Of a stretch of DNA of 55,139 bases, positions 1 to 55,139 are shown one piece after another. Source of the stretch: Bacteroidales bacterium (GTDB lineage: Bacteria; Bacteroidota; Bacteroidia; Bacteroidales; UBA932); contig JAFSWO010000044.1 in NCBI GenBank assembly GCA_017450165.1, positions 1 through 55,139 on the forward strand. Reading direction: 5' to 3'. Position numbers and translations under genes: made by a program. Below the pieces are notes generated by a model that was given only the letters and a program-made list of their open reading frames with translations, was not told the DNA's origin and made no database searches. The stretch's first letter is position 1, and each line of letters starts with the position of its first letter.

Positions 1-149
1 GGGTGTCTTGCTTCGCTCGGACGAAAAAGTCCTCGCTTCGCAAGCACCGGCTCGGCGCTATCGGCTAAAAACGGCCGCGTAGGCCGAGGGGTCTGGGGGA
101 GTGCCCCGGCGGGGGCGAGGTCGCTCGTTCTTCGCCTCTTACCACACGC
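1..149. other. GC-rich intergenic stretch with hairpins, no gene seen
   Basis: No credible coding frame was found here. The stretch contains short GC-rich inverted repeats: a 5-bp stem CGGCC/GGCCG at 72-86 and a GGGG/CCCC stem at 96-107. It lies downstream of tRNA-Asp on the minus strand and beyond its terminator. Similar hairpins lie upstream of that tRNA (263-291) and near tRNA-Leu (10896-10955). Confidence 0.5.
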
Positions 150-179
150 AAAAGAGCCAACCTTTTGGGTTGGCTCTTT
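150..179 (-). terminator. Intrinsic terminator of tRNA-Asp
   Basis: A perfect inverted repeat with arms AAAGAGCCAACC and GGTTGGCTCTTT encloses a short loop and gives a U-tract when read on the minus strand. It starts directly after the 3' end of tRNA-Asp, so it fits a Rho-independent terminator. Confidence 0.85.
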
Positions 180-180
180 G

Positions 181-255
181 CGGTGCGGACGAGGCTCGAA
201 CTCGCGACCTCCGGCGTGACAGGCCGGCATTCTAACCAGGCTGAACTACCGCACC
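181..255 (-). tRNA. tRNA-Asp (GTC)
   Basis: The minus strand folds as a complete cloverleaf with acceptor GGTGCGG/CCGCACC, anticodon GTC within the stem GGCCT..CGCCGG region, and the T-arm motif GTTCGAGCC. The 3' CCA is not encoded. A full Bacteroidota promoter lies upstream at 315-346 and a strong terminator lies downstream. Confidence 0.95.
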
Positions 256-262
256 ATGTTGA

Positions 263-291
263 CTGGGGAAACCCCAGACCCCCGCTAGCGG
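263..291. repeat. Two GC-rich palindromes in the tRNA-Asp leader
   Basis: CTGGGG-AAA-CCCCAG (263-277) is a perfect 6-bp hairpin, and CCGCTAGCGG (282-291) is a perfect palindrome. They sit between the tRNA-Asp promoter and the mature tRNA, so they should be part of the precursor transcript. Confidence 0.7.
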
Positions 292-314
292 CTGCTGCCG
301 CTTGATTGGGACTG

Positions 315-346
315 CAAATATAGATACTTTCGCGTAAGTTGCAAAA
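315..346 (-). promoter_or_regulatory. Bacteroidota promoter for tRNA-Asp
   Basis: On the minus strand TTTTG is followed after 19 bases by TATATTTG, matching the Bacteroides -33/-7 consensus TTTG-N19-TAnnTTTG. It points toward tRNA-Asp and is the cleanest two-part promoter in the window. Confidence 0.8.
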
Positions 347-355
347 CTTTTTTTG

Positions 356-790
356 CTATTGGGAGATTTTTCTGGCAATCAAGAAACCACCGGGAATAAT
401 GACGCCCAGACTGAGGATTGAAAGGAAGAGATAGCGGTACTTGATCAGGATTCCCAGGCGGACATAATCGAAGCTCATGGCAGCGTCGGTCATGCTCGAG
501 CGGGCGGCAGACTTGAGCGAATCGGCCGCATCGGCAAGCACCGTAGGAGCATCCGGCAGATAGGCCGGCAAATAGATCAACAGGAGCATCAGGCCAATGC
601 CGCAGAGCAGGCCGATTCCCGCAGCGATGGCGATGCCGCGACGCGAACGCTTGCGCTCCTGCTTGCAATAGCCCTTCACCTGCTCGGCGATCTTCAACCG
701 CTCATCGAGTTGCTTCATGAAGGCTTCCCCCTCCCCGACGGAAGGACGGGCGGCATGGAAGAGTTCTCTTAGTTCCTTATCATTCTTCAT
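356..790 (-). CDS. Putative membrane anti-sigma factor partner of ECF sigma
   Basis: This 144-residue protein has a charged N-terminal half of about 50 residues (predicted cytoplasmic helix), a basic stretch KRSRRG, and two hydrophobic segments at about residues 52-76 and 109-138. Its start overlaps the end of the ECF sigma gene by 11 bp, indicating translational coupling. I did not recognise a named family. Position after an ECF sigma factor, a cytoplasmic head and membrane segments are typical of anti-sigma factors, but no zinc-binding ZAS motif is visible. The anti-sigma role is inferred from context only. Confidence 0.6.
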   Translation of the reverse strand: MKNDKELRELFHAARPSVGEGEAFMKQLDERLKIAEQVKGYCKQERKRSRRGIAIAAGIGLLCGIGLMLLLIYLPAYLPDAPTVLADAADSLKSAARSSMTDAAMSFDYVRLGILIKYRYLFLSILSLGVIIPGGFLIARKISQ

Positions 791-1271
791 TTTCCAAAAA
801 GTTTTTCAGATGTAGTCTGCCCCGGTGCAGGCGGGATTTGATGGCGCTCACGGAGAGCGATGTGATCTTGGCGATCTCCAGGATGGGACGATCTTCCATG
901 TAAAAGAGCAGGATGACCGCTTTCTCATCGGGCGAAAGGGCATCGATCGCGCGATACAGCGCCTGGTAACGGAACTGCTCGTCCGGCGTCTCCCCGCCGG
1001 AAACCCGCTCCGCCGCGGGCGATAGGGTTTCAACAGATGCGCGCGATGCGGACTTGATCTTGTCAAAGAAGCAGTTGTAAGCGATTCGGAAGAGCCAGGT
1101 CGAGAAGCGGGATCGTCCCTCAAAGCGACCCATCGCCACATAGGCGCGCACCAGCGCCTCCTGGGCAATATCGTCCGCTTCGAACGCGTTGCCGTTACAT
1201 AGGCCAAGCAGGAATCGCCGAAGCGGCTCCTGCTCCTGTTTAACCAAATCGATGAACTGCTCGCGCGTCAT
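780..1271 (-). CDS. RNA polymerase sigma factor, ECF subfamily
   Basis: A 163-residue sigma-70 family protein of usual ECF length. Region 2 spans about residues 20-90 and includes the hallmark DDIAQEALVRAY and the core-binding FSTWLFRIAYN. Region 4 spans about 108-158 and shows LSPDEKAVILLFYMED and the helix-turn-helix SVSAIKSRLHRGR. No extra C-terminal domain is present. It lies between a small membrane protein gene whose stop abuts its start codon (TAA then ATG) and a putative anti-sigma factor. It should direct RNA polymerase to a small regulon when released; the divergent DUF2807 gene is a plausible target because this pairing recurs in Bacteroides. Confidence 0.93.
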   Translation of the reverse strand: MTREQFIDLVKQEQEPLRRFLLGLCNGNAFEADDIAQEALVRAYVAMGRFEGRSRFSTWLFRIAYNCFFDKIKSASRASVETLSPAAERVSGGETPDEQFRYQALYRAIDALSPDEKAVILLFYMEDRPILEIAKITSLSVSAIKSRLHRGRLHLKNFLENEE

Positions 1272-1724
1272 TTATTCGGCCTTCTCTGCCGCAATTTCTT
1301 CTACCTGTTTCTTGGTTTCCGCGGCGATTTCATCTGCGAACATCTTGCGACCGATAAAGCCGCTGGCCGTAAAACCAGCACCCATCAGTGCCAGCATCGC
1401 ACCTACGAAGAGTTCGAAATTGCTTCCGTCCAGCACATACCAAACGATGAAGGCGCCGCCGATAGCCAGCAAGGTCAAACCGGTCTGAATGTGATCGTGC
1501 ATTTTGGTTTTCACGTTCTTGGAGGCATCCGCCTTACGTTTCATCGCTTTCTTGTCCTGAATAAAGCTGTCGACGTCGCAGGGAACGCCAGCCTCGAGGG
1601 CTTTCATCAGGACTGCAGCCTTGTCGGCGACTTTCTTGCGGCGATATGCAGCGCAGATCCACACGATGATGATGGGCAGAAGCACGCAGATGGAGATGCA
1701 GGAAAGGAGTTCAAAAAGTTCCAT
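1272..1724 (-). CDS. Small membrane protein, DUF6249-like
   Basis: The 150-residue product begins with a hydrophobic helix (residues about 5-27), then a basic cytoplasmic loop rich in Lys (about 28-78), two further membrane segments (about 83-100 and 104-126) and a charged Glu/Lys tail predicted to be helical. The architecture resembles the DUF6249 proteins that precede ECF sigma operons in Bacteroides; the family assignment is from memory of that pattern. It is first in the three-gene unit with the sigma factor. Function is unknown; a role in membrane signalling to the sigma factor is inference. Confidence 0.6.
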   Translation of the reverse strand: MELFELLSCISICVLLPIIIVWICAAYRRKKVADKAAVLMKALEAGVPCDVDSFIQDKKAMKRKADASKNVKTKMHDHIQTGLTLLAIGGAFIVWYVLDGSNFELFVGAMLALMGAGFTASGFIGRKMFADEIAAETKKQVEEIAAEKAE

Positions 1725-1804
1725 AGTTCAATTCTTTTAATTGGTTTTGCCCGTTAGACGGAAACTGCGGGCAAAAGGTTTCCAAAGTAAGGAAAAAATT
1801 TTCA

Positions 1805-1812
1805 TACCTTTG
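1805..1812 (+). promoter_or_regulatory. -7 element for the DUF2807 gene
   Basis: TACCTTTG matches the Bacteroidota -7 consensus TAnnTTTG and gives a leader of roughly 65 bases before the start at 1884. A clear -33 TTTG was not seen. The opposite strand has only a shortened near match (TACTTTGG, around 1782-1789) for the sigma operon. Confidence 0.6.
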
Positions 1813-1883
1813 TAATATAAGGCTGCAACCTTTACCCCCCAATGGCAGTCTAACGGTCAGAACACTTAAAAAAACGTATATCC

Positions 1884-2636
1884 ATGAAACGAATCCTTTC
1901 CTTTCTCCTGCCGCTGATACTGGTTTCCTGCTCGTATGGCACGAAGCTTTCCGGCATTGTTGACACGCGCGTCGTAGACGTAGATGATCCCTACACGGAA
2001 ATCGCCGTCAAAGGTGGCGTCAACGTATCGATGGATCCAGCCGCTACTGCCATCACTTTGAAGGGTGACACCGTACTGATCGGCGTTACGAGCGTTACCG
2101 TAAAAGATGGTACCCTAACGATTGACGCCAGCCGCAAATTATTCAAGAGAAAAGGCATCAAAAACCTTATCAAGGTGAATAATGTCGTCGCCCCGGAATC
2201 GGAGAGCATTGATATTGTCATTCCTACCCCGGCCACGCTTACCGAGATTTCACTCGCCGGTGCAGTAACCCTCTCCTCCCTGGAGCCTGTCAAGGCAGGC
2301 AGACTTGCCATTGAGACCGCCGGCGCCAATAACGTTATTCTGGCCTTGGATGTAAAGGAACTGAATGTCGATGCGGCCGGTGCGGACAATTACTGGCTGG
2401 AAGGTTCAGCCATGGAGCTGGATCTGGATATGGCCGGCGCCTGCAACTTCTGCAGCAAGACGCAGTATCTGACGGTCAACAAGGCGAAGATTGACTTGGC
2501 GGGCGCCTGCTCGGCAACGCTCTGCAGCGTGGGTACAGTCAAGGGTGACGCAGCCGGAGCCTGCAGTATAGCCATTACCGGAGCCGGGGACGCCAAGATC
2601 AAGACCCGCGGCGCATCCAGCGTCATTCGCTTTTAG
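1884..2636 (+). CDS. DUF2807 (head GIN domain) lipoprotein
   Basis: A 250-residue protein with a lipoprotein signal peptide; the lipobox is LVSC with Cys16. The rest matches the DUF2807 / head-GIN family: a beta-helical protein built from short repeats, seen here as LAGAV, TAGAN, AAGAD, MAGAC, LAGAC, AAGAC and RGASS at a spacing of about 15-20 residues. Such proteins are found on the surface or in the periplasm of Bacteroidota and have no settled function. The gene is divergent from the ECF sigma operon, and its last 14 bases overlap the convergent xerD gene. Confidence 0.85.
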   Translation: MKRILSFLLPLILVSCSYGTKLSGIVDTRVVDVDDPYTEIAVKGGVNVSMDPAATAITLKGDTVLIGVTSVTVKDGTLTIDASRKLFKRKGIKNLIKVNNVVAPESESIDIVIPTPATLTEISLAGAVTLSSLEPVKAGRLAIETAGANNVILALDVKELNVDAAGADNYWLEGSAMELDLDMAGACNFCSKTQYLTVNKAKIDLAGACSATLCSVGTVKGDAAGACSIAITGAGDAKIKTRGASSVIRF

Positions 2637-3543
2637 GGTGATAGCGGAGGATGGTCTCCTGCCACTTGCGGGTATCGATGTGGGTATAGATTTCCGTCGT
2701 CAGGATACTCTCGTGCCCCAGCATCTCCTGCACGACGCGCAGGTCCGCGCCATTCTCCACCAGGTGCGTAGCAAACGAATGGCGGAACGTATGGGGTGAA
2801 ATCTCCTTTCGGATGCCAGCCACAGCAGCTTGCTCCCGCACGATATTGAATACCGTCACGCGCGTCAGTTTGCCACCGCGGCGATTCAGGAAAAGGATGT
2901 CTTCGGCATCCTTTTTTATGGGCAGGCCACTGCGGTCGGCCATCCAGAAGCGGATATAGTCCATCGCGGGGTCGCCGATCGGGACCAAGCGTTGCTTGTT
3001 GCCCTTTCCGATAATGCGGATAAAGCCCTCCCCCGGGAAGAGATCGGAGATGTGGAGGTTGATCAGCTCACTCACGCGCAACCCGCAGGAATAGAGCACC
3101 TCCAGGATGGCTCGGTCGCGGTGGCCGCCGGGCTTGGAGAGATCCACCGATTCAAGGATCTTTTTCACCTCATCATAGGTCAGCACGCTGGGCAGGTGGG
3201 GATTCAGATGCGGAGCGGCAAGGCTGTCGGAAGGATTCTCGGCGAGCCGACCCTCCTGATCGAGGAAACCATAGAATGATTTGATGGAACTGAGGAGGCG
3301 AGCCTGCGACCGCTTGGCCAGTTTGCCTTCCGAAACGCGGGCGGCGACGAAGGCTTCCAGGTCGGACGTCGCGGCATCCAGCGGAGTCGGAACTCCCTTT
3401 TCACGCAGGAAGTCGAAGAGACCTTCCACATCCCGGCCATAAGCCGCCAACGTGTTGGAGGAAAGGGACTTTTCGAGCTTCAGATAGCTTCTGAACCCCG
3501 CAAGGGTCTCCTGCCAAACATCGTCCGGGCGCCGGGTTTTCAT
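2623..3543 (-). CDS. xerD: Tyrosine recombinase XerD
   Basis: A 306-residue integrase-fold recombinase of typical XerD length. The N-terminal SAM-like core-binding domain covers about residues 10-100 and the catalytic domain about 118-300. Catalytic residues are visible: Arg156 (CGLRVSEL), Lys180, His251 and Arg254 (HTFRHSFATH), His277 (LGHES) and Tyr286 (EIYTH). Together with XerC (51793-52728) and FtsK (37496-39976) it resolves chromosome dimers at dif; no dif site was identified here. It follows the C45 hydrolase gene by 6 bp and may be co-transcribed with it. The assignment to XerD rather than XerC rests on family resemblance. Confidence 0.93.
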   Translation of the reverse strand: MKTRRPDDVWQETLAGFRSYLKLEKSLSSNTLAAYGRDVEGLFDFLREKGVPTPLDAATSDLEAFVAARVSEGKLAKRSQARLLSSIKSFYGFLDQEGRLAENPSDSLAAPHLNPHLPSVLTYDEVKKILESVDLSKPGGHRDRAILEVLYSCGLRVSELINLHISDLFPGEGFIRIIGKGNKQRLVPIGDPAMDYIRFWMADRSGLPIKKDAEDILFLNRRGGKLTRVTVFNIVREQAAVAGIRKEISPHTFRHSFATHLVENGADLRVVQEMLGHESILTTEIYTHIDTRKWQETILRYHPKSE

Positions 3544-3549
3544 CGGGAA

Positions 3550-4767
3550 TTACAGATACTTCTTGAACCTCTTTCGAAAAATCCGGTAGTATGCCGGGAT
3601 CTGCTTACCGTAGGATTTGACGAACTGGTCGTCGGAGAGTTCTCCCCGCTCCCACTTGGCATGGAGCGGAAGGAACAGGTCGCTGATCTCCTTTTCCGCC
3701 CCGGCGGCAACCTCCTGCAGATGAAGGGCATTATCGCTGTCGAACCAGCGTTCGCGCCCCGGTCGGGAATCCGTATAAAGATACGCTTCGGAGATATCCA
3801 TCACGTCCCGGAAGATAGGCGCAAACTTCTCCGGCGGGCAGTCGAGGTAGTCGGGAATCGTATTGCCCTGAGAAGCCAGCAACGGAATGGCCGGTGAGCA
3901 GCGGGGATGGCCCAGAGCCGTCCACATCACGCAGTAACGGGGGTCGCTTCCGGAAGGAACACCCTGAAAAACAATGATATTGCTTGTATTACGATAGCTG
4001 ATGAGTCCTTCGTCAAAGACCATCCCGCCCGAACGGGCAAAATCGGGATGGGTGACATTGGTAAAGGAACGCCCGCACTCATCCAGCAGCCAGAGGGGAT
4101 CCGCCTCGAACTTGCCGTCGGCATTCTTCTTCATCCGGCCCATGATATCGATGCAGTCGTCATACCGGTTGCGGCTTTTGTGCTCCGGACGATCGCCGCT
4201 GAACGAGAAGTTGGTGCAGCAGCGATATCCTTCAGGTGCCACTTCCGGATCGTTGACATCATATTTCACCCAGGTATCGTTGCCAAACTCATAGAAGGCA
4301 GCTCCGCCCTCGGCGTCAATTACACCCAGGTTGGCATGAATGCCGAGAGGATGTGAGAGGGTAGCCAAGTATGCGTCGAATTCCTTAATACTCTTGAAGT
4401 TCGCCAGGGCATATTTCTCCAGAATGGCAAGGCTGCGGCCCGGAACCTTGACCGTATCGTACGGGAAGCTGTGGGAAGTCAGCCCGGCCATGCAAAGGCC
4501 GGCCGCATTCATTCCGCCGCCGGTGCTCCTGATCTGATCCGCCGGGATCCAAGGCGTCGGTCCCATGGCAATATAGTCGTACTTGCCGCCTGTGTAATAC
4601 TTGATGTTCGTATTGAAATTCTTGTTGCCCTGATCACGGGTCTTCATCATCAGCGGCTTTCCGTCCGCCGTATATTTACCGGAAATGATGATGGCCGAGC
4701 AGGCCCGGGAAGAAACCGGGAAGGCAAGCGCTGCAACGAGCAGCAATAACATGAATGTATTTCTCAT
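3550..4767 (-). CDS. Secreted C45-family Ntn hydrolase/acyltransferase
   Basis: The start at 4767 gives a 405-residue protein with a signal peptide (MRNTFMLLLLVAALAFPVSSRA). Cleavage would leave Cys23 in CSAIIISG as the new N-terminus, the usual catalytic nucleophile of penicillin-acyltransferase-like Ntn hydrolases (AAT/C45 family, PF03417). The early part KPLMMKTRDQG and STGGGMNAAGLCMAG also fits this family. It would act on an amide substrate in the periplasm or outside the cell; substrate unknown. A frame extension of ten codons upstream is less likely because it would run into the promoter and palindrome and spoil the signal peptide. The TACCTTTG box ends five bases before the ATG. Confidence 0.8.
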   Translation of the reverse strand: MRNTFMLLLLVAALAFPVSSRACSAIIISGKYTADGKPLMMKTRDQGNKNFNTNIKYYTGGKYDYIAMGPTPWIPADQIRSTGGGMNAAGLCMAGLTSHSFPYDTVKVPGRSLAILEKYALANFKSIKEFDAYLATLSHPLGIHANLGVIDAEGGAAFYEFGNDTWVKYDVNDPEVAPEGYRCCTNFSFSGDRPEHKSRNRYDDCIDIMGRMKKNADGKFEADPLWLLDECGRSFTNVTHPDFARSGGMVFDEGLISYRNTSNIIVFQGVPSGSDPRYCVMWTALGHPRCSPAIPLLASQGNTIPDYLDCPPEKFAPIFRDVMDISEAYLYTDSRPGRERWFDSDNALHLQEVAAGAEKEISDLFLPLHAKWERGELSDDQFVKSYGKQIPAYYRIFRKRFKKYL

Positions 4768-4772
4768 AACGA

Positions 4773-4788
4773 CAAAGGTACAAAAATA
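4773..4788 (-). promoter_or_regulatory. Two tandem -7 elements before the C45 hydrolase
   Basis: On the minus strand TATTTTTG (4788-4781) and TACCTTTG (4780-4773) are adjacent, both matching TAnnTTTG. The nearer one leaves only five bases before the ATG. Both boxes lie wholly or partly in the left arm of a 19-bp palindrome. Confidence 0.5.
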
Positions 4789-4818
4789 GCTTGGCAATCG
4801 CCAAGCTATTTTTGTACC
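4777..4818 (-). terminator. Perfect 19-bp inverted repeat after tRNA-Arg
   Basis: Arms at 4777-4795 and 4800-4818 are exactly complementary and enclose the loop AATC. Read on the minus strand the hairpin begins inside the last four bases of tRNA-Arg and its 3' arm contains UAUUUUUG, so it could terminate the rpmF/tRNA-Arg transcript. It also holds the -7 boxes for the next gene. Confidence 0.7.
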
Positions 4819-4886
4819 CCTGAGCAGAATCGAACTGCTATCTAAAGTTTAGGAAACTTCCGTTCTATCCGTTGAACTACAAGGGC
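4815..4886 (-). tRNA. tRNA-Arg (CCT)
   Basis: A 72-base cloverleaf on the minus strand: acceptor GCCCTTG with CAGGGGT (two G-U pairs), D-arm AGTTCAACGGATAGAAC, anticodon loop with CCT, and T-arm GTTCGATTC. The 3' CCA is not encoded. It lies three bases after the rpmF stop codon, so it is probably processed from the rpmF transcript. Confidence 0.92.
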
Positions 4887-4889
4887 GCA

Positions 4890-5072
4890 CTAGGCGTTAG
4901 CCTTGTCGATGACCTGACGACCGCGATAGTAACCGCACTCAGGGCATACGTGATGATAAAGGACGGTTGCACCGCAATTCGGGCAAACTGCCATCTGAGG
5001 GACGATTGCCTTGTCGTGAGTTCTTCTCTTATCTCTGCGCTGCTTGGAGATCTTATGTTTCGGATGTGCCAT
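4890..5072 (-). CDS. rpmF: 50S ribosomal protein L32
   Basis: A 60-residue protein starting MAHPKHKISKQRRDKRRTH, the hallmark of bL32, with a zinc-ribbon pattern CPNCG and CPECG at residues 30-46. It is part of the large ribosomal subunit. It follows the DUF177 gene by 20 bp; the DUF177-rpmF pair is conserved in many bacteria. Downstream, tRNA-Arg begins three bases after the stop. Confidence 0.98.
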   Translation of the reverse strand: MAHPKHKISKQRRDKRRTHDKAIVPQMAVCPNCGATVLYHHVCPECGYYRGRQVIDKANA

Positions 5073-5092
5073 GGTTAATGTGTTTTAATTGT

Positions 5093-5620
5093 TTATTTTT
5101 TCAACATCTCTTTCAGTTTTCCGAAGGGGTTGTTTCCTTCGGGGTGCTCCTCGGAAGCGTGGGAGCCGGATTCCAGGCGGGCCAGCATTTGGGGGTTGCA
5201 ACGGCCCTCGGGATGCACCATCACGAGCGGAAGGCTCAGGCAGACGTAGTCGTAAACGAACTGATCCAGCGAGATGACGGAGTCAGAACTGCTGACCACC
5301 ATCATGTCGTCTTCATCAGCCGCATCGTCTACATCCACCGCACCAAAACCGACGGTGAGCATGCGCTCCACATCGACTTTGAGCGGAAGGTCATCCAGGC
5401 AGCGGTCACATTCCACGACGACGAATCCGCCAATCCGGCAGACAATTTCCATCATCGTGCTGCGCCTGCGCGCCGAAACGTTGACGCTGCAATCTGCATC
5501 TTTGATCCGGGTATTCCCAAACTTCGCAAAGAACGATCCGTCAATCGCAAAATGGAAGGTGCTCTCCCCTTTTGGAAGCCCCTTGACAGGGATAATCAGG
5601 GTATCGGAGGATACTTCCAT
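5093..5620 (-). CDS. DUF177 (YceD family) protein
   Basis: A 175-residue protein of the DUF177/YceD family, identified by gene order directly before rpmF and by the core VECDRCLDDLPLKVDVE (residues about 70-88) with its CxxC pair. YceD-like proteins are linked to 23S rRNA accumulation in other organisms; a ribosome-assembly role here is inferred. The C-terminal quarter is acidic. It is preceded by a TATATTTG -7 element at 5638-5645. Confidence 0.85.
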   Translation of the reverse strand: MEVSSDTLIIPVKGLPKGESTFHFAIDGSFFAKFGNTRIKDADCSVNVSARRRSTMMEIVCRIGGFVVVECDRCLDDLPLKVDVERMLTVGFGAVDVDDAADEDDMMVVSSSDSVISLDQFVYDYVCLSLPLVMVHPEGRCNPQMLARLESGSHASEEHPEGNNPFGKLKEMLKK

Positions 5621-5637
5621 CTTGCAAAATTGGGCTG

Positions 5638-5645
5638 CAAATATA
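5638..5645 (-). promoter_or_regulatory. -7 element for DUF177-rpmF
   Basis: TATATTTG on the minus strand matches TAnnTTTG and leaves 17 bases before the DUF177 ATG at 5620. Confidence 0.6.
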
Positions 5646-5664
5646 CGAAAATATTTTTAATCTG

Positions 5665-7464
5665 CTAACGCTGAGCCCTTTTTCTCGCCGTTTCGTCCAG
5701 AATCGTCTTGCGCATGCGCATCGCGTGCGGCGTAACCTCCACGAGCTCATCCTCTTGGATATATTCGAGCGCCTCTTCCAGCGAGAACTTCACGGCCGGC
5801 GGCAGAATCACCTTCTCGTCGGATCCGGCAGCACGCACGTTGGTCAGCTTCTTGGTCTTGCAGACATTAATATTCAGGTCGAAATCACGGATGTGCTCGC
5901 CCACCACCTGGCCTGCATAGACATCCTCACCCGGCTCAATGAAGAAACGGCCGCGGTCCTGCAACTTGTCCATGGCGTAGGCCACGGCCAGACCCGTCTC
6001 GTTGGCCACCAGGGAACCATTGGTACGTTTCTCAATCTCACCCTTGTACGGCTCGTATCCCTTGAAACGGTGCGCCACGACGGCCTCACCCTGGGTGGCG
6101 GTCAGCAGGTTGCTGCGCAGACCCATCAGGCCGCGGGCGGGAATCTCGAATTCAAGGTGCGTGCGGTCGCCGCGGCCCTCCATGTGGATCAGCGCAGCCT
6201 TGCGGCGCGTAGAGAGCTCGATCGCGCGCCCCACAAACTCTTCGGGCACGTCAATCGTCAGGAATTCAACCGGTTCGCAGCGTTGGCCGCCGATGGTCTT
6301 GTCCAGCACCTTGGGCTGACCCACCTGCAGCTCAAATCCTTCGCGGCGCATCGTCTCAATCAGAATGGAGAGGTGCAGCACGCCGCGGCCGTAAACCACG
6401 AACGAATCGGCGCTGTTGCCCGGCTTGACGCGAAGCGCCAGGTTCTTTTCGAGCTCGTGCTCGAGGCGCTCCTTGATATGACGCGAGGTGACGAACTTGC
6501 CGTCCCGGCCAAAGAAAGGTGAGTCGTTGATGGTGAAGAGCATACTCATCGTCGGCTCGTCCACCGTAATGGGCGGCAGGGCTTCGGGATTCTCGAAGTC
6601 GGCAATCGTATCACCGATCTCGAACCCTTCGATACCCACCACGGCGCAGATATCGCCGCAATCCACCTGCTCCACTTTCTGCTTCTCCAGGCCGCTGAAG
6701 ATCATCAACTCCTTGACTTTCTGCTTTTCCACGATATCGTAGCGTTTGCAGAGCGATACGGGCATGCCCGCCTTCAAACTGCCCCGGGTGATGTGGCCAA
6801 TGGCGATCCTGCCTACGTAAGGAGAATACTCGAGCGAAGAAATCAGCATCTGGGGCGTACCCTCGCGCACCTCCGGAGCAGGGACTTCGGAGATGATGGC
6901 ATCGAGCAGCGGCGTGATGTCATTAGTCGGATTACGCCAGGCTTCCGACATCCACCCCTGCTTCGCGCTGCCGTAGATGGTCTTGTAATCCAACTGCTCC
7001 TCGGTGGCATTGAGGGAGAACATCAGGTCGAATACCTCCTCGTTCACCTCATCCGGACGGCAGTTGAGTTTGTCTACCTTGTTGATGACCACGATGGGTT
7101 TCTTGCCCATCTCGATGGCCTTCTGGAGCACGAAACGGGTCTGAGGCATGGTGCCTTCGAAAGCATCTACCAGCAGCAGCACGCCGTCGGCCATGTTGAG
7201 CACGCGCTCCACCTCGCCGCCGAAGTCGGCGTGGCCCGGGGTGTCTATGATGTTGATTTTATAGTTCTTGTAGGGAACCGATACATTCTTGGCCAGAATG
7301 GTGATACCACGCTCACGCTCCAGGTCATTGTTGTCCAGAATGAGTTCGCCGGTCTTTTCGACGCCGCCGCGGATGATTTTTGACTGCCAGATCATGCGGT
7401 CCACGAGCGTCGTCTTGCCGTGGTCCACATGTGCGATGATGGCAATGTTCCTGATTTCTTGCAT
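5665..7464 (-). CDS. typA: Translational GTPase BipA/TypA
   Basis: The start at 7464 ([20 protein letters not shown]) gives 599 residues, the usual BipA length; the longer open frame upstream has no family resemblance. GTP-binding motifs are visible: AHVDHGKT (P-loop), ERERGITI (switch I), [14 protein letters not shown] (G3), NKVDK (G4) and GSAKQGW (G5). Elongation-factor domains II, III and V and the BipA-specific C-terminus follow. The protein binds 70S ribosomes and supports ribosome assembly and stress adaptation. It appears to be a single-gene unit with a TATTTTTG box at 7483-7490. Confidence 0.97.
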
Positions 7465-7482
7465 ACTCCGTTTAAGAAACTG

Positions 7483-7490
7483 CAAAAATA
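7483..7490 (-). promoter_or_regulatory. -7 element for typA
   Basis: TATTTTTG on the minus strand matches TAnnTTTG and lies 18 bases before the typA ATG. Confidence 0.6.
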
Positions 7491-7531
7491 ACGGATTCCC
7501 CGGCAATACGCAAAAAAAGGTGCGGCTCTCT

Positions 7532-8476
7532 CTAGTGCGGCGGGCCGAAGGGGAAAAGCAGCTTGTAGTAAGGGCGCAGAGGCTCTTCGATGGTGACACT
7601 CGCGGAAGAGGAAGAACAAGCGAAGAAGTAGCCCATCGCATTCTTGCCCACGATGTTGGTGGGACAGTTGGCAGGTTGGGACTGCAGCATCGGGATTGCA
7701 GCACCTACCGTACTGGAAACAAACCCCATATAGAAGTCAAAATAGTCCTTCGGGATGGTGTAGACGTTCAGAGTGAAGACATCGCCGGTCTCCAGGTATT
7801 TCCCGCAATCCCCGTAGCTCTTGCGGGTCGCTTCTGTCTGATAGAGTGTCGTTATCGGGAAACAGAATACTTTCTGGCCATTGAAATACTTGTCATCGAT
7901 GGCCAGGGAGAGTCCGATGGGGAAGACGGCGTCGTTCAGTTTTGCGCTCACATAATAGTAGTTCACCGTTTCGAAGTCCTGACCCCAGACAGCGATAGTC
8001 CAGAGACTGTCGATCTTGGTATCCGCATCGCCTGCATACATATAGTCCACCGCATCCACCCGGAAGCCTGGCGACTCCATCGTCGAGAATGCCTCGTAAT
8101 GGTTGAGCTCACCGTCAACGGTGGCATCTATCTCCAGCTTATAGGTAACCCCGGGAATACCGCAGAAGCCCGCTGGACCCACATAACGGCCGCTTCCGGC
8201 GGATTCCTCGACGAAAGGATAGACATTCACCCCGTCGCTGACCGATACCTTGGCGCCCGAAACCGCCGGGGGAACCTCCTCCACGAAAAAGTCGATGGAC
8301 TCGGTCAGCACAACGCACTGCTGCGCGGAGGGCTGATCCGTGAGCATCGCCTCCACCACAAGGAATGTCCGGTCCATATTCCGGGTGTGAACCTGCACCT
8401 CCTCGCTGCAGCCGCTCAGAGCCGCTACAACAAAGGATGCAAGCAGCGCGTGGACGATATGTTTAGAAGTACACAT
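7532..8476 (-). CDS. DUF4249 lipoprotein
   Basis: A 314-residue lipoprotein with lipobox LSGC (Cys23). The length, the N-terminal beta region (FLVVEAMLTDQP) and the position directly after a TonB-dependent receptor identify it as DUF4249, a Bacteroidota family that accompanies receptors carrying a carboxypeptidase-regulatory-like domain. It presumably works at the outer membrane with the receptor, perhaps as a surface accessory subunit; the ligand is unknown. The start overlaps the end of the receptor gene by 14 bp, indicating coupled translation. No SusD-like gene is present in this pair. Confidence 0.85.
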   Translation of the reverse strand: MCTSKHIVHALLASFVVAALSGCSEEVQVHTRNMDRTFLVVEAMLTDQPSAQQCVVLTESIDFFVEEVPPAVSGAKVSVSDGVNVYPFVEESAGSGRYVGPAGFCGIPGVTYKLEIDATVDGELNHYEAFSTMESPGFRVDAVDYMYAGDADTKIDSLWTIAVWGQDFETVNYYYVSAKLNDAVFPIGLSLAIDDKYFNGQKVFCFPITTLYQTEATRKSYGDCGKYLETGDVFTLNVYTIPKDYFDFYMGFVSSTVGAAIPMLQSQPANCPTNIVGKNAMGYFFACSSSSASVTIEEPLRPYYKLLFPFGPPH

Positions 8477-10820
8477 TGTAAGAAAGGGACGGAATGATGG
8501 TGAAAAGATATACCTTGATTGCCTGCGGCCTCTCCTCTGCCTGATTGTAGAGAAAGGCCAGCGACCAGGCGTTGTGGCGGGAATAGGCGTTGTAGAGCGA
8601 CAGATTCCACTCGCTGCCCCAATGCTTCCCCTCCACTCTTTTCCTGTTCTTGTAGGTCAGCGAGAGGTCGGCCCGGTGATAATTGGGCATATTGTCGTCG
8701 TTTCTCGAAGAATAGATGGAAGAAGATGATCCACCATAGACAAACCGGCCGACAGGGAAAGTCGTGGGGGCACCGCTGTAGAAGACCCAGTCGCCCGAAA
8801 GCGAAAAGTGTTTGTCGATGTCATACGAGAGAACAAAGTTGATAGAGTGTTCGTGATTCAGCGGAGAGCGGTAGATCTGGCCACCGTTGAGTTCCGGAAT
8901 GTCGTACATCGCCCGCGACCAGGTGTAGGAGAGCCAGCCGCTGAGGCGCGCGAAATCGTAACGAAGCATCACCTCCGTTCCGTATGACCAGGACTTTCCG
9001 AAGCGAAGCAGCCCTTCCCGGTTGATATCATCGAAGATAAAACCGGGATTCTCCTTGAAGTCCATCGTATTCTTGTTGTTCTTGTAAAAGGCCTCGAGGG
9101 AGAACTCCAGCGCCTGATTGACAAACAGGGAATTGAATCCCGCAGAGAACTGGTCGGAGCACTGCGGCTTGATGTTCGGCGAAGCCATGAACCAGGCATC
9201 CACCGGTGTACCGGAAACGCTGATCGGGACCTGCTGGATATACTGGTAAGAGCGGGAATAGGCAGCCTTGAACGAGAGGTCGGGGCTCACGGAGAAAGAG
9301 GCGGAAACCCGGGGTTCAATCTTCGTATAGGTTTGGATCCGCTGGCCCTTGTCAAAATGCACGGTCTTGTCAACCTCATGTGTTTCAGGATTGTAGTAAT
9401 TCTGATCCGCCTCTCCCAGGGTAGAGAATGAGGAAAGGCGAAATCCATAACGCAGGGTCAGCGGCCCTATCTTCTGCTCGTTCTGTGCATAGAACGAAGG
9501 CAGGAGTGAATAACACTGCGGCATATGCAGGGTCTGGACGATCGATTCTTCGTTCGTGGGATTTACATCTCCGGGGTCCATCCGGTAATAGGCCAGATTG
9601 ACACCCGTCTGCACCGTATTGGAGGAATTGGCGTACCAAGTCAAACCGGCTTTGAGGCCGCTCTCCCTGATAATCGTCAGGTAATTGAAACTGGTGCTAC
9701 TCATCTCGCAGTCGAGACCGGCGTTGTAACGGGAGTTGTAGAGAGCGGTGTTGAAGAAGAGTTTCGGGGAAAACTCATGGCTCCAATTCAAGGCCTGGGT
9801 GTTGTTTGCAAAACTGAATCGCATCAGGTCCAGATCGAAGGTCTCCATCGACATTCCGAAGATGTCCCTGCCGCTGAAGGCGCTCAGCGTTACGCGATCC
9901 TTCGGGCTGGCCACCCAACTGATCTTTCCGTTCAGGTCATAGAAGAACATCTGGGTGTTCTTGGGCATCTTCTCGCCGAAAAGCGGAAAGAAGATATCCA
10001 TATAGGTCCGTCTCCCCGCGAGCATAAAGGAGAGTTTATCCTGGACGATAGGTCCCTCCACAGAGGCTTTTGCTGTAATCAGGCCCACCGAGAGGTTGCC
10101 TTTGTACTCGCTGTTGTTGCCGTCGCGTGTATTGACCTCCAGCACCGAGGAGAGGCGGCCGCCGAAGGATGCAGGGAAATCCCCCTTGTAGAGGTGTGCA
10201 TTCTTGACGGCGTCGCCGTTGAACATCGACATGAAACCCAGGAAATGACCGGAGTTGTAAAGCGGGGCACCGTCCATCAGTACCAGATTCTGGTCGATTC
10301 CACCGCCACGTACGCTGAAGCCGGTAGAGCCCTCGCTCGGAGTCTGCACGCCGGGCATCATCTGGATTACCCGGATGACATCAGCCTCCCCCATCAGGGC
10401 CGGCAACTTGCGGAGGACATCGCCCGTGACGCTCTCCTTTCCCATCTGAGGCAGTACAAGTTGTTCCCGCTTGCTGGTCGAAAAGACCTTGGCAGCCTCC
10501 AGCACCTCCCGGTCCTCCTTCAGACTGAAATCATACCTCAGCGATGCCTGTGGATTGACCGTTATCTCCGCGGTAACATATCCGGCATAGGAGCACTTGA
10601 TCACCTGCTCCTTCCGCTCCACCTGCAGCGAATAGAATCCGACGTTGTTAGTAGAAACGCCGTTCTTCATATCTTCCGTGAATACCACAGCACCGATGAG
10701 CGGCTCGCCGCCGGAGGCATCCTTTACGTACCCGGAAAGGACCGCCTTCTGTGCCGCAGCCGGAAGTATACCTGTCAGAAAAGACAGGATGATCAGGATT
10801 ATTCTCTTCGAGAATCGCAT
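8463..10820 (-). CDS. TonB-dependent outer-membrane receptor with CarboxypepD_reg-like domain
   Basis: The start at 10820 gives 785 residues with signal peptide MRFSKRIILIILSFLTGILPAAAQ. Residues about 26-110 form a CarboxypepD_reg-like beta-sandwich (SGYVKDASGGEPLIGAVVFTED), followed by a plug domain (about 120-230, with GFSVRGGGIDQNLVLMDGAPLYN) and a beta-barrel ending in Phe (LSYNVYF). It imports an unidentified substrate using TonB/ExbBD energy. It is transcribed together with the overlapping DUF4249 gene. No SusC signature or SusD partner was seen, so this is not a classical glycan-utilisation pair. Confidence 0.93.
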   Translation of the reverse strand: MRFSKRIILIILSFLTGILPAAAQKAVLSGYVKDASGGEPLIGAVVFTEDMKNGVSTNNVGFYSLQVERKEQVIKCSYAGYVTAEITVNPQASLRYDFSLKEDREVLEAAKVFSTSKREQLVLPQMGKESVTGDVLRKLPALMGEADVIRVIQMMPGVQTPSEGSTGFSVRGGGIDQNLVLMDGAPLYNSGHFLGFMSMFNGDAVKNAHLYKGDFPASFGGRLSSVLEVNTRDGNNSEYKGNLSVGLITAKASVEGPIVQDKLSFMLAGRRTYMDIFFPLFGEKMPKNTQMFFYDLNGKISWVASPKDRVTLSAFSGRDIFGMSMETFDLDLMRFSFANNTQALNWSHEFSPKLFFNTALYNSRYNAGLDCEMSSTSFNYLTIIRESGLKAGLTWYANSSNTVQTGVNLAYYRMDPGDVNPTNEESIVQTLHMPQCYSLLPSFYAQNEQKIGPLTLRYGFRLSSFSTLGEADQNYYNPETHEVDKTVHFDKGQRIQTYTKIEPRVSASFSVSPDLSFKAAYSRSYQYIQQVPISVSGTPVDAWFMASPNIKPQCSDQFSAGFNSLFVNQALEFSLEAFYKNNKNTMDFKENPGFIFDDINREGLLRFGKSWSYGTEVMLRYDFARLSGWLSYTWSRAMYDIPELNGGQIYRSPLNHEHSINFVLSYDIDKHFSLSGDWVFYSGAPTTFPVGRFVYGGSSSSIYSSRNDDNMPNYHRADLSLTYKNRKRVEGKHWGSEWNLSLYNAYSRHNAWSLAFLYNQAEERPQAIKVYLFTIIPSLSYNVYF

Positions 10821-10834
10821 CGCGCATAGGGATG

Positions 10835-10842
10835 CAAGAATA
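10835..10842 (-). promoter_or_regulatory. Weak -7 element for the TonB receptor operon
   Basis: TATTCTTG differs from TAnnTTTG at one position and ends 14 bases before the ATG at 10820. No stronger candidate was seen between the receptor and tRNA-Leu. Confidence 0.35.
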
Positions 10843-10895
10843 ACGCCACTTTGGCATAACAGGTACGAAAAAAGCATCGCGATTTGCGACTTGGG

Positions 10896-10955
10896 CGTGC
10901 GAAGCACGAGGGGCCCGGGGGCTGTGCCCCCGTAAACATGGGTGCCCACGGGCAC
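10896..10955. repeat. Cluster of three GC-rich hairpins
   Basis: Three consecutive inverted repeats: CGTGC-GAA-GCACG (10896-10908), CGGGGG-CTGTG-CCCCCG (10916-10932) and GTGCCC-AC-GGGCAC (10942-10955). They lie between the tRNA-Leu terminator and the receptor operon and resemble the hairpins around tRNA-Asp at 72-107 and 263-291. Confidence 0.7.
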
Positions 10956-10992
10956 AAAAAATAACGAGCCGCAAAAGCGACTCGTTATTTTT
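10956..10992 (-). terminator. Intrinsic terminator of tRNA-Leu
   Basis: Arms AAAATAACGAG (10958-10968) and CTCGTTATTTT (10981-10991) enclose an inner CGC-AAAA-GCG hairpin. On the minus strand the structure begins just after the 3' end of tRNA-Leu and ends in U-rich sequence. Confidence 0.8.
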
Positions 10993-10994
10993 CG

Positions 10995-11080
10995 TGCCCA
11001 GGACAAGACTCGAACTTGCACGCCCTTTAACAGGCACCAGCCCCTCAAGCTGGCGTGTCTACCAATTTCACCACCTGGGC
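10995..11080 (-). tRNA. tRNA-Leu (GAG)
   Basis: An 86-base class II tRNA on the minus strand with acceptor GCCCAGG/CCTGGGC, anticodon GAG in CTTGAGG, a long variable arm (TGCCTGTTAAAGGGCG region) and T-arm GTTCGAGTC. The 3' CCA is not encoded. A TATCTTTG box lies 14 bases upstream. Confidence 0.94.
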
Positions 11081-11094
11081 GGGGTTTGGGGTTG

Positions 11095-11102
11095 CAAAGA
11101 TA
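11095..11102 (-). promoter_or_regulatory. -7 element for tRNA-Leu
   Basis: TATCTTTG on the minus strand matches TAnnTTTG and ends 14 bases before the tRNA 5' end. Confidence 0.65.
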
Positions 11103-11144
11103 CAATGATTTTTGAAAACTCCACAAAAAATCTAAAAAAATTGA

Positions 11145-12209
11145 TTACCAACGCCCTTTGTGGATTCGTTCCGGTTTCCATTTATCCTTGGGTCTCACCT
11201 CTTTGTCGGGGTAGCCGACTGCCACTACGCAGTAAGGAACCACCGTTGCGGGCAATCCCAGCGCCTCCTTGATGGGGAGATAGCGGTCCGGATAAGGATA
11301 GCTGGCGGTCCAGACCGTACCCAGGCCGAGCGATGCGGCGGCAACCAGGAAATTCTCCGTGCAGGCGCCCATATCGTCCCGCCAGGTTCCGTTGGGACGG
11401 GTGACCGGGGCGGCGTCCGGATTGTTGCGCGGGGCGCGCGTCACCGTCGTATCGGCGCAGAAGACAACCACGGCGGCAGCGCTCTTGAAGATGCGCAGGT
11501 TGAAGTTGCCCTTGAAAATCTCCTCATACTTTGACTTGTCCGTGAGTACGACAAAACTCCAGGGTTGAACGTTCATGCCGGTGGGCGCGGCCATCGCGGC
11601 GCGCAGCATCGCCTCCATCTGGGCATCGGTCACTTTCTGATCGGTGAAGGAGCGGACGCTGGTACGGGCGGCGATGGATTCGAGGGTCGGATTGGTAATC
11701 TTTTCAGCTTTCATGGATGCAGTCTGTTTAACGGTAATGGAGGTGAAAGCGTCACCGGACTGCAGGTGCAGGATCCAGGTGTGGGACTTAGATGCGGGCG
11801 CGACACTGATTTCCACCTGATTGCGGTTGACAATGCAAGCGGAAATGCCATCGGCCTTCAGTGTTTCGTAAGTGTTATTCTCCCCGGGTGTAGCGTGGAA
11901 AAAGGTTTCGGTGCCGGCCACCTGGGCATCGTTGAGCCACCAACGGTCATAATTCAGGCAGGAGACGGTAGCCTTGCCGCCCTCAGCGCCAAAACTCACC
12001 TCTTCCTGCGAGAGTCGGATGGGCGTCCAAGCACCCGCGATCTCGGGTTCAACACGTTCAACCTGAGCAGGCTCATCCATCGCAACAGCAGCATTAACCT
12101 TGGATTCACCGGTCTCAGCGACCGCTTTTTGCGTGCGACGCGCGCACCCGCAGGAAAGAATGGCAAACGCGCAGACAAGGAGCGTTGCAGCCATGAGTAA
12201 CTGTTTCAT
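11145..12209 (-). CDS. Exported lipoprotein: BACON-like domain fused to nitroreductase
   Basis: The start at 12209 gives 354 residues with lipobox ILSC (Cys20). Residues about 62-165 look like a BACON/Ig-like domain: LSQEEVSFGAEGGKATVSC, then DRWWLNDA, ending ITVKQTA. Residues about 172-354 are a nitroreductase family FMN enzyme: IAARTSVRSFTD, AAPTGMNVQPWSFVVL and GACTENFLVAAASLGLGTVW. Nitroreductases are usually cytoplasmic NAD(P)H-dependent flavoproteins of about 200 residues, so lipid anchoring and fusion to a BACON domain are unusual. How FMN is loaded and which electron donor is used are unclear. The gene follows corA by 30 bp. Confidence 0.85.
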   Translation of the reverse strand: MKQLLMAATLLVCAFAILSCGCARRTQKAVAETGESKVNAAVAMDEPAQVERVEPEIAGAWTPIRLSQEEVSFGAEGGKATVSCLNYDRWWLNDAQVAGTETFFHATPGENNTYETLKADGISACIVNRNQVEISVAPASKSHTWILHLQSGDAFTSITVKQTASMKAEKITNPTLESIAARTSVRSFTDQKVTDAQMEAMLRAAMAAPTGMNVQPWSFVVLTDKSKYEEIFKGNFNLRIFKSAAAVVVFCADTTVTRAPRNNPDAAPVTRPNGTWRDDMGACTENFLVAAASLGLGTVWTASYPYPDRYLPIKEALGLPATVVPYCVVAVGYPDKEVRPKDKWKPERIHKGRW

Positions 12210-12239
12210 ATACAATACGTTTAAAAGCATAGAAAGGAT

Positions 12240-13199
12240 CTACATCATCTTCCGTTTGCGGAAAATGATGATAGATGCCAGTACGGTGAGCACCATCACG
12301 CCGCCCACCACGAGCATATCCCAGTTACCGCCCACAAGCGGCAGTTTGATGTTCATGCCGTAGATGCTGGCGATCAGGGTCGGAGGCATCAGGAGCAACG
12401 ACACGAGCGTAAAGATCTTCATGATCTTGTTCTGCTCGAGGTTAATCAGACCCAGCACCGTGTTCTGCAGGTATTCGAGACGCTCGAAACTGAAGTTGGT
12501 GTGGTTAATCAGGGAAGAGACGTCCTTGAGCAGGATGTTCAGCTTGTTGACGATCGCCTTCGGGGTCTTTTCGCTCTTGAGCAGGGCGGAAATCATGCGC
12601 TGCTTATCCACGATGTTCTCGCGAACGATCATCGTATTCTCCTGCAACTGATTGATATCGAGCAGGAACTCGTCGCCCACATCCTCACCCAGGCTCACGC
12701 GCTTGCTGTACTGCGCAATCTCTTTGGACATCAACTCGATCATATCGGCATCGAGGTCGATCCGGGTCTCGAGAATACCGAGCAGGATATTGAATCCGGT
12801 CGGATAGAGTTTCCGGTTGATCTGGATGCGGCGCTGGATATCGGTAAAACTGCGCAGCGGCACCTGACGGATGGAGGTAAAGACCGGGCCGGTCAAGATG
12901 AAGGAGACCGACTCCATCGTATAGTTGTCCGGGGTCGGAATCAGGAAGTCCGTGTTGATGAAGATGGAACGGGCGTCCTCCGAATAACGGGAGGAACTCT
13001 CAATCTCCTCAGCCTGTGCACGGCTCTGGAGATTGGTGTCCAGGAACTCCTCAACATCACGCTTTTCATCGCCGGTGGGATCAAAAAGATCCAGCCAAAG
13101 AGCGTCTTTGACCGCAATGTTCTTGAGTATGTCGGTGGACTCAGCTGTTAGAATCTGTCCGTTTGAATTATAAAAAATCTGTACCATTTCCTCGCGCAT
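12240..13199 (-). CDS. corA: CorA-family divalent cation transporter
   Basis: A 319-residue CorA-type protein: a cytoplasmic alpha/beta domain, a long helical stalk (about residues 150-255), then two C-terminal membrane helices with the signature YGMN (in SIYGMNIKLP) just after the first. The C-terminus is basic (FRKRKMM). It transports Mg2+ or similar divalent ions across the inner membrane as a pentamer. Two start codons are possible: 13199 (MREEMVQ) or 13187 (MVQIF). The transcript appears to begin about 110 bases upstream. Substrate choice between Mg, Co and Zn cannot be read from the sequence. Confidence 0.92.
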   Translation of the reverse strand: MREEMVQIFYNSNGQILTAESTDILKNIAVKDALWLDLFDPTGDEKRDVEEFLDTNLQSRAQAEEIESSSRYSEDARSIFINTDFLIPTPDNYTMESVSFILTGPVFTSIRQVPLRSFTDIQRRIQINRKLYPTGFNILLGILETRIDLDADMIELMSKEIAQYSKRVSLGEDVGDEFLLDINQLQENTMIVRENIVDKQRMISALLKSEKTPKAIVNKLNILLKDVSSLINHTNFSFERLEYLQNTVLGLINLEQNKIMKIFTLVSLLLMPPTLIASIYGMNIKLPLVGGNWDMLVVGGVMVLTVLASIIIFRKRKMM

Positions 13200-13308
13200 A
13201 GATGGTTAGTAATTCCGTGAATATGACGGGATTACCAACTGGCTCGGGGCTTGGCACGGCGAATGCCGTAGAAATTTTTTATAAGCGTAAAACGGATCAT
13301 AACGGCCG

Positions 13309-13316
13309 CAAAGGTA
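13309..13316 (-). promoter_or_regulatory. -7 element with long leader before corA
   Basis: TACCTTTG on the minus strand matches TAnnTTTG and lies 109 bases before the corA ATG, leaving a leader of about 100 bases. The leader contains the inverted pair GGCATTCGCC (13258-13267). I could not match it to a known Mg riboswitch. Confidence 0.5.
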
Positions 13317-13325
13317 ACAATTTTT

Positions 13326-13895
13326 TCAAAAAAACAGATGTTCAACCAAAATCTTGAACCCGATTCCGATGAGAATCAATCCACCTATCAAATTGATACC
13401 GCGACCGATGCGTCGGGCAATCCGATCGCCGCCCAAGAGACCGATGGCGGCTGCAATGGCCGTCACCGTCGCAATGACCGCGCAATAATAGGCCATCCGG
13501 CCGATTCCGGTGCCCACCATGGCCAGCGAGATTCCCACTGCCAGCGCATCGATGCTCGTTGCCGCGGAGGCGATGATAAGTTTGCCGGTGCTGAGCAGGT
13601 CCACCGGCTTCTCCTCTTTTTGGGCCGAGAAGGCATCCACTATCATCTTACCACCGATGAAAGCCAGCAGGCCAAAGGCCACCCAGTGGTCGAAACGGGA
13701 GATATATTGTTCCACCGACGCGCCCAACGCCCATCCGATAAAGGTAAAACCGCCCTGAAAGAGTGCCATGAAGAGCAGGATCTTAGCCACCTTGCCAAAG
13801 GTCAGCCGCCCCATGCAAGCGCCCCCGACCAGCGAAACGGCAAGGGTGTCGAAGCAGAGGCTGACGGCCAGCAGGAAAACTTCTACAAAACTCAT
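13326..13895 (-). CDS. mntP: Manganese efflux pump MntP
   Basis: A 189-residue membrane protein with six hydrophobic segments and the MntP (DUF204) features CFDTLAVSLVGGACMG near the N-terminus and ATSIDALAVGISLAM in the second repeat; the paired D-x-x-A/L-S motifs are the metal-binding hallmarks. It exports Mn2+. It starts 2 bp after the symporter gene and ends the long minus-strand run that starts at the TPP riboswitch. No yybP-ykoY manganese riboswitch was recognised near it. Confidence 0.93.
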   Translation of the reverse strand: MSFVEVFLLAVSLCFDTLAVSLVGGACMGRLTFGKVAKILLFMALFQGGFTFIGWALGASVEQYISRFDHWVAFGLLAFIGGKMIVDAFSAQKEEKPVDLLSTGKLIIASAATSIDALAVGISLAMVGTGIGRMAYYCAVIATVTAIAAAIGLLGGDRIARRIGRGINLIGGLILIGIGFKILVEHLFF

Positions 13896-13897
13896 AA

Positions 13898-15376
13898 TCA
13901 GGCGGTTTTACGGGCGGCAACGAGGGAGGAGATCCACATTCCCATGTAGGTCAACGCCCCATTGACAATCAACAAGGTAAAGCCCAGGTCAAAGCCCAAA
14001 AACCGTTTGCCCAGCAGGTTGATGGCCAGGCAGGCCAGCGGGGCGGCAAGGGCAATCCACGGCGTAGCCCCGTCACAGACTTTTCTTCGTGAAAGGATGC
14101 CGAAGAAGAAGAGTCCCAGCAACGGGCCGTAGGTATAGGAAGCCAATTTGTAAACGAGGTTGATGACCGCATCGTTGCTGTAGACGAACAGCAGCAGGAT
14201 CAGCGCAAAGAAGAGAAGCGCAACCAGTGCCTGCACTCCTTTGCGGATGCGGCCCTTGCGGTTTTCATCCCAATCCTGACGGTCGTTGAATCCCAGAAAA
14301 TCCACGCAGACCGATGTGGTGAGCGAGGTCATGGCGGCACCGGCCGAAGGATAGGAGGCCGAGATGAGGCCGATCAGGAAGAAGATGCCCGCCCCGAATC
14401 CGAGATAACGGCTGGCGATGGTCGGAAACAACTGGTCGGTCTTGGAGATACCCAGACCCTCAAATCCGCCCAGACCGTCCGCGTAGACGCAGAGCAGCGC
14501 GCCGAGCAAAAGGAAGAAAAGATTGACCGCCACAATAATGGCGCTGGTGGTATACATATTCTTCTGCGCAGCACGTAAATCTTTGCAAGCCAGATTCTTC
14601 TGCATCATCGACTGATCCAGGCCCGTCATGGCGATGGTGATGAAGATGCCGGCGATAAACTGCTTGACGGCATTGGTACCGGCGCCCCAGTTCCAATCAA
14701 ACCAAGCCGTATGACGCGATACGGACTCCCAGGTCACGGAAGGTTCCCGGCAAATCTGCCAGATGGCCAGCCCCACGGCCAGCAACATGAAGGTGGTCTG
14801 CAGCACATCGGTCCAAATAATGGTCTTGACGCCCCCCTTATAAGTATAAAGGTAGAGCAGGATCAGGAAGACAAGCGTGACCAGCGCAAAGGCTGTCAGG
14901 CCACCGCCTGCCGTCCATTCGCGCGGCAGGAAGGCGTGAAAAACCACCATCACCACAAAGATGCGGACCGCAGCGCCCAGGAGGCGGGAAACCATAAAGA
15001 CGACGGTTCCCGTACGATGACTCTGCGGGCCGAAACGCTCCCCCAGCCAGGTATAGATGGAGGTCAGGTTCATCCGGTAATAGAGCGGCAGCAGTACCTT
15101 GGCCACCACGATATAGCCCCCCACAAAGCCCAGTACGAGGGGCATATAGTAGAAGTTCTGCACCCAGACGTTGCCCGGTACCGAGATAAAGGTCACCCCC
15201 GAGATGGAGGCGCCCACCATGCCGTAGGCCACCACGGGCCAGGGGGCCTTGCGGTCACCGGCGAAGAAACTCCGCCCGGCCGTGCGGCGCGCCGTCAGAT
15301 GCGAAATGACAAACAGCAGGACGGTATAGAGCGCGAAAGCCGCCAGAAACCAGACGAAGGGAAACTCGTGCTGCAT
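13898..15376 (-). CDS. Sodium:solute symporter (SSS family)
   Basis: A 492-residue protein with about 13 hydrophobic segments. Family features include the N-terminal region FFAGDRKAPWPVVAYGMVGASISGVTFISVPGNVW and later GLDQSMMQKNLACKD. It couples Na+ import to uptake of an organic solute across the inner membrane; the substrate cannot be told from sequence. It starts 3 bp after recR and ends 2 bp before mntP. Because it is in the riboswitch-led run, uptake of a thiamine-related compound is possible, but family members near sugar and sialic-acid genes are common and a BadF-family sugar kinase lies two genes upstream. Confidence 0.88.
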   Translation of the reverse strand: MQHEFPFVWFLAAFALYTVLLFVISHLTARRTAGRSFFAGDRKAPWPVVAYGMVGASISGVTFISVPGNVWVQNFYYMPLVLGFVGGYIVVAKVLLPLYYRMNLTSIYTWLGERFGPQSHRTGTVVFMVSRLLGAAVRIFVVMVVFHAFLPREWTAGGGLTAFALVTLVFLILLYLYTYKGGVKTIIWTDVLQTTFMLLAVGLAIWQICREPSVTWESVSRHTAWFDWNWGAGTNAVKQFIAGIFITIAMTGLDQSMMQKNLACKDLRAAQKNMYTTSAIIVAVNLFFLLLGALLCVYADGLGGFEGLGISKTDQLFPTIASRYLGFGAGIFFLIGLISASYPSAGAAMTSLTTSVCVDFLGFNDRQDWDENRKGRIRKGVQALVALLFFALILLLFVYSNDAVINLVYKLASYTYGPLLGLFFFGILSRRKVCDGATPWIALAAPLACLAINLLGKRFLGFDLGFTLLIVNGALTYMGMWISSLVAARKTA

Positions 15377-15379
15377 GAT

Positions 15380-15988
15380 CTACGGTCTGAATACCTGACG
15401 GTTGGCAATGGAGCGTCCGAGCGTCAGTTCGTCGGTATATTCCAGATCGTCGCCGAAGCCCACGCCGCGGGCAATGGCCGTCACCTGCACGGGCAAATCA
15501 GCGATACGTTTGTAGATATAGAAGGAAGTGGTCTCCCCTTCCATTCCGGTGCTCAGCGCCAGGATGACTTCACGGATATCTCCGCGGGAGAGCCGCTCCA
15601 CGAGGGCGTCGATGGGAAGATCGCCGGGGCCGATCCCGTCCATGGGCGAGATGATGCCACCCAGAATGTGATACAGGCCACGATACTCTCCGGTATTCTC
15701 AATGCTGAAGACATCGCGCAGGCTCTCTACCACACAAACCGTGGTGTGGTCGCGACGCGCATCGTTGCAAAAGGGGCAATTCTCATCATCCGAGATCATT
15801 CCGCAGGTCGGGCAGTAGTGAATGTCCGTCTTGAGCCGACGGAAGGATTCCGAAAAATGCGCCACATTCTCCGCGGGCTGTCGCAGCATATGCAGGGCGA
15901 GCCGCAGGGCGGTTTTGCGTCCTACGCCGGGCAGCGAAGCGAACTGTTCCACCGCCTCGGCGAGCAGGTCAGAGTGATAGCTGTTCAT
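15380..15988 (-). CDS. recR: Recombination protein RecR
   Basis: A 202-residue RecR of normal length. The N-terminal helix-hairpin-helix is LPGVGRKTALRLALHML, followed by the four-cysteine zinc finger YCPTCGMI..NCPFC (residues about 57-75), and the Toprim domain with VVESLRDVFSIENTGEYRGLYHILGG and GDIREVILALSTGMEGE. RecR loads RecA at gaps with RecO/RecF. Its start overlaps the end of the upstream kinase gene by 20 bp. Confidence 0.97.
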   Translation of the reverse strand: MNSYHSDLLAEAVEQFASLPGVGRKTALRLALHMLRQPAENVAHFSESFRRLKTDIHYCPTCGMISDDENCPFCNDARRDHTTVCVVESLRDVFSIENTGEYRGLYHILGGIISPMDGIGPGDLPIDALVERLSRGDIREVILALSTGMEGETTSFYIYKRIADLPVQVTAIARGVGFGDDLEYTDELTLGRSIANRQVFRP

Positions 15989-16820
15989 GGCGATGATACT
16001 CGGTAAGGGCTTCGATGGGCCGCTGGACGATGGTTCCCTGACGCATGCCGGCAGCCGTCAGACAACGTCCGAGCAGTTCGCGAAAATGCCAGGCCACCGA
16101 ACCGGTGAAGTGAACAGGATAGCGGCGATAATCGTACTGCGCCACGTTCCGTAGCAGAAAGGCGTCGAATCCGTTACGCAATAAATTCTTGATATACGGA
16201 TGGTTACCGTGTTCTTCAATAAAGGGAGCGAAGGAGGCCAGATAGCGGCTCGGAAGCGGCTCGCGATAGACCTTCTGCACGATGGTGGGATAGTCGATTC
16301 CGAAACGGCGGGCCAGTTCATCCGTCAGGTTCTGCGGAAGCAATCCCTTGACATAATCCGAGAGCAACTGCTTGCCGAGCCAGGCGCCGCTCGCCTCGTC
16401 ACCCAGAATGAAGCCGCCGGCACGGACGTTCGACACAATCTGTACTCCGTCATAGAAGCAACTGTTGGAACCGGTGCCCAGGATGCAGGCGATACCGGGT
16501 TTGGTGCCGCAAAGCGCGCGGGCCGCCGCCAGCAGATCCGATGCTGCCTCACAGGTGGCATCCGGAAAAACCTCCTGCAGCGCGTCACATACCCTGGAGG
16601 AGACTTCCTCCGAAACGATGCCCGCCCCATAGAAGCAGATTCGCGCCACATTCTGATGATCGCCCAATTGCGGCAGCAACTCTTCGCGCAACACGCGGAT
16701 AATGGCATCCCGATCCATAAAGACCGGATTAATCCCCTGGGTGGTAGCGGAAACCGGAGTCCCCTCCCCAATCAAGCGCCAGTCTACGCCGGTAGAGCCG
16801 CTGTCAGCAATCAGAATCAT
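15969..16820 (-). CDS. BadF/BadG-type ATPase, probable N-acetylglucosamine kinase
   Basis: The start at 16820 (MILIADSGSTGVDWRLIG) gives 283 residues of the ASKHA kinase fold. The phosphate-1 loop DSGSTGVDW, ACILGTGSNSCFYDG (phosphate-2) and GGFILGDEASGAWLG are typical of the eukaryotic-type GlcNAc kinase group within the BadF/BadG family. It likely phosphorylates an amino sugar such as GlcNAc released from cell-wall recycling. It lies between the PnuC-type transporter (1 bp upstream) and recR (overlapping). The exact sugar is inferred. Confidence 0.85.
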   Translation of the reverse strand: MILIADSGSTGVDWRLIGEGTPVSATTQGINPVFMDRDAIIRVLREELLPQLGDHQNVARICFYGAGIVSEEVSSRVCDALQEVFPDATCEAASDLLAAARALCGTKPGIACILGTGSNSCFYDGVQIVSNVRAGGFILGDEASGAWLGKQLLSDYVKGLLPQNLTDELARRFGIDYPTIVQKVYREPLPSRYLASFAPFIEEHGNHPYIKNLLRNGFDAFLLRNVAQYDYRRYPVHFTGSVAWHFRELLGRCLTAAGMRQGTIVQRPIEALTEYHRHEQLSL

Positions 16821-16821
16821 T

Positions 16822-17472
16822 TTATTCCTCCACAAATACGCTACGGAAATACCAGTTCCTGATACCGATGATACAGGAGACAATGTAAATCACATAGAGC
16901 AATCCCATCCAGAGCAGGCCGCTGCCGCCGTTGAAGAAGGGATAGACAAACATGATGACAGCCGCTACGTTGACGACCATCCAGATGAGCCACTGCTCCC
17001 GCCAGGACTGGCTGAGCCAATAAGTAGCCAGCATACTCAGCACGGCTACGGCTGCATCCCAGATGGGTTTTCCGGGGATGTCACCAGGCTGAACCTCAAC
17101 GATTTTCGTGAAGAGAACCGACAAGGCGACGAATCCCACCAGCGCGATGGCCGAGCTGATGAGGGCGCGCCTGGGATTGAAACGGCGCACCTCGATCTTT
17201 CCGGATTTCTCTGGATTCTCCTCGCCGAACTGGGCCTGCGCATCCTGACGGACTCGCGCCCAGGTACGGATACCATAAACCGATGAGACGATATAGTAGA
17301 ACTGAATCAGTCCCATCGCGGCAAAGTGGTTGTGAAAATAGACCAGAATGTTAAGCACGGAAGCCACAATCAGGAAATACCACATCGACTGTGCCTTGCG
17401 CACCTCTTCCACTACGTAGGCGATGCCGAAGGCCATCGCCAGGATTTCGATAATCGTCCAGAAAATTGTCAT
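16822..17472 (-). CDS. pnuT: PnuC-family transporter, probable thiamine transporter PnuT
   Basis: The start at 17472 (MTIFWTIIEILAMAFGIAYV) gives 216 residues with about seven membrane helices and PnuC features (YFLIVASVLNILVYFH, then WREQWLIWMVVNVAAVIMFVY near the end). PnuC proteins facilitate diffusion of vitamins that are then trapped by phosphorylation. In Bacteroidota, relatives located in thiamine operons are called PnuT. Here the gene is 19 bp after thiD in a TPP-riboswitch operon with a thiamine-phosphate kinase, so thiamine or a precursor is the probable cargo; sequence alone does not exclude nicotinamide riboside. Confidence 0.8.
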   Translation of the reverse strand: MTIFWTIIEILAMAFGIAYVVEEVRKAQSMWYFLIVASVLNILVYFHNHFAAMGLIQFYYIVSSVYGIRTWARVRQDAQAQFGEENPEKSGKIEVRRFNPRRALISSAIALVGFVALSVLFTKIVEVQPGDIPGKPIWDAAVAVLSMLATYWLSQSWREQWLIWMVVNVAAVIMFVYPFFNGGSGLLWMGLLYVIYIVSCIIGIRNWYFRSVFVEE

Positions 17473-17491
17473 GGCGCAAAGATAGCGTTTT

Positions 17492-18313
17492 TTAGCGTTT
17501 GCCCGTCTTGCGGGTCGACCAGAAGTGATCCACCGGGCCGTGGCCGTGGCCGATGGCGTAATCCGCACCGGAAATGATGGCCGAGTTGATGTACTCCTTG
17601 GCGGCGCGGGCGGCATCGTCCAGGGTGAGGCCCTGCGCGAGATAGGAGGCAAAGGCCGAGGAGAGCGTGCAGCCCGTCCCGTGGGTATTGGGCGTATAGA
17701 TCCGTTTCGAGGGGAGTTCGAGGACGGTGTCCGTCTCCGCGTTGTAGAAAAAGTCCACCAGATTATCCTCCGACAGGTGGCCGGCCTTCATCAGGACGGA
17801 GACGCTTCCGCCGCAGGAGAGTGCCCGCGCAATGCGGGGAAGATCCTTCTGGGAGGCGATCTTTTCTCCAGCAAGTATCTCGGCTTCAGGTATATTCGGT
17901 GTGATGACGCGTGCCATAGGCACCAGCTCGGATACCAGTACCCGGATGGCGGACTCCTCGATAAGGCGATGGCCGGACGTGGAAACCATCACGGGATCCA
18001 GCACGATATTCCTGACGCCGAAACGCGCCAACGCCTCCTTTACGGCCAGGACCACCTCTGCGCTGTGAAGCATTCCTATCTTCACGGCATCCGCCCCTAT
18101 GTCGCCCAGCACGGCGGCAATCTGCGCGGATATGATGGGAATCGGGATGGGATGGACGGCTTCGACGCCGACCGTATTCTGCACCGTCACTGCGGTAATG
18201 GCACTTGCCGCATAGCTGCCGGTGGCGCTGATGGCTTTGATGTCGGCCTGGATGCCGGCTCCGCCGCCGGAGTCGCTGCCGGCTATCGTCAAAACTCTGG
18301 GATAGGTCTTCAT
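17492..18313 (-). CDS. thiD: Hydroxymethylpyrimidine/phosphomethylpyrimidine kinase
   Basis: A 273-residue ribokinase-fold enzyme. Diagnostic stretches are VLTIAGSDSGGGAGIQADIKA at the N-terminus, VTVQNTVGV, the Mg/ATP region and the anion hole THGTGCTLSSAFASYLAQG near the C-terminus. It phosphorylates HMP and HMP-P to HMP-PP for thiamine synthesis. It follows thiL by 3 bp. It is a stand-alone enzyme, not fused to ThiE as in some relatives. Confidence 0.97.
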   Translation of the reverse strand: MKTYPRVLTIAGSDSGGGAGIQADIKAISATGSYAASAITAVTVQNTVGVEAVHPIPIPIISAQIAAVLGDIGADAVKIGMLHSAEVVLAVKEALARFGVRNIVLDPVMVSTSGHRLIEESAIRVLVSELVPMARVITPNIPEAEILAGEKIASQKDLPRIARALSCGGSVSVLMKAGHLSEDNLVDFFYNAETDTVLELPSKRIYTPNTHGTGCTLSSAFASYLAQGLTLDDAARAAKEYINSAIISGADYAIGHGHGPVDHFWSTRKTGKR

Positions 18314-18316
18314 ATA

Positions 18317-19267
18317 TTAAAAGTGTCTGTATCCTAAATAATCGCGGTCGGCCCCCAGCCAGACAATATCCTGCCCGTCGGTAATCCGGCCTATGACATA
18401 ATATGGCACCGGAGGTTCCGATCCCGGAGCCATCGTGAAGAGCAATTCGTAATCTTCGCCGCCGGTCAGGGCCAGTTCAAGTGCGTCCCAGCCGTGTCGG
18501 GCACAGACCAGACGCATCTCTTCGGAAAGGGGGATATCCTTCGTGGAGATCTCAGCACCGGCCTTCGAGGCCTTCAGAATATGGCGAAGGTCGGAGGCGA
18601 TGCCGTCCGAGATGTCCATCATTGCGTGGACGCCCTCCGTGGCGGCGAGCGCCTGGCCTTCCCGCACGCGGGGAACAGGCCGGTAGTGCCTCTCCACCAG
18701 CGCACCGGCGGCAGCATCGCGCTCTACGCCCTTGAGAATGACCTGCAGGCCGCCTCCGGAATCGCCCAGCGGGCCGGTCACGCAGACAAGGTCGCCGGGA
18801 ACCGCGGAACTCCTCAGGCGCGAGCAACCGCGCCGACATTCGCCCAGCACCGTCACGTTGATGCAGATACCCGATGGAGATGTCGTCGTATCACCGCCCA
18901 ACAGCGGAGCGCCGCAATAATCGGAGCACTCCCTGTAGCCCGCCACGAAGGCATCCATCCACTCGCTGTCCAGGCCGCGGGGCAGTCCCAACGACAGAAA
19001 CGATCCGGTCGGTCTCCCTCCCATGGCGGCAATGTCGCTGAAATTGACGGCTGCACTCTTCCAGCCCAACCGATGGGCCGGGATATCCTCTCGCAGGAAA
19101 TGGGTCCCCTCCACCAGCATATCGGTGGTTACCAAGGTCTCCATACCTTCCCGCTGAGGCAGGATGGCGCAGTCGTCCCCAATGCCCAGCACCCCTTCGG
19201 GAGCAGGGCCCATCGCATCCCGGATGCGCTCGATCAGTCCGAACTCTCCGAGTTCCTTTATATCCAT
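18317..19267 (-). CDS. thiL: Thiamine-phosphate kinase
   Basis: A 316-residue PurM-like ATPase. Recognisable motifs are GIGDDCAILP, TTDMLVEGTHFL, WKSAAVNFSDIAAMGG, MMDISDGIASDLRHIL and ALTGGEDYELLFT. It converts thiamine monophosphate to thiamine diphosphate, the cofactor and riboswitch ligand. Its first codons overlap the end of tenA by 10 bp. Confidence 0.97.
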   Translation of the reverse strand: MDIKELGEFGLIERIRDAMGPAPEGVLGIGDDCAILPQREGMETLVTTDMLVEGTHFLREDIPAHRLGWKSAAVNFSDIAAMGGRPTGSFLSLGLPRGLDSEWMDAFVAGYRECSDYCGAPLLGGDTTTSPSGICINVTVLGECRRGCSRLRSSAVPGDLVCVTGPLGDSGGGLQVILKGVERDAAAGALVERHYRPVPRVREGQALAATEGVHAMMDISDGIASDLRHILKASKAGAEISTKDIPLSEEMRLVCARHGWDALELALTGGEDYELLFTMAPGSEPPVPYYVIGRITDGQDIVWLGADRDYLGYRHF

Positions 19268-19941
19268 TCCTTGAGGGATTTCATATACGAATAATCCTTC
19301 CCGTCACCGCAATAGCCATAATCCCAGAAGGCATATTCGAACAATGCGGCCTCCAGGTAAGCGCGCGACATCTTTGCGCGCGTCTCTTCATCCACTGCGG
19401 CAGCCCACTCGTCGGCCAGCGCCAGGACGGAGTTCACACCCTGGGTAAATTCTTCGTTACCGTATTCCAAAACCCACTCCTTGTAGGGATTTCCCTCCAG
19501 GGACGCGATGCTGAGGATGTAGAGCCCTACTTCGTTGTAAATCCACATGCACGGCAGCATCGCCGCCAGGGCCACCTCCTTGCAACCGCTGTCGAGAGCT
19601 GCCTGTGTGTGAGCGTTGTAAGTAGCTGTCACTACGGAAGGAGTCACCTCCGTATCGATGCCGAAGCGCGCGATGAGCATCTCGTGCATGGCCTTCTCCC
19701 CGTCAAGTCCAATCTGGGCGAAAAGGCGGAACATCTCCTGCTGCGCAGGATCGGTCATCATGTCCGCAAGCTGGAACATCTGGCGCCCATAGTTACCCAG
19801 ATAGCGTTCATCCTGCGCAATATAACGGTCGAAACGGGAGGGGTCGAGGCTTCCGTCGGCCAGGTCTTTAATAAACGGAAGGGCTTTGATGCCTTCAAAT
19901 ATCTTGGCCGATTCAGCCCAGACGCTTTTTGTCCAATTCAT
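19258..19941 (-). CDS. tenA: TenA/thiaminase II (aminopyrimidine hydrolase)
   Basis: A 227-residue all-helical TenA protein. The catalytic Cys is visible in LAAMLPCMWIYNEVG and a conserved acidic residue in EAALFEYAFWDYGY. The enzyme hydrolyses the aminopyrimidine breakdown product of thiamine to HMP, feeding ThiD. This fits a salvage-based operon. The start overlaps the end of thiE by 29 bp. Confidence 0.95.
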   Translation of the reverse strand: MNWTKSVWAESAKIFEGIKALPFIKDLADGSLDPSRFDRYIAQDERYLGNYGRQMFQLADMMTDPAQQEMFRLFAQIGLDGEKAMHEMLIARFGIDTEVTPSVVTATYNAHTQAALDSGCKEVALAAMLPCMWIYNEVGLYILSIASLEGNPYKEWVLEYGNEEFTQGVNSVLALADEWAAAVDEETRAKMSRAYLEAALFEYAFWDYGYCGDGKDYSYMKSLKEWI

Positions 19942-20563
19942 TGTCTATTATTGTTTTAAGGTTTTTACTCGCTGTCATCGGATCCGGTGCGCTCACAATG
20001 GCGCTTACCACGGCCACACCGTCTGCCCCGCAGGCGATGGCCTCTCCGACGGTTTCTGCATTCATCCCGCCGATTCCGCAGATGGGATGCCGGGTAAGGG
20101 AGCAGGCACGCCGCAACCCTTCGTATCCGAACGGGGTCAGGGTGTCCGTCTTCGTGTTTGTGGCGAAAACGGGAGATACCGCCACGTAATCCACATCAAG
20201 GGCGTTGGCCTCCACTACTTCGTCCATCGTTTCCACAGAGAGTCCGATGATTTTGTCCGGTCCCAGCAGGCGGCGCGCGATTTCATAGGGCATATCGGAC
20301 TGACCGATATGGACGCCGTCCGCATCGATGGCCAGGGCGACGTCCACACGGTCGTTGATCAGAAGGGGAACGCCGGTGCCCGCCAGGGCCGCTTTCAGTC
20401 GCTTTCCCAAGGCGATGAACGCCCGCGTATCAATCTCTTTCTCCCGCAACTGAACCAGGGTTACACCGCCCTGGACCGCCTGCAGGACCACCTCTTCCAG
20501 GTCACGCCCTAGGGAGAGCCCCCGGTCCGTAACCAGATACAAAGCCAAAGACTCCCTTTTCAT
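19913..20563 (-). CDS. thiE: Thiamine-phosphate synthase
   Basis: A 216-residue TIM-barrel enzyme of usual length. Motifs: LVTDRG near the N-terminus, LVQLREKEID, LLINDRVDVALAIDADGVHIGQSD, DYVAVSPVFATNTKTDT and GIGGMNAETV. It joins HMP-PP and the thiazole phosphate made by ThiM. Its ATG overlaps the thiM stop by four bases. Confidence 0.97.
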   Translation of the reverse strand: MKRESLALYLVTDRGLSLGRDLEEVVLQAVQGGVTLVQLREKEIDTRAFIALGKRLKAALAGTGVPLLINDRVDVALAIDADGVHIGQSDMPYEIARRLLGPDKIIGLSVETMDEVVEANALDVDYVAVSPVFATNTKTDTLTPFGYEGLRRACSLTRHPICGIGGMNAETVGEAIACGADGVAVVSAIVSAPDPMTASKNLKTIIDNELDKKRLG

Positions 20564-21357
20564 ATCTTGATAGCTTTGGCGTAATCAGCCGGATCATAAG
20601 TGCTTAGCTCGTCGATGAAATGCATCTCCATCGATCCGGTACCGGCGGCACGCGCAGCAGCGCGTTCTCCTGCAATGCCCATCACGGCCATTGCATTCCG
20701 TGCGGCCAGCAAACGATCCTCGCCGACGGCGATGAAGGCACCCGTTACGACCGACGCCGTGCATCCCATTGCCGTAATGCGGGCCATGAGCGGATGTCCG
20801 TTCCCAATCTTTTCGACTCGAACGCCGTCTGTGATGTAATCGACGGGACCGCTGACGGAGACGATGGCACCGCTCGCCAGAGCCAGCGCCTTGGCACTCT
20901 CCACGGCATCGGAGCTCAGTGCCGAAGTGTCGACTCCGCGCGATTTGATCTGCTGCCCCGCGAGACACATGATCTCGGAGGCATTACCGCGAATCACCGT
21001 AGGATGGCTGTCTCGGATCAAAGTGAGAGAGGTTTCCGTGCGGATACGGCTGGCTCCCGCACCCACCGGGTCAAGCACCCAGGGCCTGCCCAGGCGATCG
21101 GCCGTGGCGGCCGCAATCTTCATTCCCTCAATCTCGTGCCGGTCAAGGCATCCGATATTCACGACCAGGGCCGAGGAGATGCTCACGATCTCTTCCATCT
21201 CTTCCGGACAGAATGACATCAGTGGCGAAGCGCCGATGGCCAGCAGCGCATTCGCGTTGATGCCCATGGCAACGTAATTAGTAATGCAGTGAACAAGTGG
21301 AGATTTTTCGCGTACCAACGCGCAATCTCTGATAAAAGAATCAGATGATGTAGTCAT
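20560..21357 (-). CDS. thiM: Hydroxyethylthiazole kinase
   Basis: A 265-residue ribokinase-superfamily enzyme. Typical stretches are PLVHCITNYVAMGINANALLAIGASPLMS at the N-terminus, WVLDPVGAGASRIRT, IRGNASEIMCLAG and ITAMGCTASVVTGAFIA near the C-terminus. It phosphorylates salvaged hydroxyethylthiazole. It is the first gene after the TPP aptamer, which ends two or three bases before its ATG, so its translation is the direct riboswitch target. No thiazole synthesis gene is in view, consistent with salvage. Confidence 0.97.
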   Translation of the reverse strand: MTTSSDSFIRDCALVREKSPLVHCITNYVAMGINANALLAIGASPLMSFCPEEMEEIVSISSALVVNIGCLDRHEIEGMKIAAATADRLGRPWVLDPVGAGASRIRTETSLTLIRDSHPTVIRGNASEIMCLAGQQIKSRGVDTSALSSDAVESAKALALASGAIVSVSGPVDYITDGVRVEKIGNGHPLMARITAMGCTASVVTGAFIAVGEDRLLAARNAMAVMGIAGERAAARAAGTGSMEMHFIDELSTYDPADYAKAIKI

Positions 21358-21359
21358 AA

Positions 21360-21434
21360 TTCCCTACGCTGTAATTAAACAAATCAGGTTCTAAGGGTAT
21401 AATCTCAGCCACCCGGAGGCAGCACCCCGTATTT
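21360..21434 (-). ncRNA. TPP (THI-box) riboswitch before thiM
   Basis: The minus strand carries the THI-box core: ACGGGGTGC near the 5' end, GGCTGAGATTATACCC, TTAGAACCTGATTTG and finally CAGCGTAGGGAA. Helix P1 can form from UACG near the 5' end and CGUA near the 3' end. The aptamer ends two or three bases before the thiM ATG, and its final AGGGA is the only Shine-Dalgarno-like sequence, so ligand binding should hide it. No terminator was seen, which supports translational control. Confidence 0.95.
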
Positions 21435-21440
21435 CAATCG

Positions 21441-21448
21441 CAAAGATA
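21441..21448 (-). promoter_or_regulatory. -7 element for the thiamine operon
   Basis: TATCTTTG on the minus strand matches TAnnTTTG. Transcription should begin about 5-7 bases later, right at the 5' edge of the TPP aptamer. Confidence 0.7.
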
Positions 21449-21461
21449 GTGTTTTTTATTG

Positions 21462-21469
21462 TATATTTG
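21462..21469 (+). promoter_or_regulatory. -7 element for the glutaminyl cyclase gene
   Basis: TATATTTG on the plus strand matches TAnnTTTG, about 22 bases before the ATG at 21492. It is divergent from the thiamine operon promoter, whose box is 14 bases away. Confidence 0.55.
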
Positions 21470-21491
21470 TCTCGCGCAAAAGCGACCACCA

Positions 21492-22316
21492 ATGAAACGT
21501 TTCCTGCTGCTTATCCTCTTCCTGACGCTTCCCTGCGCGCTCCTGCCCGGATGCGCGGGTGGTACGCGTCAAAAGGTGGAGAAGAAGAACATTCAGGCGC
21601 AGAAACCGGCCTCGGCCGTAAAGGTGATTCGTTGGAAATACCAGCTGTCAGGAGAATACAAGCACGATATCGGTGCCTATACGCAGGGGCTGTTCTTCTA
21701 CGAAGGCAAACTCTACGAGAGCGCCGGCCAGTATGGTGAATCGTCGCTTCGCATTGTGGAGCTCGAGACAGGCAAGGTCCTGAAACGCAAAAACTTCGAT
21801 CGCAAATACTTCCTAGAAGGAGCCTGTGTGCTTGACGGCCTGCTCTATGTGCTGACCTGGAAAGAGGGTATCTGCTTTGTCTGCGATCCCGCCACACTCG
21901 AACAAAAGGCCCAGCTCCGCTACCGCGGGGAAGGATGGGGCCTCACCACCGATGGTAAAAGCCTGATCATGAGCGACGGCTCGGACCGCATCCGCTACCG
22001 CGACCCGAATACCTTTGCCGTGGAACGTGAACTTTCCGTGCGCTACAACGGCCAGCCGCTCGAATGGCTCAACGAACTGGAATACTTTGGAGGGCACATC
22101 TGGGCCAATGTCTATGGACTGGAACTGCTGGTCTGTATCGATCCGGAAACCGGAAACGTACTGGAGGATATCGACTGCCGCGGAATTCTCCCCTCCAACC
22201 TCAAGAAGCCTACGACGGATGTCTTCAACGGCATCGCCTACAACCCTGCTGACGGCGGGCTCTACGTCACGGGCAAGTACTGGCCCAAACTCTTCCGCAT
22301 CCGGAAAGCCAAATAG
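21492..22316 (+). CDS. Glutaminyl-peptide cyclotransferase lipoprotein (plant/bacterial type)
   Basis: The start at 21492 gives 274 residues with lipobox LPGC (Cys21). The mature part is a five-bladed beta-propeller of the Glu_cyclase_2 family (PF05096): YTQGLFFYEGKLYESAGQYGESSLR, FLEGACVLDGLLYVLTW, GEGWGLTTDGKSLIMSDGS, LNELEYFGGHIWANV and FNGIAYNPADGGLYVTGKYW. The enzyme turns N-terminal Gln into pyroglutamate on exported proteins. Such enzymes are frequent in Bacteroidota, where secreted mature N-termini are often Gln after signal cleavage. The rnpB promoter starts five bases after its stop. Confidence 0.9.
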   Translation: MKRFLLLILFLTLPCALLPGCAGGTRQKVEKKNIQAQKPASAVKVIRWKYQLSGEYKHDIGAYTQGLFFYEGKLYESAGQYGESSLRIVELETGKVLKRKNFDRKYFLEGACVLDGLLYVLTWKEGICFVCDPATLEQKAQLRYRGEGWGLTTDGKSLIMSDGSDRIRYRDPNTFAVERELSVRYNGQPLEWLNELEYFGGHIWANVYGLELLVCIDPETGNVLEDIDCRGILPSNLKKPTTDVFNGIAYNPADGGLYVTGKYWPKLFRIRKAK

Positions 22317-22320
22317 TTTG

Positions 22321-22328
22321 TATCTTTG
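22321..22328 (+). promoter_or_regulatory. -7 element for rnpB
   Basis: TATCTTTG matches TAnnTTTG, lies four bases beyond the preceding stop codon and ends six bases before the 5' strand of RNase P helix P1. Confidence 0.7.
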
Positions 22329-22334
22329 CCGCCA

Positions 22335-22697
22335 GAAGGTGGGACAAGTCCGTCGCCGCAGTTTTTGACTGTGGAGGAAAGTCCGGGCAGCGCAGAGCAC
22401 CTCCCTGTGGAAAGCACAGACAGGCGTAAGTTTGTGAGGGGCGTAACAGAAAACAACCGCCCGCGGGTTCTCCCGCAGGTAAGGGTGAAAACGTGAGGCA
22501 AGAGCTCACGGCCGGTGACGGCGACATTACCGGCGTACGCTTCGGAGGGCTGCAAGGCCAAATATACCGGCAGATGAGGGCTGCTCGTCCGATGCCGGGG
22601 GGTAGGCTGCGATAGATAAATGACGGGCGCCGCGCGACAAGGTTGCAACTTAAAATGCGGTCCGCGGAGACAGAACTCGGCTTATCGTCCCACCTTT
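22335..22697 (+). ncRNA. rnpB: RNase P RNA, class A
   Basis: The conserved 5' core GAGGAAAGTCCGGGC (22373-22387) and the 3' core ACAGAACTCGGCTTATCG (22670-22687) bracket a region of the right size. P1 forms between GAAGGTGGGAC at the start and GTCCCACCTT at the end. Between them are AAGGGTGAAAACGTGAGGCAAGAG-type P10/P11 elements and GGGGGGTAGGCTGC. It cleaves tRNA 5' leaders with RnpA. A run of eight T directly after P1 may form the terminator with the P1 helix itself. Confidence 0.95.
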
Positions 22698-22721
22698 TTT
22701 TTCTAAGTATAAACTTTTTAC

Positions 22722-22729
22722 TATCTTTG
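22722..22729 (+). promoter_or_regulatory. -7 element for tRNA-Thr
   Basis: TATCTTTG matches TAnnTTTG and ends 20 bases before the tRNA 5' end. The T-rich end of rnpB sits at the expected -33 distance. Confidence 0.65.
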
Positions 22730-22749
22730 CAGTCCCTTTTGGGAAGCAA

Positions 22750-22822
22750 GCCACTTTAGCTCAGTTGGTAGAGCAGCGCATTCGTAATGCGCAGGTCGTC
22801 AGTTCGAGCCTGATGAGTGGCT
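22750..22822 (+). tRNA. tRNA-Thr (CGT)
   Basis: A 73-base cloverleaf: acceptor GCCACTT with GAGTGGC, D-arm AGCTCAGTTGGTAGAGC, anticodon CGT within the stem GCGCA/TGCGC, and T-arm GTTCGAGCC. The 3' CCA is not encoded. Confidence 0.95.
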
Positions 22823-22823
22823 C

Positions 22824-22861
22824 AAAAAAAAGAGATGCACGGCTGTGCATCTCTTTTTTTT
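22824..22861. terminator. Bidirectional intrinsic terminator
   Basis: AAAAAGAGATGCAC-GGCT-GTGCATCTCTTTTT is a near-perfect hairpin flanked by A and T runs on both sides. It ends tRNA-Thr on the plus strand and the six-gene alarmone/partner-switch operon on the minus strand. Confidence 0.9.
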
Positions 22862-22866
22862 GTAAC

Positions 22867-23616
22867 CTATTCGATAATTGAGAGTTTCTCGCGGGCTTCG
22901 GAGGCTTTCATCAGGTTGAAGTGCCACCATTCCGAGGAGATGGGCAGAAGGCCCTGGTCGGTCATGACCTTTCGGAGGAGCAGACGGTTCTCCAACTCGC
23001 GCTGAGTGATGCGACCCGTGGCGAGCAGTTCCTCCTCGTGGTCGGGACGAGCCTCGTCGCCAAAGAAATCATAGTTCGAACCCATCGGGAAGGGAACCCC
23101 GGCGCAATCAATCAGACTTACGTCAACAGCGGCTCCGAAATTGTGAAGGCCGTTGCCCTTGTAAGGATTGGCCACGAACATCTCCCACGGCGTGCCGACC
23201 ACCACATCCCACATCTCTTTCTGAACGCTGATGGGCCGCGCGGCGTCATAGATGATCAGGTTGGCCGTGGAGTTGAGTTCTTTCAATTCCTTGGCGGCAG
23301 CGGCAAGCTTCTGTGCCAGTTCAGGACGCATGAAGGCTTTGGTGAAACCATGATAGAGCTGACGTCCCATGAAATTGTAGGGACCGGTATAAATCAACTG
23401 CACGGCAATCGTCGAATCGACATCGTGGATATCCACCAGACCGGCTGCACGCATGGCTGCCTCCTTGGGGGTATCGGGGCCCAGATTGGTCTCGAAGTAA
23501 GATAGATAGCTCTTATAGTCGGCATTGGCCGAATTCTGCTTGCAGGCCGCCAGGGAGACAAGCAGCGAGGCGAGCGCAAGAAGGCGCCCCGCAACCGTGA
23601 AACAAGACTTCCTCAT
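22867..23616 (-). CDS. VanX-like D-Ala-D-Ala dipeptidase lipoprotein (M15D)
   Basis: A 249-residue lipoprotein with lipobox LAAC (Cys25). It belongs to the VanX/DdpX family of zinc dipeptidases: YDAARPISVQ holds the substrate Arg, GLHNFGAAVDVSLID holds the H-x6-D zinc ligands, and SEWWHFN gives the catalytic Glu and last His. Anchored in the periplasm, it would cleave D-Ala-D-Ala or related cell-wall dipeptides, more likely for peptidoglycan turnover than for glycopeptide resistance because no vanHA genes are present. It starts 9 bp after the STAS gene and is the last gene of the operon. Confidence 0.9.
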   Translation of the reverse strand: MRKSCFTVAGRLLALASLLVSLAACKQNSANADYKSYLSYFETNLGPDTPKEAAMRAAGLVDIHDVDSTIAVQLIYTGPYNFMGRQLYHGFTKAFMRPELAQKLAAAAKELKELNSTANLIIYDAARPISVQKEMWDVVVGTPWEMFVANPYKGNGLHNFGAAVDVSLIDCAGVPFPMGSNYDFFGDEARPDHEEELLATGRITQRELENRLLLRKVMTDQGLLPISSEWWHFNLMKASEAREKLSIIE

Positions 23617-23625
23617 ACGATTATC

Positions 23626-23928
23626 CTATTGAATTTCAAACAGATTCAGGAAACCGGTCATCATAAAGACGCTACGGATGGCGGGGGTGATATTGCGAAC
23701 AATCACCGTGCCGCCCTTCTCTGCAGCAGCTTTGCGGAGGGTGAGGAAAATACGAAGTCCCGAGCTGGAGATATATTCGAGCTCCGTGCAGTCCAGGATG
23801 ATGGTTCCGCCGGCAGCCCCTACCAGCGTTTCCACATCGTTCGCGATATCCTGCGAAGCAGGCGTATCAAGCCGGCCGCGCAGCTGGGCCGTCACTTCGT
23901 TTTCTTGTTTGGTAATAATTACTTCCAT
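23626..23928 (-). CDS. STAS-domain anti-sigma-factor antagonist-like protein
   Basis: A 100-residue single STAS domain (SpoIIAA/RsbV type). The strand-turn LDCTELEYISSSGLRIFLTLRK (residues 45-66) contains the usual phosphorylatable serine in the SSSGL region (Ser54-56). In partner switching this protein is phosphorylated by a HATPase kinase and dephosphorylated by a PP2C phosphatase. Both activities are predicted on the protein encoded 4 bp upstream. Bacteroidota have no SigB-type regulon as in Bacillus, so the final target is unknown. Confidence 0.92.
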   Translation of the reverse strand: MEVIITKQENEVTAQLRGRLDTPASQDIANDVETLVGAAGGTIILDCTELEYISSSGLRIFLTLRKAAAEKGGTVIVRNITPAIRSVFMMTGFLNLFEIQ

Positions 23929-23932
23929 GGGT

Positions 23933-26128
23933 TTATATTTTTTTGATCATTGTCAGAATATTCTTGTCGTCGCGACGCTCATAGGAAACCTCGTCCATGA
24001 TGGTCCGGACCAGATGGATGCCGAGTCCGCCAATGGGACGCTCTTCAACCCCTGCATTGAGATTGACATCGGGAGCGGCCGTGGGATCGAAGGGTTTTCC
24101 ACTATCTATAATCTTGAAAATCAGGGAATCGGGCTCAATCGTGGCCTCAACTTCCACACTGGCCCGCGTCCCTTCCGGATAGGCATAGAGCATCACGTTG
24201 ACCACCGCCTCTTCGAGCGCCAGATTCAGGCTCGTCGTCACTTCGAGCGATACCTGTTTCTCTTCTGCCACCGATTCTACGAACTCAGCCAGCGAAGGGA
24301 CTTCCTTGATATCATTGTGCAGGACAATCCGGCGGACATCGCTGGACTGGTCAGGGTGACCCAGATAGTGGATGAAGAGCAGGGTGAGGTCGTCGCTCTG
24401 CGGTGCATCGCCCACATATTCGGTAACGGCTTTCCGGATGCTGTCCAGATGCGCGTCGGCACTCTTGCGACCGTGAAGGACGACTTCCACACGCTCCTCG
24501 CCGAACTGCTCGTGCGCAATGTTTTCAGCCTCGGTGAGGCCATCCGTGTAGAGGAACAGCGCGTCGTCATAACAGAGTGCGATCTCCTGGTCGCGGAAAT
24601 CCATTCCGCCCACGATGCCGAGCGGAAGATTCGGTTCCACCGGCAGGGGCTGGATGGTATCGGTCAAGGTCAGTGGCGCATTGTGACCGGCATTGCAAGA
24701 GCGCAGATGGCCCGTCTTCAAATCCAGCACGCCACAGAAGAAGGTGACGAACATATTGTTTTCGTTCATGTCAGCCATGCTGTTGTTCATGGCCGTAAGA
24801 ATCCGCTTTGGAGACTCCTCGTGGGCGGAAACGGTGCGGAACATGGTTCGGGTAACGGCCATCACAAGCGAGGCGGGGATGCCCTTGCCGCTCACATCAC
24901 CGACACAGAAAAAAAGCTTTTCGTCACGAATATAGAAGTCGTATAAATCGCCGCCCACCTCCTTGGCAGGGACGATGGTAGCGGACATATCCAGGTCATA
25001 CCGCTCTTTAGACTCCGGGAAAATCTTGGGAATCATGGACATTTGGATGGCACTGGCAATCTGCAGTTCGCGGGCCATCCGGTCCTTTCGCTCATTGAGT
25101 TCCCGGTAACGGACCTGGCTCTTAAACAAGGACCCGAGAATGAGGATCAGCATCCCGATACCAATAATTTGAAGTACGAAGACGATGGTACCGATCTTCC
25201 GGATACTGCCGAAAATCTCATTTTCAGGAATGACGATCGACATGGACCAACCGGTTCGCTCGACAGGCGAAAAATAGACAGAGCTCCTTTTCCCGCCATA
25301 ACTCACCGTCATATTGCCCGCATTGCCCGAGAGCATCGCACGGCTCAATTCTCCGAAGGTCGCCGTATCTTCCATTTGCGATACTACATCCTGCACCGAT
25401 GCCTGCATCACCAAGGAGGTATCGGGGCAAACCATGAAGCTTCCGTTGCGGCTGATCATCATGCTGTAGGCAGATGGATAAACCTTGACACTGCCCACGA
25501 GATCCGTCAGCCAGTTCAGGGAAATATCGGCCGTCAGGACGGCGGCCGTCCGGTTAAACCGGTCCTTGATAGGAAGGGAATAGGTAGTCATCAAGACTTC
25601 ACCGCCACCGACATCGATATAGGGTTCGGACCAATAGCCCGCATCCAGCTCGATAGGTTTCGTGAACCATTCCTGAGAAGGATAATCGTATTCCTCGGTG
25701 GCAAGGGACCGGAAAACCAAGCCTTCCTCCCCTTCATATACATAGGGGGAAAAGAGTTTTCTCGAGCGGAGATATCCGGGGACGAGCGCCACGGTGGAGC
25801 CCATCACCACGGGATTGTCTTCTACAATGCGCTGCGCCACACGGTAAAGGCTGTCCGGAACATTCAGCGCCCACTGGGCAATCCAGACACTGTTGCGGAC
25901 GGAAGCCTCCGTCTGATTGACAATATCCATGATCCGGTTGCGAGTGGCCTCCATCTGGCTTTCCGCACGCATCGAGGCCTCTTCCCGGATTCCTTTCTGG
26001 GAGAAATAGAGCTGGACCAACGCCGTGGCCTCCAGGGTAATGGCCGCCACGATCACCAGCAACAGGCCCATTCGCGCGGAGTGGCGGATCTGCTTTTTAT
26101 CTGATGTGGAAATGACAGAACGTTTCAT
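23933..26128 (-). CDS. Membrane sensor, SpoIIE-type PP2C phosphatase and HATPase fusion
   Basis: A 731-residue protein. TM1 lies at about 19-40, an extracytoplasmic dCACHE-like sensor at about 43-310 (with PSQEWFTKPIE..GYWSEPY), TM2 at about 311-335, then a short coiled helix. The PP2C/SpoIIE domain covers about 375-590 with metal motifs VGGDLYDFY, GDVSGKGIPA, GHNAPL, LYTDGLTEAEN and SDDLTLL. The C-terminal RsbW/SpoIIAB-like HATPase covers about 600-731 with EEAVVNVMLYAY (N box), IDSGKPFDP and GGLGIHLV. Phosphatase and predicted kinase for the adjacent STAS protein are therefore on one chain. It overlaps the kinase-like gene by four bases. Confidence 0.92.
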   Translation of the reverse strand: MKRSVISTSDKKQIRHSARMGLLLVIVAAITLEATALVQLYFSQKGIREEASMRAESQMEATRNRIMDIVNQTEASVRNSVWIAQWALNVPDSLYRVAQRIVEDNPVVMGSTVALVPGYLRSRKLFSPYVYEGEEGLVFRSLATEEYDYPSQEWFTKPIELDAGYWSEPYIDVGGGEVLMTTYSLPIKDRFNRTAAVLTADISLNWLTDLVGSVKVYPSAYSMMISRNGSFMVCPDTSLVMQASVQDVVSQMEDTATFGELSRAMLSGNAGNMTVSYGGKRSSVYFSPVERTGWSMSIVIPENEIFGSIRKIGTIVFVLQIIGIGMLILILGSLFKSQVRYRELNERKDRMARELQIASAIQMSMIPKIFPESKERYDLDMSATIVPAKEVGGDLYDFYIRDEKLFFCVGDVSGKGIPASLVMAVTRTMFRTVSAHEESPKRILTAMNNSMADMNENNMFVTFFCGVLDLKTGHLRSCNAGHNAPLTLTDTIQPLPVEPNLPLGIVGGMDFRDQEIALCYDDALFLYTDGLTEAENIAHEQFGEERVEVVLHGRKSADAHLDSIRKAVTEYVGDAPQSDDLTLLFIHYLGHPDQSSDVRRIVLHNDIKEVPSLAEFVESVAEEKQVSLEVTTSLNLALEEAVVNVMLYAYPEGTRASVEVEATIEPDSLIFKIIDSGKPFDPTAAPDVNLNAGVEERPIGGLGIHLVRTIMDEVSYERRDDKNILTMIKKI

Positions 26129-26955
26129 AGGATGGAAGCGAGTGCATCACGGAAAACCTGCATCGGCTGGTTCATATCGCGCTCAATGATCAAAGTTTTG
26201 AGTCCGGCATACGGGCGAATCTCCGATTCGATATCCGCCAGAGGGCGGTCAGCCCCGAAGTAGGCCGGCGCAAATTGACGCCAGAACTCACGGGCGAGGA
26301 CGCCGGACATATGGAAGGTCTCCTGAATGAAGGGCTCCGGGCTCAAGGTGCAGCAAAGGTAAACCATGGCCACATCAAAGAGGTGGTTGCCATAGCAGAA
26401 ATCCCCCAGATCAATGAAGTACCGCTTGTCCCCCACGAAAATCACATTGCTGTACTGAAGATCGCCGTGAATGGCCGTATCTTCATCCGGGGTATCCGCG
26501 ATAAAGCGGGCGATCCGGTCTTTCTGCGCCTTGGTGAAGAAGGGATTCTCCGCGAGGAGGCGGTAATAACGATCCTTCACGTTCTCAAAGAGTTTTGTAT
26601 CTACTTGCGTCGCATGAAGCTTGAGGCACATATCGGCGAACTCCTGGGCAAACTGATGAACCTTTTCCGGTTCGTCCGCCGTTGCGCGGGAGTAGGATTT
26701 CTTGCCCACGATCCGGTGGAAACGGATGCCGTAACGGCCATCTTCGGTAACCACATATTCGCCGGGTTCCGGGGTGGGAATACCGGACTCATAGACTTTG
26801 CGAGCCAGCAGCATCTCATCCAGCGGCTGCTGGATCTTGCCCGGGAAATAAAGTTTCAGCATCACCGACGGATCGGTCTTGTGGTCATAGCTCTCTCCGT
26901 TGGCGCCGCCGCCGGAAAGGACATAATCGTCGAGGTTTATCCTGATAGGGTCCAT
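26125..26955 (-). CDS. APH-like phosphotransferase (TIGR02172-type), function unknown
   Basis: A 276-residue protein of the kinase-like/aminoglycoside phosphotransferase fold. The catalytic loop HGDLQYSN (residues 163-170) and the metal-binding segment IDLGDFCYG (181-189) are intact, and a Gly-rich N-terminal loop SGGGANGESY with KLYFP (lysine around 34) matches the ATP site. It resembles the TIGR02172 family of putative phosphotransferases. The substrate is unknown; small molecules, lipids or proteins are all possible. It begins directly after the HD gene with no spacer and overlaps the next gene by four bases. Confidence 0.82.
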   Translation of the reverse strand: MDPIRINLDDYVLSGGGANGESYDHKTDPSVMLKLYFPGKIQQPLDEMLLARKVYESGIPTPEPGEYVVTEDGRYGIRFHRIVGKKSYSRATADEPEKVHQFAQEFADMCLKLHATQVDTKLFENVKDRYYRLLAENPFFTKAQKDRIARFIADTPDEDTAIHGDLQYSNVIFVGDKRYFIDLGDFCYGNHLFDVAMVYLCCTLSPEPFIQETFHMSGVLAREFWRQFAPAYFGADRPLADIESEIRPYAGLKTLIIERDMNQPMQVFRDALASIL

Positions 26956-27534
26956 TTATTTGGAAAACACTTGATTGATAAGTTGTTCGAATTCTTGAAA
27001 AGCAAAGGTACCGGAGAGTTCCCGCAGGGCGTCGGCCAAGCCGCGATAATGCCATTCGTGCTCCGCCGGATCGCTTACGTGGAAGAGGCTCCAGAAGGAA
27101 TCGCCCTTCTGCGCATAGTCCCGCGCAATGGCGCGCATGTTGGAAAGCTTGTCACCCAGAGCCACCATCTTGGCATCGCGGGAGGCGCGGGAGAGACGGT
27201 CAATCGCCGCCTGCTTGCGGGCATGCCAGCTCTCCTCTTCGGATACACCGGCCTCAAAAGTGTCGCTCTCGTCGGCCACCAGGTGTGCGATGCGGTCTCC
27301 AAAGGCTTCGCGAAGCTGCTCCACCGTTACGTCGGTGTCCTCTACCGTATCGTGCAGCGCCGCAGCGGCCAGCAACTCCTGGTCCGGGGTCATCGTGGAA
27401 ACGATAGCCACCGCCTCCATGGGATGAACGATGTACGGAAAACCTTTGCCACGACGCTCCGTACCGGCATGCGCATGGACTGCAAAAAGAATGGCACGGT
27501 CCAACAGTTCTGTATCGAGAGGTTTGTTAGCCAT
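26956..27534 (-). CDS. HD-domain protein, probable small alarmone hydrolase
   Basis: A 192-residue protein resembling the hydrolase half of RelA/SpoT: AHAGTERRGKGFPYIVHPMEAVAIV (first His and HP motif, residues about 21-45), AAAALHDTVEDTDVT (HD pair and ED motif, about 56-70) and a later ALGDKLSNMRAI with the last Asp. These are the manganese and ppGpp hydrolysis residues of SpoT and MESH1-like enzymes. There is no synthetase domain; the synthetase is encoded separately 3 bp upstream. It probably removes (p)ppGpp or a related pyrophosphorylated nucleotide. Confidence 0.87.
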   Translation of the reverse strand: MANKPLDTELLDRAILFAVHAHAGTERRGKGFPYIVHPMEAVAIVSTMTPDQELLAAAALHDTVEDTDVTVEQLREAFGDRIAHLVADESDTFEAGVSEEESWHARKQAAIDRLSRASRDAKMVALGDKLSNMRAIARDYAQKGDSFWSLFHVSDPAEHEWHYRGLADALRELSGTFAFQEFEQLINQVFSK

Positions 27535-27537
27535 CGG

Positions 27538-28635
27538 TTATTGGTTCATAAAGGGTAAGTCTTTCGTCTGTTCCACCAGGAATTCAGCCATGCCCTCATT
27601 GCCCTCGTTGGGGCCGTTCAGAGTATCCAGCATAAACCGGAGACCGGCACGGCCGCCACCGTTTTTGAGAATATAGGCCGTGCAGAGGTTCTGCGGAGCA
27701 ACCGCGGACGAAAGAATATCGATATCGGTGAGACCGATCTGGAAGCAAGCAATCTGATAGGCCGCCTCCGAATAGTCCTTGATGAGGTTGGATACTTCTC
27801 CCAGGGTCTTGAAACCCAGCTCTTTGAGGAGCGGAAGAAAACGGGAGAGATCCACCTCTTGGATCTCCGCCTGGTTGAGCGAGGCTATCCTGCGGGTAAG
27901 CCGGGCAAAGGGGTGAATGGAGAGGTAACTGCGGAAGGAATCGCCATCCAGAGGCACCTCATCCAGATTACCGGAAGCCACAAGGCTCTGAACCTGACGG
28001 CGGTAGTCGGAGATCTCGCGGCGGATGCGGCTGAACTCGTCATCCACCAGTTCCAGCATGCCCGCCAGACGGCTGAGATTGCGAAGATAGACCTTGGGGA
28101 TCTCCACGCCGCTCTTGTAGCCGGTATCGTGGTTCATGTTTGCCCAGGCGTGCTGCAACACGGTACGCATCTGCACTTCAAACCGTATCTTGTTGATTTC
28201 CGGGTGTTCCGGATCGTGATAGGCCGACTCGGGAATGCGGCAGATATAGTGAAGGGAGAGGTAGCCGAAGCTGTCTATCTCATGCGCCTTGCGCTTGTCC
28301 ACGGAATTCTCCCAATCTATCTCAAAAAGGCGCTCCAGCACCGATGCGACCTTGTCCACGTCATCTATATAGAAGGTAATGACACGCAGACCGATCAGAT
28401 CGGTCAGATCAAAGATCTCCCGATACTTCCCGCCCTTGCGCAGGATCTTTCCGGTCAGGGATTCTTCCGTCTTTACGCGGTGCTCAACGGCGGCAACGAT
28501 AATACCAGCATCGGCAAAAAAGTCCTTGAGTTTCTGGGGGATGATTTCGCCCATCTTTGCATAGACGGGCAGCAGCGAATGATACTGGTCCAGAATCGAC
28601 TGTGTCAGCGGATCGAGAATCTGTTTGGTGGACAT
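27538..28635 (-). CDS. RelA/SpoT-domain nucleotide pyrophosphokinase with unknown C-terminal region
   Basis: A 365-residue protein. Residues about 45-200 form the RelA_SpoT synthetase domain (PF04607): GKILRKGGKYREIFDLTDLIGLRV (ATP-binding basic loop and catalytic Asp), GYLSLHY and FEVQMRTVLQHAWANMNHDTGYKS, with the Glu and Arg of EVQMRT kept. The usual G-Y-R/Q-S-x-H has Leu in place of Arg/Gln. Residues about 215-365 form a helical extension unlike the RelA TGS/ACT tail; I do not recognise it. It should transfer pyrophosphate to GDP/GTP or another nucleotide. It is first in the six-gene operon and has its own probable promoter. Confidence 0.85.
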   Translation of the reverse strand: MSTKQILDPLTQSILDQYHSLLPVYAKMGEIIPQKLKDFFADAGIIVAAVEHRVKTEESLTGKILRKGGKYREIFDLTDLIGLRVITFYIDDVDKVASVLERLFEIDWENSVDKRKAHEIDSFGYLSLHYICRIPESAYHDPEHPEINKIRFEVQMRTVLQHAWANMNHDTGYKSGVEIPKVYLRNLSRLAGMLELVDDEFSRIRREISDYRRQVQSLVASGNLDEVPLDGDSFRSYLSIHPFARLTRRIASLNQAEIQEVDLSRFLPLLKELGFKTLGEVSNLIKDYSEAAYQIACFQIGLTDIDILSSAVAPQNLCTAYILKNGGGRAGLRFMLDTLNGPNEGNEGMAEFLVEQTKDLPFMNQ

Positions 28636-28655
28636 ATCCGTTATAATAAATCGCG

Positions 28656-28663
28656 TAAAGTTA
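28656..28663 (-). promoter_or_regulatory. Probable -7 element for the alarmone/partner-switch operon
   Basis: TAACTTTA on the minus strand differs from TAnnTTTG only in the last base and lies 20 bases before the ATG at 28635, in the 42-bp gap after galK. Confidence 0.4.
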
Positions 28664-28677
28664 ACGAATTATCGCTC

Positions 28678-29820
28678 TCAAAGTTCATGCGCCCCCGAAG
28701 AAATCACCACCGGGTATACCTTGGGAGCATGGCCGAATGCTGCGGTGAAGCAATTGTGTGCCGCCAGAAGAAAGGCATCATAGCGTTCTTCAGGCACCAG
28801 ATTGATGGTACAGCCGCCAAAACCGCCTCCCATGACGCGACTTCCCGTAACGCCTTGCTTATCAGCCAGTGTGACCAGAAAATCCAGCTCCGGGCAACTC
28901 ACTTCATACAACTTGCTCAATCCCCAGTGCGTCTGGTACATCCGCTCACCTACCGTGACATAATCTCCCCGTTCCAGTGCAGCACAGACATCCAAGACGC
29001 GCTGTGCCTCGCCAATGACATATTCCGCACGCATGGCATCTTCTTGAGAAAGCTCTGCGCGAACCTCTTCCAGCCATTCGAGGCGGGCATCGCTCAAGAA
29101 CTCCACTTCCGGATGGCGCTTTCGGATAACGGCGGCCGCCTGCTCACAGGAGGCGCGCCTACGATTGTAGGCCGACGAGGCCAGTTCGTGCTTGACACAG
29201 GTATCGAGCAGTACCAGGCGATAGCCCTTGGGGTCAAAGGGGAAGTATTGGTATTCCAGCGTCTTGCAATTGAGACGAATCAGCTGTCCCTCCTTTCCGA
29301 AACAGGAGGCAAACTGATCCATGATCCCACACATCACCCCGCAATAGTTGTGCTCGGTAGCCTGCCCGATACGGGCCAGCTCAAAAAGGTCAAAACCATT
29401 GTCATTCAATTCGTTGAGCGCGAAAGTGAAGACGCTTTCAAGGGCGGCTGAAGAGGAGAGCCCCGCACCGAGCGGAACATCTCCGGCAAACACGGCGTCA
29501 AATCCATCTACATGACCTCCCCTTTTGAGCATCTCTCGGCAGACACCAAATACATAGCGCGCCCATTGGCGCTCCGGAAGATCCGATTCGGATAAACCGA
29601 ATTCCGCCCTTTCATCGTAATCCAACGAGTAGAGACGAACCGTTTGCGTATGGTTGGGGCGGATGGCGGCCACGATGGCTTTGTTGATGGCACCCGGCAA
29701 TACGTAACCGCCATTATAGTCGGTGTGCTCGCCGATCAGATTGATTCTGCCTGCTGAAGACCAGCATCTTGCAGTTCCGCCGAAGCGGCTGGAAAACTCA
29801 GAGAGGATACGCTCTTTCAT
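28678..29820 (-). CDS. galK: Galactokinase
   Basis: A 380-residue GHMP kinase of usual length. Signatures: GRINLIGEHTDYNGGYVLPGAIN near the N-terminus, the ATP loop PLGAGLSSSAALE, and RVMGGGFGGCTINLVP near the C-terminus. It phosphorylates galactose at C1 (Leloir pathway). No galT, galE or galM is adjacent. It has its own TATATTTG box and is separated from the next operon by 42 bp. Confidence 0.97.
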   Translation of the reverse strand: MKERILSEFSSRFGGTARCWSSAGRINLIGEHTDYNGGYVLPGAINKAIVAAIRPNHTQTVRLYSLDYDERAEFGLSESDLPERQWARYVFGVCREMLKRGGHVDGFDAVFAGDVPLGAGLSSSAALESVFTFALNELNDNGFDLFELARIGQATEHNYCGVMCGIMDQFASCFGKEGQLIRLNCKTLEYQYFPFDPKGYRLVLLDTCVKHELASSAYNRRRASCEQAAAVIRKRHPEVEFLSDARLEWLEEVRAELSQEDAMRAEYVIGEAQRVLDVCAALERGDYVTVGERMYQTHWGLSKLYEVSCPELDFLVTLADKQGVTGSRVMGGGFGGCTINLVPEERYDAFLLAAHNCFTAAFGHAPKVYPVVISSGAHEL

Positions 29821-29837
29821 AGATTTCTAGTAACGTA

Positions 29838-29845
29838 CAAATATA
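29838..29845 (-). promoter_or_regulatory. -7 element for galK
   Basis: TATATTTG on the minus strand matches TAnnTTTG and lies 17 bases before the galK ATG. The plus strand of this divergent gap shows only a weak box, TACGTTTA at 29882-29889, for the DUF4493 lipoprotein gene. Confidence 0.6.
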
Positions 29846-29949
29846 CGAAAAAACGCGTCTATCCGTTTCCTTACGGATACTTACGTTTAGATTACGCCTA
29901 GTGACGAAGGATTGTGCAGCTTGCGCCCCGAACCAAAACCCGATGCACC

Positions 29950-31005
29950 ATGAAAACATACAATCTGATCCTTTCCGCCGTGCTCCTCTGTACAACCTTC
30001 TCCGGATGCGAATCCGACAGGCAGCAGGGCACACTCATCCTTACGTTTGCCGAGCCGCTCAGCGCAGAACCCGCAACCCGAGCCACAGCGGCCTGTGACA
30101 CCAATGCTTTCCTTCTTACTCTAACCGGGCCTTCCGGAGACACACTATATTGCGGCACCTATGGCCAAAAGCCCACCGCCTTTACCGTTCGAAACGGAAC
30201 CTACGAAATTGAAGTCGTATCCAGATCCTTCTCCGCCCCGGCATTTGACGCGCCGCAGTACGGAGACCGGCAGGTAGCCATCGTTGCCAACGGCCAGAAT
30301 GTGCAGATCGGGCTGTTCTGTAAGCTGATCAATGCCGGCATCCGGTTTACCTTCGCCGATTCGTTCCGCACGCAGTATGGCTACGGGCACCTGCTTCTGC
30401 GAGGCGCTTCAGGTGAACTTCCCTATCGTCTGCAGGAGACGCGCACGGCCTGGTTCCCGCCCGGCAACGTCAATGTGAATTATGTGGAAGGGGCCGAGGA
30501 GCTGGCGTTGTTCAACCGGGTCCTCAAAGCCGGTGAGATTCACGATCTTACGCTCAATGCCTCCAGCGACAAAGCGTCGGCCGGACTCTCCATTCAGGTA
30601 GACACGACCGCCAACGTACTCAGTGAGAACATCGTTATCGGTCCCGGTTATGCAGGAAGCGACGGCAAGACGATGGAGACTGCCTGGGATGTCGCTACCG
30701 CTATAGCTCATCCCGGTGATACCGCCTGGGTCTGGGGATACATCGTGGGCGGAGATCTCTCCACCAGCTCCATCAAGTTCGATCCGCCCTTCGAAAAGAG
30801 CTCGAACCTGGCCATCGCCGCCTTCGCTTCGGAGCGGGAACGAGCCAATTGCTTCTCCGTGGAGCTGTCCAAAACGGCGATTCGCAATTCGCTCAACCTC
30901 GTAGATCATCCGGAAAATCTGGGAAAGAAGGTCTATCTCTACGGAGTCGTTTCCACCTACTTTTCTCTCCCAGGCCTGAAATCCGTTACAGCCAGTTTTA
31001 TATAA
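29950..31005 (+). CDS. DUF4493/DUF6359 lipoprotein
   Basis: The start at 29950 gives 351 residues with lipobox FSGC (Cys20). The N-terminal part (GTLILTFAEPLSAEPATRA, then FLLTLTGPSGDTLYCGTYG) resembles DUF4493, an Ig-like fimbrium-type beta domain of Bacteroidota lipoproteins. The C-terminal third (AWDVATAIAHPGDTAWVWGYIVGG, LNLVDHPENLGKKVYLYGVVSTYFSLPGLKSV) resembles DUF6359, an OB-like fold. It is probably surface exposed; function unknown. It is alone on the plus strand, divergent from galK and followed by a hairpin. Confidence 0.82.
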   Translation: MKTYNLILSAVLLCTTFSGCESDRQQGTLILTFAEPLSAEPATRATAACDTNAFLLTLTGPSGDTLYCGTYGQKPTAFTVRNGTYEIEVVSRSFSAPAFDAPQYGDRQVAIVANGQNVQIGLFCKLINAGIRFTFADSFRTQYGYGHLLLRGASGELPYRLQETRTAWFPPGNVNVNYVEGAEELALFNRVLKAGEIHDLTLNASSDKASAGLSIQVDTTANVLSENIVIGPGYAGSDGKTMETAWDVATAIAHPGDTAWVWGYIVGGDLSTSSIKFDPPFEKSSNLAIAAFASERERANCFSVELSKTAIRNSLNLVDHPENLGKKVYLYGVVSTYFSLPGLKSVTASFI

Positions 31006-31006
31006 C

Positions 31007-31035
31007 AAACGGCCGGCAGAGACTGCCAGCCGTTT
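31007..31035. terminator. Hairpin between the lipoprotein gene and tRNA-Lys
   Basis: AAACGGC-C-GGCAG and CTGCC-A-GCCGTTT pair with one mismatch and a three-base loop. It can end the plus-strand lipoprotein gene and, on the minus strand, tRNA-Lys. The T-tract is short on both sides. Confidence 0.6.
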
Positions 31036-31039
31036 GAAG

Positions 31040-31112
31040 TGATCCGTTTGGGGCTCGAACCCAAGACCCCAGCATTAAAAGTGCTGTGCTCTACCGACTG
31101 AGCTAACGAATC
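31040..31112 (-). tRNA. tRNA-Lys (TTT)
   Basis: A 73-base cloverleaf on the minus strand: acceptor GATTCGT with ACGGATC, D-arm AGCTCAGTCGGTAGAGC, anticodon loop CTTTTAA (TTT) closed by CAGCA/TGCTG, and T-arm GTTCGAGCC. CCA is not encoded. A TACCTTTG box at 31124-31131 lies 11 bases upstream. Confidence 0.95.
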
Positions 31113-31123
31113 TTTTGGGGATG

Positions 31124-31131
31124 CAAAGGTA
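31124..31131 (-). promoter_or_regulatory. -7 element for tRNA-Lys
   Basis: TACCTTTG on the minus strand matches TAnnTTTG, 11 bases before the tRNA 5' end. Confidence 0.65.
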
Positions 31132-31179
31132 TAGATTAAAGTGGAATAATCCAATATTTTTTTCAGTACGCAAAAGTGC

Positions 31180-31187
31180 TAAATTTG
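31180..31187 (+). promoter_or_regulatory. -7 element abutting the helicase start codon
   Basis: TAAATTTG matches TAnnTTTG and leaves only four bases before the ATG at 31192 (a second ATG is at 31195), so the transcript should be leaderless or nearly so. Confidence 0.6.
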
Positions 31188-31191
31188 CGGT

Positions 31192-33612
31192 ATGATGGAA
31201 AAAGAGGAAAAAGAAATTCTGGAAGGGTTGAATCCGGCGCAAGAAGCCGCGGTCCGCAACACCGAGGGGCCGACGCTGATTATTGCCGGAGCCGGCAGCG
31301 GCAAAACCCGCGTGCTGACCTGCCGCATAGCCTGGTTGCTGGCCCATGGGGTCAAACCATGGGAGATATTGGCGCTCACCTTTACCAATAAGGCTGCAGG
31401 TGAGATGAAGAGCCGCATTGCTGAACTGGTTGGGGAACAGCGTGCTCAACGCATCTGGATGGGGACTTTTCATTCCATTTTTGTTCGTTTTTTACGCCAC
31501 TATGCTGACAAGTTAGGTTATCCTTCCGCTTTCACCATTTACGATCAGAGTGATTCCCGTAACGTCATCAAACAATGCATAAAAGAGCTACAACTTGACG
31601 ACAAGACATACAAGCCTGCCGGGGTACAGAACCGTATATCTCTTGCAAAAAACAATCTCTACACAGCTGCGGCCTACCGCAGAAGTGATCAAATGCTTGC
31701 CGAAGATCGTGCTTCAAAGCGCGGTAACCTTTGCAATATTTTTTCAAAGTATGAGGAAAAATGCAAGGCCTCCGGTGCTATGGACTTCGACGACTTGCTT
31801 CTCAACATGAACATTCTTCTACACAGTTTTCCGGAAGTATGCGCAGAAATTGCTAATCGGTTCAAGTATATTCTTGTTGATGAGTATCAGGATACTAACT
31901 ACGCACAATATTTGATAATTAGACGTTTAGCAGCGAATCATCACAACCTCAGCGTGGTTGGAGACGACTCTCAGAGTATCTACAGTTTCCGAGGTGCACG
32001 CATTGAAAACATTCTCAAATTTCAGGAAGACTATCACGATGCTAAACTCTTTCGTCTTGAGCAGAATTATCGGTCCACACAGACAATTGTAAACGCCGCA
32101 AACAGTCTGATAGCTCATAACAAGAATCGCATCCCCAAGGAATGTTTCTCACAAGCTGCAAGCGGCGAAAAGATTCATCTTATCAAGGCATTCACAGAGC
32201 AGGAAGAAGCCTATCTGGTAGCTTCTTCAATCATAGACCGTATCCACTCCGACAAAGTACCTTATAGCAGTTTTGCTATTCTTTACCGTACGAATGCTCA
32301 GTCGAGAGCATTTGAAGAGAATTTTCGTCGCAAAAACTTACCATACCGTATCTACGGCAGCCGATCTTTCTTTGATCGAATGGAGGTTAAAGACTTGCTC
32401 GCCTATTTTAGATTGACTGTGAATCCCAAAGATGATGAGGCATTCCGGCGAGTGGTCAATAATCCGCCCCGTGGTATCGGGGCAACCTCCCTGGAAAAAC
32501 TAGCCTCCCTTGCTTCCAAAAAGAGTTGTTCGCTCTTTGAAGCGGCTTCCACTTCAGCAGAAGAATTGGCTTCTATAGGACTCAAGGATTCCGCGGGAAA
32601 CAGATTTCATGCATTCACTGATTTGCTTACCCCATTCATTGCATCCGCTGCCACAGAAGATGCTTTCTCGCTCGCATCAAAAATTGAGCATGCAATGGGC
32701 TACATTCGATTCATCCGTGAAGATGACAAGATGACGAGAGGAGAAATTGAGGAACGTCTTAAGAACATCGAAGAGCTATTTAACAGCATTCAGGAGTTTG
32801 TGGAAGAATGGTCGGAAAAGCATCGCGAACTCGCTGATGAAGACGAGGGTACAAGTCACGAAATCATTACATTGAGCCAGTATTTGGAGAATATTTCATT
32901 GATGTCCGAGGTAGAAAAAGACGATGCTGTGGAGGGCGAAGATACGGGCAACAAAATAACTCTCATGACTATCCACTCTTCAAAAGGATTGGAATTTCCC
33001 TATGTATATGTGGTCGGCATGGAAGATGGTCTATTTCCTAATACCACAAACTGCACAATTGCCGAGATTGAAGAAGAACGACGGCTATTCTATGTGGCCA
33101 TCACGCGAGCCCAGAAGGTTGCAACTCTATCTTTTGCTCGTAGTCGTTTGCAGTGGGGACAGACCCAAGTTCATGAAAAAAGCCCGTTCCTCAAAGAGAT
33201 AGATAGCAAATGGCTAGACGGATCTTTAGGCGATGAAGAATCGCCTCTTGATTGGGGCGACAAATCGCCTTTCGGGAGCTGGGGCAGCAGTCAACCGCGC
33301 TATGCTTCGCAGAATTCCTGGCAGCGGTCCTATCCGCAAGCCCGACCTCAGCCGCAAAGACCGGCCACGCCCCAACCTACGGTACACGCTGCTTTCTCCC
33401 GCCCTACCCGGACGCCGTCGGCCAACTTCCAGGCGGATGCCATCGCGGATCTGCGCCCCGGACAGCGGGTTGAACACGACCGGTTCGGATTCGGCGAGAT
33501 TCTCCGGTTTGAAGACAACGGACCTCAGATGAAGGCCATTGTCCGTTTCGACGACAGCGGCGAGAAGACACTGCTGTTGAAGTTTGCTAAATTGCGTATT
33601 GTACACTCATGA
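31192..33612 (+). CDS. pcrA: UvrD/PcrA-type DNA helicase
   Basis: An 806-residue superfamily 1A 3'-5' helicase. Visible motifs: GLNPAQEAAV (Q motif), AGAGSGKT (Walker A), GTFHS, VDEYQDTNYAQ (Walker B), VGDDSQSIYSFRGA, LEQNYRSTQTI, TIHSSKGLEFPYVYVVGMEDGLFP and VAITRAQ. A Gln/Pro-rich linker (about 700-745) precedes a C-terminal Tudor-like PcrA domain (GQRVEHDRFGFGEILRFED). It removes proteins and intermediates from DNA and acts in excision repair. Base composition is odd: about 31465-33240 is much more AT-rich than both ends of the gene and all neighbours. It starts an operon with the next three genes. Confidence 0.95.
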   Translation: MMEKEEKEILEGLNPAQEAAVRNTEGPTLIIAGAGSGKTRVLTCRIAWLLAHGVKPWEILALTFTNKAAGEMKSRIAELVGEQRAQRIWMGTFHSIFVRFLRHYADKLGYPSAFTIYDQSDSRNVIKQCIKELQLDDKTYKPAGVQNRISLAKNNLYTAAAYRRSDQMLAEDRASKRGNLCNIFSKYEEKCKASGAMDFDDLLLNMNILLHSFPEVCAEIANRFKYILVDEYQDTNYAQYLIIRRLAANHHNLSVVGDDSQSIYSFRGARIENILKFQEDYHDAKLFRLEQNYRSTQTIVNAANSLIAHNKNRIPKECFSQAASGEKIHLIKAFTEQEEAYLVASSIIDRIHSDKVPYSSFAILYRTNAQSRAFEENFRRKNLPYRIYGSRSFFDRMEVKDLLAYFRLTVNPKDDEAFRRVVNNPPRGIGATSLEKLASLASKKSCSLFEAASTSAEELASIGLKDSAGNRFHAFTDLLTPFIASAATEDAFSLASKIEHAMGYIRFIREDDKMTRGEIEERLKNIEELFNSIQEFVEEWSEKHRELADEDEGTSHEIITLSQYLENISLMSEVEKDDAVEGEDTGNKITLMTIHSSKGLEFPYVYVVGMEDGLFPNTTNCTIAEIEEERRLFYVAITRAQKVATLSFARSRLQWGQTQVHEKSPFLKEIDSKWLDGSLGDEESPLDWGDKSPFGSWGSSQPRYASQNSWQRSYPQARPQPQRPATPQPTVHAAFSRPTRTPSANFQADAIADLRPGQRVEHDRFGFGEILRFEDNGPQMKAIVRFDDSGEKTLLLKFAKLRIVHS

Positions 33613-34535
33613 AAATAGTATTCCTTGATGCGGCAACCCTTGGAGAGACCTCCCTGGCGCCGATTGCACAACTGGGCGAACTGATCACCTGGCCCACCTC
33701 TACCCCTACAGAGGCGATTTCTCGTGTCAGTGACGCTGAAATCCTGATTGTCAACAAAGTAAAGGTGACGGAGGCGCTGTTGGACGCTGCGCCAAAATTG
33801 CGCTTGATCTGCGAAGCGGCAACCGGCGTCAACAACATCGACGTAGCGGCTGCCGAGCGTCGCGGAATTCCGGTCCGCAACGTGGCGGGTTACTCCACCG
33901 AATCGGTGGTTCAGGTCACCTACACCCTGCTGCTCAGCCTGATCTGCAAGCCTGAACGCTACGATGCAGAGGTCAAAGACCTGACTTACAGCCGCAGCGG
34001 TCTCTTTACCGACGTCCGCACGCCGTTTGCCGAACTCGATGGCAAGACCATGGGAATCGTGGGAATGGGAACCATCGGCAGCCGCGTGGCCGCCGTAGCC
34101 ACCGCCTTTGGAATGCGCGTCATTTACTATTCCACCTCCGGCACATCGCACTGTCAGACCTACCCCAGCGTGCCGCTGGAAACACTGCTCAGGGAATCGG
34201 ATGTCATCAGCATCCACGCACCGCTCAATGAACGCACGAACGGATTGATACGCGCAGCAGAACTTCGCCGGATGAAGCCGACGGCCGTCATCATCAAGAT
34301 CGGCCGCGGCGGCATCGTAGCAGAGGCCGACCTGGCAGAGGCCATCAGTGAAGGGATCATCGCCGGCGCAGGACTGGACGTCTATACCACCGAGCCTCTG
34401 CCGGAAGATCATCCGCTGCTGCACACGAAGCACCCCGAACGGCTCCGGTTCACGCCGCATATTGGCTGGACCAGCGCCGAAGCCCTCGTCCGGCTGGTGG
34501 ACGGCATTGCCGCCAACATTCGTAAACCCTTTTAA
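33609..34535 (+). CDS. D-2-hydroxyacid dehydrogenase
   Basis: A 308-residue NAD(P)-dependent D-isomer 2-hydroxyacid dehydrogenase. The Rossmann motif is GIVGMGTIGSRVA; catalytic residues are suggested by KIGRGGIV (Arg), DVYTTEPLPEDHPLL (Glu) and FTPHIGWTS (His). The sequence resembles the glycerate/hydroxypyruvate reductase group. The substrate is not certain. Its ATG overlaps the helicase stop by four bases, indicating coupled translation despite the lack of an obvious functional link. Confidence 0.9.
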   Translation: MKIVFLDAATLGETSLAPIAQLGELITWPTSTPTEAISRVSDAEILIVNKVKVTEALLDAAPKLRLICEAATGVNNIDVAAAERRGIPVRNVAGYSTESVVQVTYTLLLSLICKPERYDAEVKDLTYSRSGLFTDVRTPFAELDGKTMGIVGMGTIGSRVAAVATAFGMRVIYYSTSGTSHCQTYPSVPLETLLRESDVISIHAPLNERTNGLIRAAELRRMKPTAVIIKIGRGGIVAEADLAEAISEGIIAGAGLDVYTTEPLPEDHPLLHTKHPERLRFTPHIGWTSAEALVRLVDGIAANIRKPF

Positions 34536-34544
34536 TCCAAAGCC

Positions 34545-34997
34545 ATGTCTGAATTCATCCAAGGCAAGACGGTAATTATCAATCAGCCCTCTTACGCTCT
34601 CTATACCATCTTTTCCGATCCGAGTCGCATCGCCAGCGTACTGCCGGAGCAATATCGGGATAAGGTCACCTTCGGCGAAGACACGGTGCTGGTGCATGTC
34701 CAGGGATTTGAACTGGGCGTCAAAGTCCACAGCCGTACCCCATTTTCGAAGGTGGAATTTGAGCATTACGGGCAGAGTCCGTTCCCGTTCTTCATCGCCA
34801 TTTTCATGGAACCCGCTTCCGACAGCACGACCTATTTCCACATCGAACTCACCGCGGAACTCAACATGATGATGCGGATGATGCTCGGCAAGCGGCTGCA
34901 GGAGGGAGTTGACAAAATTACCGATGCCATAGCAGCGGCAGCGGCCGGCAAAGTGCCCGACAACATGCCGCAGGGCTGGCAGGATATGGTCAAATAG
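34545..34997 (+). CDS. SRPBCC/START-like domain protein
   Basis: A 150-residue protein with the length and pattern of the SRPBCC (Bet v1/polyketide cyclase-like) fold: an early beta strand (TVIINQPSYALYTIFSDPSRI), several strands, and a long C-terminal helix (MMMRMMLGKRLQEGVDKITDAIAAAAAG). Related small proteins are common in Bacteroidota and have no assigned role; hydrophobic ligand binding is typical of the fold. It starts 9 bp after the dehydrogenase and ends 5 bp before the methyltransferase gene. Confidence 0.7.
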   Translation: MSEFIQGKTVIINQPSYALYTIFSDPSRIASVLPEQYRDKVTFGEDTVLVHVQGFELGVKVHSRTPFSKVEFEHYGQSPFPFFIAIFMEPASDSTTYFHIELTAELNMMMRMMLGKRLQEGVDKITDAIAAAAAGKVPDNMPQGWQDMVK

Positions 34998-35002
34998 CGC
35001 CG

Positions 35003-36334
35003 ATGCTTCCAAAAGACTTCATATCTCTTCTGCAGGAGTCCTACTCCGCCGATGCGGTGCGCCGACTGTGCGCCGCGCTGGCGGAAACGCCCCCTGTGTC
35101 GGTCAGACGCAACCCCGTCAAAATCAGTGCGGAAGCCCTAGCCGCGCACTTTGGAAAGAATGCGGACGGAGCCGTAGCATGGGCTCCGGAAGGGTTGTAC
35201 CTCAGGCAGCGTCCCTCTTTCACACTGGATTCGCTCTTTCACACCGGAGCCTACTATGTGCAGGAGGCTGCATCGATGGCCGTTGGCGAACTGCTGCTGA
35301 AGGCTTTTCCCGATGCACAAGCGGCGAATCTGCGCGTGCTGGACCTTTGCGCGGCGCCGGGAGGCAAAAGCACCCACCTGATTTCGCTGCTGGGGCCGGA
35401 TGCCCTGCTGGTGAGCAATGAGGTGATGCGGCAGCGGGCCTCCGTACTGGCTGACAACCTGACCCTCTGGGGTCAATCCAATGTCGTGGTAACCAGCAAC
35501 GATCCCGCCGATTTTGGCCGACTGGAGAAATACTTTGACTTGCTGCTGGTGGATGCCCCCTGTTCGGGCGAGGGAATGTTCCGCAAGGATGAAACGGCGA
35601 TTGCCGAATGGTCGACCGATGCGGTGCAGCTTTGTGCCGCCCGCCAGCGGCGGATCCTCGCCGACAGTTGGCCCTCCCTCCGTGAAGGCGGATTTCTCAT
35701 CTACTCCACCTGTACCTTCAATCACTACGAAGATGAGGACAATACCGCATGGATCTGCAACGAACTGGGCGGTGAATGCCTCTCACAGAGACACTTCCTG
35801 CCAGGGACGGATCGGGGCGAAGGCTTCTACTGCGCACTGATCCGCAAGAATGGGAATGCGCCACGCAAGCCGCTGCGTACAACCCGCAGCAAAGCCACGG
35901 CCGATGCTGCCGCACAAGAGGCCGCGCATCTGTTGCAACCCGGATGCACACTCCGTGAACAGGTGACGCGCGACGGGGCTCGACTGCTCAAGGCCTTCCC
36001 CGAAGCGCTGGCCGCTGAGATGGAGGCTCTCACACAGGGACTGACCGTACTGCGCTCCGGGACAGCCGTGGCTACGGTTAAGGGACGCGATCTGGTTCCC
36101 GAAGCGGATCTGGCTTACGCAACGCTCTTCAACCGGGAAGCATACCCGCAGGTAGAACTGGAGAGCGAAGTTGCCCTCCGTTACCTGGCTCACGAAACGA
36201 TTCACCTCAACGCACAGCCCAAAGGCTATCTGACCCTCTGTTTCAAAGGTCTGCCGTTGGGGTTCGTCAAGAATCTCGGGAACCGCTACAACACGCTCCA
36301 CCCGCTCTCCAGACGCATCCGAATGGACATTTAA
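35003..36334 (+). CDS. rsmF: RsmF-like rRNA (cytosine-C5) methyltransferase, NOL1/NOP2/Sun family
   Basis: A 443-residue SAM-dependent RNA m5C methyltransferase. The SAM-binding motif is VLDLCAAPGGKSTHLISLL; catalytic cysteines sit in VDAPCSGEGMFRKD and YSTCTFNHYEDEDN. A C-terminal RsmF-type RNA-binding extension (about 290-443, including HLNAQPKGYLTLCFKGLPLGFVKN) follows. By family it methylates C1407 of 16S rRNA or a similar site; the exact target is inferred. It is the last gene of the helicase operon. Confidence 0.92.
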   Translation: MLPKDFISLLQESYSADAVRRLCAALAETPPVSVRRNPVKISAEALAAHFGKNADGAVAWAPEGLYLRQRPSFTLDSLFHTGAYYVQEAASMAVGELLLKAFPDAQAANLRVLDLCAAPGGKSTHLISLLGPDALLVSNEVMRQRASVLADNLTLWGQSNVVVTSNDPADFGRLEKYFDLLLVDAPCSGEGMFRKDETAIAEWSTDAVQLCAARQRRILADSWPSLREGGFLIYSTCTFNHYEDEDNTAWICNELGGECLSQRHFLPGTDRGEGFYCALIRKNGNAPRKPLRTTRSKATADAAAQEAAHLLQPGCTLREQVTRDGARLLKAFPEALAAEMEALTQGLTVLRSGTAVATVKGRDLVPEADLAYATLFNREAYPQVELESEVALRYLAHETIHLNAQPKGYLTLCFKGLPLGFVKNLGNRYNTLHPLSRRIRMDI

Positions 36335-36346
36335 GGAAAAAAGTGT

Positions 36347-36354
36347 TATCTTTG
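36347..36354 (+). promoter_or_regulatory. -7 element for the NUDIX gene
   Basis: TATCTTTG matches TAnnTTTG and leaves 20 bases before the ATG at 36375. Confidence 0.65.
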
Positions 36355-36374
36355 CCCGTCAATCAGGCGTATCG

Positions 36375-36986
36375 ATGCATACTGTCTATTTCGAAAACCG
36401 TTGTATCACCATCTGCCGAAAGGAAGATCTTCCCTCCGGCATCCGGAAAGAACAAATCATTGCATACAACGGCATTGATTCCATCCGCCCGCTTCCCGAA
36501 CAATTTGCCGCCGACACGGCATTGCCAGATCTCTTTCTGACCACCAGGGACGAGGCGGCCTGCTTTGCCGATTTCTGTTCGCTCTTCACCGAGATCCTGG
36601 CGGGCGGCGGACTGGTATCCAATGACCGGAACGAGTTCCTGATGATCTTCCGACGGGGGCTGTGGGATCTACCCAAAGGCAAGTGTGAGAAGGGAGAAAG
36701 CATCGAAGACTGCGCCGTACGGGAGGTGCTGGAAGAGACGGGCCTTACGGCCGTAGAACGCGGTTCACTGATCTGCGTCACACATCATACCTACCACCTG
36801 AACGGGGACTTCTGCCTGAAACACACCTATTGGTACAGCATGCAGAACCAGGGCGGCAACCAGCTCAAGCCGCAGGTTGAAGAGGAGATCAACAAGGCAG
36901 AATGGATGCCCTGGAACGCAGTCCTGGACCACGCTCCCCTCTGCTATAATTCTGTGAAAGAGGTTATTTCCCGCGCAGGTCGGTAA
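36375..36986 (+). CDS. NUDIX hydrolase
   Basis: A 203-residue protein. Residues about 1-70 form an N-terminal region without a recognised domain. The Nudix box is at about 98-120: GKCEKGESIEDCAVREVLEETG, matching GX5EX7REUXEE apart from the final variable glycine. It hydrolyses a nucleoside diphosphate linked to another moiety; substrate unknown. It has its own promoter. Its last 23 bases overlap the convergent LolA-like gene. Confidence 0.9.
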   Translation: MHTVYFENRCITICRKEDLPSGIRKEQIIAYNGIDSIRPLPEQFAADTALPDLFLTTRDEAACFADFCSLFTEILAGGGLVSNDRNEFLMIFRRGLWDLPKGKCEKGESIEDCAVREVLEETGLTAVERGSLICVTHHTYHLNGDFCLKHTYWYSMQNQGGNQLKPQVEEEINKAEWMPWNAVLDHAPLCYNSVKEVISRAGR

Positions 36987-37491
36987 CAATCACATCCTCA
37001 CCCAGTGCATTGACATCCAGCTGGAAGGAGGCTTCCGGCCAAGGGGTCTCCATCGTTTCTACCTGAACAATCTGATAGACGATGGAGGATCCATCCCGCA
37101 GGGTGAGCGTGAAGGTTTCGTGCGCGGCATCACTCGACAATTGGCTACCGCCAAAGAGGGCGTCCACATCGCCACCGAAGATCATCACCTCGCCTGTATC
37201 GGTATCGTAGTGCCAGATGGAGGTGCCGTCGCCAACAATCTTCAGTGCGCCGCGGGTTACGCGGAAACGGGGATACTGCAAATCCAGGGTACCCGTTTCA
37301 ACGCCGATGGATTTACCCTCTGCAGAATAGATTGTCTCCGTAAAGAGAATCCGGGAAGAGGGCAGACTCTGTGCGAGTTCGCGAACCTGTACGGGTTTCA
37401 GTGGCTGCGCGAATCCGTGCAGGGGTGCAACGAAGGCCGCCAGCGCAAGCATCAGCGGCAGGAGGCGGCGGTATGGTGCGATTCTGAACAT
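36964..37491 (-). CDS. LolA-like outer-membrane lipoprotein carrier
   Basis: The start at 37491 gives 175 residues with a signal peptide (MFRIAPYRRLLPLMLALAAFVAPLHGFAQ). The beta-rich body with GTLDLQYPRFRV, WHYDTDTGEVMIFG, and LTLRDGSSIVYQIV matches the LolA-like fold (PF03548/PF16584), as does its place after ftsK in many bacteria. LolA carries lipoproteins across the periplasm to the outer membrane. The start fits because it lies 4 bp beyond the ftsK stop. Confidence 0.85.
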   Translation of the reverse strand: MFRIAPYRRLLPLMLALAAFVAPLHGFAQPLKPVQVRELAQSLPSSRILFTETIYSAEGKSIGVETGTLDLQYPRFRVTRGALKIVGDGTSIWHYDTDTGEVMIFGGDVDALFGGSQLSSDAAHETFTLTLRDGSSIVYQIVQVETMETPWPEASFQLDVNALGEDVIVTDLRGK

Positions 37492-37495
37492 GGTC

Positions 37496-39976
37496 TTAAA
37501 CGATTGTCTGGTGGTCCAGTGATTCAAGTTTCCGGTCGAGCGTATCGAAATCCGAAATCAGGACGGCGCGTGCCTTGCTTCCTTCAAACGGTCCGACGAT
37601 GCCCGCTGCTTCCAGTTGTTCAATAATCTTGCCAGCGCGTGGATAACCGATATCCAATTTGCGCTGCAGCAACGAAACCGAGCCCTGCTGGGTCTGTACG
37701 ACAATCTTGGCCGCCTCTTCAAAAAGCTTGTCCCGACGGCGCAAATCCACATCGCCGCCACCGCCGTCACCCGTTTCATCCTCCGGCTCCGGCAGCGGGA
37801 AGGGCTGGGAATAACCGCGCTGATCCTGGATGAAGGTAGCCAGGTCTTTCACTTCGTCGGTCTCGATGAGGGCGCACTGGACACGGGTCAGGTCCATGTT
37901 CGGAGCAATGACCAGCATATCGCCGCGGCCAATCAGACGGTTGGCGCCTGGGGTATCGATGATGGTCTTGGAGTCCACGCTGGAGTTGACACGGAAAGCG
38001 ATACGGGAGTTGAAGTTCGCCTTGATGTTACCGGTAATGATATCGGTGGTCGGACGCTGGGTGGCGAGCACGAGGTGGATACCCACGGCGCGGGCCTTCT
38101 GAGCCAGACGGGCAATGGGTTCATCAATCTCACGGCCGGCCGTCGTAATGAGGTCCGCAAACTCGTCGATTACCACCACAATATAAGGCATGAACTTGTG
38201 CCCGTTGTTCGGGTTCAGCTTGCGGTTCAGGAACTTGGCGTTGTAATCCTTGATTTGGCGGACATCGGCCTGACGCATCAGTTCATAGCGGTTTTCCATC
38301 TCCTCGCAGAGCGACTTGAGGGTCGTAATCACCTTCTTGGTGTCGGTGATGATGGCTTCGTCCTCCCCTTCCAGTTTGGCCAGATAGTGCTTCTCCAACT
38401 TGGAATAGAGGGAGAGTTCCACGCGCTTGGGGTCCACCATCACGAACTTGATCTCAGCCGGATGCTTGCAGAAGAGCAGCGATGCGATGATACAGTTCAG
38501 GCCTACGGATTTACCCATACCGGTCGCACCGGCCACCAGCAGGTGCGGCATCTTGGCCAGATCCAGGAAGAAGGGCTCGTTTGTCACGGTGATACCCAGT
38601 GCGAGCGGCAGCTCCATCTTGGCATCCTTGAACTGCGGGGAGTTCAGTACGCTCTTGAGCGGAACCACGCTGGCCCGCTCGTTCGGCACCTCGATACCCA
38701 CGGCATCCGTCAGGGTTACGACACGCACCCCCTTGGTACCCAGTGAGATGGCAATATCTTCTTCCAGCGAACGAACCTGTGCTACCTTGATACCTTCCGC
38801 CAAGTGAATCTTATAGAGCGTCACGGTCGGACTCTTGGAGGCTGTAATGCCCGACACGCCGATCTTGTAGTTGGCCAGGGCATTGACAATCCGCTGCTTA
38901 TTCTTTTCCAGCTCGGAGAGCGGCACTTCATACCACTTGTCGCGGTAGTCATGGAGCACGGCGAGCGACGGCATTTCATAGTTGGGCAAATCGAGGCGCG
39001 GATCAAAGAGATGCGCCTTTTCCTCCTCGGTCAGGTTGGCCAGGAAGTCATTGTCGGACTGTTCCACATCGAGCGGAACCTCCTCTGCAGTGGCGGCTGC
39101 CGGAGCCGGTTCGGGTTCCGGAGCCGTTTCAAAGACCGGTTCGAGCGTAGGATCCGGAGCCAGAATCTCAACCGGCGGTTCGGGGACCTCCGGCACGTCA
39201 TAGAAGTCTTCCGGCACGTCATCCTGCGTGTCATGCACGGGCTTGACCTCCGGGTTCGGCTCATCGTCGAACTGTTCGAAATCCTCCTCAACCGCTGCTT
39301 CTTCCTCCTCCACAACCGGTTCCGGTTCGACCGGCTTCTCGGCGCGATGGGTCGTGAAGTAGATAAACTTGTCGAACCAAAGGGCGACCTTATTGCTCAG
39401 CAACATGGCCCAGGCCACGAGCAGCACGAAAATCACGCTGCCGCCACCCAGTTTGCCAATCAGGTTGCACAGCCACTGGTTGGCGTAGAAACCATACGAT
39501 CCGCCGGGCGCGCCGCCGAGCAGGTTACTGTCAAAGAAACTGAAGATGTAGGCGAACAGGACGGAGAAGATGATGGCGCCCAGGAAACAGATGGCAAAGA
39601 CCCGGACCAGATTCATCTTCTTGATACGGAGGAAAAAGGCTGAAAGTGCTCCCACGAAGAGCGGCAACGTAAAGGCACCGAATCCGAACAGCTTGGCCAC
39701 CAGCAGGTTGGCCCACAGGAATCCCAGTTTGCCGCCAATATTGAATGCCCTCTGGCCGGGGCTGAAAAGTTCGGGGTTCGAGAGCAGGCTCTGGTCTTTG
39801 CTCCAGGTGAAGATATAGGAGATGAGGGTCGCCAGCGTATAGAGCGCAATCAGCGCCAGCAGGATACCCGTCAGCAGACGGACATTCCGCCAAAACGGCG
39901 AAGGGCCCTTGCGGGCCGAATGCTTTTTCTTCTTCGCGGGTTTCTCCGCCGGCTTCTTCTCTTTCTTGTCAGCCAT
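37496..39976 (-). CDS. ftsK: DNA translocase FtsK
   Basis: An 826-residue FtsK. The N-terminus is basic and Lys/Pro-rich, followed by four membrane helices (about 28-205), an acidic Pro/Glu-rich linker (about 215-310), and the motor domain with Walker A GATGMGKSVGLN, Walker B VVVIDEFADL and ATQRPTTDIITG. The C-terminal gamma winged helix (KIVVQTQQGSVSLLQRKLDIGYPRAGKIIEQLE) reads KOPS-like sites and activates XerD. It pumps chromosome ends through the septum. Co-transcribed with the lipid kinase, DUF4290 and LolA-like genes (gaps of 13 bp or less). Confidence 0.97.
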   Translation of the reverse strand: MADKKEKKPAEKPAKKKKHSARKGPSPFWRNVRLLTGILLALIALYTLATLISYIFTWSKDQSLLSNPELFSPGQRAFNIGGKLGFLWANLLVAKLFGFGAFTLPLFVGALSAFFLRIKKMNLVRVFAICFLGAIIFSVLFAYIFSFFDSNLLGGAPGGSYGFYANQWLCNLIGKLGGGSVIFVLLVAWAMLLSNKVALWFDKFIYFTTHRAEKPVEPEPVVEEEEAAVEEDFEQFDDEPNPEVKPVHDTQDDVPEDFYDVPEVPEPPVEILAPDPTLEPVFETAPEPEPAPAAATAEEVPLDVEQSDNDFLANLTEEEKAHLFDPRLDLPNYEMPSLAVLHDYRDKWYEVPLSELEKNKQRIVNALANYKIGVSGITASKSPTVTLYKIHLAEGIKVAQVRSLEEDIAISLGTKGVRVVTLTDAVGIEVPNERASVVPLKSVLNSPQFKDAKMELPLALGITVTNEPFFLDLAKMPHLLVAGATGMGKSVGLNCIIASLLFCKHPAEIKFVMVDPKRVELSLYSKLEKHYLAKLEGEDEAIITDTKKVITTLKSLCEEMENRYELMRQADVRQIKDYNAKFLNRKLNPNNGHKFMPYIVVVIDEFADLITTAGREIDEPIARLAQKARAVGIHLVLATQRPTTDIITGNIKANFNSRIAFRVNSSVDSKTIIDTPGANRLIGRGDMLVIAPNMDLTRVQCALIETDEVKDLATFIQDQRGYSQPFPLPEPEDETGDGGGGDVDLRRRDKLFEEAAKIVVQTQQGSVSLLQRKLDIGYPRAGKIIEQLEAAGIVGPFEGSKARAVLISDFDTLDRKLESLDHQTIV

Positions 39977-39978
39977 CT

Positions 39979-40608
39979 TTATTTCTTTCTCTTGCGGTTA
40001 CGGTTCTTCTTGTAGTTCTTGCCGCCATTCTGCTGGATCATGCCGGGCCGCGCAAAGGTGGCGTCTGCCGCTACAGCCCCGAGTTCCAGCCCTTCGGGGA
40101 CCTTGAGCCGCCCCTCGGAGAGTTTTTCGATGTCGGCGAAAATCGTGGCGTCAGCCACCGAATCCTTGTTCCAGATGAGATACTGCTGCCGCATGTAGAG
40201 GGCCAGCGCACGAATCATTTCACGTTTGGCCTCATCGTCCTCGCGTTCAGCGATCAGCTTGATCATATTCTCGATATTCCGGCCATAGCAGGCAGCCTTG
40301 ACGGGACGCTTCTCGATGGGAATCGGCTGTGGCTTGGTCTCCAGAACCTTCCGGTCGGGCACCGGGTAAGGTGAATCGATATCGATATCGTAGCCGGCCA
40401 TCATCTGCATGTGGTCCCACAGTTTGTGCTTGTAATCGACCATCTCCCGCACCTGCGGATTGAGCTGGGCCATCACCTGCACCACGGCACGGATCTGCTC
40501 ATTGCGTTTTTCCCGGTCCGGAATGGCTTTCACCATTTCGACCATCTTCTGCACATACCGGCCATATTCGGGCAGGATCAGTTTCTCTCGCTGGGTATTG
40601 TAATCCAT
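39979..40608 (-). CDS. DUF4290 protein
   Basis: A 209-residue protein recognised as DUF4290 by the start MDYNTQREKLILPEYGRYVQ and the segment QLNPQVREMVDYKHKLWDHM. The family is confined to Bacteroidota and has no known function. The C-terminus is very basic (KNYKKNRNRKRKK), suggesting contact with nucleic acid or ribosomes; that is inference. It lies 2 bp upstream of ftsK. Confidence 0.9.
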   Translation of the reverse strand: MDYNTQREKLILPEYGRYVQKMVEMVKAIPDREKRNEQIRAVVQVMAQLNPQVREMVDYKHKLWDHMQMMAGYDIDIDSPYPVPDRKVLETKPQPIPIEKRPVKAACYGRNIENMIKLIAEREDDEAKREMIRALALYMRQQYLIWNKDSVADATIFADIEKLSEGRLKVPEGLELGAVAADATFARPGMIQQNGGKNYKKNRNRKRKK

Positions 40609-40621
40609 AGGGTAAAAATAA

Positions 40622-41554
40622 TTACAGGTTGGTAACGACTTTGACGGCGGCGGGAATCAGCGTGCACTTTGCGGGAGAGCAGCCGACCGGTTCGCCATCC
40701 ACTTCCATGAAGGAAGCCGGTGACGCCTCGATTTCAATGGTCTGCTTTGCGCGGGTAGCGACGACCTCTTTCATTTCGAGAATCGTCCCCTTGAAGAGGC
40801 GCTTGACGGAGAAGAGGAACTTGATCTTCGGGAACTTCTTCACCACGGTCAGATCCAGCAGACCGTCGTCGATCACGGCATTCGGGGTTTCCATCATGCC
40901 GCCGCCACAGTAACGGCCGTTGCCCAGGGCCACCGAGAGGGCGGGACCTTCGAAGAAAGGTTCACCGTCCACTTTGATCTTGAAGTCCGGGCATTTGTAC
41001 CACAGGAATCCCTGCATCAGGCATTTATAATACTGGGCATCGCCGCTCTTGCCCTTCTTCTTGGAAGCCTCGAAGAGGTGGCAGACCTGGGCGTCGAATC
41101 CCAAGCCGCCGATGTTGACCATATAACGGGTATAGGGATTGCCGTTGTTGATGGTCTCCACCTTGACGACATCCTGGTACATCTCCTTGTCAGCGACAAT
41201 GATATCCACAGCCTTGTCCAGATCGTTCAGCGGAATCCGGTGATAACGCGGCCAGTCATTGCCGGACCCCACGGGAATCATGGCGATGGTAACATCCTGC
41301 GTTGGAACCTCCGTCTGCGTCATGACGCCGTTGAGAATCTCATGGATGGCGCCGTCGCCGCCCAGGGTAAGAATCTTGCGGTAACCTTCCCGCAGCGCCT
41401 CCTTGGTCAGCTCAATTGCATGATATTTGTATTCCGTGAAACTCTCGGAGTAGGTGACCCCCTTGGCGGCAAGCAATTCGGAAATCCGGGCCCAGGCCTC
41501 TCCGGCCTTTCCGCCGCCGGAGAGTTTGCTGATGATAACTTTCCAGTCTTTCAT
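40622..41554 (-). CDS. Diacylglycerol kinase-family lipid kinase
   Basis: The start at 41554 (MKDWKVIISKLSGGGKAGEAW) gives 310 residues. The DAGK catalytic domain shows LGGDGAIHEILNGV (usually GGDGT) and IPVGSGNDWPRYHRI, then a C-terminal beta-sandwich with AVIDDGLLDLTVVKKFPK and FMEVDGEPVG. It phosphorylates a lipid or long-chain base at the inner membrane; the substrate in Bacteroidota may be a sphingoid or diacylglycerol lipid. A TTG-initiated extension upstream runs through the promoter and is rejected. Confidence 0.9.
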   Translation of the reverse strand: MKDWKVIISKLSGGGKAGEAWARISELLAAKGVTYSESFTEYKYHAIELTKEALREGYRKILTLGGDGAIHEILNGVMTQTEVPTQDVTIAMIPVGSGNDWPRYHRIPLNDLDKAVDIIVADKEMYQDVVKVETINNGNPYTRYMVNIGGLGFDAQVCHLFEASKKKGKSGDAQYYKCLMQGFLWYKCPDFKIKVDGEPFFEGPALSVALGNGRYCGGGMMETPNAVIDDGLLDLTVVKKFPKIKFLFSVKRLFKGTILEMKEVVATRAKQTIEIEASPASFMEVDGEPVGCSPAKCTLIPAAVKVVTNL

Positions 41555-41571
41555 AGTCACTGTTTGTCCTG

Positions 41572-41579
41572 CAAATTTA
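41572..41579 (-). promoter_or_regulatory. -7 element for the lipid kinase-ftsK operon
   Basis: TAAATTTG on the minus strand matches TAnnTTTG, 17 bases before the ATG at 41554. Confidence 0.65.
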
Positions 41580-41612
41580 TCCAAAAATCCCTATTCCTAA
41601 TAAAAGAATTTG

Positions 41613-41620
41613 TATTTTTG
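41613..41620 (+). promoter_or_regulatory. -7 element for the parAB operon
   Basis: TATTTTTG matches TAnnTTTG and leaves 20 bases before the parA ATG at 41641. It is divergent from the lipid kinase promoter. Confidence 0.65.
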
Positions 41621-41640
41621 TATTTTCAAGAGATAATACC

Positions 41641-42411
41641 ATGGGCAAAATCATAGCGATAGCAAACCAGAAGGGCGGCGTGGGAAAGACCACCACCGCC
41701 ATCAACCTCGCCTCCTCCCTGGCCGTCCTCGAAAAACGCACGCTCGTCATCGACGCCGACCCGCAGGCCAACACCACCTCCGGTCTCAACTTCGACCCGG
41801 ACTCCCAGGACAAACGCACCCTCTATCAGGTGCTGATTGGCGAGCGCAAGATTGAAGAAACCATTCTGGAAACCGATCTCGCCTGCCTGCACATCATTCC
41901 CTCCCACATCGACCTTGTGGGTGCGGAGGTGGAGATGCTGTCGCTCGAGAGCGGCCGTGAGCATCTGCTCCGGAATGCCATCGCATCGATTCGGGACAAC
42001 TACGATTTCATCATCATCGACTGCGCTCCGTCGCTCGGCCTGATTACGGTCAACGCCCTGACGGCCGCCGATTCGGTGATTATCCCGGTCCAGCCGGAAT
42101 ATTTCTCGCTGGAGGGGTTGGGCAAACTGCTCAAGACCATCAAAATCGTACAGACGCGCCTGAACACCGCCCTCAATATCGAAGGTTTCCTCTTCACGAT
42201 GTACGACGGCCGGCTCCGCCTCCACAACCAGGTGGTGGACGACGTGAAGAAACACTTCCCCGGCATGTCCTTCGAAACCGTCATTACCCGAAATGTCCGC
42301 CTCAGTGAGGCTCCTTCATACGGCAAGCCCGCCATTCTCTACGACGCTTCCTCCTCGGGAGCGAACAACTATCTGACGCTTGCCCAGGAAATCATCAAAA
42401 AGAATATCTGA
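41641..42411 (+). CDS. parA: Chromosome partitioning ATPase ParA/Soj
   Basis: A 256-residue deviant-Walker ATPase of usual length. KGGVGKTTTAINLA is the P-loop with its signature lysine; DADPQANTTSGL and IIIDCAPSLGLITVNAL complete the nucleotide site. It forms ATP-dependent dimers on DNA and moves ParB-parS complexes. The parB gene follows after 2 bp. Confidence 0.97.
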   Translation: MGKIIAIANQKGGVGKTTTAINLASSLAVLEKRTLVIDADPQANTTSGLNFDPDSQDKRTLYQVLIGERKIEETILETDLACLHIIPSHIDLVGAEVEMLSLESGREHLLRNAIASIRDNYDFIIIDCAPSLGLITVNALTAADSVIIPVQPEYFSLEGLGKLLKTIKIVQTRLNTALNIEGFLFTMYDGRLRLHNQVVDDVKKHFPGMSFETVITRNVRLSEAPSYGKPAILYDASSSGANNYLTLAQEIIKKNI

Positions 42412-42413
42412 CA

Positions 42414-43319
42414 ATGGCACAAAGACCTGCATTAGGCAAAGGATTAGGCGCCCTGCTGGGCGACATCGATGCGGCTCCGGTTGCTCAGGAACCGCGTGTG
42501 GCCACGGTACCCATTGCGACCGACAGCCCCGTCGCCGTCAATGAGATTGCGTTGGACAAGATTGTCCCCAACCCCTACCAGCCCCGTACCAACTTCGATG
42601 AGGAGGCCCTCTCCGAACTCAGCGAATCCATCCGGACCCTGGGTATCATCCAGCCGCTGACCCTCCGTGAGATGCCCGAAGGCCGCTACCAGATTATCAG
42701 CGGCGAACGGCGTTTCCGCGCCTCAAAGATGGCCGGCCTCACGCAGGTCCCCGCCTATATCCGGAAAGCGGACGACGCGGCCATGCTCGAAATGGCCATT
42801 GTGGAGAACATCCAGCGCGAGAATCTGGACGCTATCGAGACGGCGCTCGGATTTCAGCGGCTGATTGACGAGTGCTCCCTGACCCAGGAGGCCATGGCCC
42901 TCCGCGTGGGAAAGAAGCGCGCCACCATCACCAACTATCTGCGCCTGCTCAACCTCCCGCCGGAGATCCAGAAGGCCATCAAGGAGAACGCCATCAGCGC
43001 CGGCCATGCCAAAGCGCTGCTGTCGCTTGACAATCCCAAGGCCCAGATCCGGCTCTGCAACCAGGCCATCAAAGGAGGATGGTCCGTCCGCACGCTGGAG
43101 GAGAAAGTCCGCAGACTGCTGGAAGAGAAGCAACCTGTAAAGGCAGACGCTCCTGCGCTGCCTGAAAGCTATACCCGTCTGAAAGGGCTCTTCGAGTCGC
43201 TGGGAAGCGGCGTTTCCGTCAAACGCGCGGAAAAGGGCGGCGGCCTGCTGACCGTCCGCTTCAAGAATGACGCAGAAACGGAGAAGTTCCTCGAGGCCAT
43301 GGAAAAGTTCAATCGATAG
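42414..43319 (+). CDS. parB: Chromosome partitioning protein ParB/Spo0J
   Basis: A 301-residue ParB. The start RPALGKGLGALLG is the ParA-interacting motif. The N-terminal CTPase domain (about 42-130) shows NPYQPRTNFDE, SGERRFRASKMAG and IVENIQRENLDAIE. The helix-turn-helix (about 150-190: LTQEAMALRVGKKRATITNYLRLLNLP) binds parS, and the C-terminal dimer domain follows. No good parS match was found in the window. Confidence 0.97.
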   Translation: MAQRPALGKGLGALLGDIDAAPVAQEPRVATVPIATDSPVAVNEIALDKIVPNPYQPRTNFDEEALSELSESIRTLGIIQPLTLREMPEGRYQIISGERRFRASKMAGLTQVPAYIRKADDAAMLEMAIVENIQRENLDAIETALGFQRLIDECSLTQEAMALRVGKKRATITNYLRLLNLPPEIQKAIKENAISAGHAKALLSLDNPKAQIRLCNQAIKGGWSVRTLEEKVRRLLEEKQPVKADAPALPESYTRLKGLFESLGSGVSVKRAEKGGGLLTVRFKNDAETEKFLEAMEKFNR

Positions 43320-43330
43320 CGGTTCGGAAG

Positions 43331-44287
43331 GTGCGCTCGAAGGTTCTCTTACTCGGTCTGTTGCTCATAGGCATCTGCTTCGGGGCGGAGGCGCAGTTCC
43401 GACGTGAACTCTCCACCAATACCGGCACCTTTACCAACGTTCCGGGCGCATCGGATCCCAATAATCCGCAGGCTGGCGACAGCACTTCGGTGGCGGTCGA
43501 TTCCACGGCCGGATTCTCCCTGAAAAAGCTCATCCGGGGCTACGCCCGCAAAGATACGCTCCCGCCGGCCTATATGTTTGCCGGCGCCGTGGTCGTTCCC
43601 GGGGCCTCCCAGATGTACAACCGCGACTGGTGGAAGTTGCCCATCATCTACACCGGAATCGGAGCGGGCATCGGCAGCGGCATCTATTTCAACACGCAAT
43701 GGAAAAAGACCGGCGATCCGCAGTTCAAGACCTGGCGCAACCTGAGTTACGCCGGCGCCGGGCTCTTCTACTGGGCCTCCCTGCTGGACGGAGTAGTCTG
43801 CTACCAGACGGATCTCCGCAACCCGGTTCCCGTCAAATCCACCCTCTACTCCGCCCTGCTGCCCGGCCTGGGACAGGCCAACAACGGAGACTGGTGGAAG
43901 ATCCCCATCTGGGTGGGCGGGTTTGTGGCCTGCGGCTACGCCTTTCACCTCAACAACATGGAGTATCAGCGCTTCCGCTATCTCTATACCGTGGGCAGTG
44001 ACTCCTCAACAGGTTATTACGGCGCCGTCTCCGCCTCGCAGGCGGAGTGGTACAAAGACCTCTACCGCAAGTACCGGGACTATTCCGTGCTGGCCTTTGC
44101 CGTGGTCTATATCCTGAACATCATCGATGCCAACGTCTTTGCCTACATGGCAGACTTCGACGTGAGCGACAACCTGGCTTCGCTCCGGCTGGAGCCCACC
44201 GTCCTGAACCCCGAATACTCCCTGATGGCCGCCTCCGGCTCCCCGCTGACGCCGGCCCTGGGACTTAAACTGAACCTCAATTTCTAA
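43331..44287 (+). CDS. DUF5683 protein
   Basis: A 318-residue protein starting at GTG, with a signal peptide (MRSKVLLLGLLLIGICFGAEAQ). The repeat-like motifs AVVVPGASQMYNRDWWKLPIIYTG and SALLPGLGQANNGDWWKIPIWVGG, each followed by a membrane segment, identify DUF5683. It is likely an inner or outer membrane protein with about six hydrophobic segments. The order parA, parB, DUF5683, lytic transglycosylase is conserved in Bacteroidota. Function unknown. Confidence 0.9.
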   Translation: MRSKVLLLGLLLIGICFGAEAQFRRELSTNTGTFTNVPGASDPNNPQAGDSTSVAVDSTAGFSLKKLIRGYARKDTLPPAYMFAGAVVVPGASQMYNRDWWKLPIIYTGIGAGIGSGIYFNTQWKKTGDPQFKTWRNLSYAGAGLFYWASLLDGVVCYQTDLRNPVPVKSTLYSALLPGLGQANNGDWWKIPIWVGGFVACGYAFHLNNMEYQRFRYLYTVGSDSSTGYYGAVSASQAEWYKDLYRKYRDYSVLAFAVVYILNIIDANVFAYMADFDVSDNLASLRLEPTVLNPEYSLMAASGSPLTPALGLKLNLNF

Positions 44288-44293
44288 TAACCG

Positions 44294-45946
44294 ATGAATT
44301 ATAGAAGAATCGTAACCTCCGTACTCGTGCTGCTCGCCGGCACGTTCGCTTTCGCCCAGACACAGGATACCGTCACCCACAGACTGAGACCCACCGGGCG
44401 GTTGAACAAGAACCTCGTCATCGACGACCTGCAGCGCCAGATTGACTCCCTCCAGAAGGCTTACGATTCACTCTATGTGGAATATCAGTCCGTCATCCAG
44501 CCGGTGAACATCACCGATACGGAAGACCTCATCACGGACAACGACACCACGACCGTGGAACTGCCCGACTACACGCCGGAAAACATCGATTCGCTGCTCC
44601 ATGCCTACTACATCCAGATGGACCAGCAGCTGACGAGTTTTGACTTCGAGAGCATGGACCGGGACACCCTGACCTCCAGCATCCCCGATTCGGTCTACAT
44701 CGCCCGCCTGAACAGCATCAACTCCTTCATTCCGCTGCAGTTCAACCGGTATGTGAAAAACGACATCATCCACTATACGGAGAAGATTCCGAAGGTCACC
44801 GCCCGCATCCTGGGTCTGGCACCTTACTACCTGCCGCAGTTTGAAGAGATCTTCGATGAATTCGACATGCCCAAGGAGCTGAAGGCGATGGCTGTAATTG
44901 AATCGGCCCTCAACGCCAAGGCCGTCTCTCGCGCACGCGCCAAGGGAATGTGGCAGTTCATCTATACCACCGGCCGTCGTTATGGCCTGAATATCACCTC
45001 CTTCGTGGACGAGCGATTCGATCCGGTCACCGCCTGCCGTGCCGCAGCCCAGTACCTGAAGGATTCCTACATGATCTTCGGTGACTGGCAGCTGGCCATC
45101 GCCTCCTACAACTGCGGAACGGGCAACGTGAACAAGGCCATTCGCCGCAGCGGCGGCAAGACCGACTTCTGGGAGATCTATCCCTACCTGCCCCGCGAGA
45201 CCCGCGGTTATATCCCGGCCTTCATCGCTGCGCTCTATGTGCTGCAGTATTATCCGGAACACGGCATTGTTCCCGCTCAGGTCACCCTGCCCGCCCATAT
45301 CGACACCATCCACGTGAACAAGATGCTGCACTTCCAGCAGGTATCTGACAATATCGGCATCTCCATGGAGACGCTCCGCGAACTCAACCCGCAGTATTTG
45401 CATGACATTATCCCCGGCACCGAGCGTCAGTACGTGCTGCGTCTCCCCTACAATTATACCGGTCCCTTCGTAGAGAAAGAGGCGGACATCTATTCCTACA
45501 AAGACAGCGTCTTCTTTAACGAGACGGCCATCACCAAGATTAAGGAGACCGGCGGCGGAGAGACCGGCGGCCGCATTGTCCACCGGGTGAAGAAGGGCGA
45601 AACCCTCGGCGGTATCGCTTCGCGCTACCGCACCAGCGTAGCGAACATCAAGCGTTGGAACGGTCTGCGCAGCAATACCATCCAGGTGGGTCAGCGCCTC
45701 GTTATCTACGGCAAGAAAGCTGCGCCGAAGAGCACGACCACCACGGCCAAACCCGCTCCTGGCGGCGGCAACAAGACGACGACCTCCGGCGAATGGGTGA
45801 TGTACACCGTTCGCAAGGGCGACACCCTCTCCGCGATTTCATCGCGCAACCACGTCTCGCTGGGAACACTGATGAACCTCAACGGACTCTCCAAGAACAG
45901 CAAGATTTATCCCGGAATGAAGCTCCGGATCAAGAAGGCACAGTAA
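44294..45946 (+). CDS. Lytic transglycosylase with two LysM domains (MltD-like)
   Basis: A 550-residue exported protein: signal peptide MNYRRIVTSVLVLLAGTFAFAQ, an acidic region, then an SLT goose-lysozyme domain (about 170-310) with catalytic Glu in AVIESALNAKAVSRARAKGMWQF and ASYNCGTGNVNKAI. Two LysM peptidoglycan-binding domains sit at about 432-475 (HRVKKGETLGGIASRY) and 504-548 (YTVRKGDTLSAISSRN). It cleaves peptidoglycan strands non-hydrolytically. The last 40 bases overlap the convergent HhH/OMP gene. Confidence 0.94.
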   Translation: MNYRRIVTSVLVLLAGTFAFAQTQDTVTHRLRPTGRLNKNLVIDDLQRQIDSLQKAYDSLYVEYQSVIQPVNITDTEDLITDNDTTTVELPDYTPENIDSLLHAYYIQMDQQLTSFDFESMDRDTLTSSIPDSVYIARLNSINSFIPLQFNRYVKNDIIHYTEKIPKVTARILGLAPYYLPQFEEIFDEFDMPKELKAMAVIESALNAKAVSRARAKGMWQFIYTTGRRYGLNITSFVDERFDPVTACRAAAQYLKDSYMIFGDWQLAIASYNCGTGNVNKAIRRSGGKTDFWEIYPYLPRETRGYIPAFIAALYVLQYYPEHGIVPAQVTLPAHIDTIHVNKMLHFQQVSDNIGISMETLRELNPQYLHDIIPGTERQYVLRLPYNYTGPFVEKEADIYSYKDSVFFNETAITKIKETGGGETGGRIVHRVKKGETLGGIASRYRTSVANIKRWNGLRSNTIQVGQRLVIYGKKAAPKSTTTTAKPAPGGGNKTTTSGEWVMYTVRKGDTLSAISSRNHVSLGTLMNLNGLSKNSKIYPGMKLRIKKAQ

Positions 45947-47763
45947 TCGTCCGATAGACGAAACCAGCCTTCCAGGCTTTTGACAGGGGCATACCGCACG
46001 AGCAGGTAGGCCCCTGTTCCTTTTCCATAGAACTGTCGGACGCTGTAGCTCTGGGGCAGTCCCTTTTCGTAAAAACTGATGCGGGAATCCCAGTCGGCCG
46101 TGTCATAAAACGTAATGCGGCCGGCAAGCGTGAGATGGCGGTGAAAGCCCGTGAAGGCCGCCTCTGCATAAGCCGCCCCGCCGCCCGGTCCGCCCTGTGC
46201 CCGGGCACCCAGCGACCAATGGTTCGAAATCGACCAGTTTCCACCCAGCCGGGTCTGCCATTTTCCGGAGTTGTTGCGAAAGAGGAATTGCGCGGAGGAG
46301 CCGTCGACAAAGGCGCCCGCAAGTTCCAGACGGACACGCCATGCCGACGAGGGGCCGTCATATCCGAATCGGGCCCACGGATAATAGGAGTACTCGCCAT
46401 GGGCGCGAAGGGTCCACGCCTTGCTCAGGTAGTAGCGCAGGGAGAGCGTAGCGCCCGCCTGGTTGGCACAGGCACTCAAAGTAGAGTATGCCCCGGCATG
46501 CGTCGCGATGTAGGACTTATCGTAATAGCGCATCAGCAGGCTGATTTCCAGCGCATAGACGGGGCTCCAGATAGCGCCCGCCACACAGGCCGGCGCCCCG
46601 TTGGCATCCACCGCCGCCTCTCCGAAGAGACGCCAGGCCGCGCTGTGCCAGTATCCGTCCAGTCCTACATTGCCCCACCAGCCATCATATTGCTGATAGC
46701 GGTTGTATTCGTGGAGCACCCGGCCGTTGGGCTTGTCGTACCGATAGACGGCCGCCGTCAGGCCGATCCGCCCGTGCTGAAAGTCGCGGCCAGCGGCCAA
46801 CGCCGCTACCCATTCGTGCATCGTGTGGCGCTTGGACTGCTCGGTGGCGGTGCGGTGCAGGCCGTCCGTGGCAATCGAGGTATAGGCGCCATCCGCAATT
46901 CGGGCATCCACGGCATTGTAGGAGGCCAGCGCCGTCAACCGCCATGCAGCCAGGGCAAAGGTCGCTCCCGCGCCCCGGAAGAAGTTCGATTCGTCCGTGG
47001 AGGAATAGGGTTTCAATCCGCCGGTATGACGGAGTACCGACGCCGGCTCTCCCAGCAGCGCGCCGGCACGGAAAGCCTTCCATAGCACCAACCCTTGCCC
47101 GAACCGAGCCGTATAATCGCCCGCCACCGCCTGCTGCAGCACGGTGCCACGGGTTCCGCTCCATCCGGCTGAAAGGGAGATGAAATCGGGCAGAAAGCCC
47201 TTCTGCCAGGATTCGCCGGCATCGTGGTCAACCGTCGCTGCAAGTGTCAGCCGTGGGGTAGAACCGCTGTATTTCCCCGTCAACGAGGGCGTCTTCTCCC
47301 CTGCCTTCCAGCGAGTTCGCAACAGTGCGCCGTGCTGCCAGAGATGATCGGAAGCGAGCGCACCGGGGATCTGCTCGCTCCCGAAACTGAAGAACTGCGC
47401 GCAAAGGGCCGCCTTCTCCTGCGAGAAGCCATCCACCATGGCCAGTTCCCCGGCCGAGAGAATGTCCCCAAACTCCTTCCGGTGGTCCATGATACTCTCA
47501 ACCTGAAAGAGCGTCAGCAAGCCCGTCTCCTCCAGCGCTTCCCGCGAGAGGGTATTGATGTCCGGCCGCCGGCGGGCGAGCGCTTCGTAACGGGCAAGCA
47601 GGGCCTCCTGCGCCGAAGGATCATCGGCCAGTTGTTCCGCCAGGGCCGTCAATTCAACCGGAAGTGTTTGGGCGTCAACGCGCCCGGCAAAAGTGGATAA
47701 AAAAAAGATTGTCGCGAGGCTGACAATCTTCAGGGCTATCCTCCCTACGATCTTACTCCTCAT
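45907..47763 (-). CDS. Exported helix-hairpin-helix protein with predicted outer-membrane beta-barrel
   Basis: A 618-residue protein with a signal peptide ending near VDA (residue 31). Residues about 66-130 form ComEA/GspK-like helix-hairpin-helix repeats (RPDINTLSREALEETGLLTLFQVESIMDHR, then GDILSAGELAMVDGFSQEKA). The rest is rich in alternating aromatic and polar residues, Gly and Tyr, as in outer-membrane beta-barrels. Related HhH proteins are known in Bacteroidota without assigned function. A DNA-uptake link is tempting but unproven. It overlaps mltD by 40 bases at its 3' end. Confidence 0.8.
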   Translation of the reverse strand: MRSKIVGRIALKIVSLATIFFLSTFAGRVDAQTLPVELTALAEQLADDPSAQEALLARYEALARRRPDINTLSREALEETGLLTLFQVESIMDHRKEFGDILSAGELAMVDGFSQEKAALCAQFFSFGSEQIPGALASDHLWQHGALLRTRWKAGEKTPSLTGKYSGSTPRLTLAATVDHDAGESWQKGFLPDFISLSAGWSGTRGTVLQQAVAGDYTARFGQGLVLWKAFRAGALLGEPASVLRHTGGLKPYSSTDESNFFRGAGATFALAAWRLTALASYNAVDARIADGAYTSIATDGLHRTATEQSKRHTMHEWVAALAAGRDFQHGRIGLTAAVYRYDKPNGRVLHEYNRYQQYDGWWGNVGLDGYWHSAAWRLFGEAAVDANGAPACVAGAIWSPVYALEISLLMRYYDKSYIATHAGAYSTLSACANQAGATLSLRYYLSKAWTLRAHGEYSYYPWARFGYDGPSSAWRVRLELAGAFVDGSSAQFLFRNNSGKWQTRLGGNWSISNHWSLGARAQGGPGGGAAYAEAAFTGFHRHLTLAGRITFYDTADWDSRISFYEKGLPQSYSVRQFYGKGTGAYLLVRYAPVKSLEGWFRLSDDYCAFLIRSFIPG

Positions 47764-47807
47764 AGCAAATATGTCTTGAAAAATAATTTTCGTTCGAAGA
47801 TAATGAT

Positions 47808-47815
47808 TAAATTTG
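47808..47815 (+). promoter_or_regulatory. -7 element for the hpt operon
   Basis: TAAATTTG matches TAnnTTTG and leaves 25 bases before the hpt ATG at 47841. Confidence 0.65.
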
Positions 47816-47840
47816 TATCCACAATCAACATTTTTCAGGT

Positions 47841-48383
47841 ATGGCTAAAATCAAACTTCAGAACAGGACTTTCGTTCCGTACATCAGCAACGAAGAGATT
47901 GAAAAGGCGATTGACCGTGTTGCCGAAAAGGTGAATGCAGACTACAAGGGCTGCACCGATGTTCCTATCATCCTCTGCGTCCTCAACGGCTCTATCATCT
48001 TTACGGCAGAACTCCTTAAGCGACTCACCTTCAACTGTGAGCTGGCCACCATCCGCCTCTCCTCCTATCAAGGCACGGAGACCACCGGCGTCACCCGCAA
48101 GGTGCTGGGCCTGACCGTCAGCCTCAAGGGCCGCCGTGTGATCGTGGTTGAAGACATCGTCGATACGGGCCATACCATTACCGACCTCACCCGCATTCTG
48201 GCGGAAGCCGGTGCTTCCGACGTCAAGGTCTGCACGATGCTTTTCAAGCCGGCCATCTTCAAGAGCACCATCAAACTCGACTATGTGGCCATGGAGATCG
48301 AGCCCAAGTTCATCGTCGGCTTCGGTCTGGACTTCAACGAACTCGGCCGCAACCTCAAGGATATCTACATTCTCGACGAATAG
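47841..48383 (+). CDS. hpt: Hypoxanthine phosphoribosyltransferase
   Basis: A 180-residue type I phosphoribosyltransferase. The PRPP loop is VIVVEDIVDTGHTITDL; the active-site loop RLSSYQGTETTG and the C-terminal FIVGFGLDFNELGRNLKDIYILDE are also typical. It salvages hypoxanthine and guanine. It heads a five-gene operon with adk (3 bp gap), obg, a PAP2 phosphatase and lplA. Confidence 0.97.
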   Translation: MAKIKLQNRTFVPYISNEEIEKAIDRVAEKVNADYKGCTDVPIILCVLNGSIIFTAELLKRLTFNCELATIRLSSYQGTETTGVTRKVLGLTVSLKGRRVIVVEDIVDTGHTITDLTRILAEAGASDVKVCTMLFKPAIFKSTIKLDYVAMEIEPKFIVGFGLDFNELGRNLKDIYILDE

Positions 48384-48386
48384 ATC

Positions 48387-48953
48387 ATGAAGCACTATAT
48401 TCTGTTCGGTCCTCCGGGCGCCGGCAAGGGCACCCAGGCCGCACTGATGGTTGAAAAGTTCAACCTTCGCCACATCTCCACGGGCGATTTGCTGCGCCGT
48501 GAAATCAAGGCCGGCACGGAGCTCGGCCGTCAGGCTGCCGCGCTGATCGAGAAGGGCAACCTGGTTCCCGACGAAGTGGTGGAAGGAATGATTGCCGGTG
48601 AACTCGCCGCGCATCCGCATGTCAAAGGGTTCATCTACGACGGATTCCCGCGCACCGTAGCGCAGGCCGAGGTGCTGGACAAGCTGCTCGCCGACCGCGG
48701 CGAAGCGGTGACCGCCGTCATCTCCATCATGATCGATGACGAAATGGTGCTCTCGCGCATCAAACACCGCGCCCTCCTCGAGAACCGCAAAGACGACGCC
48801 GACGAGTCCATCATCCGCACCCGCATCGCCAACTACCACGCCAAGACCGAACCGGTCATCGGCTTCTACAAGGCCGAGGGCAAGTACAACGAAATAGGCG
48901 GCGAGGGAGCCATTGAGGAGATCTTCGGCCGCATCGAAAAGGTCATCGGATAG
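48387..48953 (+). CDS. adk: Adenylate kinase
   Basis: A 188-residue adenylate kinase of the short-lid type common in Bacteroidota. P-loop [16 protein letters not shown]-binding [10 protein letters not shown] and [11 protein letters not shown], and the short lid with [18 protein letters not shown] (no zinc cysteines). It balances adenine nucleotides. Confidence 0.97.
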
Positions 48954-48967
48954 GAATCTCTACGCGC

Positions 48968-49975
48968 ATGGCCGACAGTAATTTCATAGATCACGTACGC
49001 ATCTACTGCAAAGCCGGAAACGGCGGAAAGGGATCGATGCACCTGCATCGGGCCAAGTATGTCCCGAAGGGCGGACCGGACGGCGGCGACGGCGGCCGGG
49101 GTGGCCACATCATCCTGCGGGGCAACAAGCAGATGTGGACGCTGATCCACCTGCGCTACCGCAAGAACATCCGCGCCGAGGACGGCGGGGACGGCAGCGG
49201 CCAGCTCAAGACCGGCAAAGAGGGTGAGGACATCATTCTCGAGGTGCCGCTCGGCACGGTGGCTCGCGACGGTGAGACCAACGAGATCCTCTTCGAGATT
49301 ATGGAGGACGGCGAGCAACGCATCCTGGCCAAGGGAGGCCGGGGCGGTCTGGGTAACAACAACTTCAAGAGTGCCACCAACCAGACGCCGCGCTATGCCC
49401 AGCCGGGCGAGCCGGGCGTGGAGGGGCTCTTCATCCTGGAGCTGAAGATTCTGGCGGACGTGGGGCTCGTGGGCTTCCCGAATGCCGGGAAATCCACCCT
49501 GCTTTCCGTGGTCTCCGCCGCCAAACCCAAGATTGCCAACTACGCCTTCACCACCATGGAGCCCAACCTGGGCATCGTGAACTACTACGATGACAAATCG
49601 TTCGTGATGGCCGACATTCCGGGCATTATCGAGGGGGCGCACGAAGGCAAGGGGCTGGGACTCCGCTTCCTGCGTCATATTGAGCGCAACGCGATGCTAC
49701 TCTTCATGATTCCCGCGGACAGCAAGGATATCGGCAAGGAGTACAAGATTCTGCTCAACGAGCTCAAACAATACAACCCGGAACTGCTGGACAAGCAGCG
49801 CGTGATCGCCGTCACCAAGTCGGATATGCTGGACGAGGAACTCAAGGCCGAGATTCGCCGGCACATGCCGCGCAAGGTGCCTTATCTCTTTATCTGCTCG
49901 CTCACGGGCGAAGGCATACCGCAATTGAAAGACCTGCTCTGGCATACCCTCAACCGTGATGAATCCGCTGATTGA
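48968..49975 (+). CDS. obg: GTPase Obg/CgtA
   Basis: A 335-residue Obg GTPase. The glycine-rich Obg fold covers about residues 1-158 ([28 protein letters not shown]). The G domain follows with [31 protein letters not shown] and [10 protein letters not shown]. It acts in 50S ribosome maturation and binds ppGpp in other species. No C-terminal TGS-like extension is present. The gene ends by overlapping the PAP2 start. Confidence 0.97.
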
Positions 49976-50531
49976 GTTAGACCAAACCCTGACGCTGGCC
50001 CTCAACGGGGCGCACACCCCTTGGCTGGATCCGGTGATGGTTTTCTTCTCCAAAGTCTATGTCTGGGTGCCGCTCTACCTGGCTACGATTGTTCTGCTTT
50101 TCTGCAGGCTCTCCTGGCGTAAGGCGCTGATCGGCAGCCTGATGCTGATAGCCGCCTTTGCCTTCACCGATATCTTCACCCACTGGCTCAAGGAGCATGT
50201 TTTTCTGCGTCTGCGCCCCTGCGAGGACCCGGCGCTGAGCGGCGTGATTCATCTACTGGAAAAGCACGGCAGTCTCTACGGCTTCCCCTCGGGCCATGCG
50301 GCCAACACATTCGGCTTTGCGGCGGCCAGTGCCTGGCTGTTGAAGCGCAAATGGTGGACCATTCCCATCTTCTGCTGGGCTACACTGATCTCCTACAGCC
50401 GCATCTACGTGGGCAAACACTTCCTGGGCGACGTGCTCGGCGGCGCAACCTTCGGCCTGCTGGCGGCAGGCGCGGCAATCCTGCTGATGCGCATGATTTT
50501 CAAATGGACCAACAAGCGATGTACTGCCTGA
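49959..50531 (+). CDS. PAP2-family phosphatase
   Basis: The ATG at 49959 (a GTG at 49956 is possible) gives 190 residues with five or six membrane helices. The acid phosphatase signature is present in three parts: [23 protein letters not shown] and [16 protein letters not shown]. It dephosphorylates a lipid such as undecaprenyl pyrophosphate or phosphatidic acid; which one is not clear. It overlaps both obg (17 bp) and lplA (13 bp). Confidence 0.92.
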
Positions 50532-51496
50532 TTGATAGCTCTACCGATCCCTATTGGAACCTGGCGGCGGAAGAGTGGCTGCTGCGCAACGGGCCGCTGC
50601 CAATGTTCCGCCTTTGGCGCAATGCGCCGGCGGTGATTGTCGGGCGCAACCAGAATGCCCACGCGGAGATCAACCGCCCCTACGTAGAGGAGCGCGGGAT
50701 CGCTGTGGTTCGCCGGCTGAGCGGCGGCGGGGCGGTGTTCCACGATTTGGGCAACGTCAACTTCACCTTCATTGACCGCGTAGGATCCGAGCGCGACAGC
50801 CACGACATGTTCCGCCGCTTTACGGCGCCGATTCTCGACGCGCTGAAGGAGCTCGGCGTAGAGGCCCAACTGGAAGGGCGCAACGACCTGACCATCGACG
50901 GCGCCAAGTTTTCCGGCAATGCCATGTGTATCGAGGGCGGCCGGGTGCTGATGCACGGCACGCTCCTCTTCAGCGCGTCGGTGGAGGACATTTCGCAGGC
51001 GCTGCTCCCCCGCCCTGAAAAATACGCAGGAAGGAGCGTGGCTTCGGTCCGCAGTCGCGTAACCAATATTGCCTCTCACCTACCCAACCCGATGGACGTC
51101 ACGGCATTCATCGACTTCCTGGCAGCAACCGTCGGCCGGGAGGCCACCCGCTGGGATTACAGCGCTGCCGACCGCGCCGCGATCGATCGCCTCGCCAATG
51201 AGAAATACCGCACCGAAGCGTGGAACTTTGGCCGCTCGCCGGCCTTCTCCTTCAACGCCTGCCGCAAATTCCCGGGCGGGCTGCTGGAGGCATCACTGGA
51301 TGTACGCGGCGGCGTGATCCGCGAAATAGACGTTCGCGGGGACTATTTCTTCCGCGAACCGACGGCCGATTTCTGCGCAGCCCTTCGCGGATGTCCCTAT
51401 ACAAAAGAGGCGGTCACCGCCCTGTTGGGGACGATGACCGTCGATGATTTCTTCTGCGGCATCAGCAGCGAGGAGCTGCTGGAGCTGCTGTTCTGA
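50519..51496 (+). CDS. lplA: Lipoate-protein ligase A
   Basis: The start at 50519 ([20 protein letters not shown]) gives 325 residues; the longer open frame upstream runs through the PAP2 gene. The BPL/LPL catalytic domain shows VVRRLSGGGAVFHDLGNVNFTFI and LTIDGAKFSGNAM, followed by the C-terminal accessory domain (about 240-325). It activates and attaches lipoate to 2-oxoacid dehydrogenase E2 and GcvH proteins. Its stop is directly adjacent to the convergent hpf stop. Confidence 0.93.
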   Translation: MYCLIDSSTDPYWNLAAEEWLLRNGPLPMFRLWRNAPAVIVGRNQNAHAEINRPYVEERGIAVVRRLSGGGAVFHDLGNVNFTFIDRVGSERDSHDMFRRFTAPILDALKELGVEAQLEGRNDLTIDGAKFSGNAMCIEGGRVLMHGTLLFSASVEDISQALLPRPEKYAGRSVASVRSRVTNIASHLPNPMDVTAFIDFLAATVGREATRWDYSAADRAAIDRLANEKYRTEAWNFGRSPAFSFNACRKFPGGLLEASLDVRGGVIREIDVRGDYFFREPTADFCAALRGCPYTKEAVTALLGTMTVDDFFCGISSEELLELLF

Positions 51497-51790
51497 TTAT
51501 TGGAATCGTTTCTCCTTGGCCTGGACCAGCATGTCCTTAAGGGTCTTGGAACAGTCCACGATAGCGGACTCAAAGGTTTCTGACTTGCGTTCTACAACCA
51601 TGTCTTCTGCACCCGGGACAATCACGCGAATCTTTACGTTTTTGTTCTGCGGGTCATTCAGCAGGGAGAGGTTCACCTCCATGAGCGCCGCTTCGTCGTA
51701 GAATTTCTCCAGCTTGGAGAGTTTCTTGTTGGCGAAATCGATCAGTTTCTGATCGGCGTCGAACTTGATGGATTGAATCTGGATTTCCAT
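51497..51790 (-). CDS. hpf: Ribosome hibernation promoting factor (short HPF/YfiA)
   Basis: A 97-residue single-domain HPF/RaiA protein: EIQIQSIKFDADQKLIDFANKKLSKLEKF, VRIVPGAEDMVVERKSETFESAIVDCSKTLKDML. It binds 30S/70S ribosomes in stationary phase. It follows xerC by 2 bp, a pairing often seen in Bacteroidota. Confidence 0.94.
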   Translation of the reverse strand: MEIQIQSIKFDADQKLIDFANKKLSKLEKFYDEAALMEVNLSLLNDPQNKNVKIRVIVPGAEDMVVERKSETFESAIVDCSKTLKDMLVQAKEKRFQ

Positions 51791-51792
51791 AA

Positions 51793-52728
51793 TTACCTCC
51801 TGTTTTTTGCTCTTGGATGAGCGGTTAAATATGTCTCTTTCAACTGTTCGAACGAGTTGTGCGTATAAACTTGCGTGGCGGCCAGCGAGGAGTGTCCGAG
51901 TATCTCCTTGATGCTGTTCAAATCCGCTCCGCGGTTGAGCAGATGGGTGGCCAGCGAATGCCGAAGTACGTGCGGCGATTTGCGCCCCGTAAATCCGTCC
52001 AGTCCGGAAAGCTCCTTCTGCACCAGGTTATTGACGAAAGCCGGATAGAGCGGCTTGCCGTGCGGCGTCAGGAAAAAGTACCCTTCGGGATTGTCAGGAT
52101 GCTCCTGCTCATTTCTCTTCAAATATACATCAATTTCCTGACAAATCAAAGAGGGAATCGGAATTTCTCGGGGCTTATCGCCTTTACCGACGACCCGGAA
52201 TACGCGGCGCTGCGGATCGAAGTCCCTGATTCTAAGATTGCACAGCTCGGCGCGACGCATCCCGGTGCAATAGAGAATCAGCAGAACCGTCCGATTCATC
52301 AGCGGCTCGAATTCCCCGGTCGCCTCGCAGCGGGCGAGCGATTCTCCGAAATAGTTCTCGAGGGAAGGCTCCGTGTAGAACTGCGGCAGCCGCTTCTCCT
52401 CTTTGGGGCGGGGCACCTTGCGGACGGGATTTTCGGCGAGTTTGCCACGCTGCATCAGGTAGCGGCACCAGGTGCTCAGAGCCGACAGGCGCAGGTTCAC
52501 GGTGCGGGTACCGAGACCGCCCGTCTCCATCGAGCTGGCGATATAACTGCGTATCTCTCTGGGAGTCAACCTCTCAACGGCCACCTTTTCCGAGAGTTCA
52601 TCGAATGGTACACCCGGTTCCACCTGGCGGTAGAAATCCTCGGCCGCCTCCCGGTAGAGGGCCAGCGTGCGGGGCGAATAGCGCCGCTGCAACTGCAAAT
52701 ACCCGATGAATTCGTCAAAAAGTTCCAT
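51793..52728 (-). CDS. xerC: Tyrosine recombinase XerC
   Basis: The start at 52728 ([21 protein letters not shown]) gives 311 residues. Catalytic residues are visible: Arg in TGMRRAEL (about 159), Lys182, His253 and Arg256 ([10 protein letters not shown]), His279 (LGHSS) and Tyr288 (QVYTH). It works with XerD and FtsK at dif. A much longer open frame continues upstream antisense to guaA but is not coding. A TATCTTTG box lies seven bases before the ATG. Confidence 0.94.
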
Positions 52729-52735
52729 TTCTTTA

Positions 52736-52743
52736 CAAAGATA
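52736..52743 (-). promoter_or_regulatory. -7 element for xerC-hpf
   Basis: TATCTTTG on the minus strand matches TAnnTTTG and ends seven bases before the xerC ATG. Confidence 0.65.
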
Positions 52744-52756
52744 CGAAAGGCTTTTG

Positions 52757-52764
52757 TATTTTTG
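52757..52764 (+). promoter_or_regulatory. -7 element abutting the guaA start codon
   Basis: TATTTTTG matches TAnnTTTG, and only TGT separates it from the guaA ATG at 52768. It is divergent from the xerC box, 13 bases away. Confidence 0.6.
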
Positions 52765-52767
52765 TGT

Positions 52768-54309
52768 ATGCAAAAAATCATCATCCTCGATTTCGGCTCC
52801 CAGACCACCCAGCTGATCGGCCGCCGTGTCCGCGAACTGGACACCTTCTGCGAAATCCTTCCCTACAACAAGTTCCCGCAGGACGACCCCGACGTGATCG
52901 GTGTCATCCTCAGCGGATCGCCCTTCTCGGTCTATGACCCGGAGGCCTTCAAGATTGATCTCGCACAGATCCGGGGGCGCTATCCCATCCTCGGCATCTG
53001 CTACGGCGCCCAGTTCATGAGCCATACCCTCGGAGGCCGCGTGGAGCCCGCTCCCTCGCGGGAATACGGCCGGCAGCACCTGGTCTCTTTCGAGGCGGAG
53101 AACCCGCTGTTCAAGGGCTTCGACCAAGGGTCGCAGGTGTGGATGAGCCACGGCGACACCATCACCGCCCTCCCCGCCGGTTTCCGGACGATAGCCTCGA
53201 CGGAGAGCGTCAGCAACGCCGCCTTCCAGGCCGAGGGCGAGAAACTCTGGGGCGTACAGTTCCACCCGGAAGTGTTCCACAGCGTGCAGGGCTCCCTGCT
53301 GCTCAAGAACTTCGTGGTGGATGTCTGCGGCAGCCGCCAGAGTTGGAGCGCCGCCTCGTTCGTGGACACCACGGTGGCGGAGCTGAAGGAACAGCTGGGA
53401 AATGACCGCGTCATCCTGGGCCTTTCGGGCGGCGTGGACAGCAGCGTGGCCGCGGTGCTCCTCAACCGCGCGATCGGCGACCGCCTCACCTGCATCTTCG
53501 TGGACCACGGCATGCTCCGCAAGAACGAGTTCAAGCAGGTGATGGAGGATTACCAGGGGCTGGGACTCCATGTAATCGGGGTGGATGCCAGCGAGAAGTT
53601 CTTCGCGGACCTCGCGGGCGTCGCCGATCCCGAGCAGAAGCGCAAGATCATTGGCCGCGACTTCGTAGAAGTCTTCAATGCCGAAGCCCACAAGATTACG
53701 GATGCCCGCTGGCTCGCCCAGGGCACCATCTATCCCGACCGTATCGAATCCCTCAACATTACGGGCAATGTCATCAAAAGCCACCACAACGTGGGAGGCC
53801 TGCCCAAGGAGATGCACCTGCAACTCTGCGAGCCGCTCAAGTGGCTCTTCAAGGATGAAGTGCGCCGCGTGGGCCGCCAGCTGGGAATGCCCGAACACCT
53901 GATCGGGCGCCATCCCTTCCCCGGTCCGGGCCTGGCTGTCCGAATCCTCGGCGACATTACCCCGGAAAAGGTGCGCATTCTCCAGGAGGCCGATGACATC
54001 TACATCCGTGCGATGCGCGAATATGTCTGTGAAGACGGTGAAATCCTCTATAACAAGATCTGGCAGGCGGGCGCCATCCTCCTCTCCACGGTTCGCAGCG
54101 TGGGCGTGATGGGCGACGAGCGCACCTACGAGCACCCCGTGGCCCTGCGTGCGGTGACCAGCACCGACGCGATGACGGCCGACTGGGCGCACCTGCCCTA
54201 CGATTTCATGGCCCGCGTCTCCACCGACATCATCAACCATGTCCGCGGCGTCAACCGCGTCTGCTACGACATCTCGTCGAAACCACCGGCAACCATCGAG
54301 TGGGAATAA
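52768..54309 (+). CDS. guaA: GMP synthase (glutamine-hydrolysing)
   Basis: The start at 52768 ([20 protein letters not shown]) gives 513 residues; a longer open frame upstream is antisense to xerC. The class I glutaminase domain covers about 1-190 with the nucleophile in GICYGAQFM and FHPEVFHS. The ATP-pyrophosphatase follows with [15 protein letters not shown] and [10 protein letters not shown], and the dimerisation domain closes with [14 protein letters not shown] and KPPATIEWE. It converts XMP to GMP. The transcript is probably leaderless. It ends in a bidirectional terminator shared with rpsU. Confidence 0.97.
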
Positions 54310-54347
54310 AAAAAGAACGGGCGGCCTTGCGGCTGCCCATTCTTTTT
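54310..54347. terminator. Bidirectional intrinsic terminator between guaA and rpsU
   Basis: AAAAAGAA-C-GGGC-G-GCC and GGC-T-GCCC-A-TTCTTTTT pair around the loop TTGC, with A and T tracts on opposite sides. It begins at the base after the guaA stop codon and serves rpsU on the minus strand. Confidence 0.88.
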
Positions 54348-54361
54348 GAGAAGAGGTGCGA

Positions 54362-54553
54362 TTATTCTTCTTCGAGTTGCAAATGCTGTACATAGATCGC
54401 CTTGTTCTTCTGCTCACGACGCTTCACGGACGGTTTTTCGAACGTCTTGCGGGAACGGAGCTCACGGACGATGCCGGTCTTCTCGAATTTGCGTTTGAAC
54501 TTCTTGAGCGCGCGCTCAATGTTTTCGCCTTCTTTAACCTGTACGATAATCAT
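54362..54553 (-). CDS. rpsU: 30S ribosomal protein S21
   Basis: A 63-residue bS21: MIIVQVKEGENIERALKKFKRKFEKTG, then a basic stretch (RSRKTFEKPSVKRREQKNKA). In Bacteroidota ribosomes bS21 with bS6 and bS18 hides the anti-Shine-Dalgarno end of 16S rRNA. The gene has the strong Shine-Dalgarno AAGGAGGTG seven bases before its ATG, an exception among the genes here. It ends at the terminator shared with guaA. Confidence 0.97.
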   Translation of the reverse strand: MIIVQVKEGENIERALKKFKRKFEKTGIVRELRSRKTFEKPSVKRREQKNKAIYVQHLQLEEE

Positions 54554-54560
54554 TTACAAA

Positions 54561-54569
54561 CACCTCCTT
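54561..54569 (-). promoter_or_regulatory. Strong Shine-Dalgarno site of rpsU
   Basis: AAGGAGGTG on the minus strand is complementary to the 16S rRNA 3' end and lies seven bases before the ATG. Nearby genes have no comparable site, so it may be a regulatory element for bS21 autogenous control. Confidence 0.75.
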
Positions 54570-54583
54570 TTTCTTAGGGACGG

Positions 54584-54591
54584 CAAAGATA
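54584..54591 (-). promoter_or_regulatory. -7 element for rpsU
   Basis: TATCTTTG on the minus strand matches TAnnTTTG, 30 bases before the rpsU ATG, so the Shine-Dalgarno site is included in the transcript. Confidence 0.65.
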
Positions 54592-54623
54592 GATATTATT
54601 TTCAATCCTGCAAAAAGAATTGC

Positions 54624-55139
54624 CTATTCCTTCAGCTTCTTGTACTTGAAACGTTTGGGTTCGGCATTGCCGAGGCGCATCTTCTTGTTCTCCTCGTATT
54701 CTGAGTAGGTTCCCTCAAAGAAATAGACCTGTCCCTCCCCTTCAAAGGCGAGGATGTGGGTGGCGATGCGGTCCAGGAACCAGCGGTCGTGGCTGACCAC
54801 CACGGCGCAGCCGGCGAAGTTCTCGAGGCCCTCCTCCAGCGCACGGATCGTGTTGACGTCCACGTCGTTGGTAGGCTCGTCGAGCAACAGGACGTTGGCG
54901 TTTTCCTTGAGCGTCAGGGCCAGGTGGAGACGGTTGCGCTCGCCGCCGCTGAGCACGCCGCACGTCTTCTCCTGGTCAGCCCCGGAGAAGTTGAAGCGGG
55001 AGATGTAGGCGCGGGCGTTCATCTCCTTGTTGCCCAACTTGACATATTCCGAATTATCCGCGATGGTCTCGAAGACCGTGCGGTCCGGATCGATCTGCCG
55101 GTGCTGCTGGTCCACGTAGGCGATCTTGACGGTCTCACC
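54624..55139 (-). CDS. ettA: EttA, energy-dependent translational throttle ABC-F ATPase (C-terminal part)
   Basis: The frame is open to the window edge, so the N-terminal two thirds are missing; 171 residues remain. They show [24 protein letters not shown] (second ABC domain), [16 protein letters not shown] (signature), [11 protein letters not shown] (Walker B; usually NDLDV) and [21 protein letters not shown], which is diagnostic of EttA, with the C-terminal [10 protein letters not shown]. EttA binds the ribosomal E site and gates elongation by ADP/ATP ratio. Confidence 0.93.

Follow-up and report, generated by a model that had tools for sequence, protein, structure and literature searches.

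A conserved five-gene module of gut and rumen Bacteroidales that may place an alarmone synthetase and hydrolase under an extracytoplasmic sensor and a partner switch

Why should predicted enzymes of alarmone metabolism lie in a single run of genes with the components of a partner switch, and do the two act as one system? The genes in question occupy part of the window, the 55,139-nucleotide stretch of Bacteroidales DNA analyzed here (contig JAFSWO010000044.1), and an earlier note had described them as a six-gene operon. The six minus-strand open reading frames and their domains are present where that note placed them (Pfam), and its intergenic gaps of +3, 0, -4, +4 and +9 bp match exactly. The features are as follows.

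27538..28635, minus strand: SAS, RelA/SpoT-type synthetase, 365 aa (Pfam RelA_SpoT, 5.5e-18)
26956..27534, minus strand: HD, small alarmone hydrolase-like protein, 192 aa (Pfam HD_4, 4e-21)
26125..26955, minus strand: APH-like kinase, 276 aa (Pfam APH, 7.6e-15)
23933..26128, minus strand: Cache-PP2C-HATPase membrane protein, 731 aa (Pfam domains)
25502..25846, minus strand: first PDC/Cache sensor domain of the membrane protein, residues 95-209 (MCP-like_PDC_1, 3.5e-27)
24368..24925, minus strand: PP2C/SpoIIE phosphatase domain (SpoIIE, 7.7e-50)
23942..24313, minus strand: HATPase_c_2, RsbW-type kinase domain, residues 606-729 (9.6e-28)
23626..23928, minus strand: STAS antagonist protein, 100 aa (Pfam STAS, 1.8e-15)
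22867..23616, minus strand: VanX-like M15 dipeptidase lipoprotein, 249 aa (Peptidase_M15, 2.8e-22)
22819..22867, minus strand: intrinsic terminator hairpin after the VanX-like gene (folding energy against shuffles)
22750-22823, plus strand: tRNA-Thr, convergent with VanX

The strong terminator proposed after the last gene is borne out by its folding energy (-30.7 kcal/mol, z -9.1, equalled by 0 of 200 shuffles); it sits where the VanX and tRNA-Thr genes converge and is common to both. The promoter proposed before the first gene is not supported: SAS follows the same-strand galK after a gap of 42 bp, in which a sigma-70-type scan finds no site. Over 22000-30200 the same scan gives 3 promoter-like sites, where 4.7 would be expected. 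A Bacteroidota-type promoter in this gap looks weak as judged by eye, and the transcript could start farther upstream.

The first two genes have the features of a small alarmone synthetase and a small alarmone hydrolase. SAS carries a RelA_SpoT domain and no HD domain in the same chain, and D79, E153 and the basic residues R53, K55, K63, K67 and K70, whose catalytic roles we assume, are invariant in 53 aligned sequences. Its relatives in the PDB are RelQ/YjbM-type synthetases, the best of them of the RelQ/RelP type, and the matches span residues ~11-214 only. The likeness lies in this synthetase core, including the matching D and E, whereas SAS scores far under the cut-off for NCBIfam RelQ (YjbM) (59.6 bits against 320) and has about 180 additional C-terminal residues (~180-365) that are conserved and bear no convincing family match. 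An ACT-like domain was considered for this part and rejected (GDH_ACT3, 6.8e-4, under cut-off, in 1 of 53 sequences). The candidate products are (p)ppGpp and (p)ppApp, and the genome also encodes two longer RelA_SpoT proteins. The HD protein, with 7qoe and 4yf1 as its PDB relatives, retains an HD_4 domain with a complete set of predicted metal and catalytic residues (R28, H37, H61-D62, E65-D66, D128 and N132, without variation across 25 aligned sequences and across another alignment of 12), their roles presumed after RelSeq and Mesh1. It shares fold family and catalytic residues with the small alarmone hydrolases (Lmo0812 4yf1, 7qoe, Mesh1) but, unlike them, always accompanies one type of synthetase and is in many cases fused to APH. 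That APH-like kinase scores just below the cut-off of TIGR02172 (226.0 against 228.2 bits), its K34, H163/D165/N170 and D182 are invariant in 10 sequences, and in many same-genus relatives it is fused to the HD C terminus as an HD-APH protein of ~470 aa.

The next two genes encode, together, the components expected of a partner switch: a PP2C phosphatase, a HATPase_c_2 kinase and a STAS protein with a putatively phosphorylatable serine. The membrane protein combines in one chain a double Cache sensor (a dCache_1 match extends to residue 298), a PP2C (SpoIIE) phosphatase and an RsbW-like HATPase kinase, its membrane topology being read by eye. The EE...N box and GGLGI motif of the HATPase are conserved in 7 sequences, and in some relatives the HATPase is a separate gene. 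S54 and S55 of the STAS protein are invariant in 23 sequences, and in alignments to RsbV and TM1442 S55 falls on what we take to be the phosphorylated serine of RsbV. The PP2C, the STAS protein with its conserved serine and the kinase motifs of the HATPase resemble RsbU/RsbV/RsbW and SpoIIE/SpoIIAA/SpoIIAB; the difference is that here no sigma-B/F-type factor scores above cut-off and the steady neighbors are alarmone enzymes. A sigma-B/F/G-type factor (TIGR02980, cut-off 234 bits) was found in 0 of 61 genomes, drafts that may miss genes, and the best score was 127.8 bits; we take the best matches, from their length, as main-sigma-like proteins and the short C-terminal sigma-like matches also present as ECF factors. 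A degenerate HATPase suspected by eye at the C terminus of ABC ATPases beside L186, L187 and L091 was rejected (hhalign probability 2.2%).

Whether these genes belong together was addressed through the neighborhood comparison that the earlier note had called for, and the linkage is kept across several families and through rearrangements. A SAS-anchored tblastn count over 80 named Bacteroidales loci places on the same strand within 7 kb of SAS a STAS gene at 77, APH and HATPase each at 75, and HD and PP2C each at 74, with all five core genes together at 65; these loci are akin to one another and the counts non-independent, and loci cut by contig ends were left in, as they were among the 29 same-genus stretches considered below. 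At the 55 loci flanked by 5 kb or more in each direction, STAS and PP2C are each present at 54 and all five genes at 49. The background rate of SpoIIE PP2C is 0-5 per same-genus genome. STAS lies directly upstream of SAS in 61 of the 80 loci, and the median intergenic gap is 3 bp (281 gaps, with open reading frames scripted from their first possible start). A scan of genome contigs kept the best 80 of 565 confirmed matches, and the spread described here is that within Bacteroidales; around more distant synthetases in four other genomes of the phylum (E <= 1e-30), no module gene was labelled within ~16 kb of each.

Gene order is less constant than gene content. Among 116 rows of the SAS tree, in which one contig was entered twice (L042 = L181) along with near-copies, 83 are complete for all partners and fall into 10 arrangements, one of which (L154) departs from the most frequent order only in carrying the switch twice. 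The tree requires 9 changes of arrangement over these 83 rows, the minimum possible for 10 states, and gene content has therefore been kept while order shifts. Some of the incompleteness is artefactual, because the greedy choice of open reading frames overlooked genes such as the STAS of L153 and the HD of L050. Fusions of HD with APH, of PP2C with HATPase and of a YegS-kinase with HATPase are also seen. In two species the module is split, and SAS with STAS (1 bp apart), HATPase with PP2C, and HD-APH stay paired; L053 and L056 retain a bare SAS-STAS pair with the remaining module elsewhere. There are exceptions: L091 and L092 have SAS and HD with no recognizable STAS, PP2C or HATPase nearby, SAS of L043 has no same-strand partner, and in G009 STAS keeps with PP2C and HATPase, apart from SAS. 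Some loci hold recurring extra genes, namely a Na+/H+ exchanger with TrkA_C, a cytidylate kinase-like gene, a tyrosine phosphatase, a YegS-type lipid kinase and an NMT1 binding protein.

The association of SAS with HD extends beyond proximity. The two are jointly present or jointly absent in 331 of 331 genomes, 35 of which have both, and in 4 of these 35 they lie on different contigs. The genomes that carry the module HD are the same ones that carry SAS, namely 7 among the 295 of the order sample and 29 among the 37 of the genus, and none of those lacking SAS has it (0/288 and 0/8); the order samples for the two genes bear the same handles, with a part of the rows of each listed. Compared with the nearest relative (L034), the five core genes are under purifying selection, as judged from dN/dS values of 0.05-0.15 at a dS of 1.2-1.4 that is near saturation.

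The core consists of five genes (SAS, HD, APH, PP2C/HATPase and STAS) and not six. VanX appears in 0 of the 29 same-genus stretches, some of them shortened, and lies near the module in 3 of the 80 named loci; its recurrence is limited to a 27-29%-identical gene, placed just after APH (L177), near the module (L172) or farther off (L153). We accordingly reject it as a sixth member and keep it as an accessory, and the suggested tie to cell-wall remodeling is left without support because VanX is not in the core. galK likewise adjoins the module in 0 of the 29. The proposal that alarmone enzymes and partner switch form one system is supported by linkage and by SAS-HD co-occurrence; its six-gene boundary, its wall link and its promoter are not supported.

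Our preferred explanation, to which we assign a probability of roughly 0.55, is that the five genes form a module in which an extracytoplasmic Cache sensor acts through a partner switch on a dedicated alarmone synthetase/hydrolase pair as its output. The more specific proposition, on which we are evenly divided, is that the receptor controls this pair directly via STAS partner switching, with STAS as an allosteric switch, as an outside-in, ribosome-independent and phosphorylation-gated input to the stringent response. The module is best read as analogous to SiaABCD of Pseudomonas, STAS controlling an alarmone synthetase in place of a sigma factor. In published accounts of Pseudomonas aeruginosa, SiaC is under the control of SiaA and SiaB and, in its unphosphorylated state, is a binding partner and activator of the cyclase SiaD, so that the activity of a nucleotide second-messenger synthetase from the same operon depends on a PP2C phosphatase, a kinase and an antagonist protein that is phosphorylated (PMC8457831, PMC7647112). 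The phosphatase part of the module matches NCBIfam SiaA at 3.3e-12, with 45.7 bits far below the cut-off of 700. The systems differ in that the module synthetase is of alarmone type where SiaABCD has a diguanylate cyclase, and in that the module adds a hydrolase and an APH-like kinase and can place phosphatase and kinase in one chain. Nor is SiaC known as a classical STAS protein or SiaB as an HATPase. STAS/PP2C partner switching tied to an alarmone synthetase was not found in a search of open-access literature, mostly at listing level.

The biochemistry of this scheme we infer from domains and conserved residues. An outside ligand would set the balance between PP2C phosphatase, which would dephosphorylate STAS on S55, and HATPase kinase, which would phosphorylate it there. 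STAS in one of its two states, most likely without the phosphate as with SiaC, would bind SAS, probably at the conserved C-terminal part of the synthetase, and turn alarmone synthesis on; for the sign of this effect we follow SiaABCD, and both the action of STAS on the alarmone enzymes and its direction are conjectural. The HD enzyme would clear the product, while the APH-like kinase may tune HD or act on a small substrate. An external cue would in this way set a pulse of alarmone, apart from the two longer RelA_SpoT proteins.

The most serious alternative, which we nonetheless consider unlikely, is that the switch targets something else, such as a transcription factor, an ECF or other sigma factor or a transporter, with the alarmone enzymes as a parallel output or feedback arm unbound by STAS. 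HATPase proteins of the RsbW kind classically bind sigma factors, the short matches taken as ECF factors are present, and the extra genes recur in some loci. Eight of 12 further hand-picked PP2C places combine PP2C with STAS and no SAS (L186-L191, L194, L195), in SAS-less species of the genus (L186, L194) as well as next to the module in species that have SAS (L188-L191, L195), and PP2C occurs in three SAS-less genus genomes (G025, G033, G035); such a switch can therefore serve other outputs. Against this, SAS and STAS remain together in L053 and L056 although the other module genes lie elsewhere, no SigBFG protein exceeded the cut-off in the 61 genomes, and in the listed loci, whose unlabelled open reading frames are partly identified, no sigma or transcription-factor gene was seen as a regular member. 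A role of the unit as a system of defence or abortive infection is appreciably less probable again. SAS has a weak match to 7ztb (E 7.7e-4), which we take to be CapRel, and a partial match to the PADLOC candidate PDC-S33 (8.4e-14, residues 48-165), and it shares with toxSAS toxin-antitoxin systems and CapRel a synthetase domain and, with some of them, a partner hydrolase. The strict SAS-HD co-occurrence would fit, and the unit seems to move because the host genus does not group together on the SAS tree. However, the hydrolase can be unlinked, as on separate contigs in those 4 genomes, which is unusual for a toxin-antitoxin pair; the module has a phospho-switch; 29 of the 37 genus genomes carry SAS, which shows a low dN/dS and has its best PDB relatives among RelQ/RelP-type enzymes; and HD, APH, PP2C, STAS and VanX have no PADLOC match. 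For antitoxins other than a hydrolase, the comparison covers scans with Pfam, NCBIfam and PADLOC. The idea that unrelated genes came to form an operon by chance in a single lineage is refuted for the five-gene core by content retained through 10 arrangements, by the fusions and by SAS-HD co-occurrence, and stands only for VanX and galK, which were beside the module in none of the same-genus stretches.

Alarmone levels are usually ascribed to ribosome stalling, to long RSH proteins that sense starvation or to transcription of small synthetases. If a Cache-controlled partner switch does govern the synthetase/hydrolase pair, a post-translational route would lead from an external ligand to alarmones through a phospho-switched, dedicated enzyme pair, and the model predicts S55-dependent binding of STAS to SAS. 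Cyclic-di-GMP would then be joined by a second kind of nucleotide messenger that partner switching can drive, and STAS/HATPase systems would have a purpose in genomes with no detected sigma-B/F. The conserved gene set suggests an unusual control of a stress signal from outside the cell in gut and rumen Bacteroidales.

The six minus-strand genes at 22867..28635 lie on contig C7 (55,139 bases, the entire window) of a draft genome of 1.68 Mb that is 75.6% complete and belongs to a genus of Bacteroidales. In order of transcription they are:

27538-28635, minus strand, RelA/SpoT-type synthetase (SAS)
26956-27534, minus strand, alarmone hydrolase-like protein (HD)
26125-26955, minus strand, APH-like kinase (APH)
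23933-26128, minus strand, Cache-PP2C-HATPase membrane protein (PP2C/HATPase)
23626-23928, minus strand, STAS protein (STAS)
22867-23616, minus strand, VanX-like M15 dipeptidase lipoprotein (VanX)

An earlier note had read these genes as one operon with its own promoter and terminator. Its coordinates and gaps for the six open reading frames match, the domains it named were found by Pfam and NCBIfam profile scans, and the strong terminator it placed after the last gene corresponds to a 49-nt hairpin (-30.7 kcal/mol, z -9.1). The promoter proposed before the first gene is doubtful, with the end of the same-strand galK lying 42 bp upstream and no score in the gap. A tRNA-Thr gene converges on the last gene from across the hairpin, and in this region (22750-22867) the single perfect hairpin apparently terminates the operon and the tRNA gene alike.

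Conservation of the gene set holds for the five core genes, which occur together in 65 of the best 80 of 565 loci, but fails for VanX. In a first sample, 28 of the 36 other genomes of the genus had an SAS homologue, and none of the 24 from other families did. A profile search of 295 genomes of the order recovered full-length orthologues (>500 bits) in 7, own genome counted, and weaker matches alone (<=95 bits) in 18 more. The 28 same-genus genomes provide 29 SAS places outside the window (two in G031), with flanks fetched at varying length; STAS is found at 24 of these, HD at 25, a HATPase domain at 24 and PP2C at 21, whereas VanX and galK are found at none. Scanning 84,980 species, each represented by a single genome, gave 565 stretches with SAS relatives, of which the best 80, labelled as Bacteroidales or Bacteroidia MAGs and many from rumen, were analysed. 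Within 7 kb of SAS on the same strand, these 80 carry STAS in 77, APH and HATPase in 75 each, and HD and PP2C in 74 each; the 65 loci with all five partners are counted by the same rule. Of 55 loci that extend 5 kb or more in both directions from SAS, 49 have all five partners; missing from the rest are HD (L122, L147, L158), APH (L123, L147), PP2C plus HATPase (L148) and, on the SAS strand, STAS plus HATPase (L174). The median gap within the module is 3 bp. Because same-genus genomes of about 2 Mb hold 0-5 PP2C genes, we estimate the chance of a PP2C falling within 7 kb at about 2%.

Presence of SAS tracks that of HD genome-wide. The module HD profile scores >240 bits in exactly the 7 SAS-bearing genomes of the order (best of the other 288, 80 bits) and >300 bits in all 29 SAS-bearing genomes of the genus, against at most 126.9 bits (G019) in the 8 without SAS. 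Combined, 35 of 331 genomes, several of them incomplete drafts, have both genes and 296 have neither; in 4 of the 35 (G006, G009, G020, G032) HD lies on a different contig from SAS. SpoIIE-type PP2C occurs in 29/29 SAS-bearing genus genomes versus 3/8 SAS-less ones (Fisher p 1.3e-4, uncorrected for kinship, with several drafts incomplete).

The proteins appear to retain their catalytic residues. In SAS, D79, E153, R53, K55, K63, K67 and K70 are invariant (n=53), and in HD, R28, H37, H61-D62, E65-D66, D128 and N132 are conserved across alignments, with roles that we assume from RelQ, RelSeq and Mesh1. The PDB kin of SAS are RelQ/RelP-type enzymes over its first ~214 residues; it falls below the curated RelQ cut-off (59.6 vs 320 bits), thus is not RelQ by that measure, and its last ~180 residues gave no convincing domain match. 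The kinase preserves K34, H163/D165/N170 and D182 (n=10), the HATPase motifs EE...N and GGLGI are present in 7 sequences, and STAS S55, invariant in 23 sequences, aligns with the RsbV site that we take to be the phosphorylated serine. Against the nearest relative, L034, dN/dS of the five core genes is 0.05-0.15.

Gene order is fluid. The commonest, PP2C/HATPase-STAS-SAS-APH-HD, accounts for 46 of 116 tree rows and that of the window, SAS-HD-APH-PP2C/HATPase-STAS, for 16; the 83 complete rows show 10 arrangements, one of which adds a further switch copy to the commonest order, and require 9 changes on the SAS tree, the minimum for 10 states. Alternative fusions join HD to APH, PP2C to HATPase, and a YegS-type lipid kinase to HATPase. 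On this FastTree phylogeny, with support below 80 on 36 of 112 inner branches, the window's genus is not kept together, which suggests that the unit has been transferred between families. In G006 and G020 the module is split into a bare SAS-STAS pair (1 bp between), a HATPase-NMT1 protein-Cache/PP2C group on a second contig and HD-APH on a third; these two species point to SAS+STAS, HATPase+PP2C and HD+APH as working pairs. An exception to SAS+STAS is G009, in which PP2C, HATPase and STAS are grouped (L187), SAS and HD each lying elsewhere.

Further genes accompany some modules. Same-genus loci L047 (6810-8114) and L187 (3225 onward) carry a YegS/DAGK-type lipid kinase that forms a 434-aa fusion with the HATPase within the module or is placed beside it, and an NMT1/THI5-like binding protein adjoins PP2C. 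A ~500-aa Na+/H+ exchanger with TrkA_C stands between PP2C/HATPase and STAS in L172 (292-1791), L177, L178, L180 and L183 (Pfam scan for the L172 copy only), and a cytidylate kinase-like protein lies within or beside the module in L152 (12622-13269; PF13189), L154, L166 and L169 (the last three by eye). A protein resembling the L040 Y_phosphatase3 is found near the module in 48 of the best 80 of 565 loci. VanX-like M15 dipeptidases just downstream in L172 (5250-6023) and L177 (14431-15183), 28-29% identical to that of the window, are perhaps independent recruitments. In L174 (6683-14128), SAS-HD-APH is flanked by two PP2C genes, one with opposite-strand STAS and HATPase.

The two halves also occur apart. 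L091 and L092 have SAS and HD and are devoid of recognisable switch genes; in L091 the pair lies directly downstream of an ABC transporter fused to a family-3 binding domain. Conversely, 8 of 12 further hand-picked PP2C places have PP2C and STAS without SAS (L186-L191, L194, L195), and the switch type is therefore broader than alarmone output. Five of these (L188-L191, L195) are extra pairs apart from SAS in SAS-bearing same-genus genomes, preceded in L190 and L191 by large genes resembling, by eye, non-ribosomal peptide synthetases. The SAS-less species of L186 and L194 have an NMT1-Cache/PP2C/HATPase-STAS set. In L186 the genes after it encode an ABC ATPase and a fusion of family-3 solute-binding and permease parts, and this may be the same switch, here with a transporter for its output.

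The nearest precedent for the module is SiaABCD, described as a partner switch in PMC7647112; PMC8457831 reports that SiaC activates the cyclase SiaD when unphosphorylated and fails to bind it when phosphorylated. Working analogously, the Cache sensor would determine the phosphorylation state of STAS, STAS would in turn control SAS activity, and HD would remove the SAS product; we infer all of these biochemical steps. One rival reading is that STAS may act on another target. No sigma-B/F/G-type sigma factor scored above cut-off in 61 genomes (best 127.8 vs 234 bits), and the best match in most same-genus genomes, at about 119 bits, is taken as the main sigma factor. The second rival, a toxSAS/hydrolase pair, would fit the partial match of SAS to a PADLOC candidate and its weak similarity to a CapRel-type structure; it is weakened by the unlinked HD genes of some genomes and by broad conservation within the genus.

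Among the papers listed by our literature searches, none connects an alarmone synthetase with STAS/PP2C switching. The term STAS never occurs in the available text of the RSH survey PMC3153485, which gives Rel and RshB for Bacteroidia, nor did a term search find ppGpp or alarmone in the STAS review PMC8256260. We regard the module as a case of partner switching whose output enzyme is of a new type.
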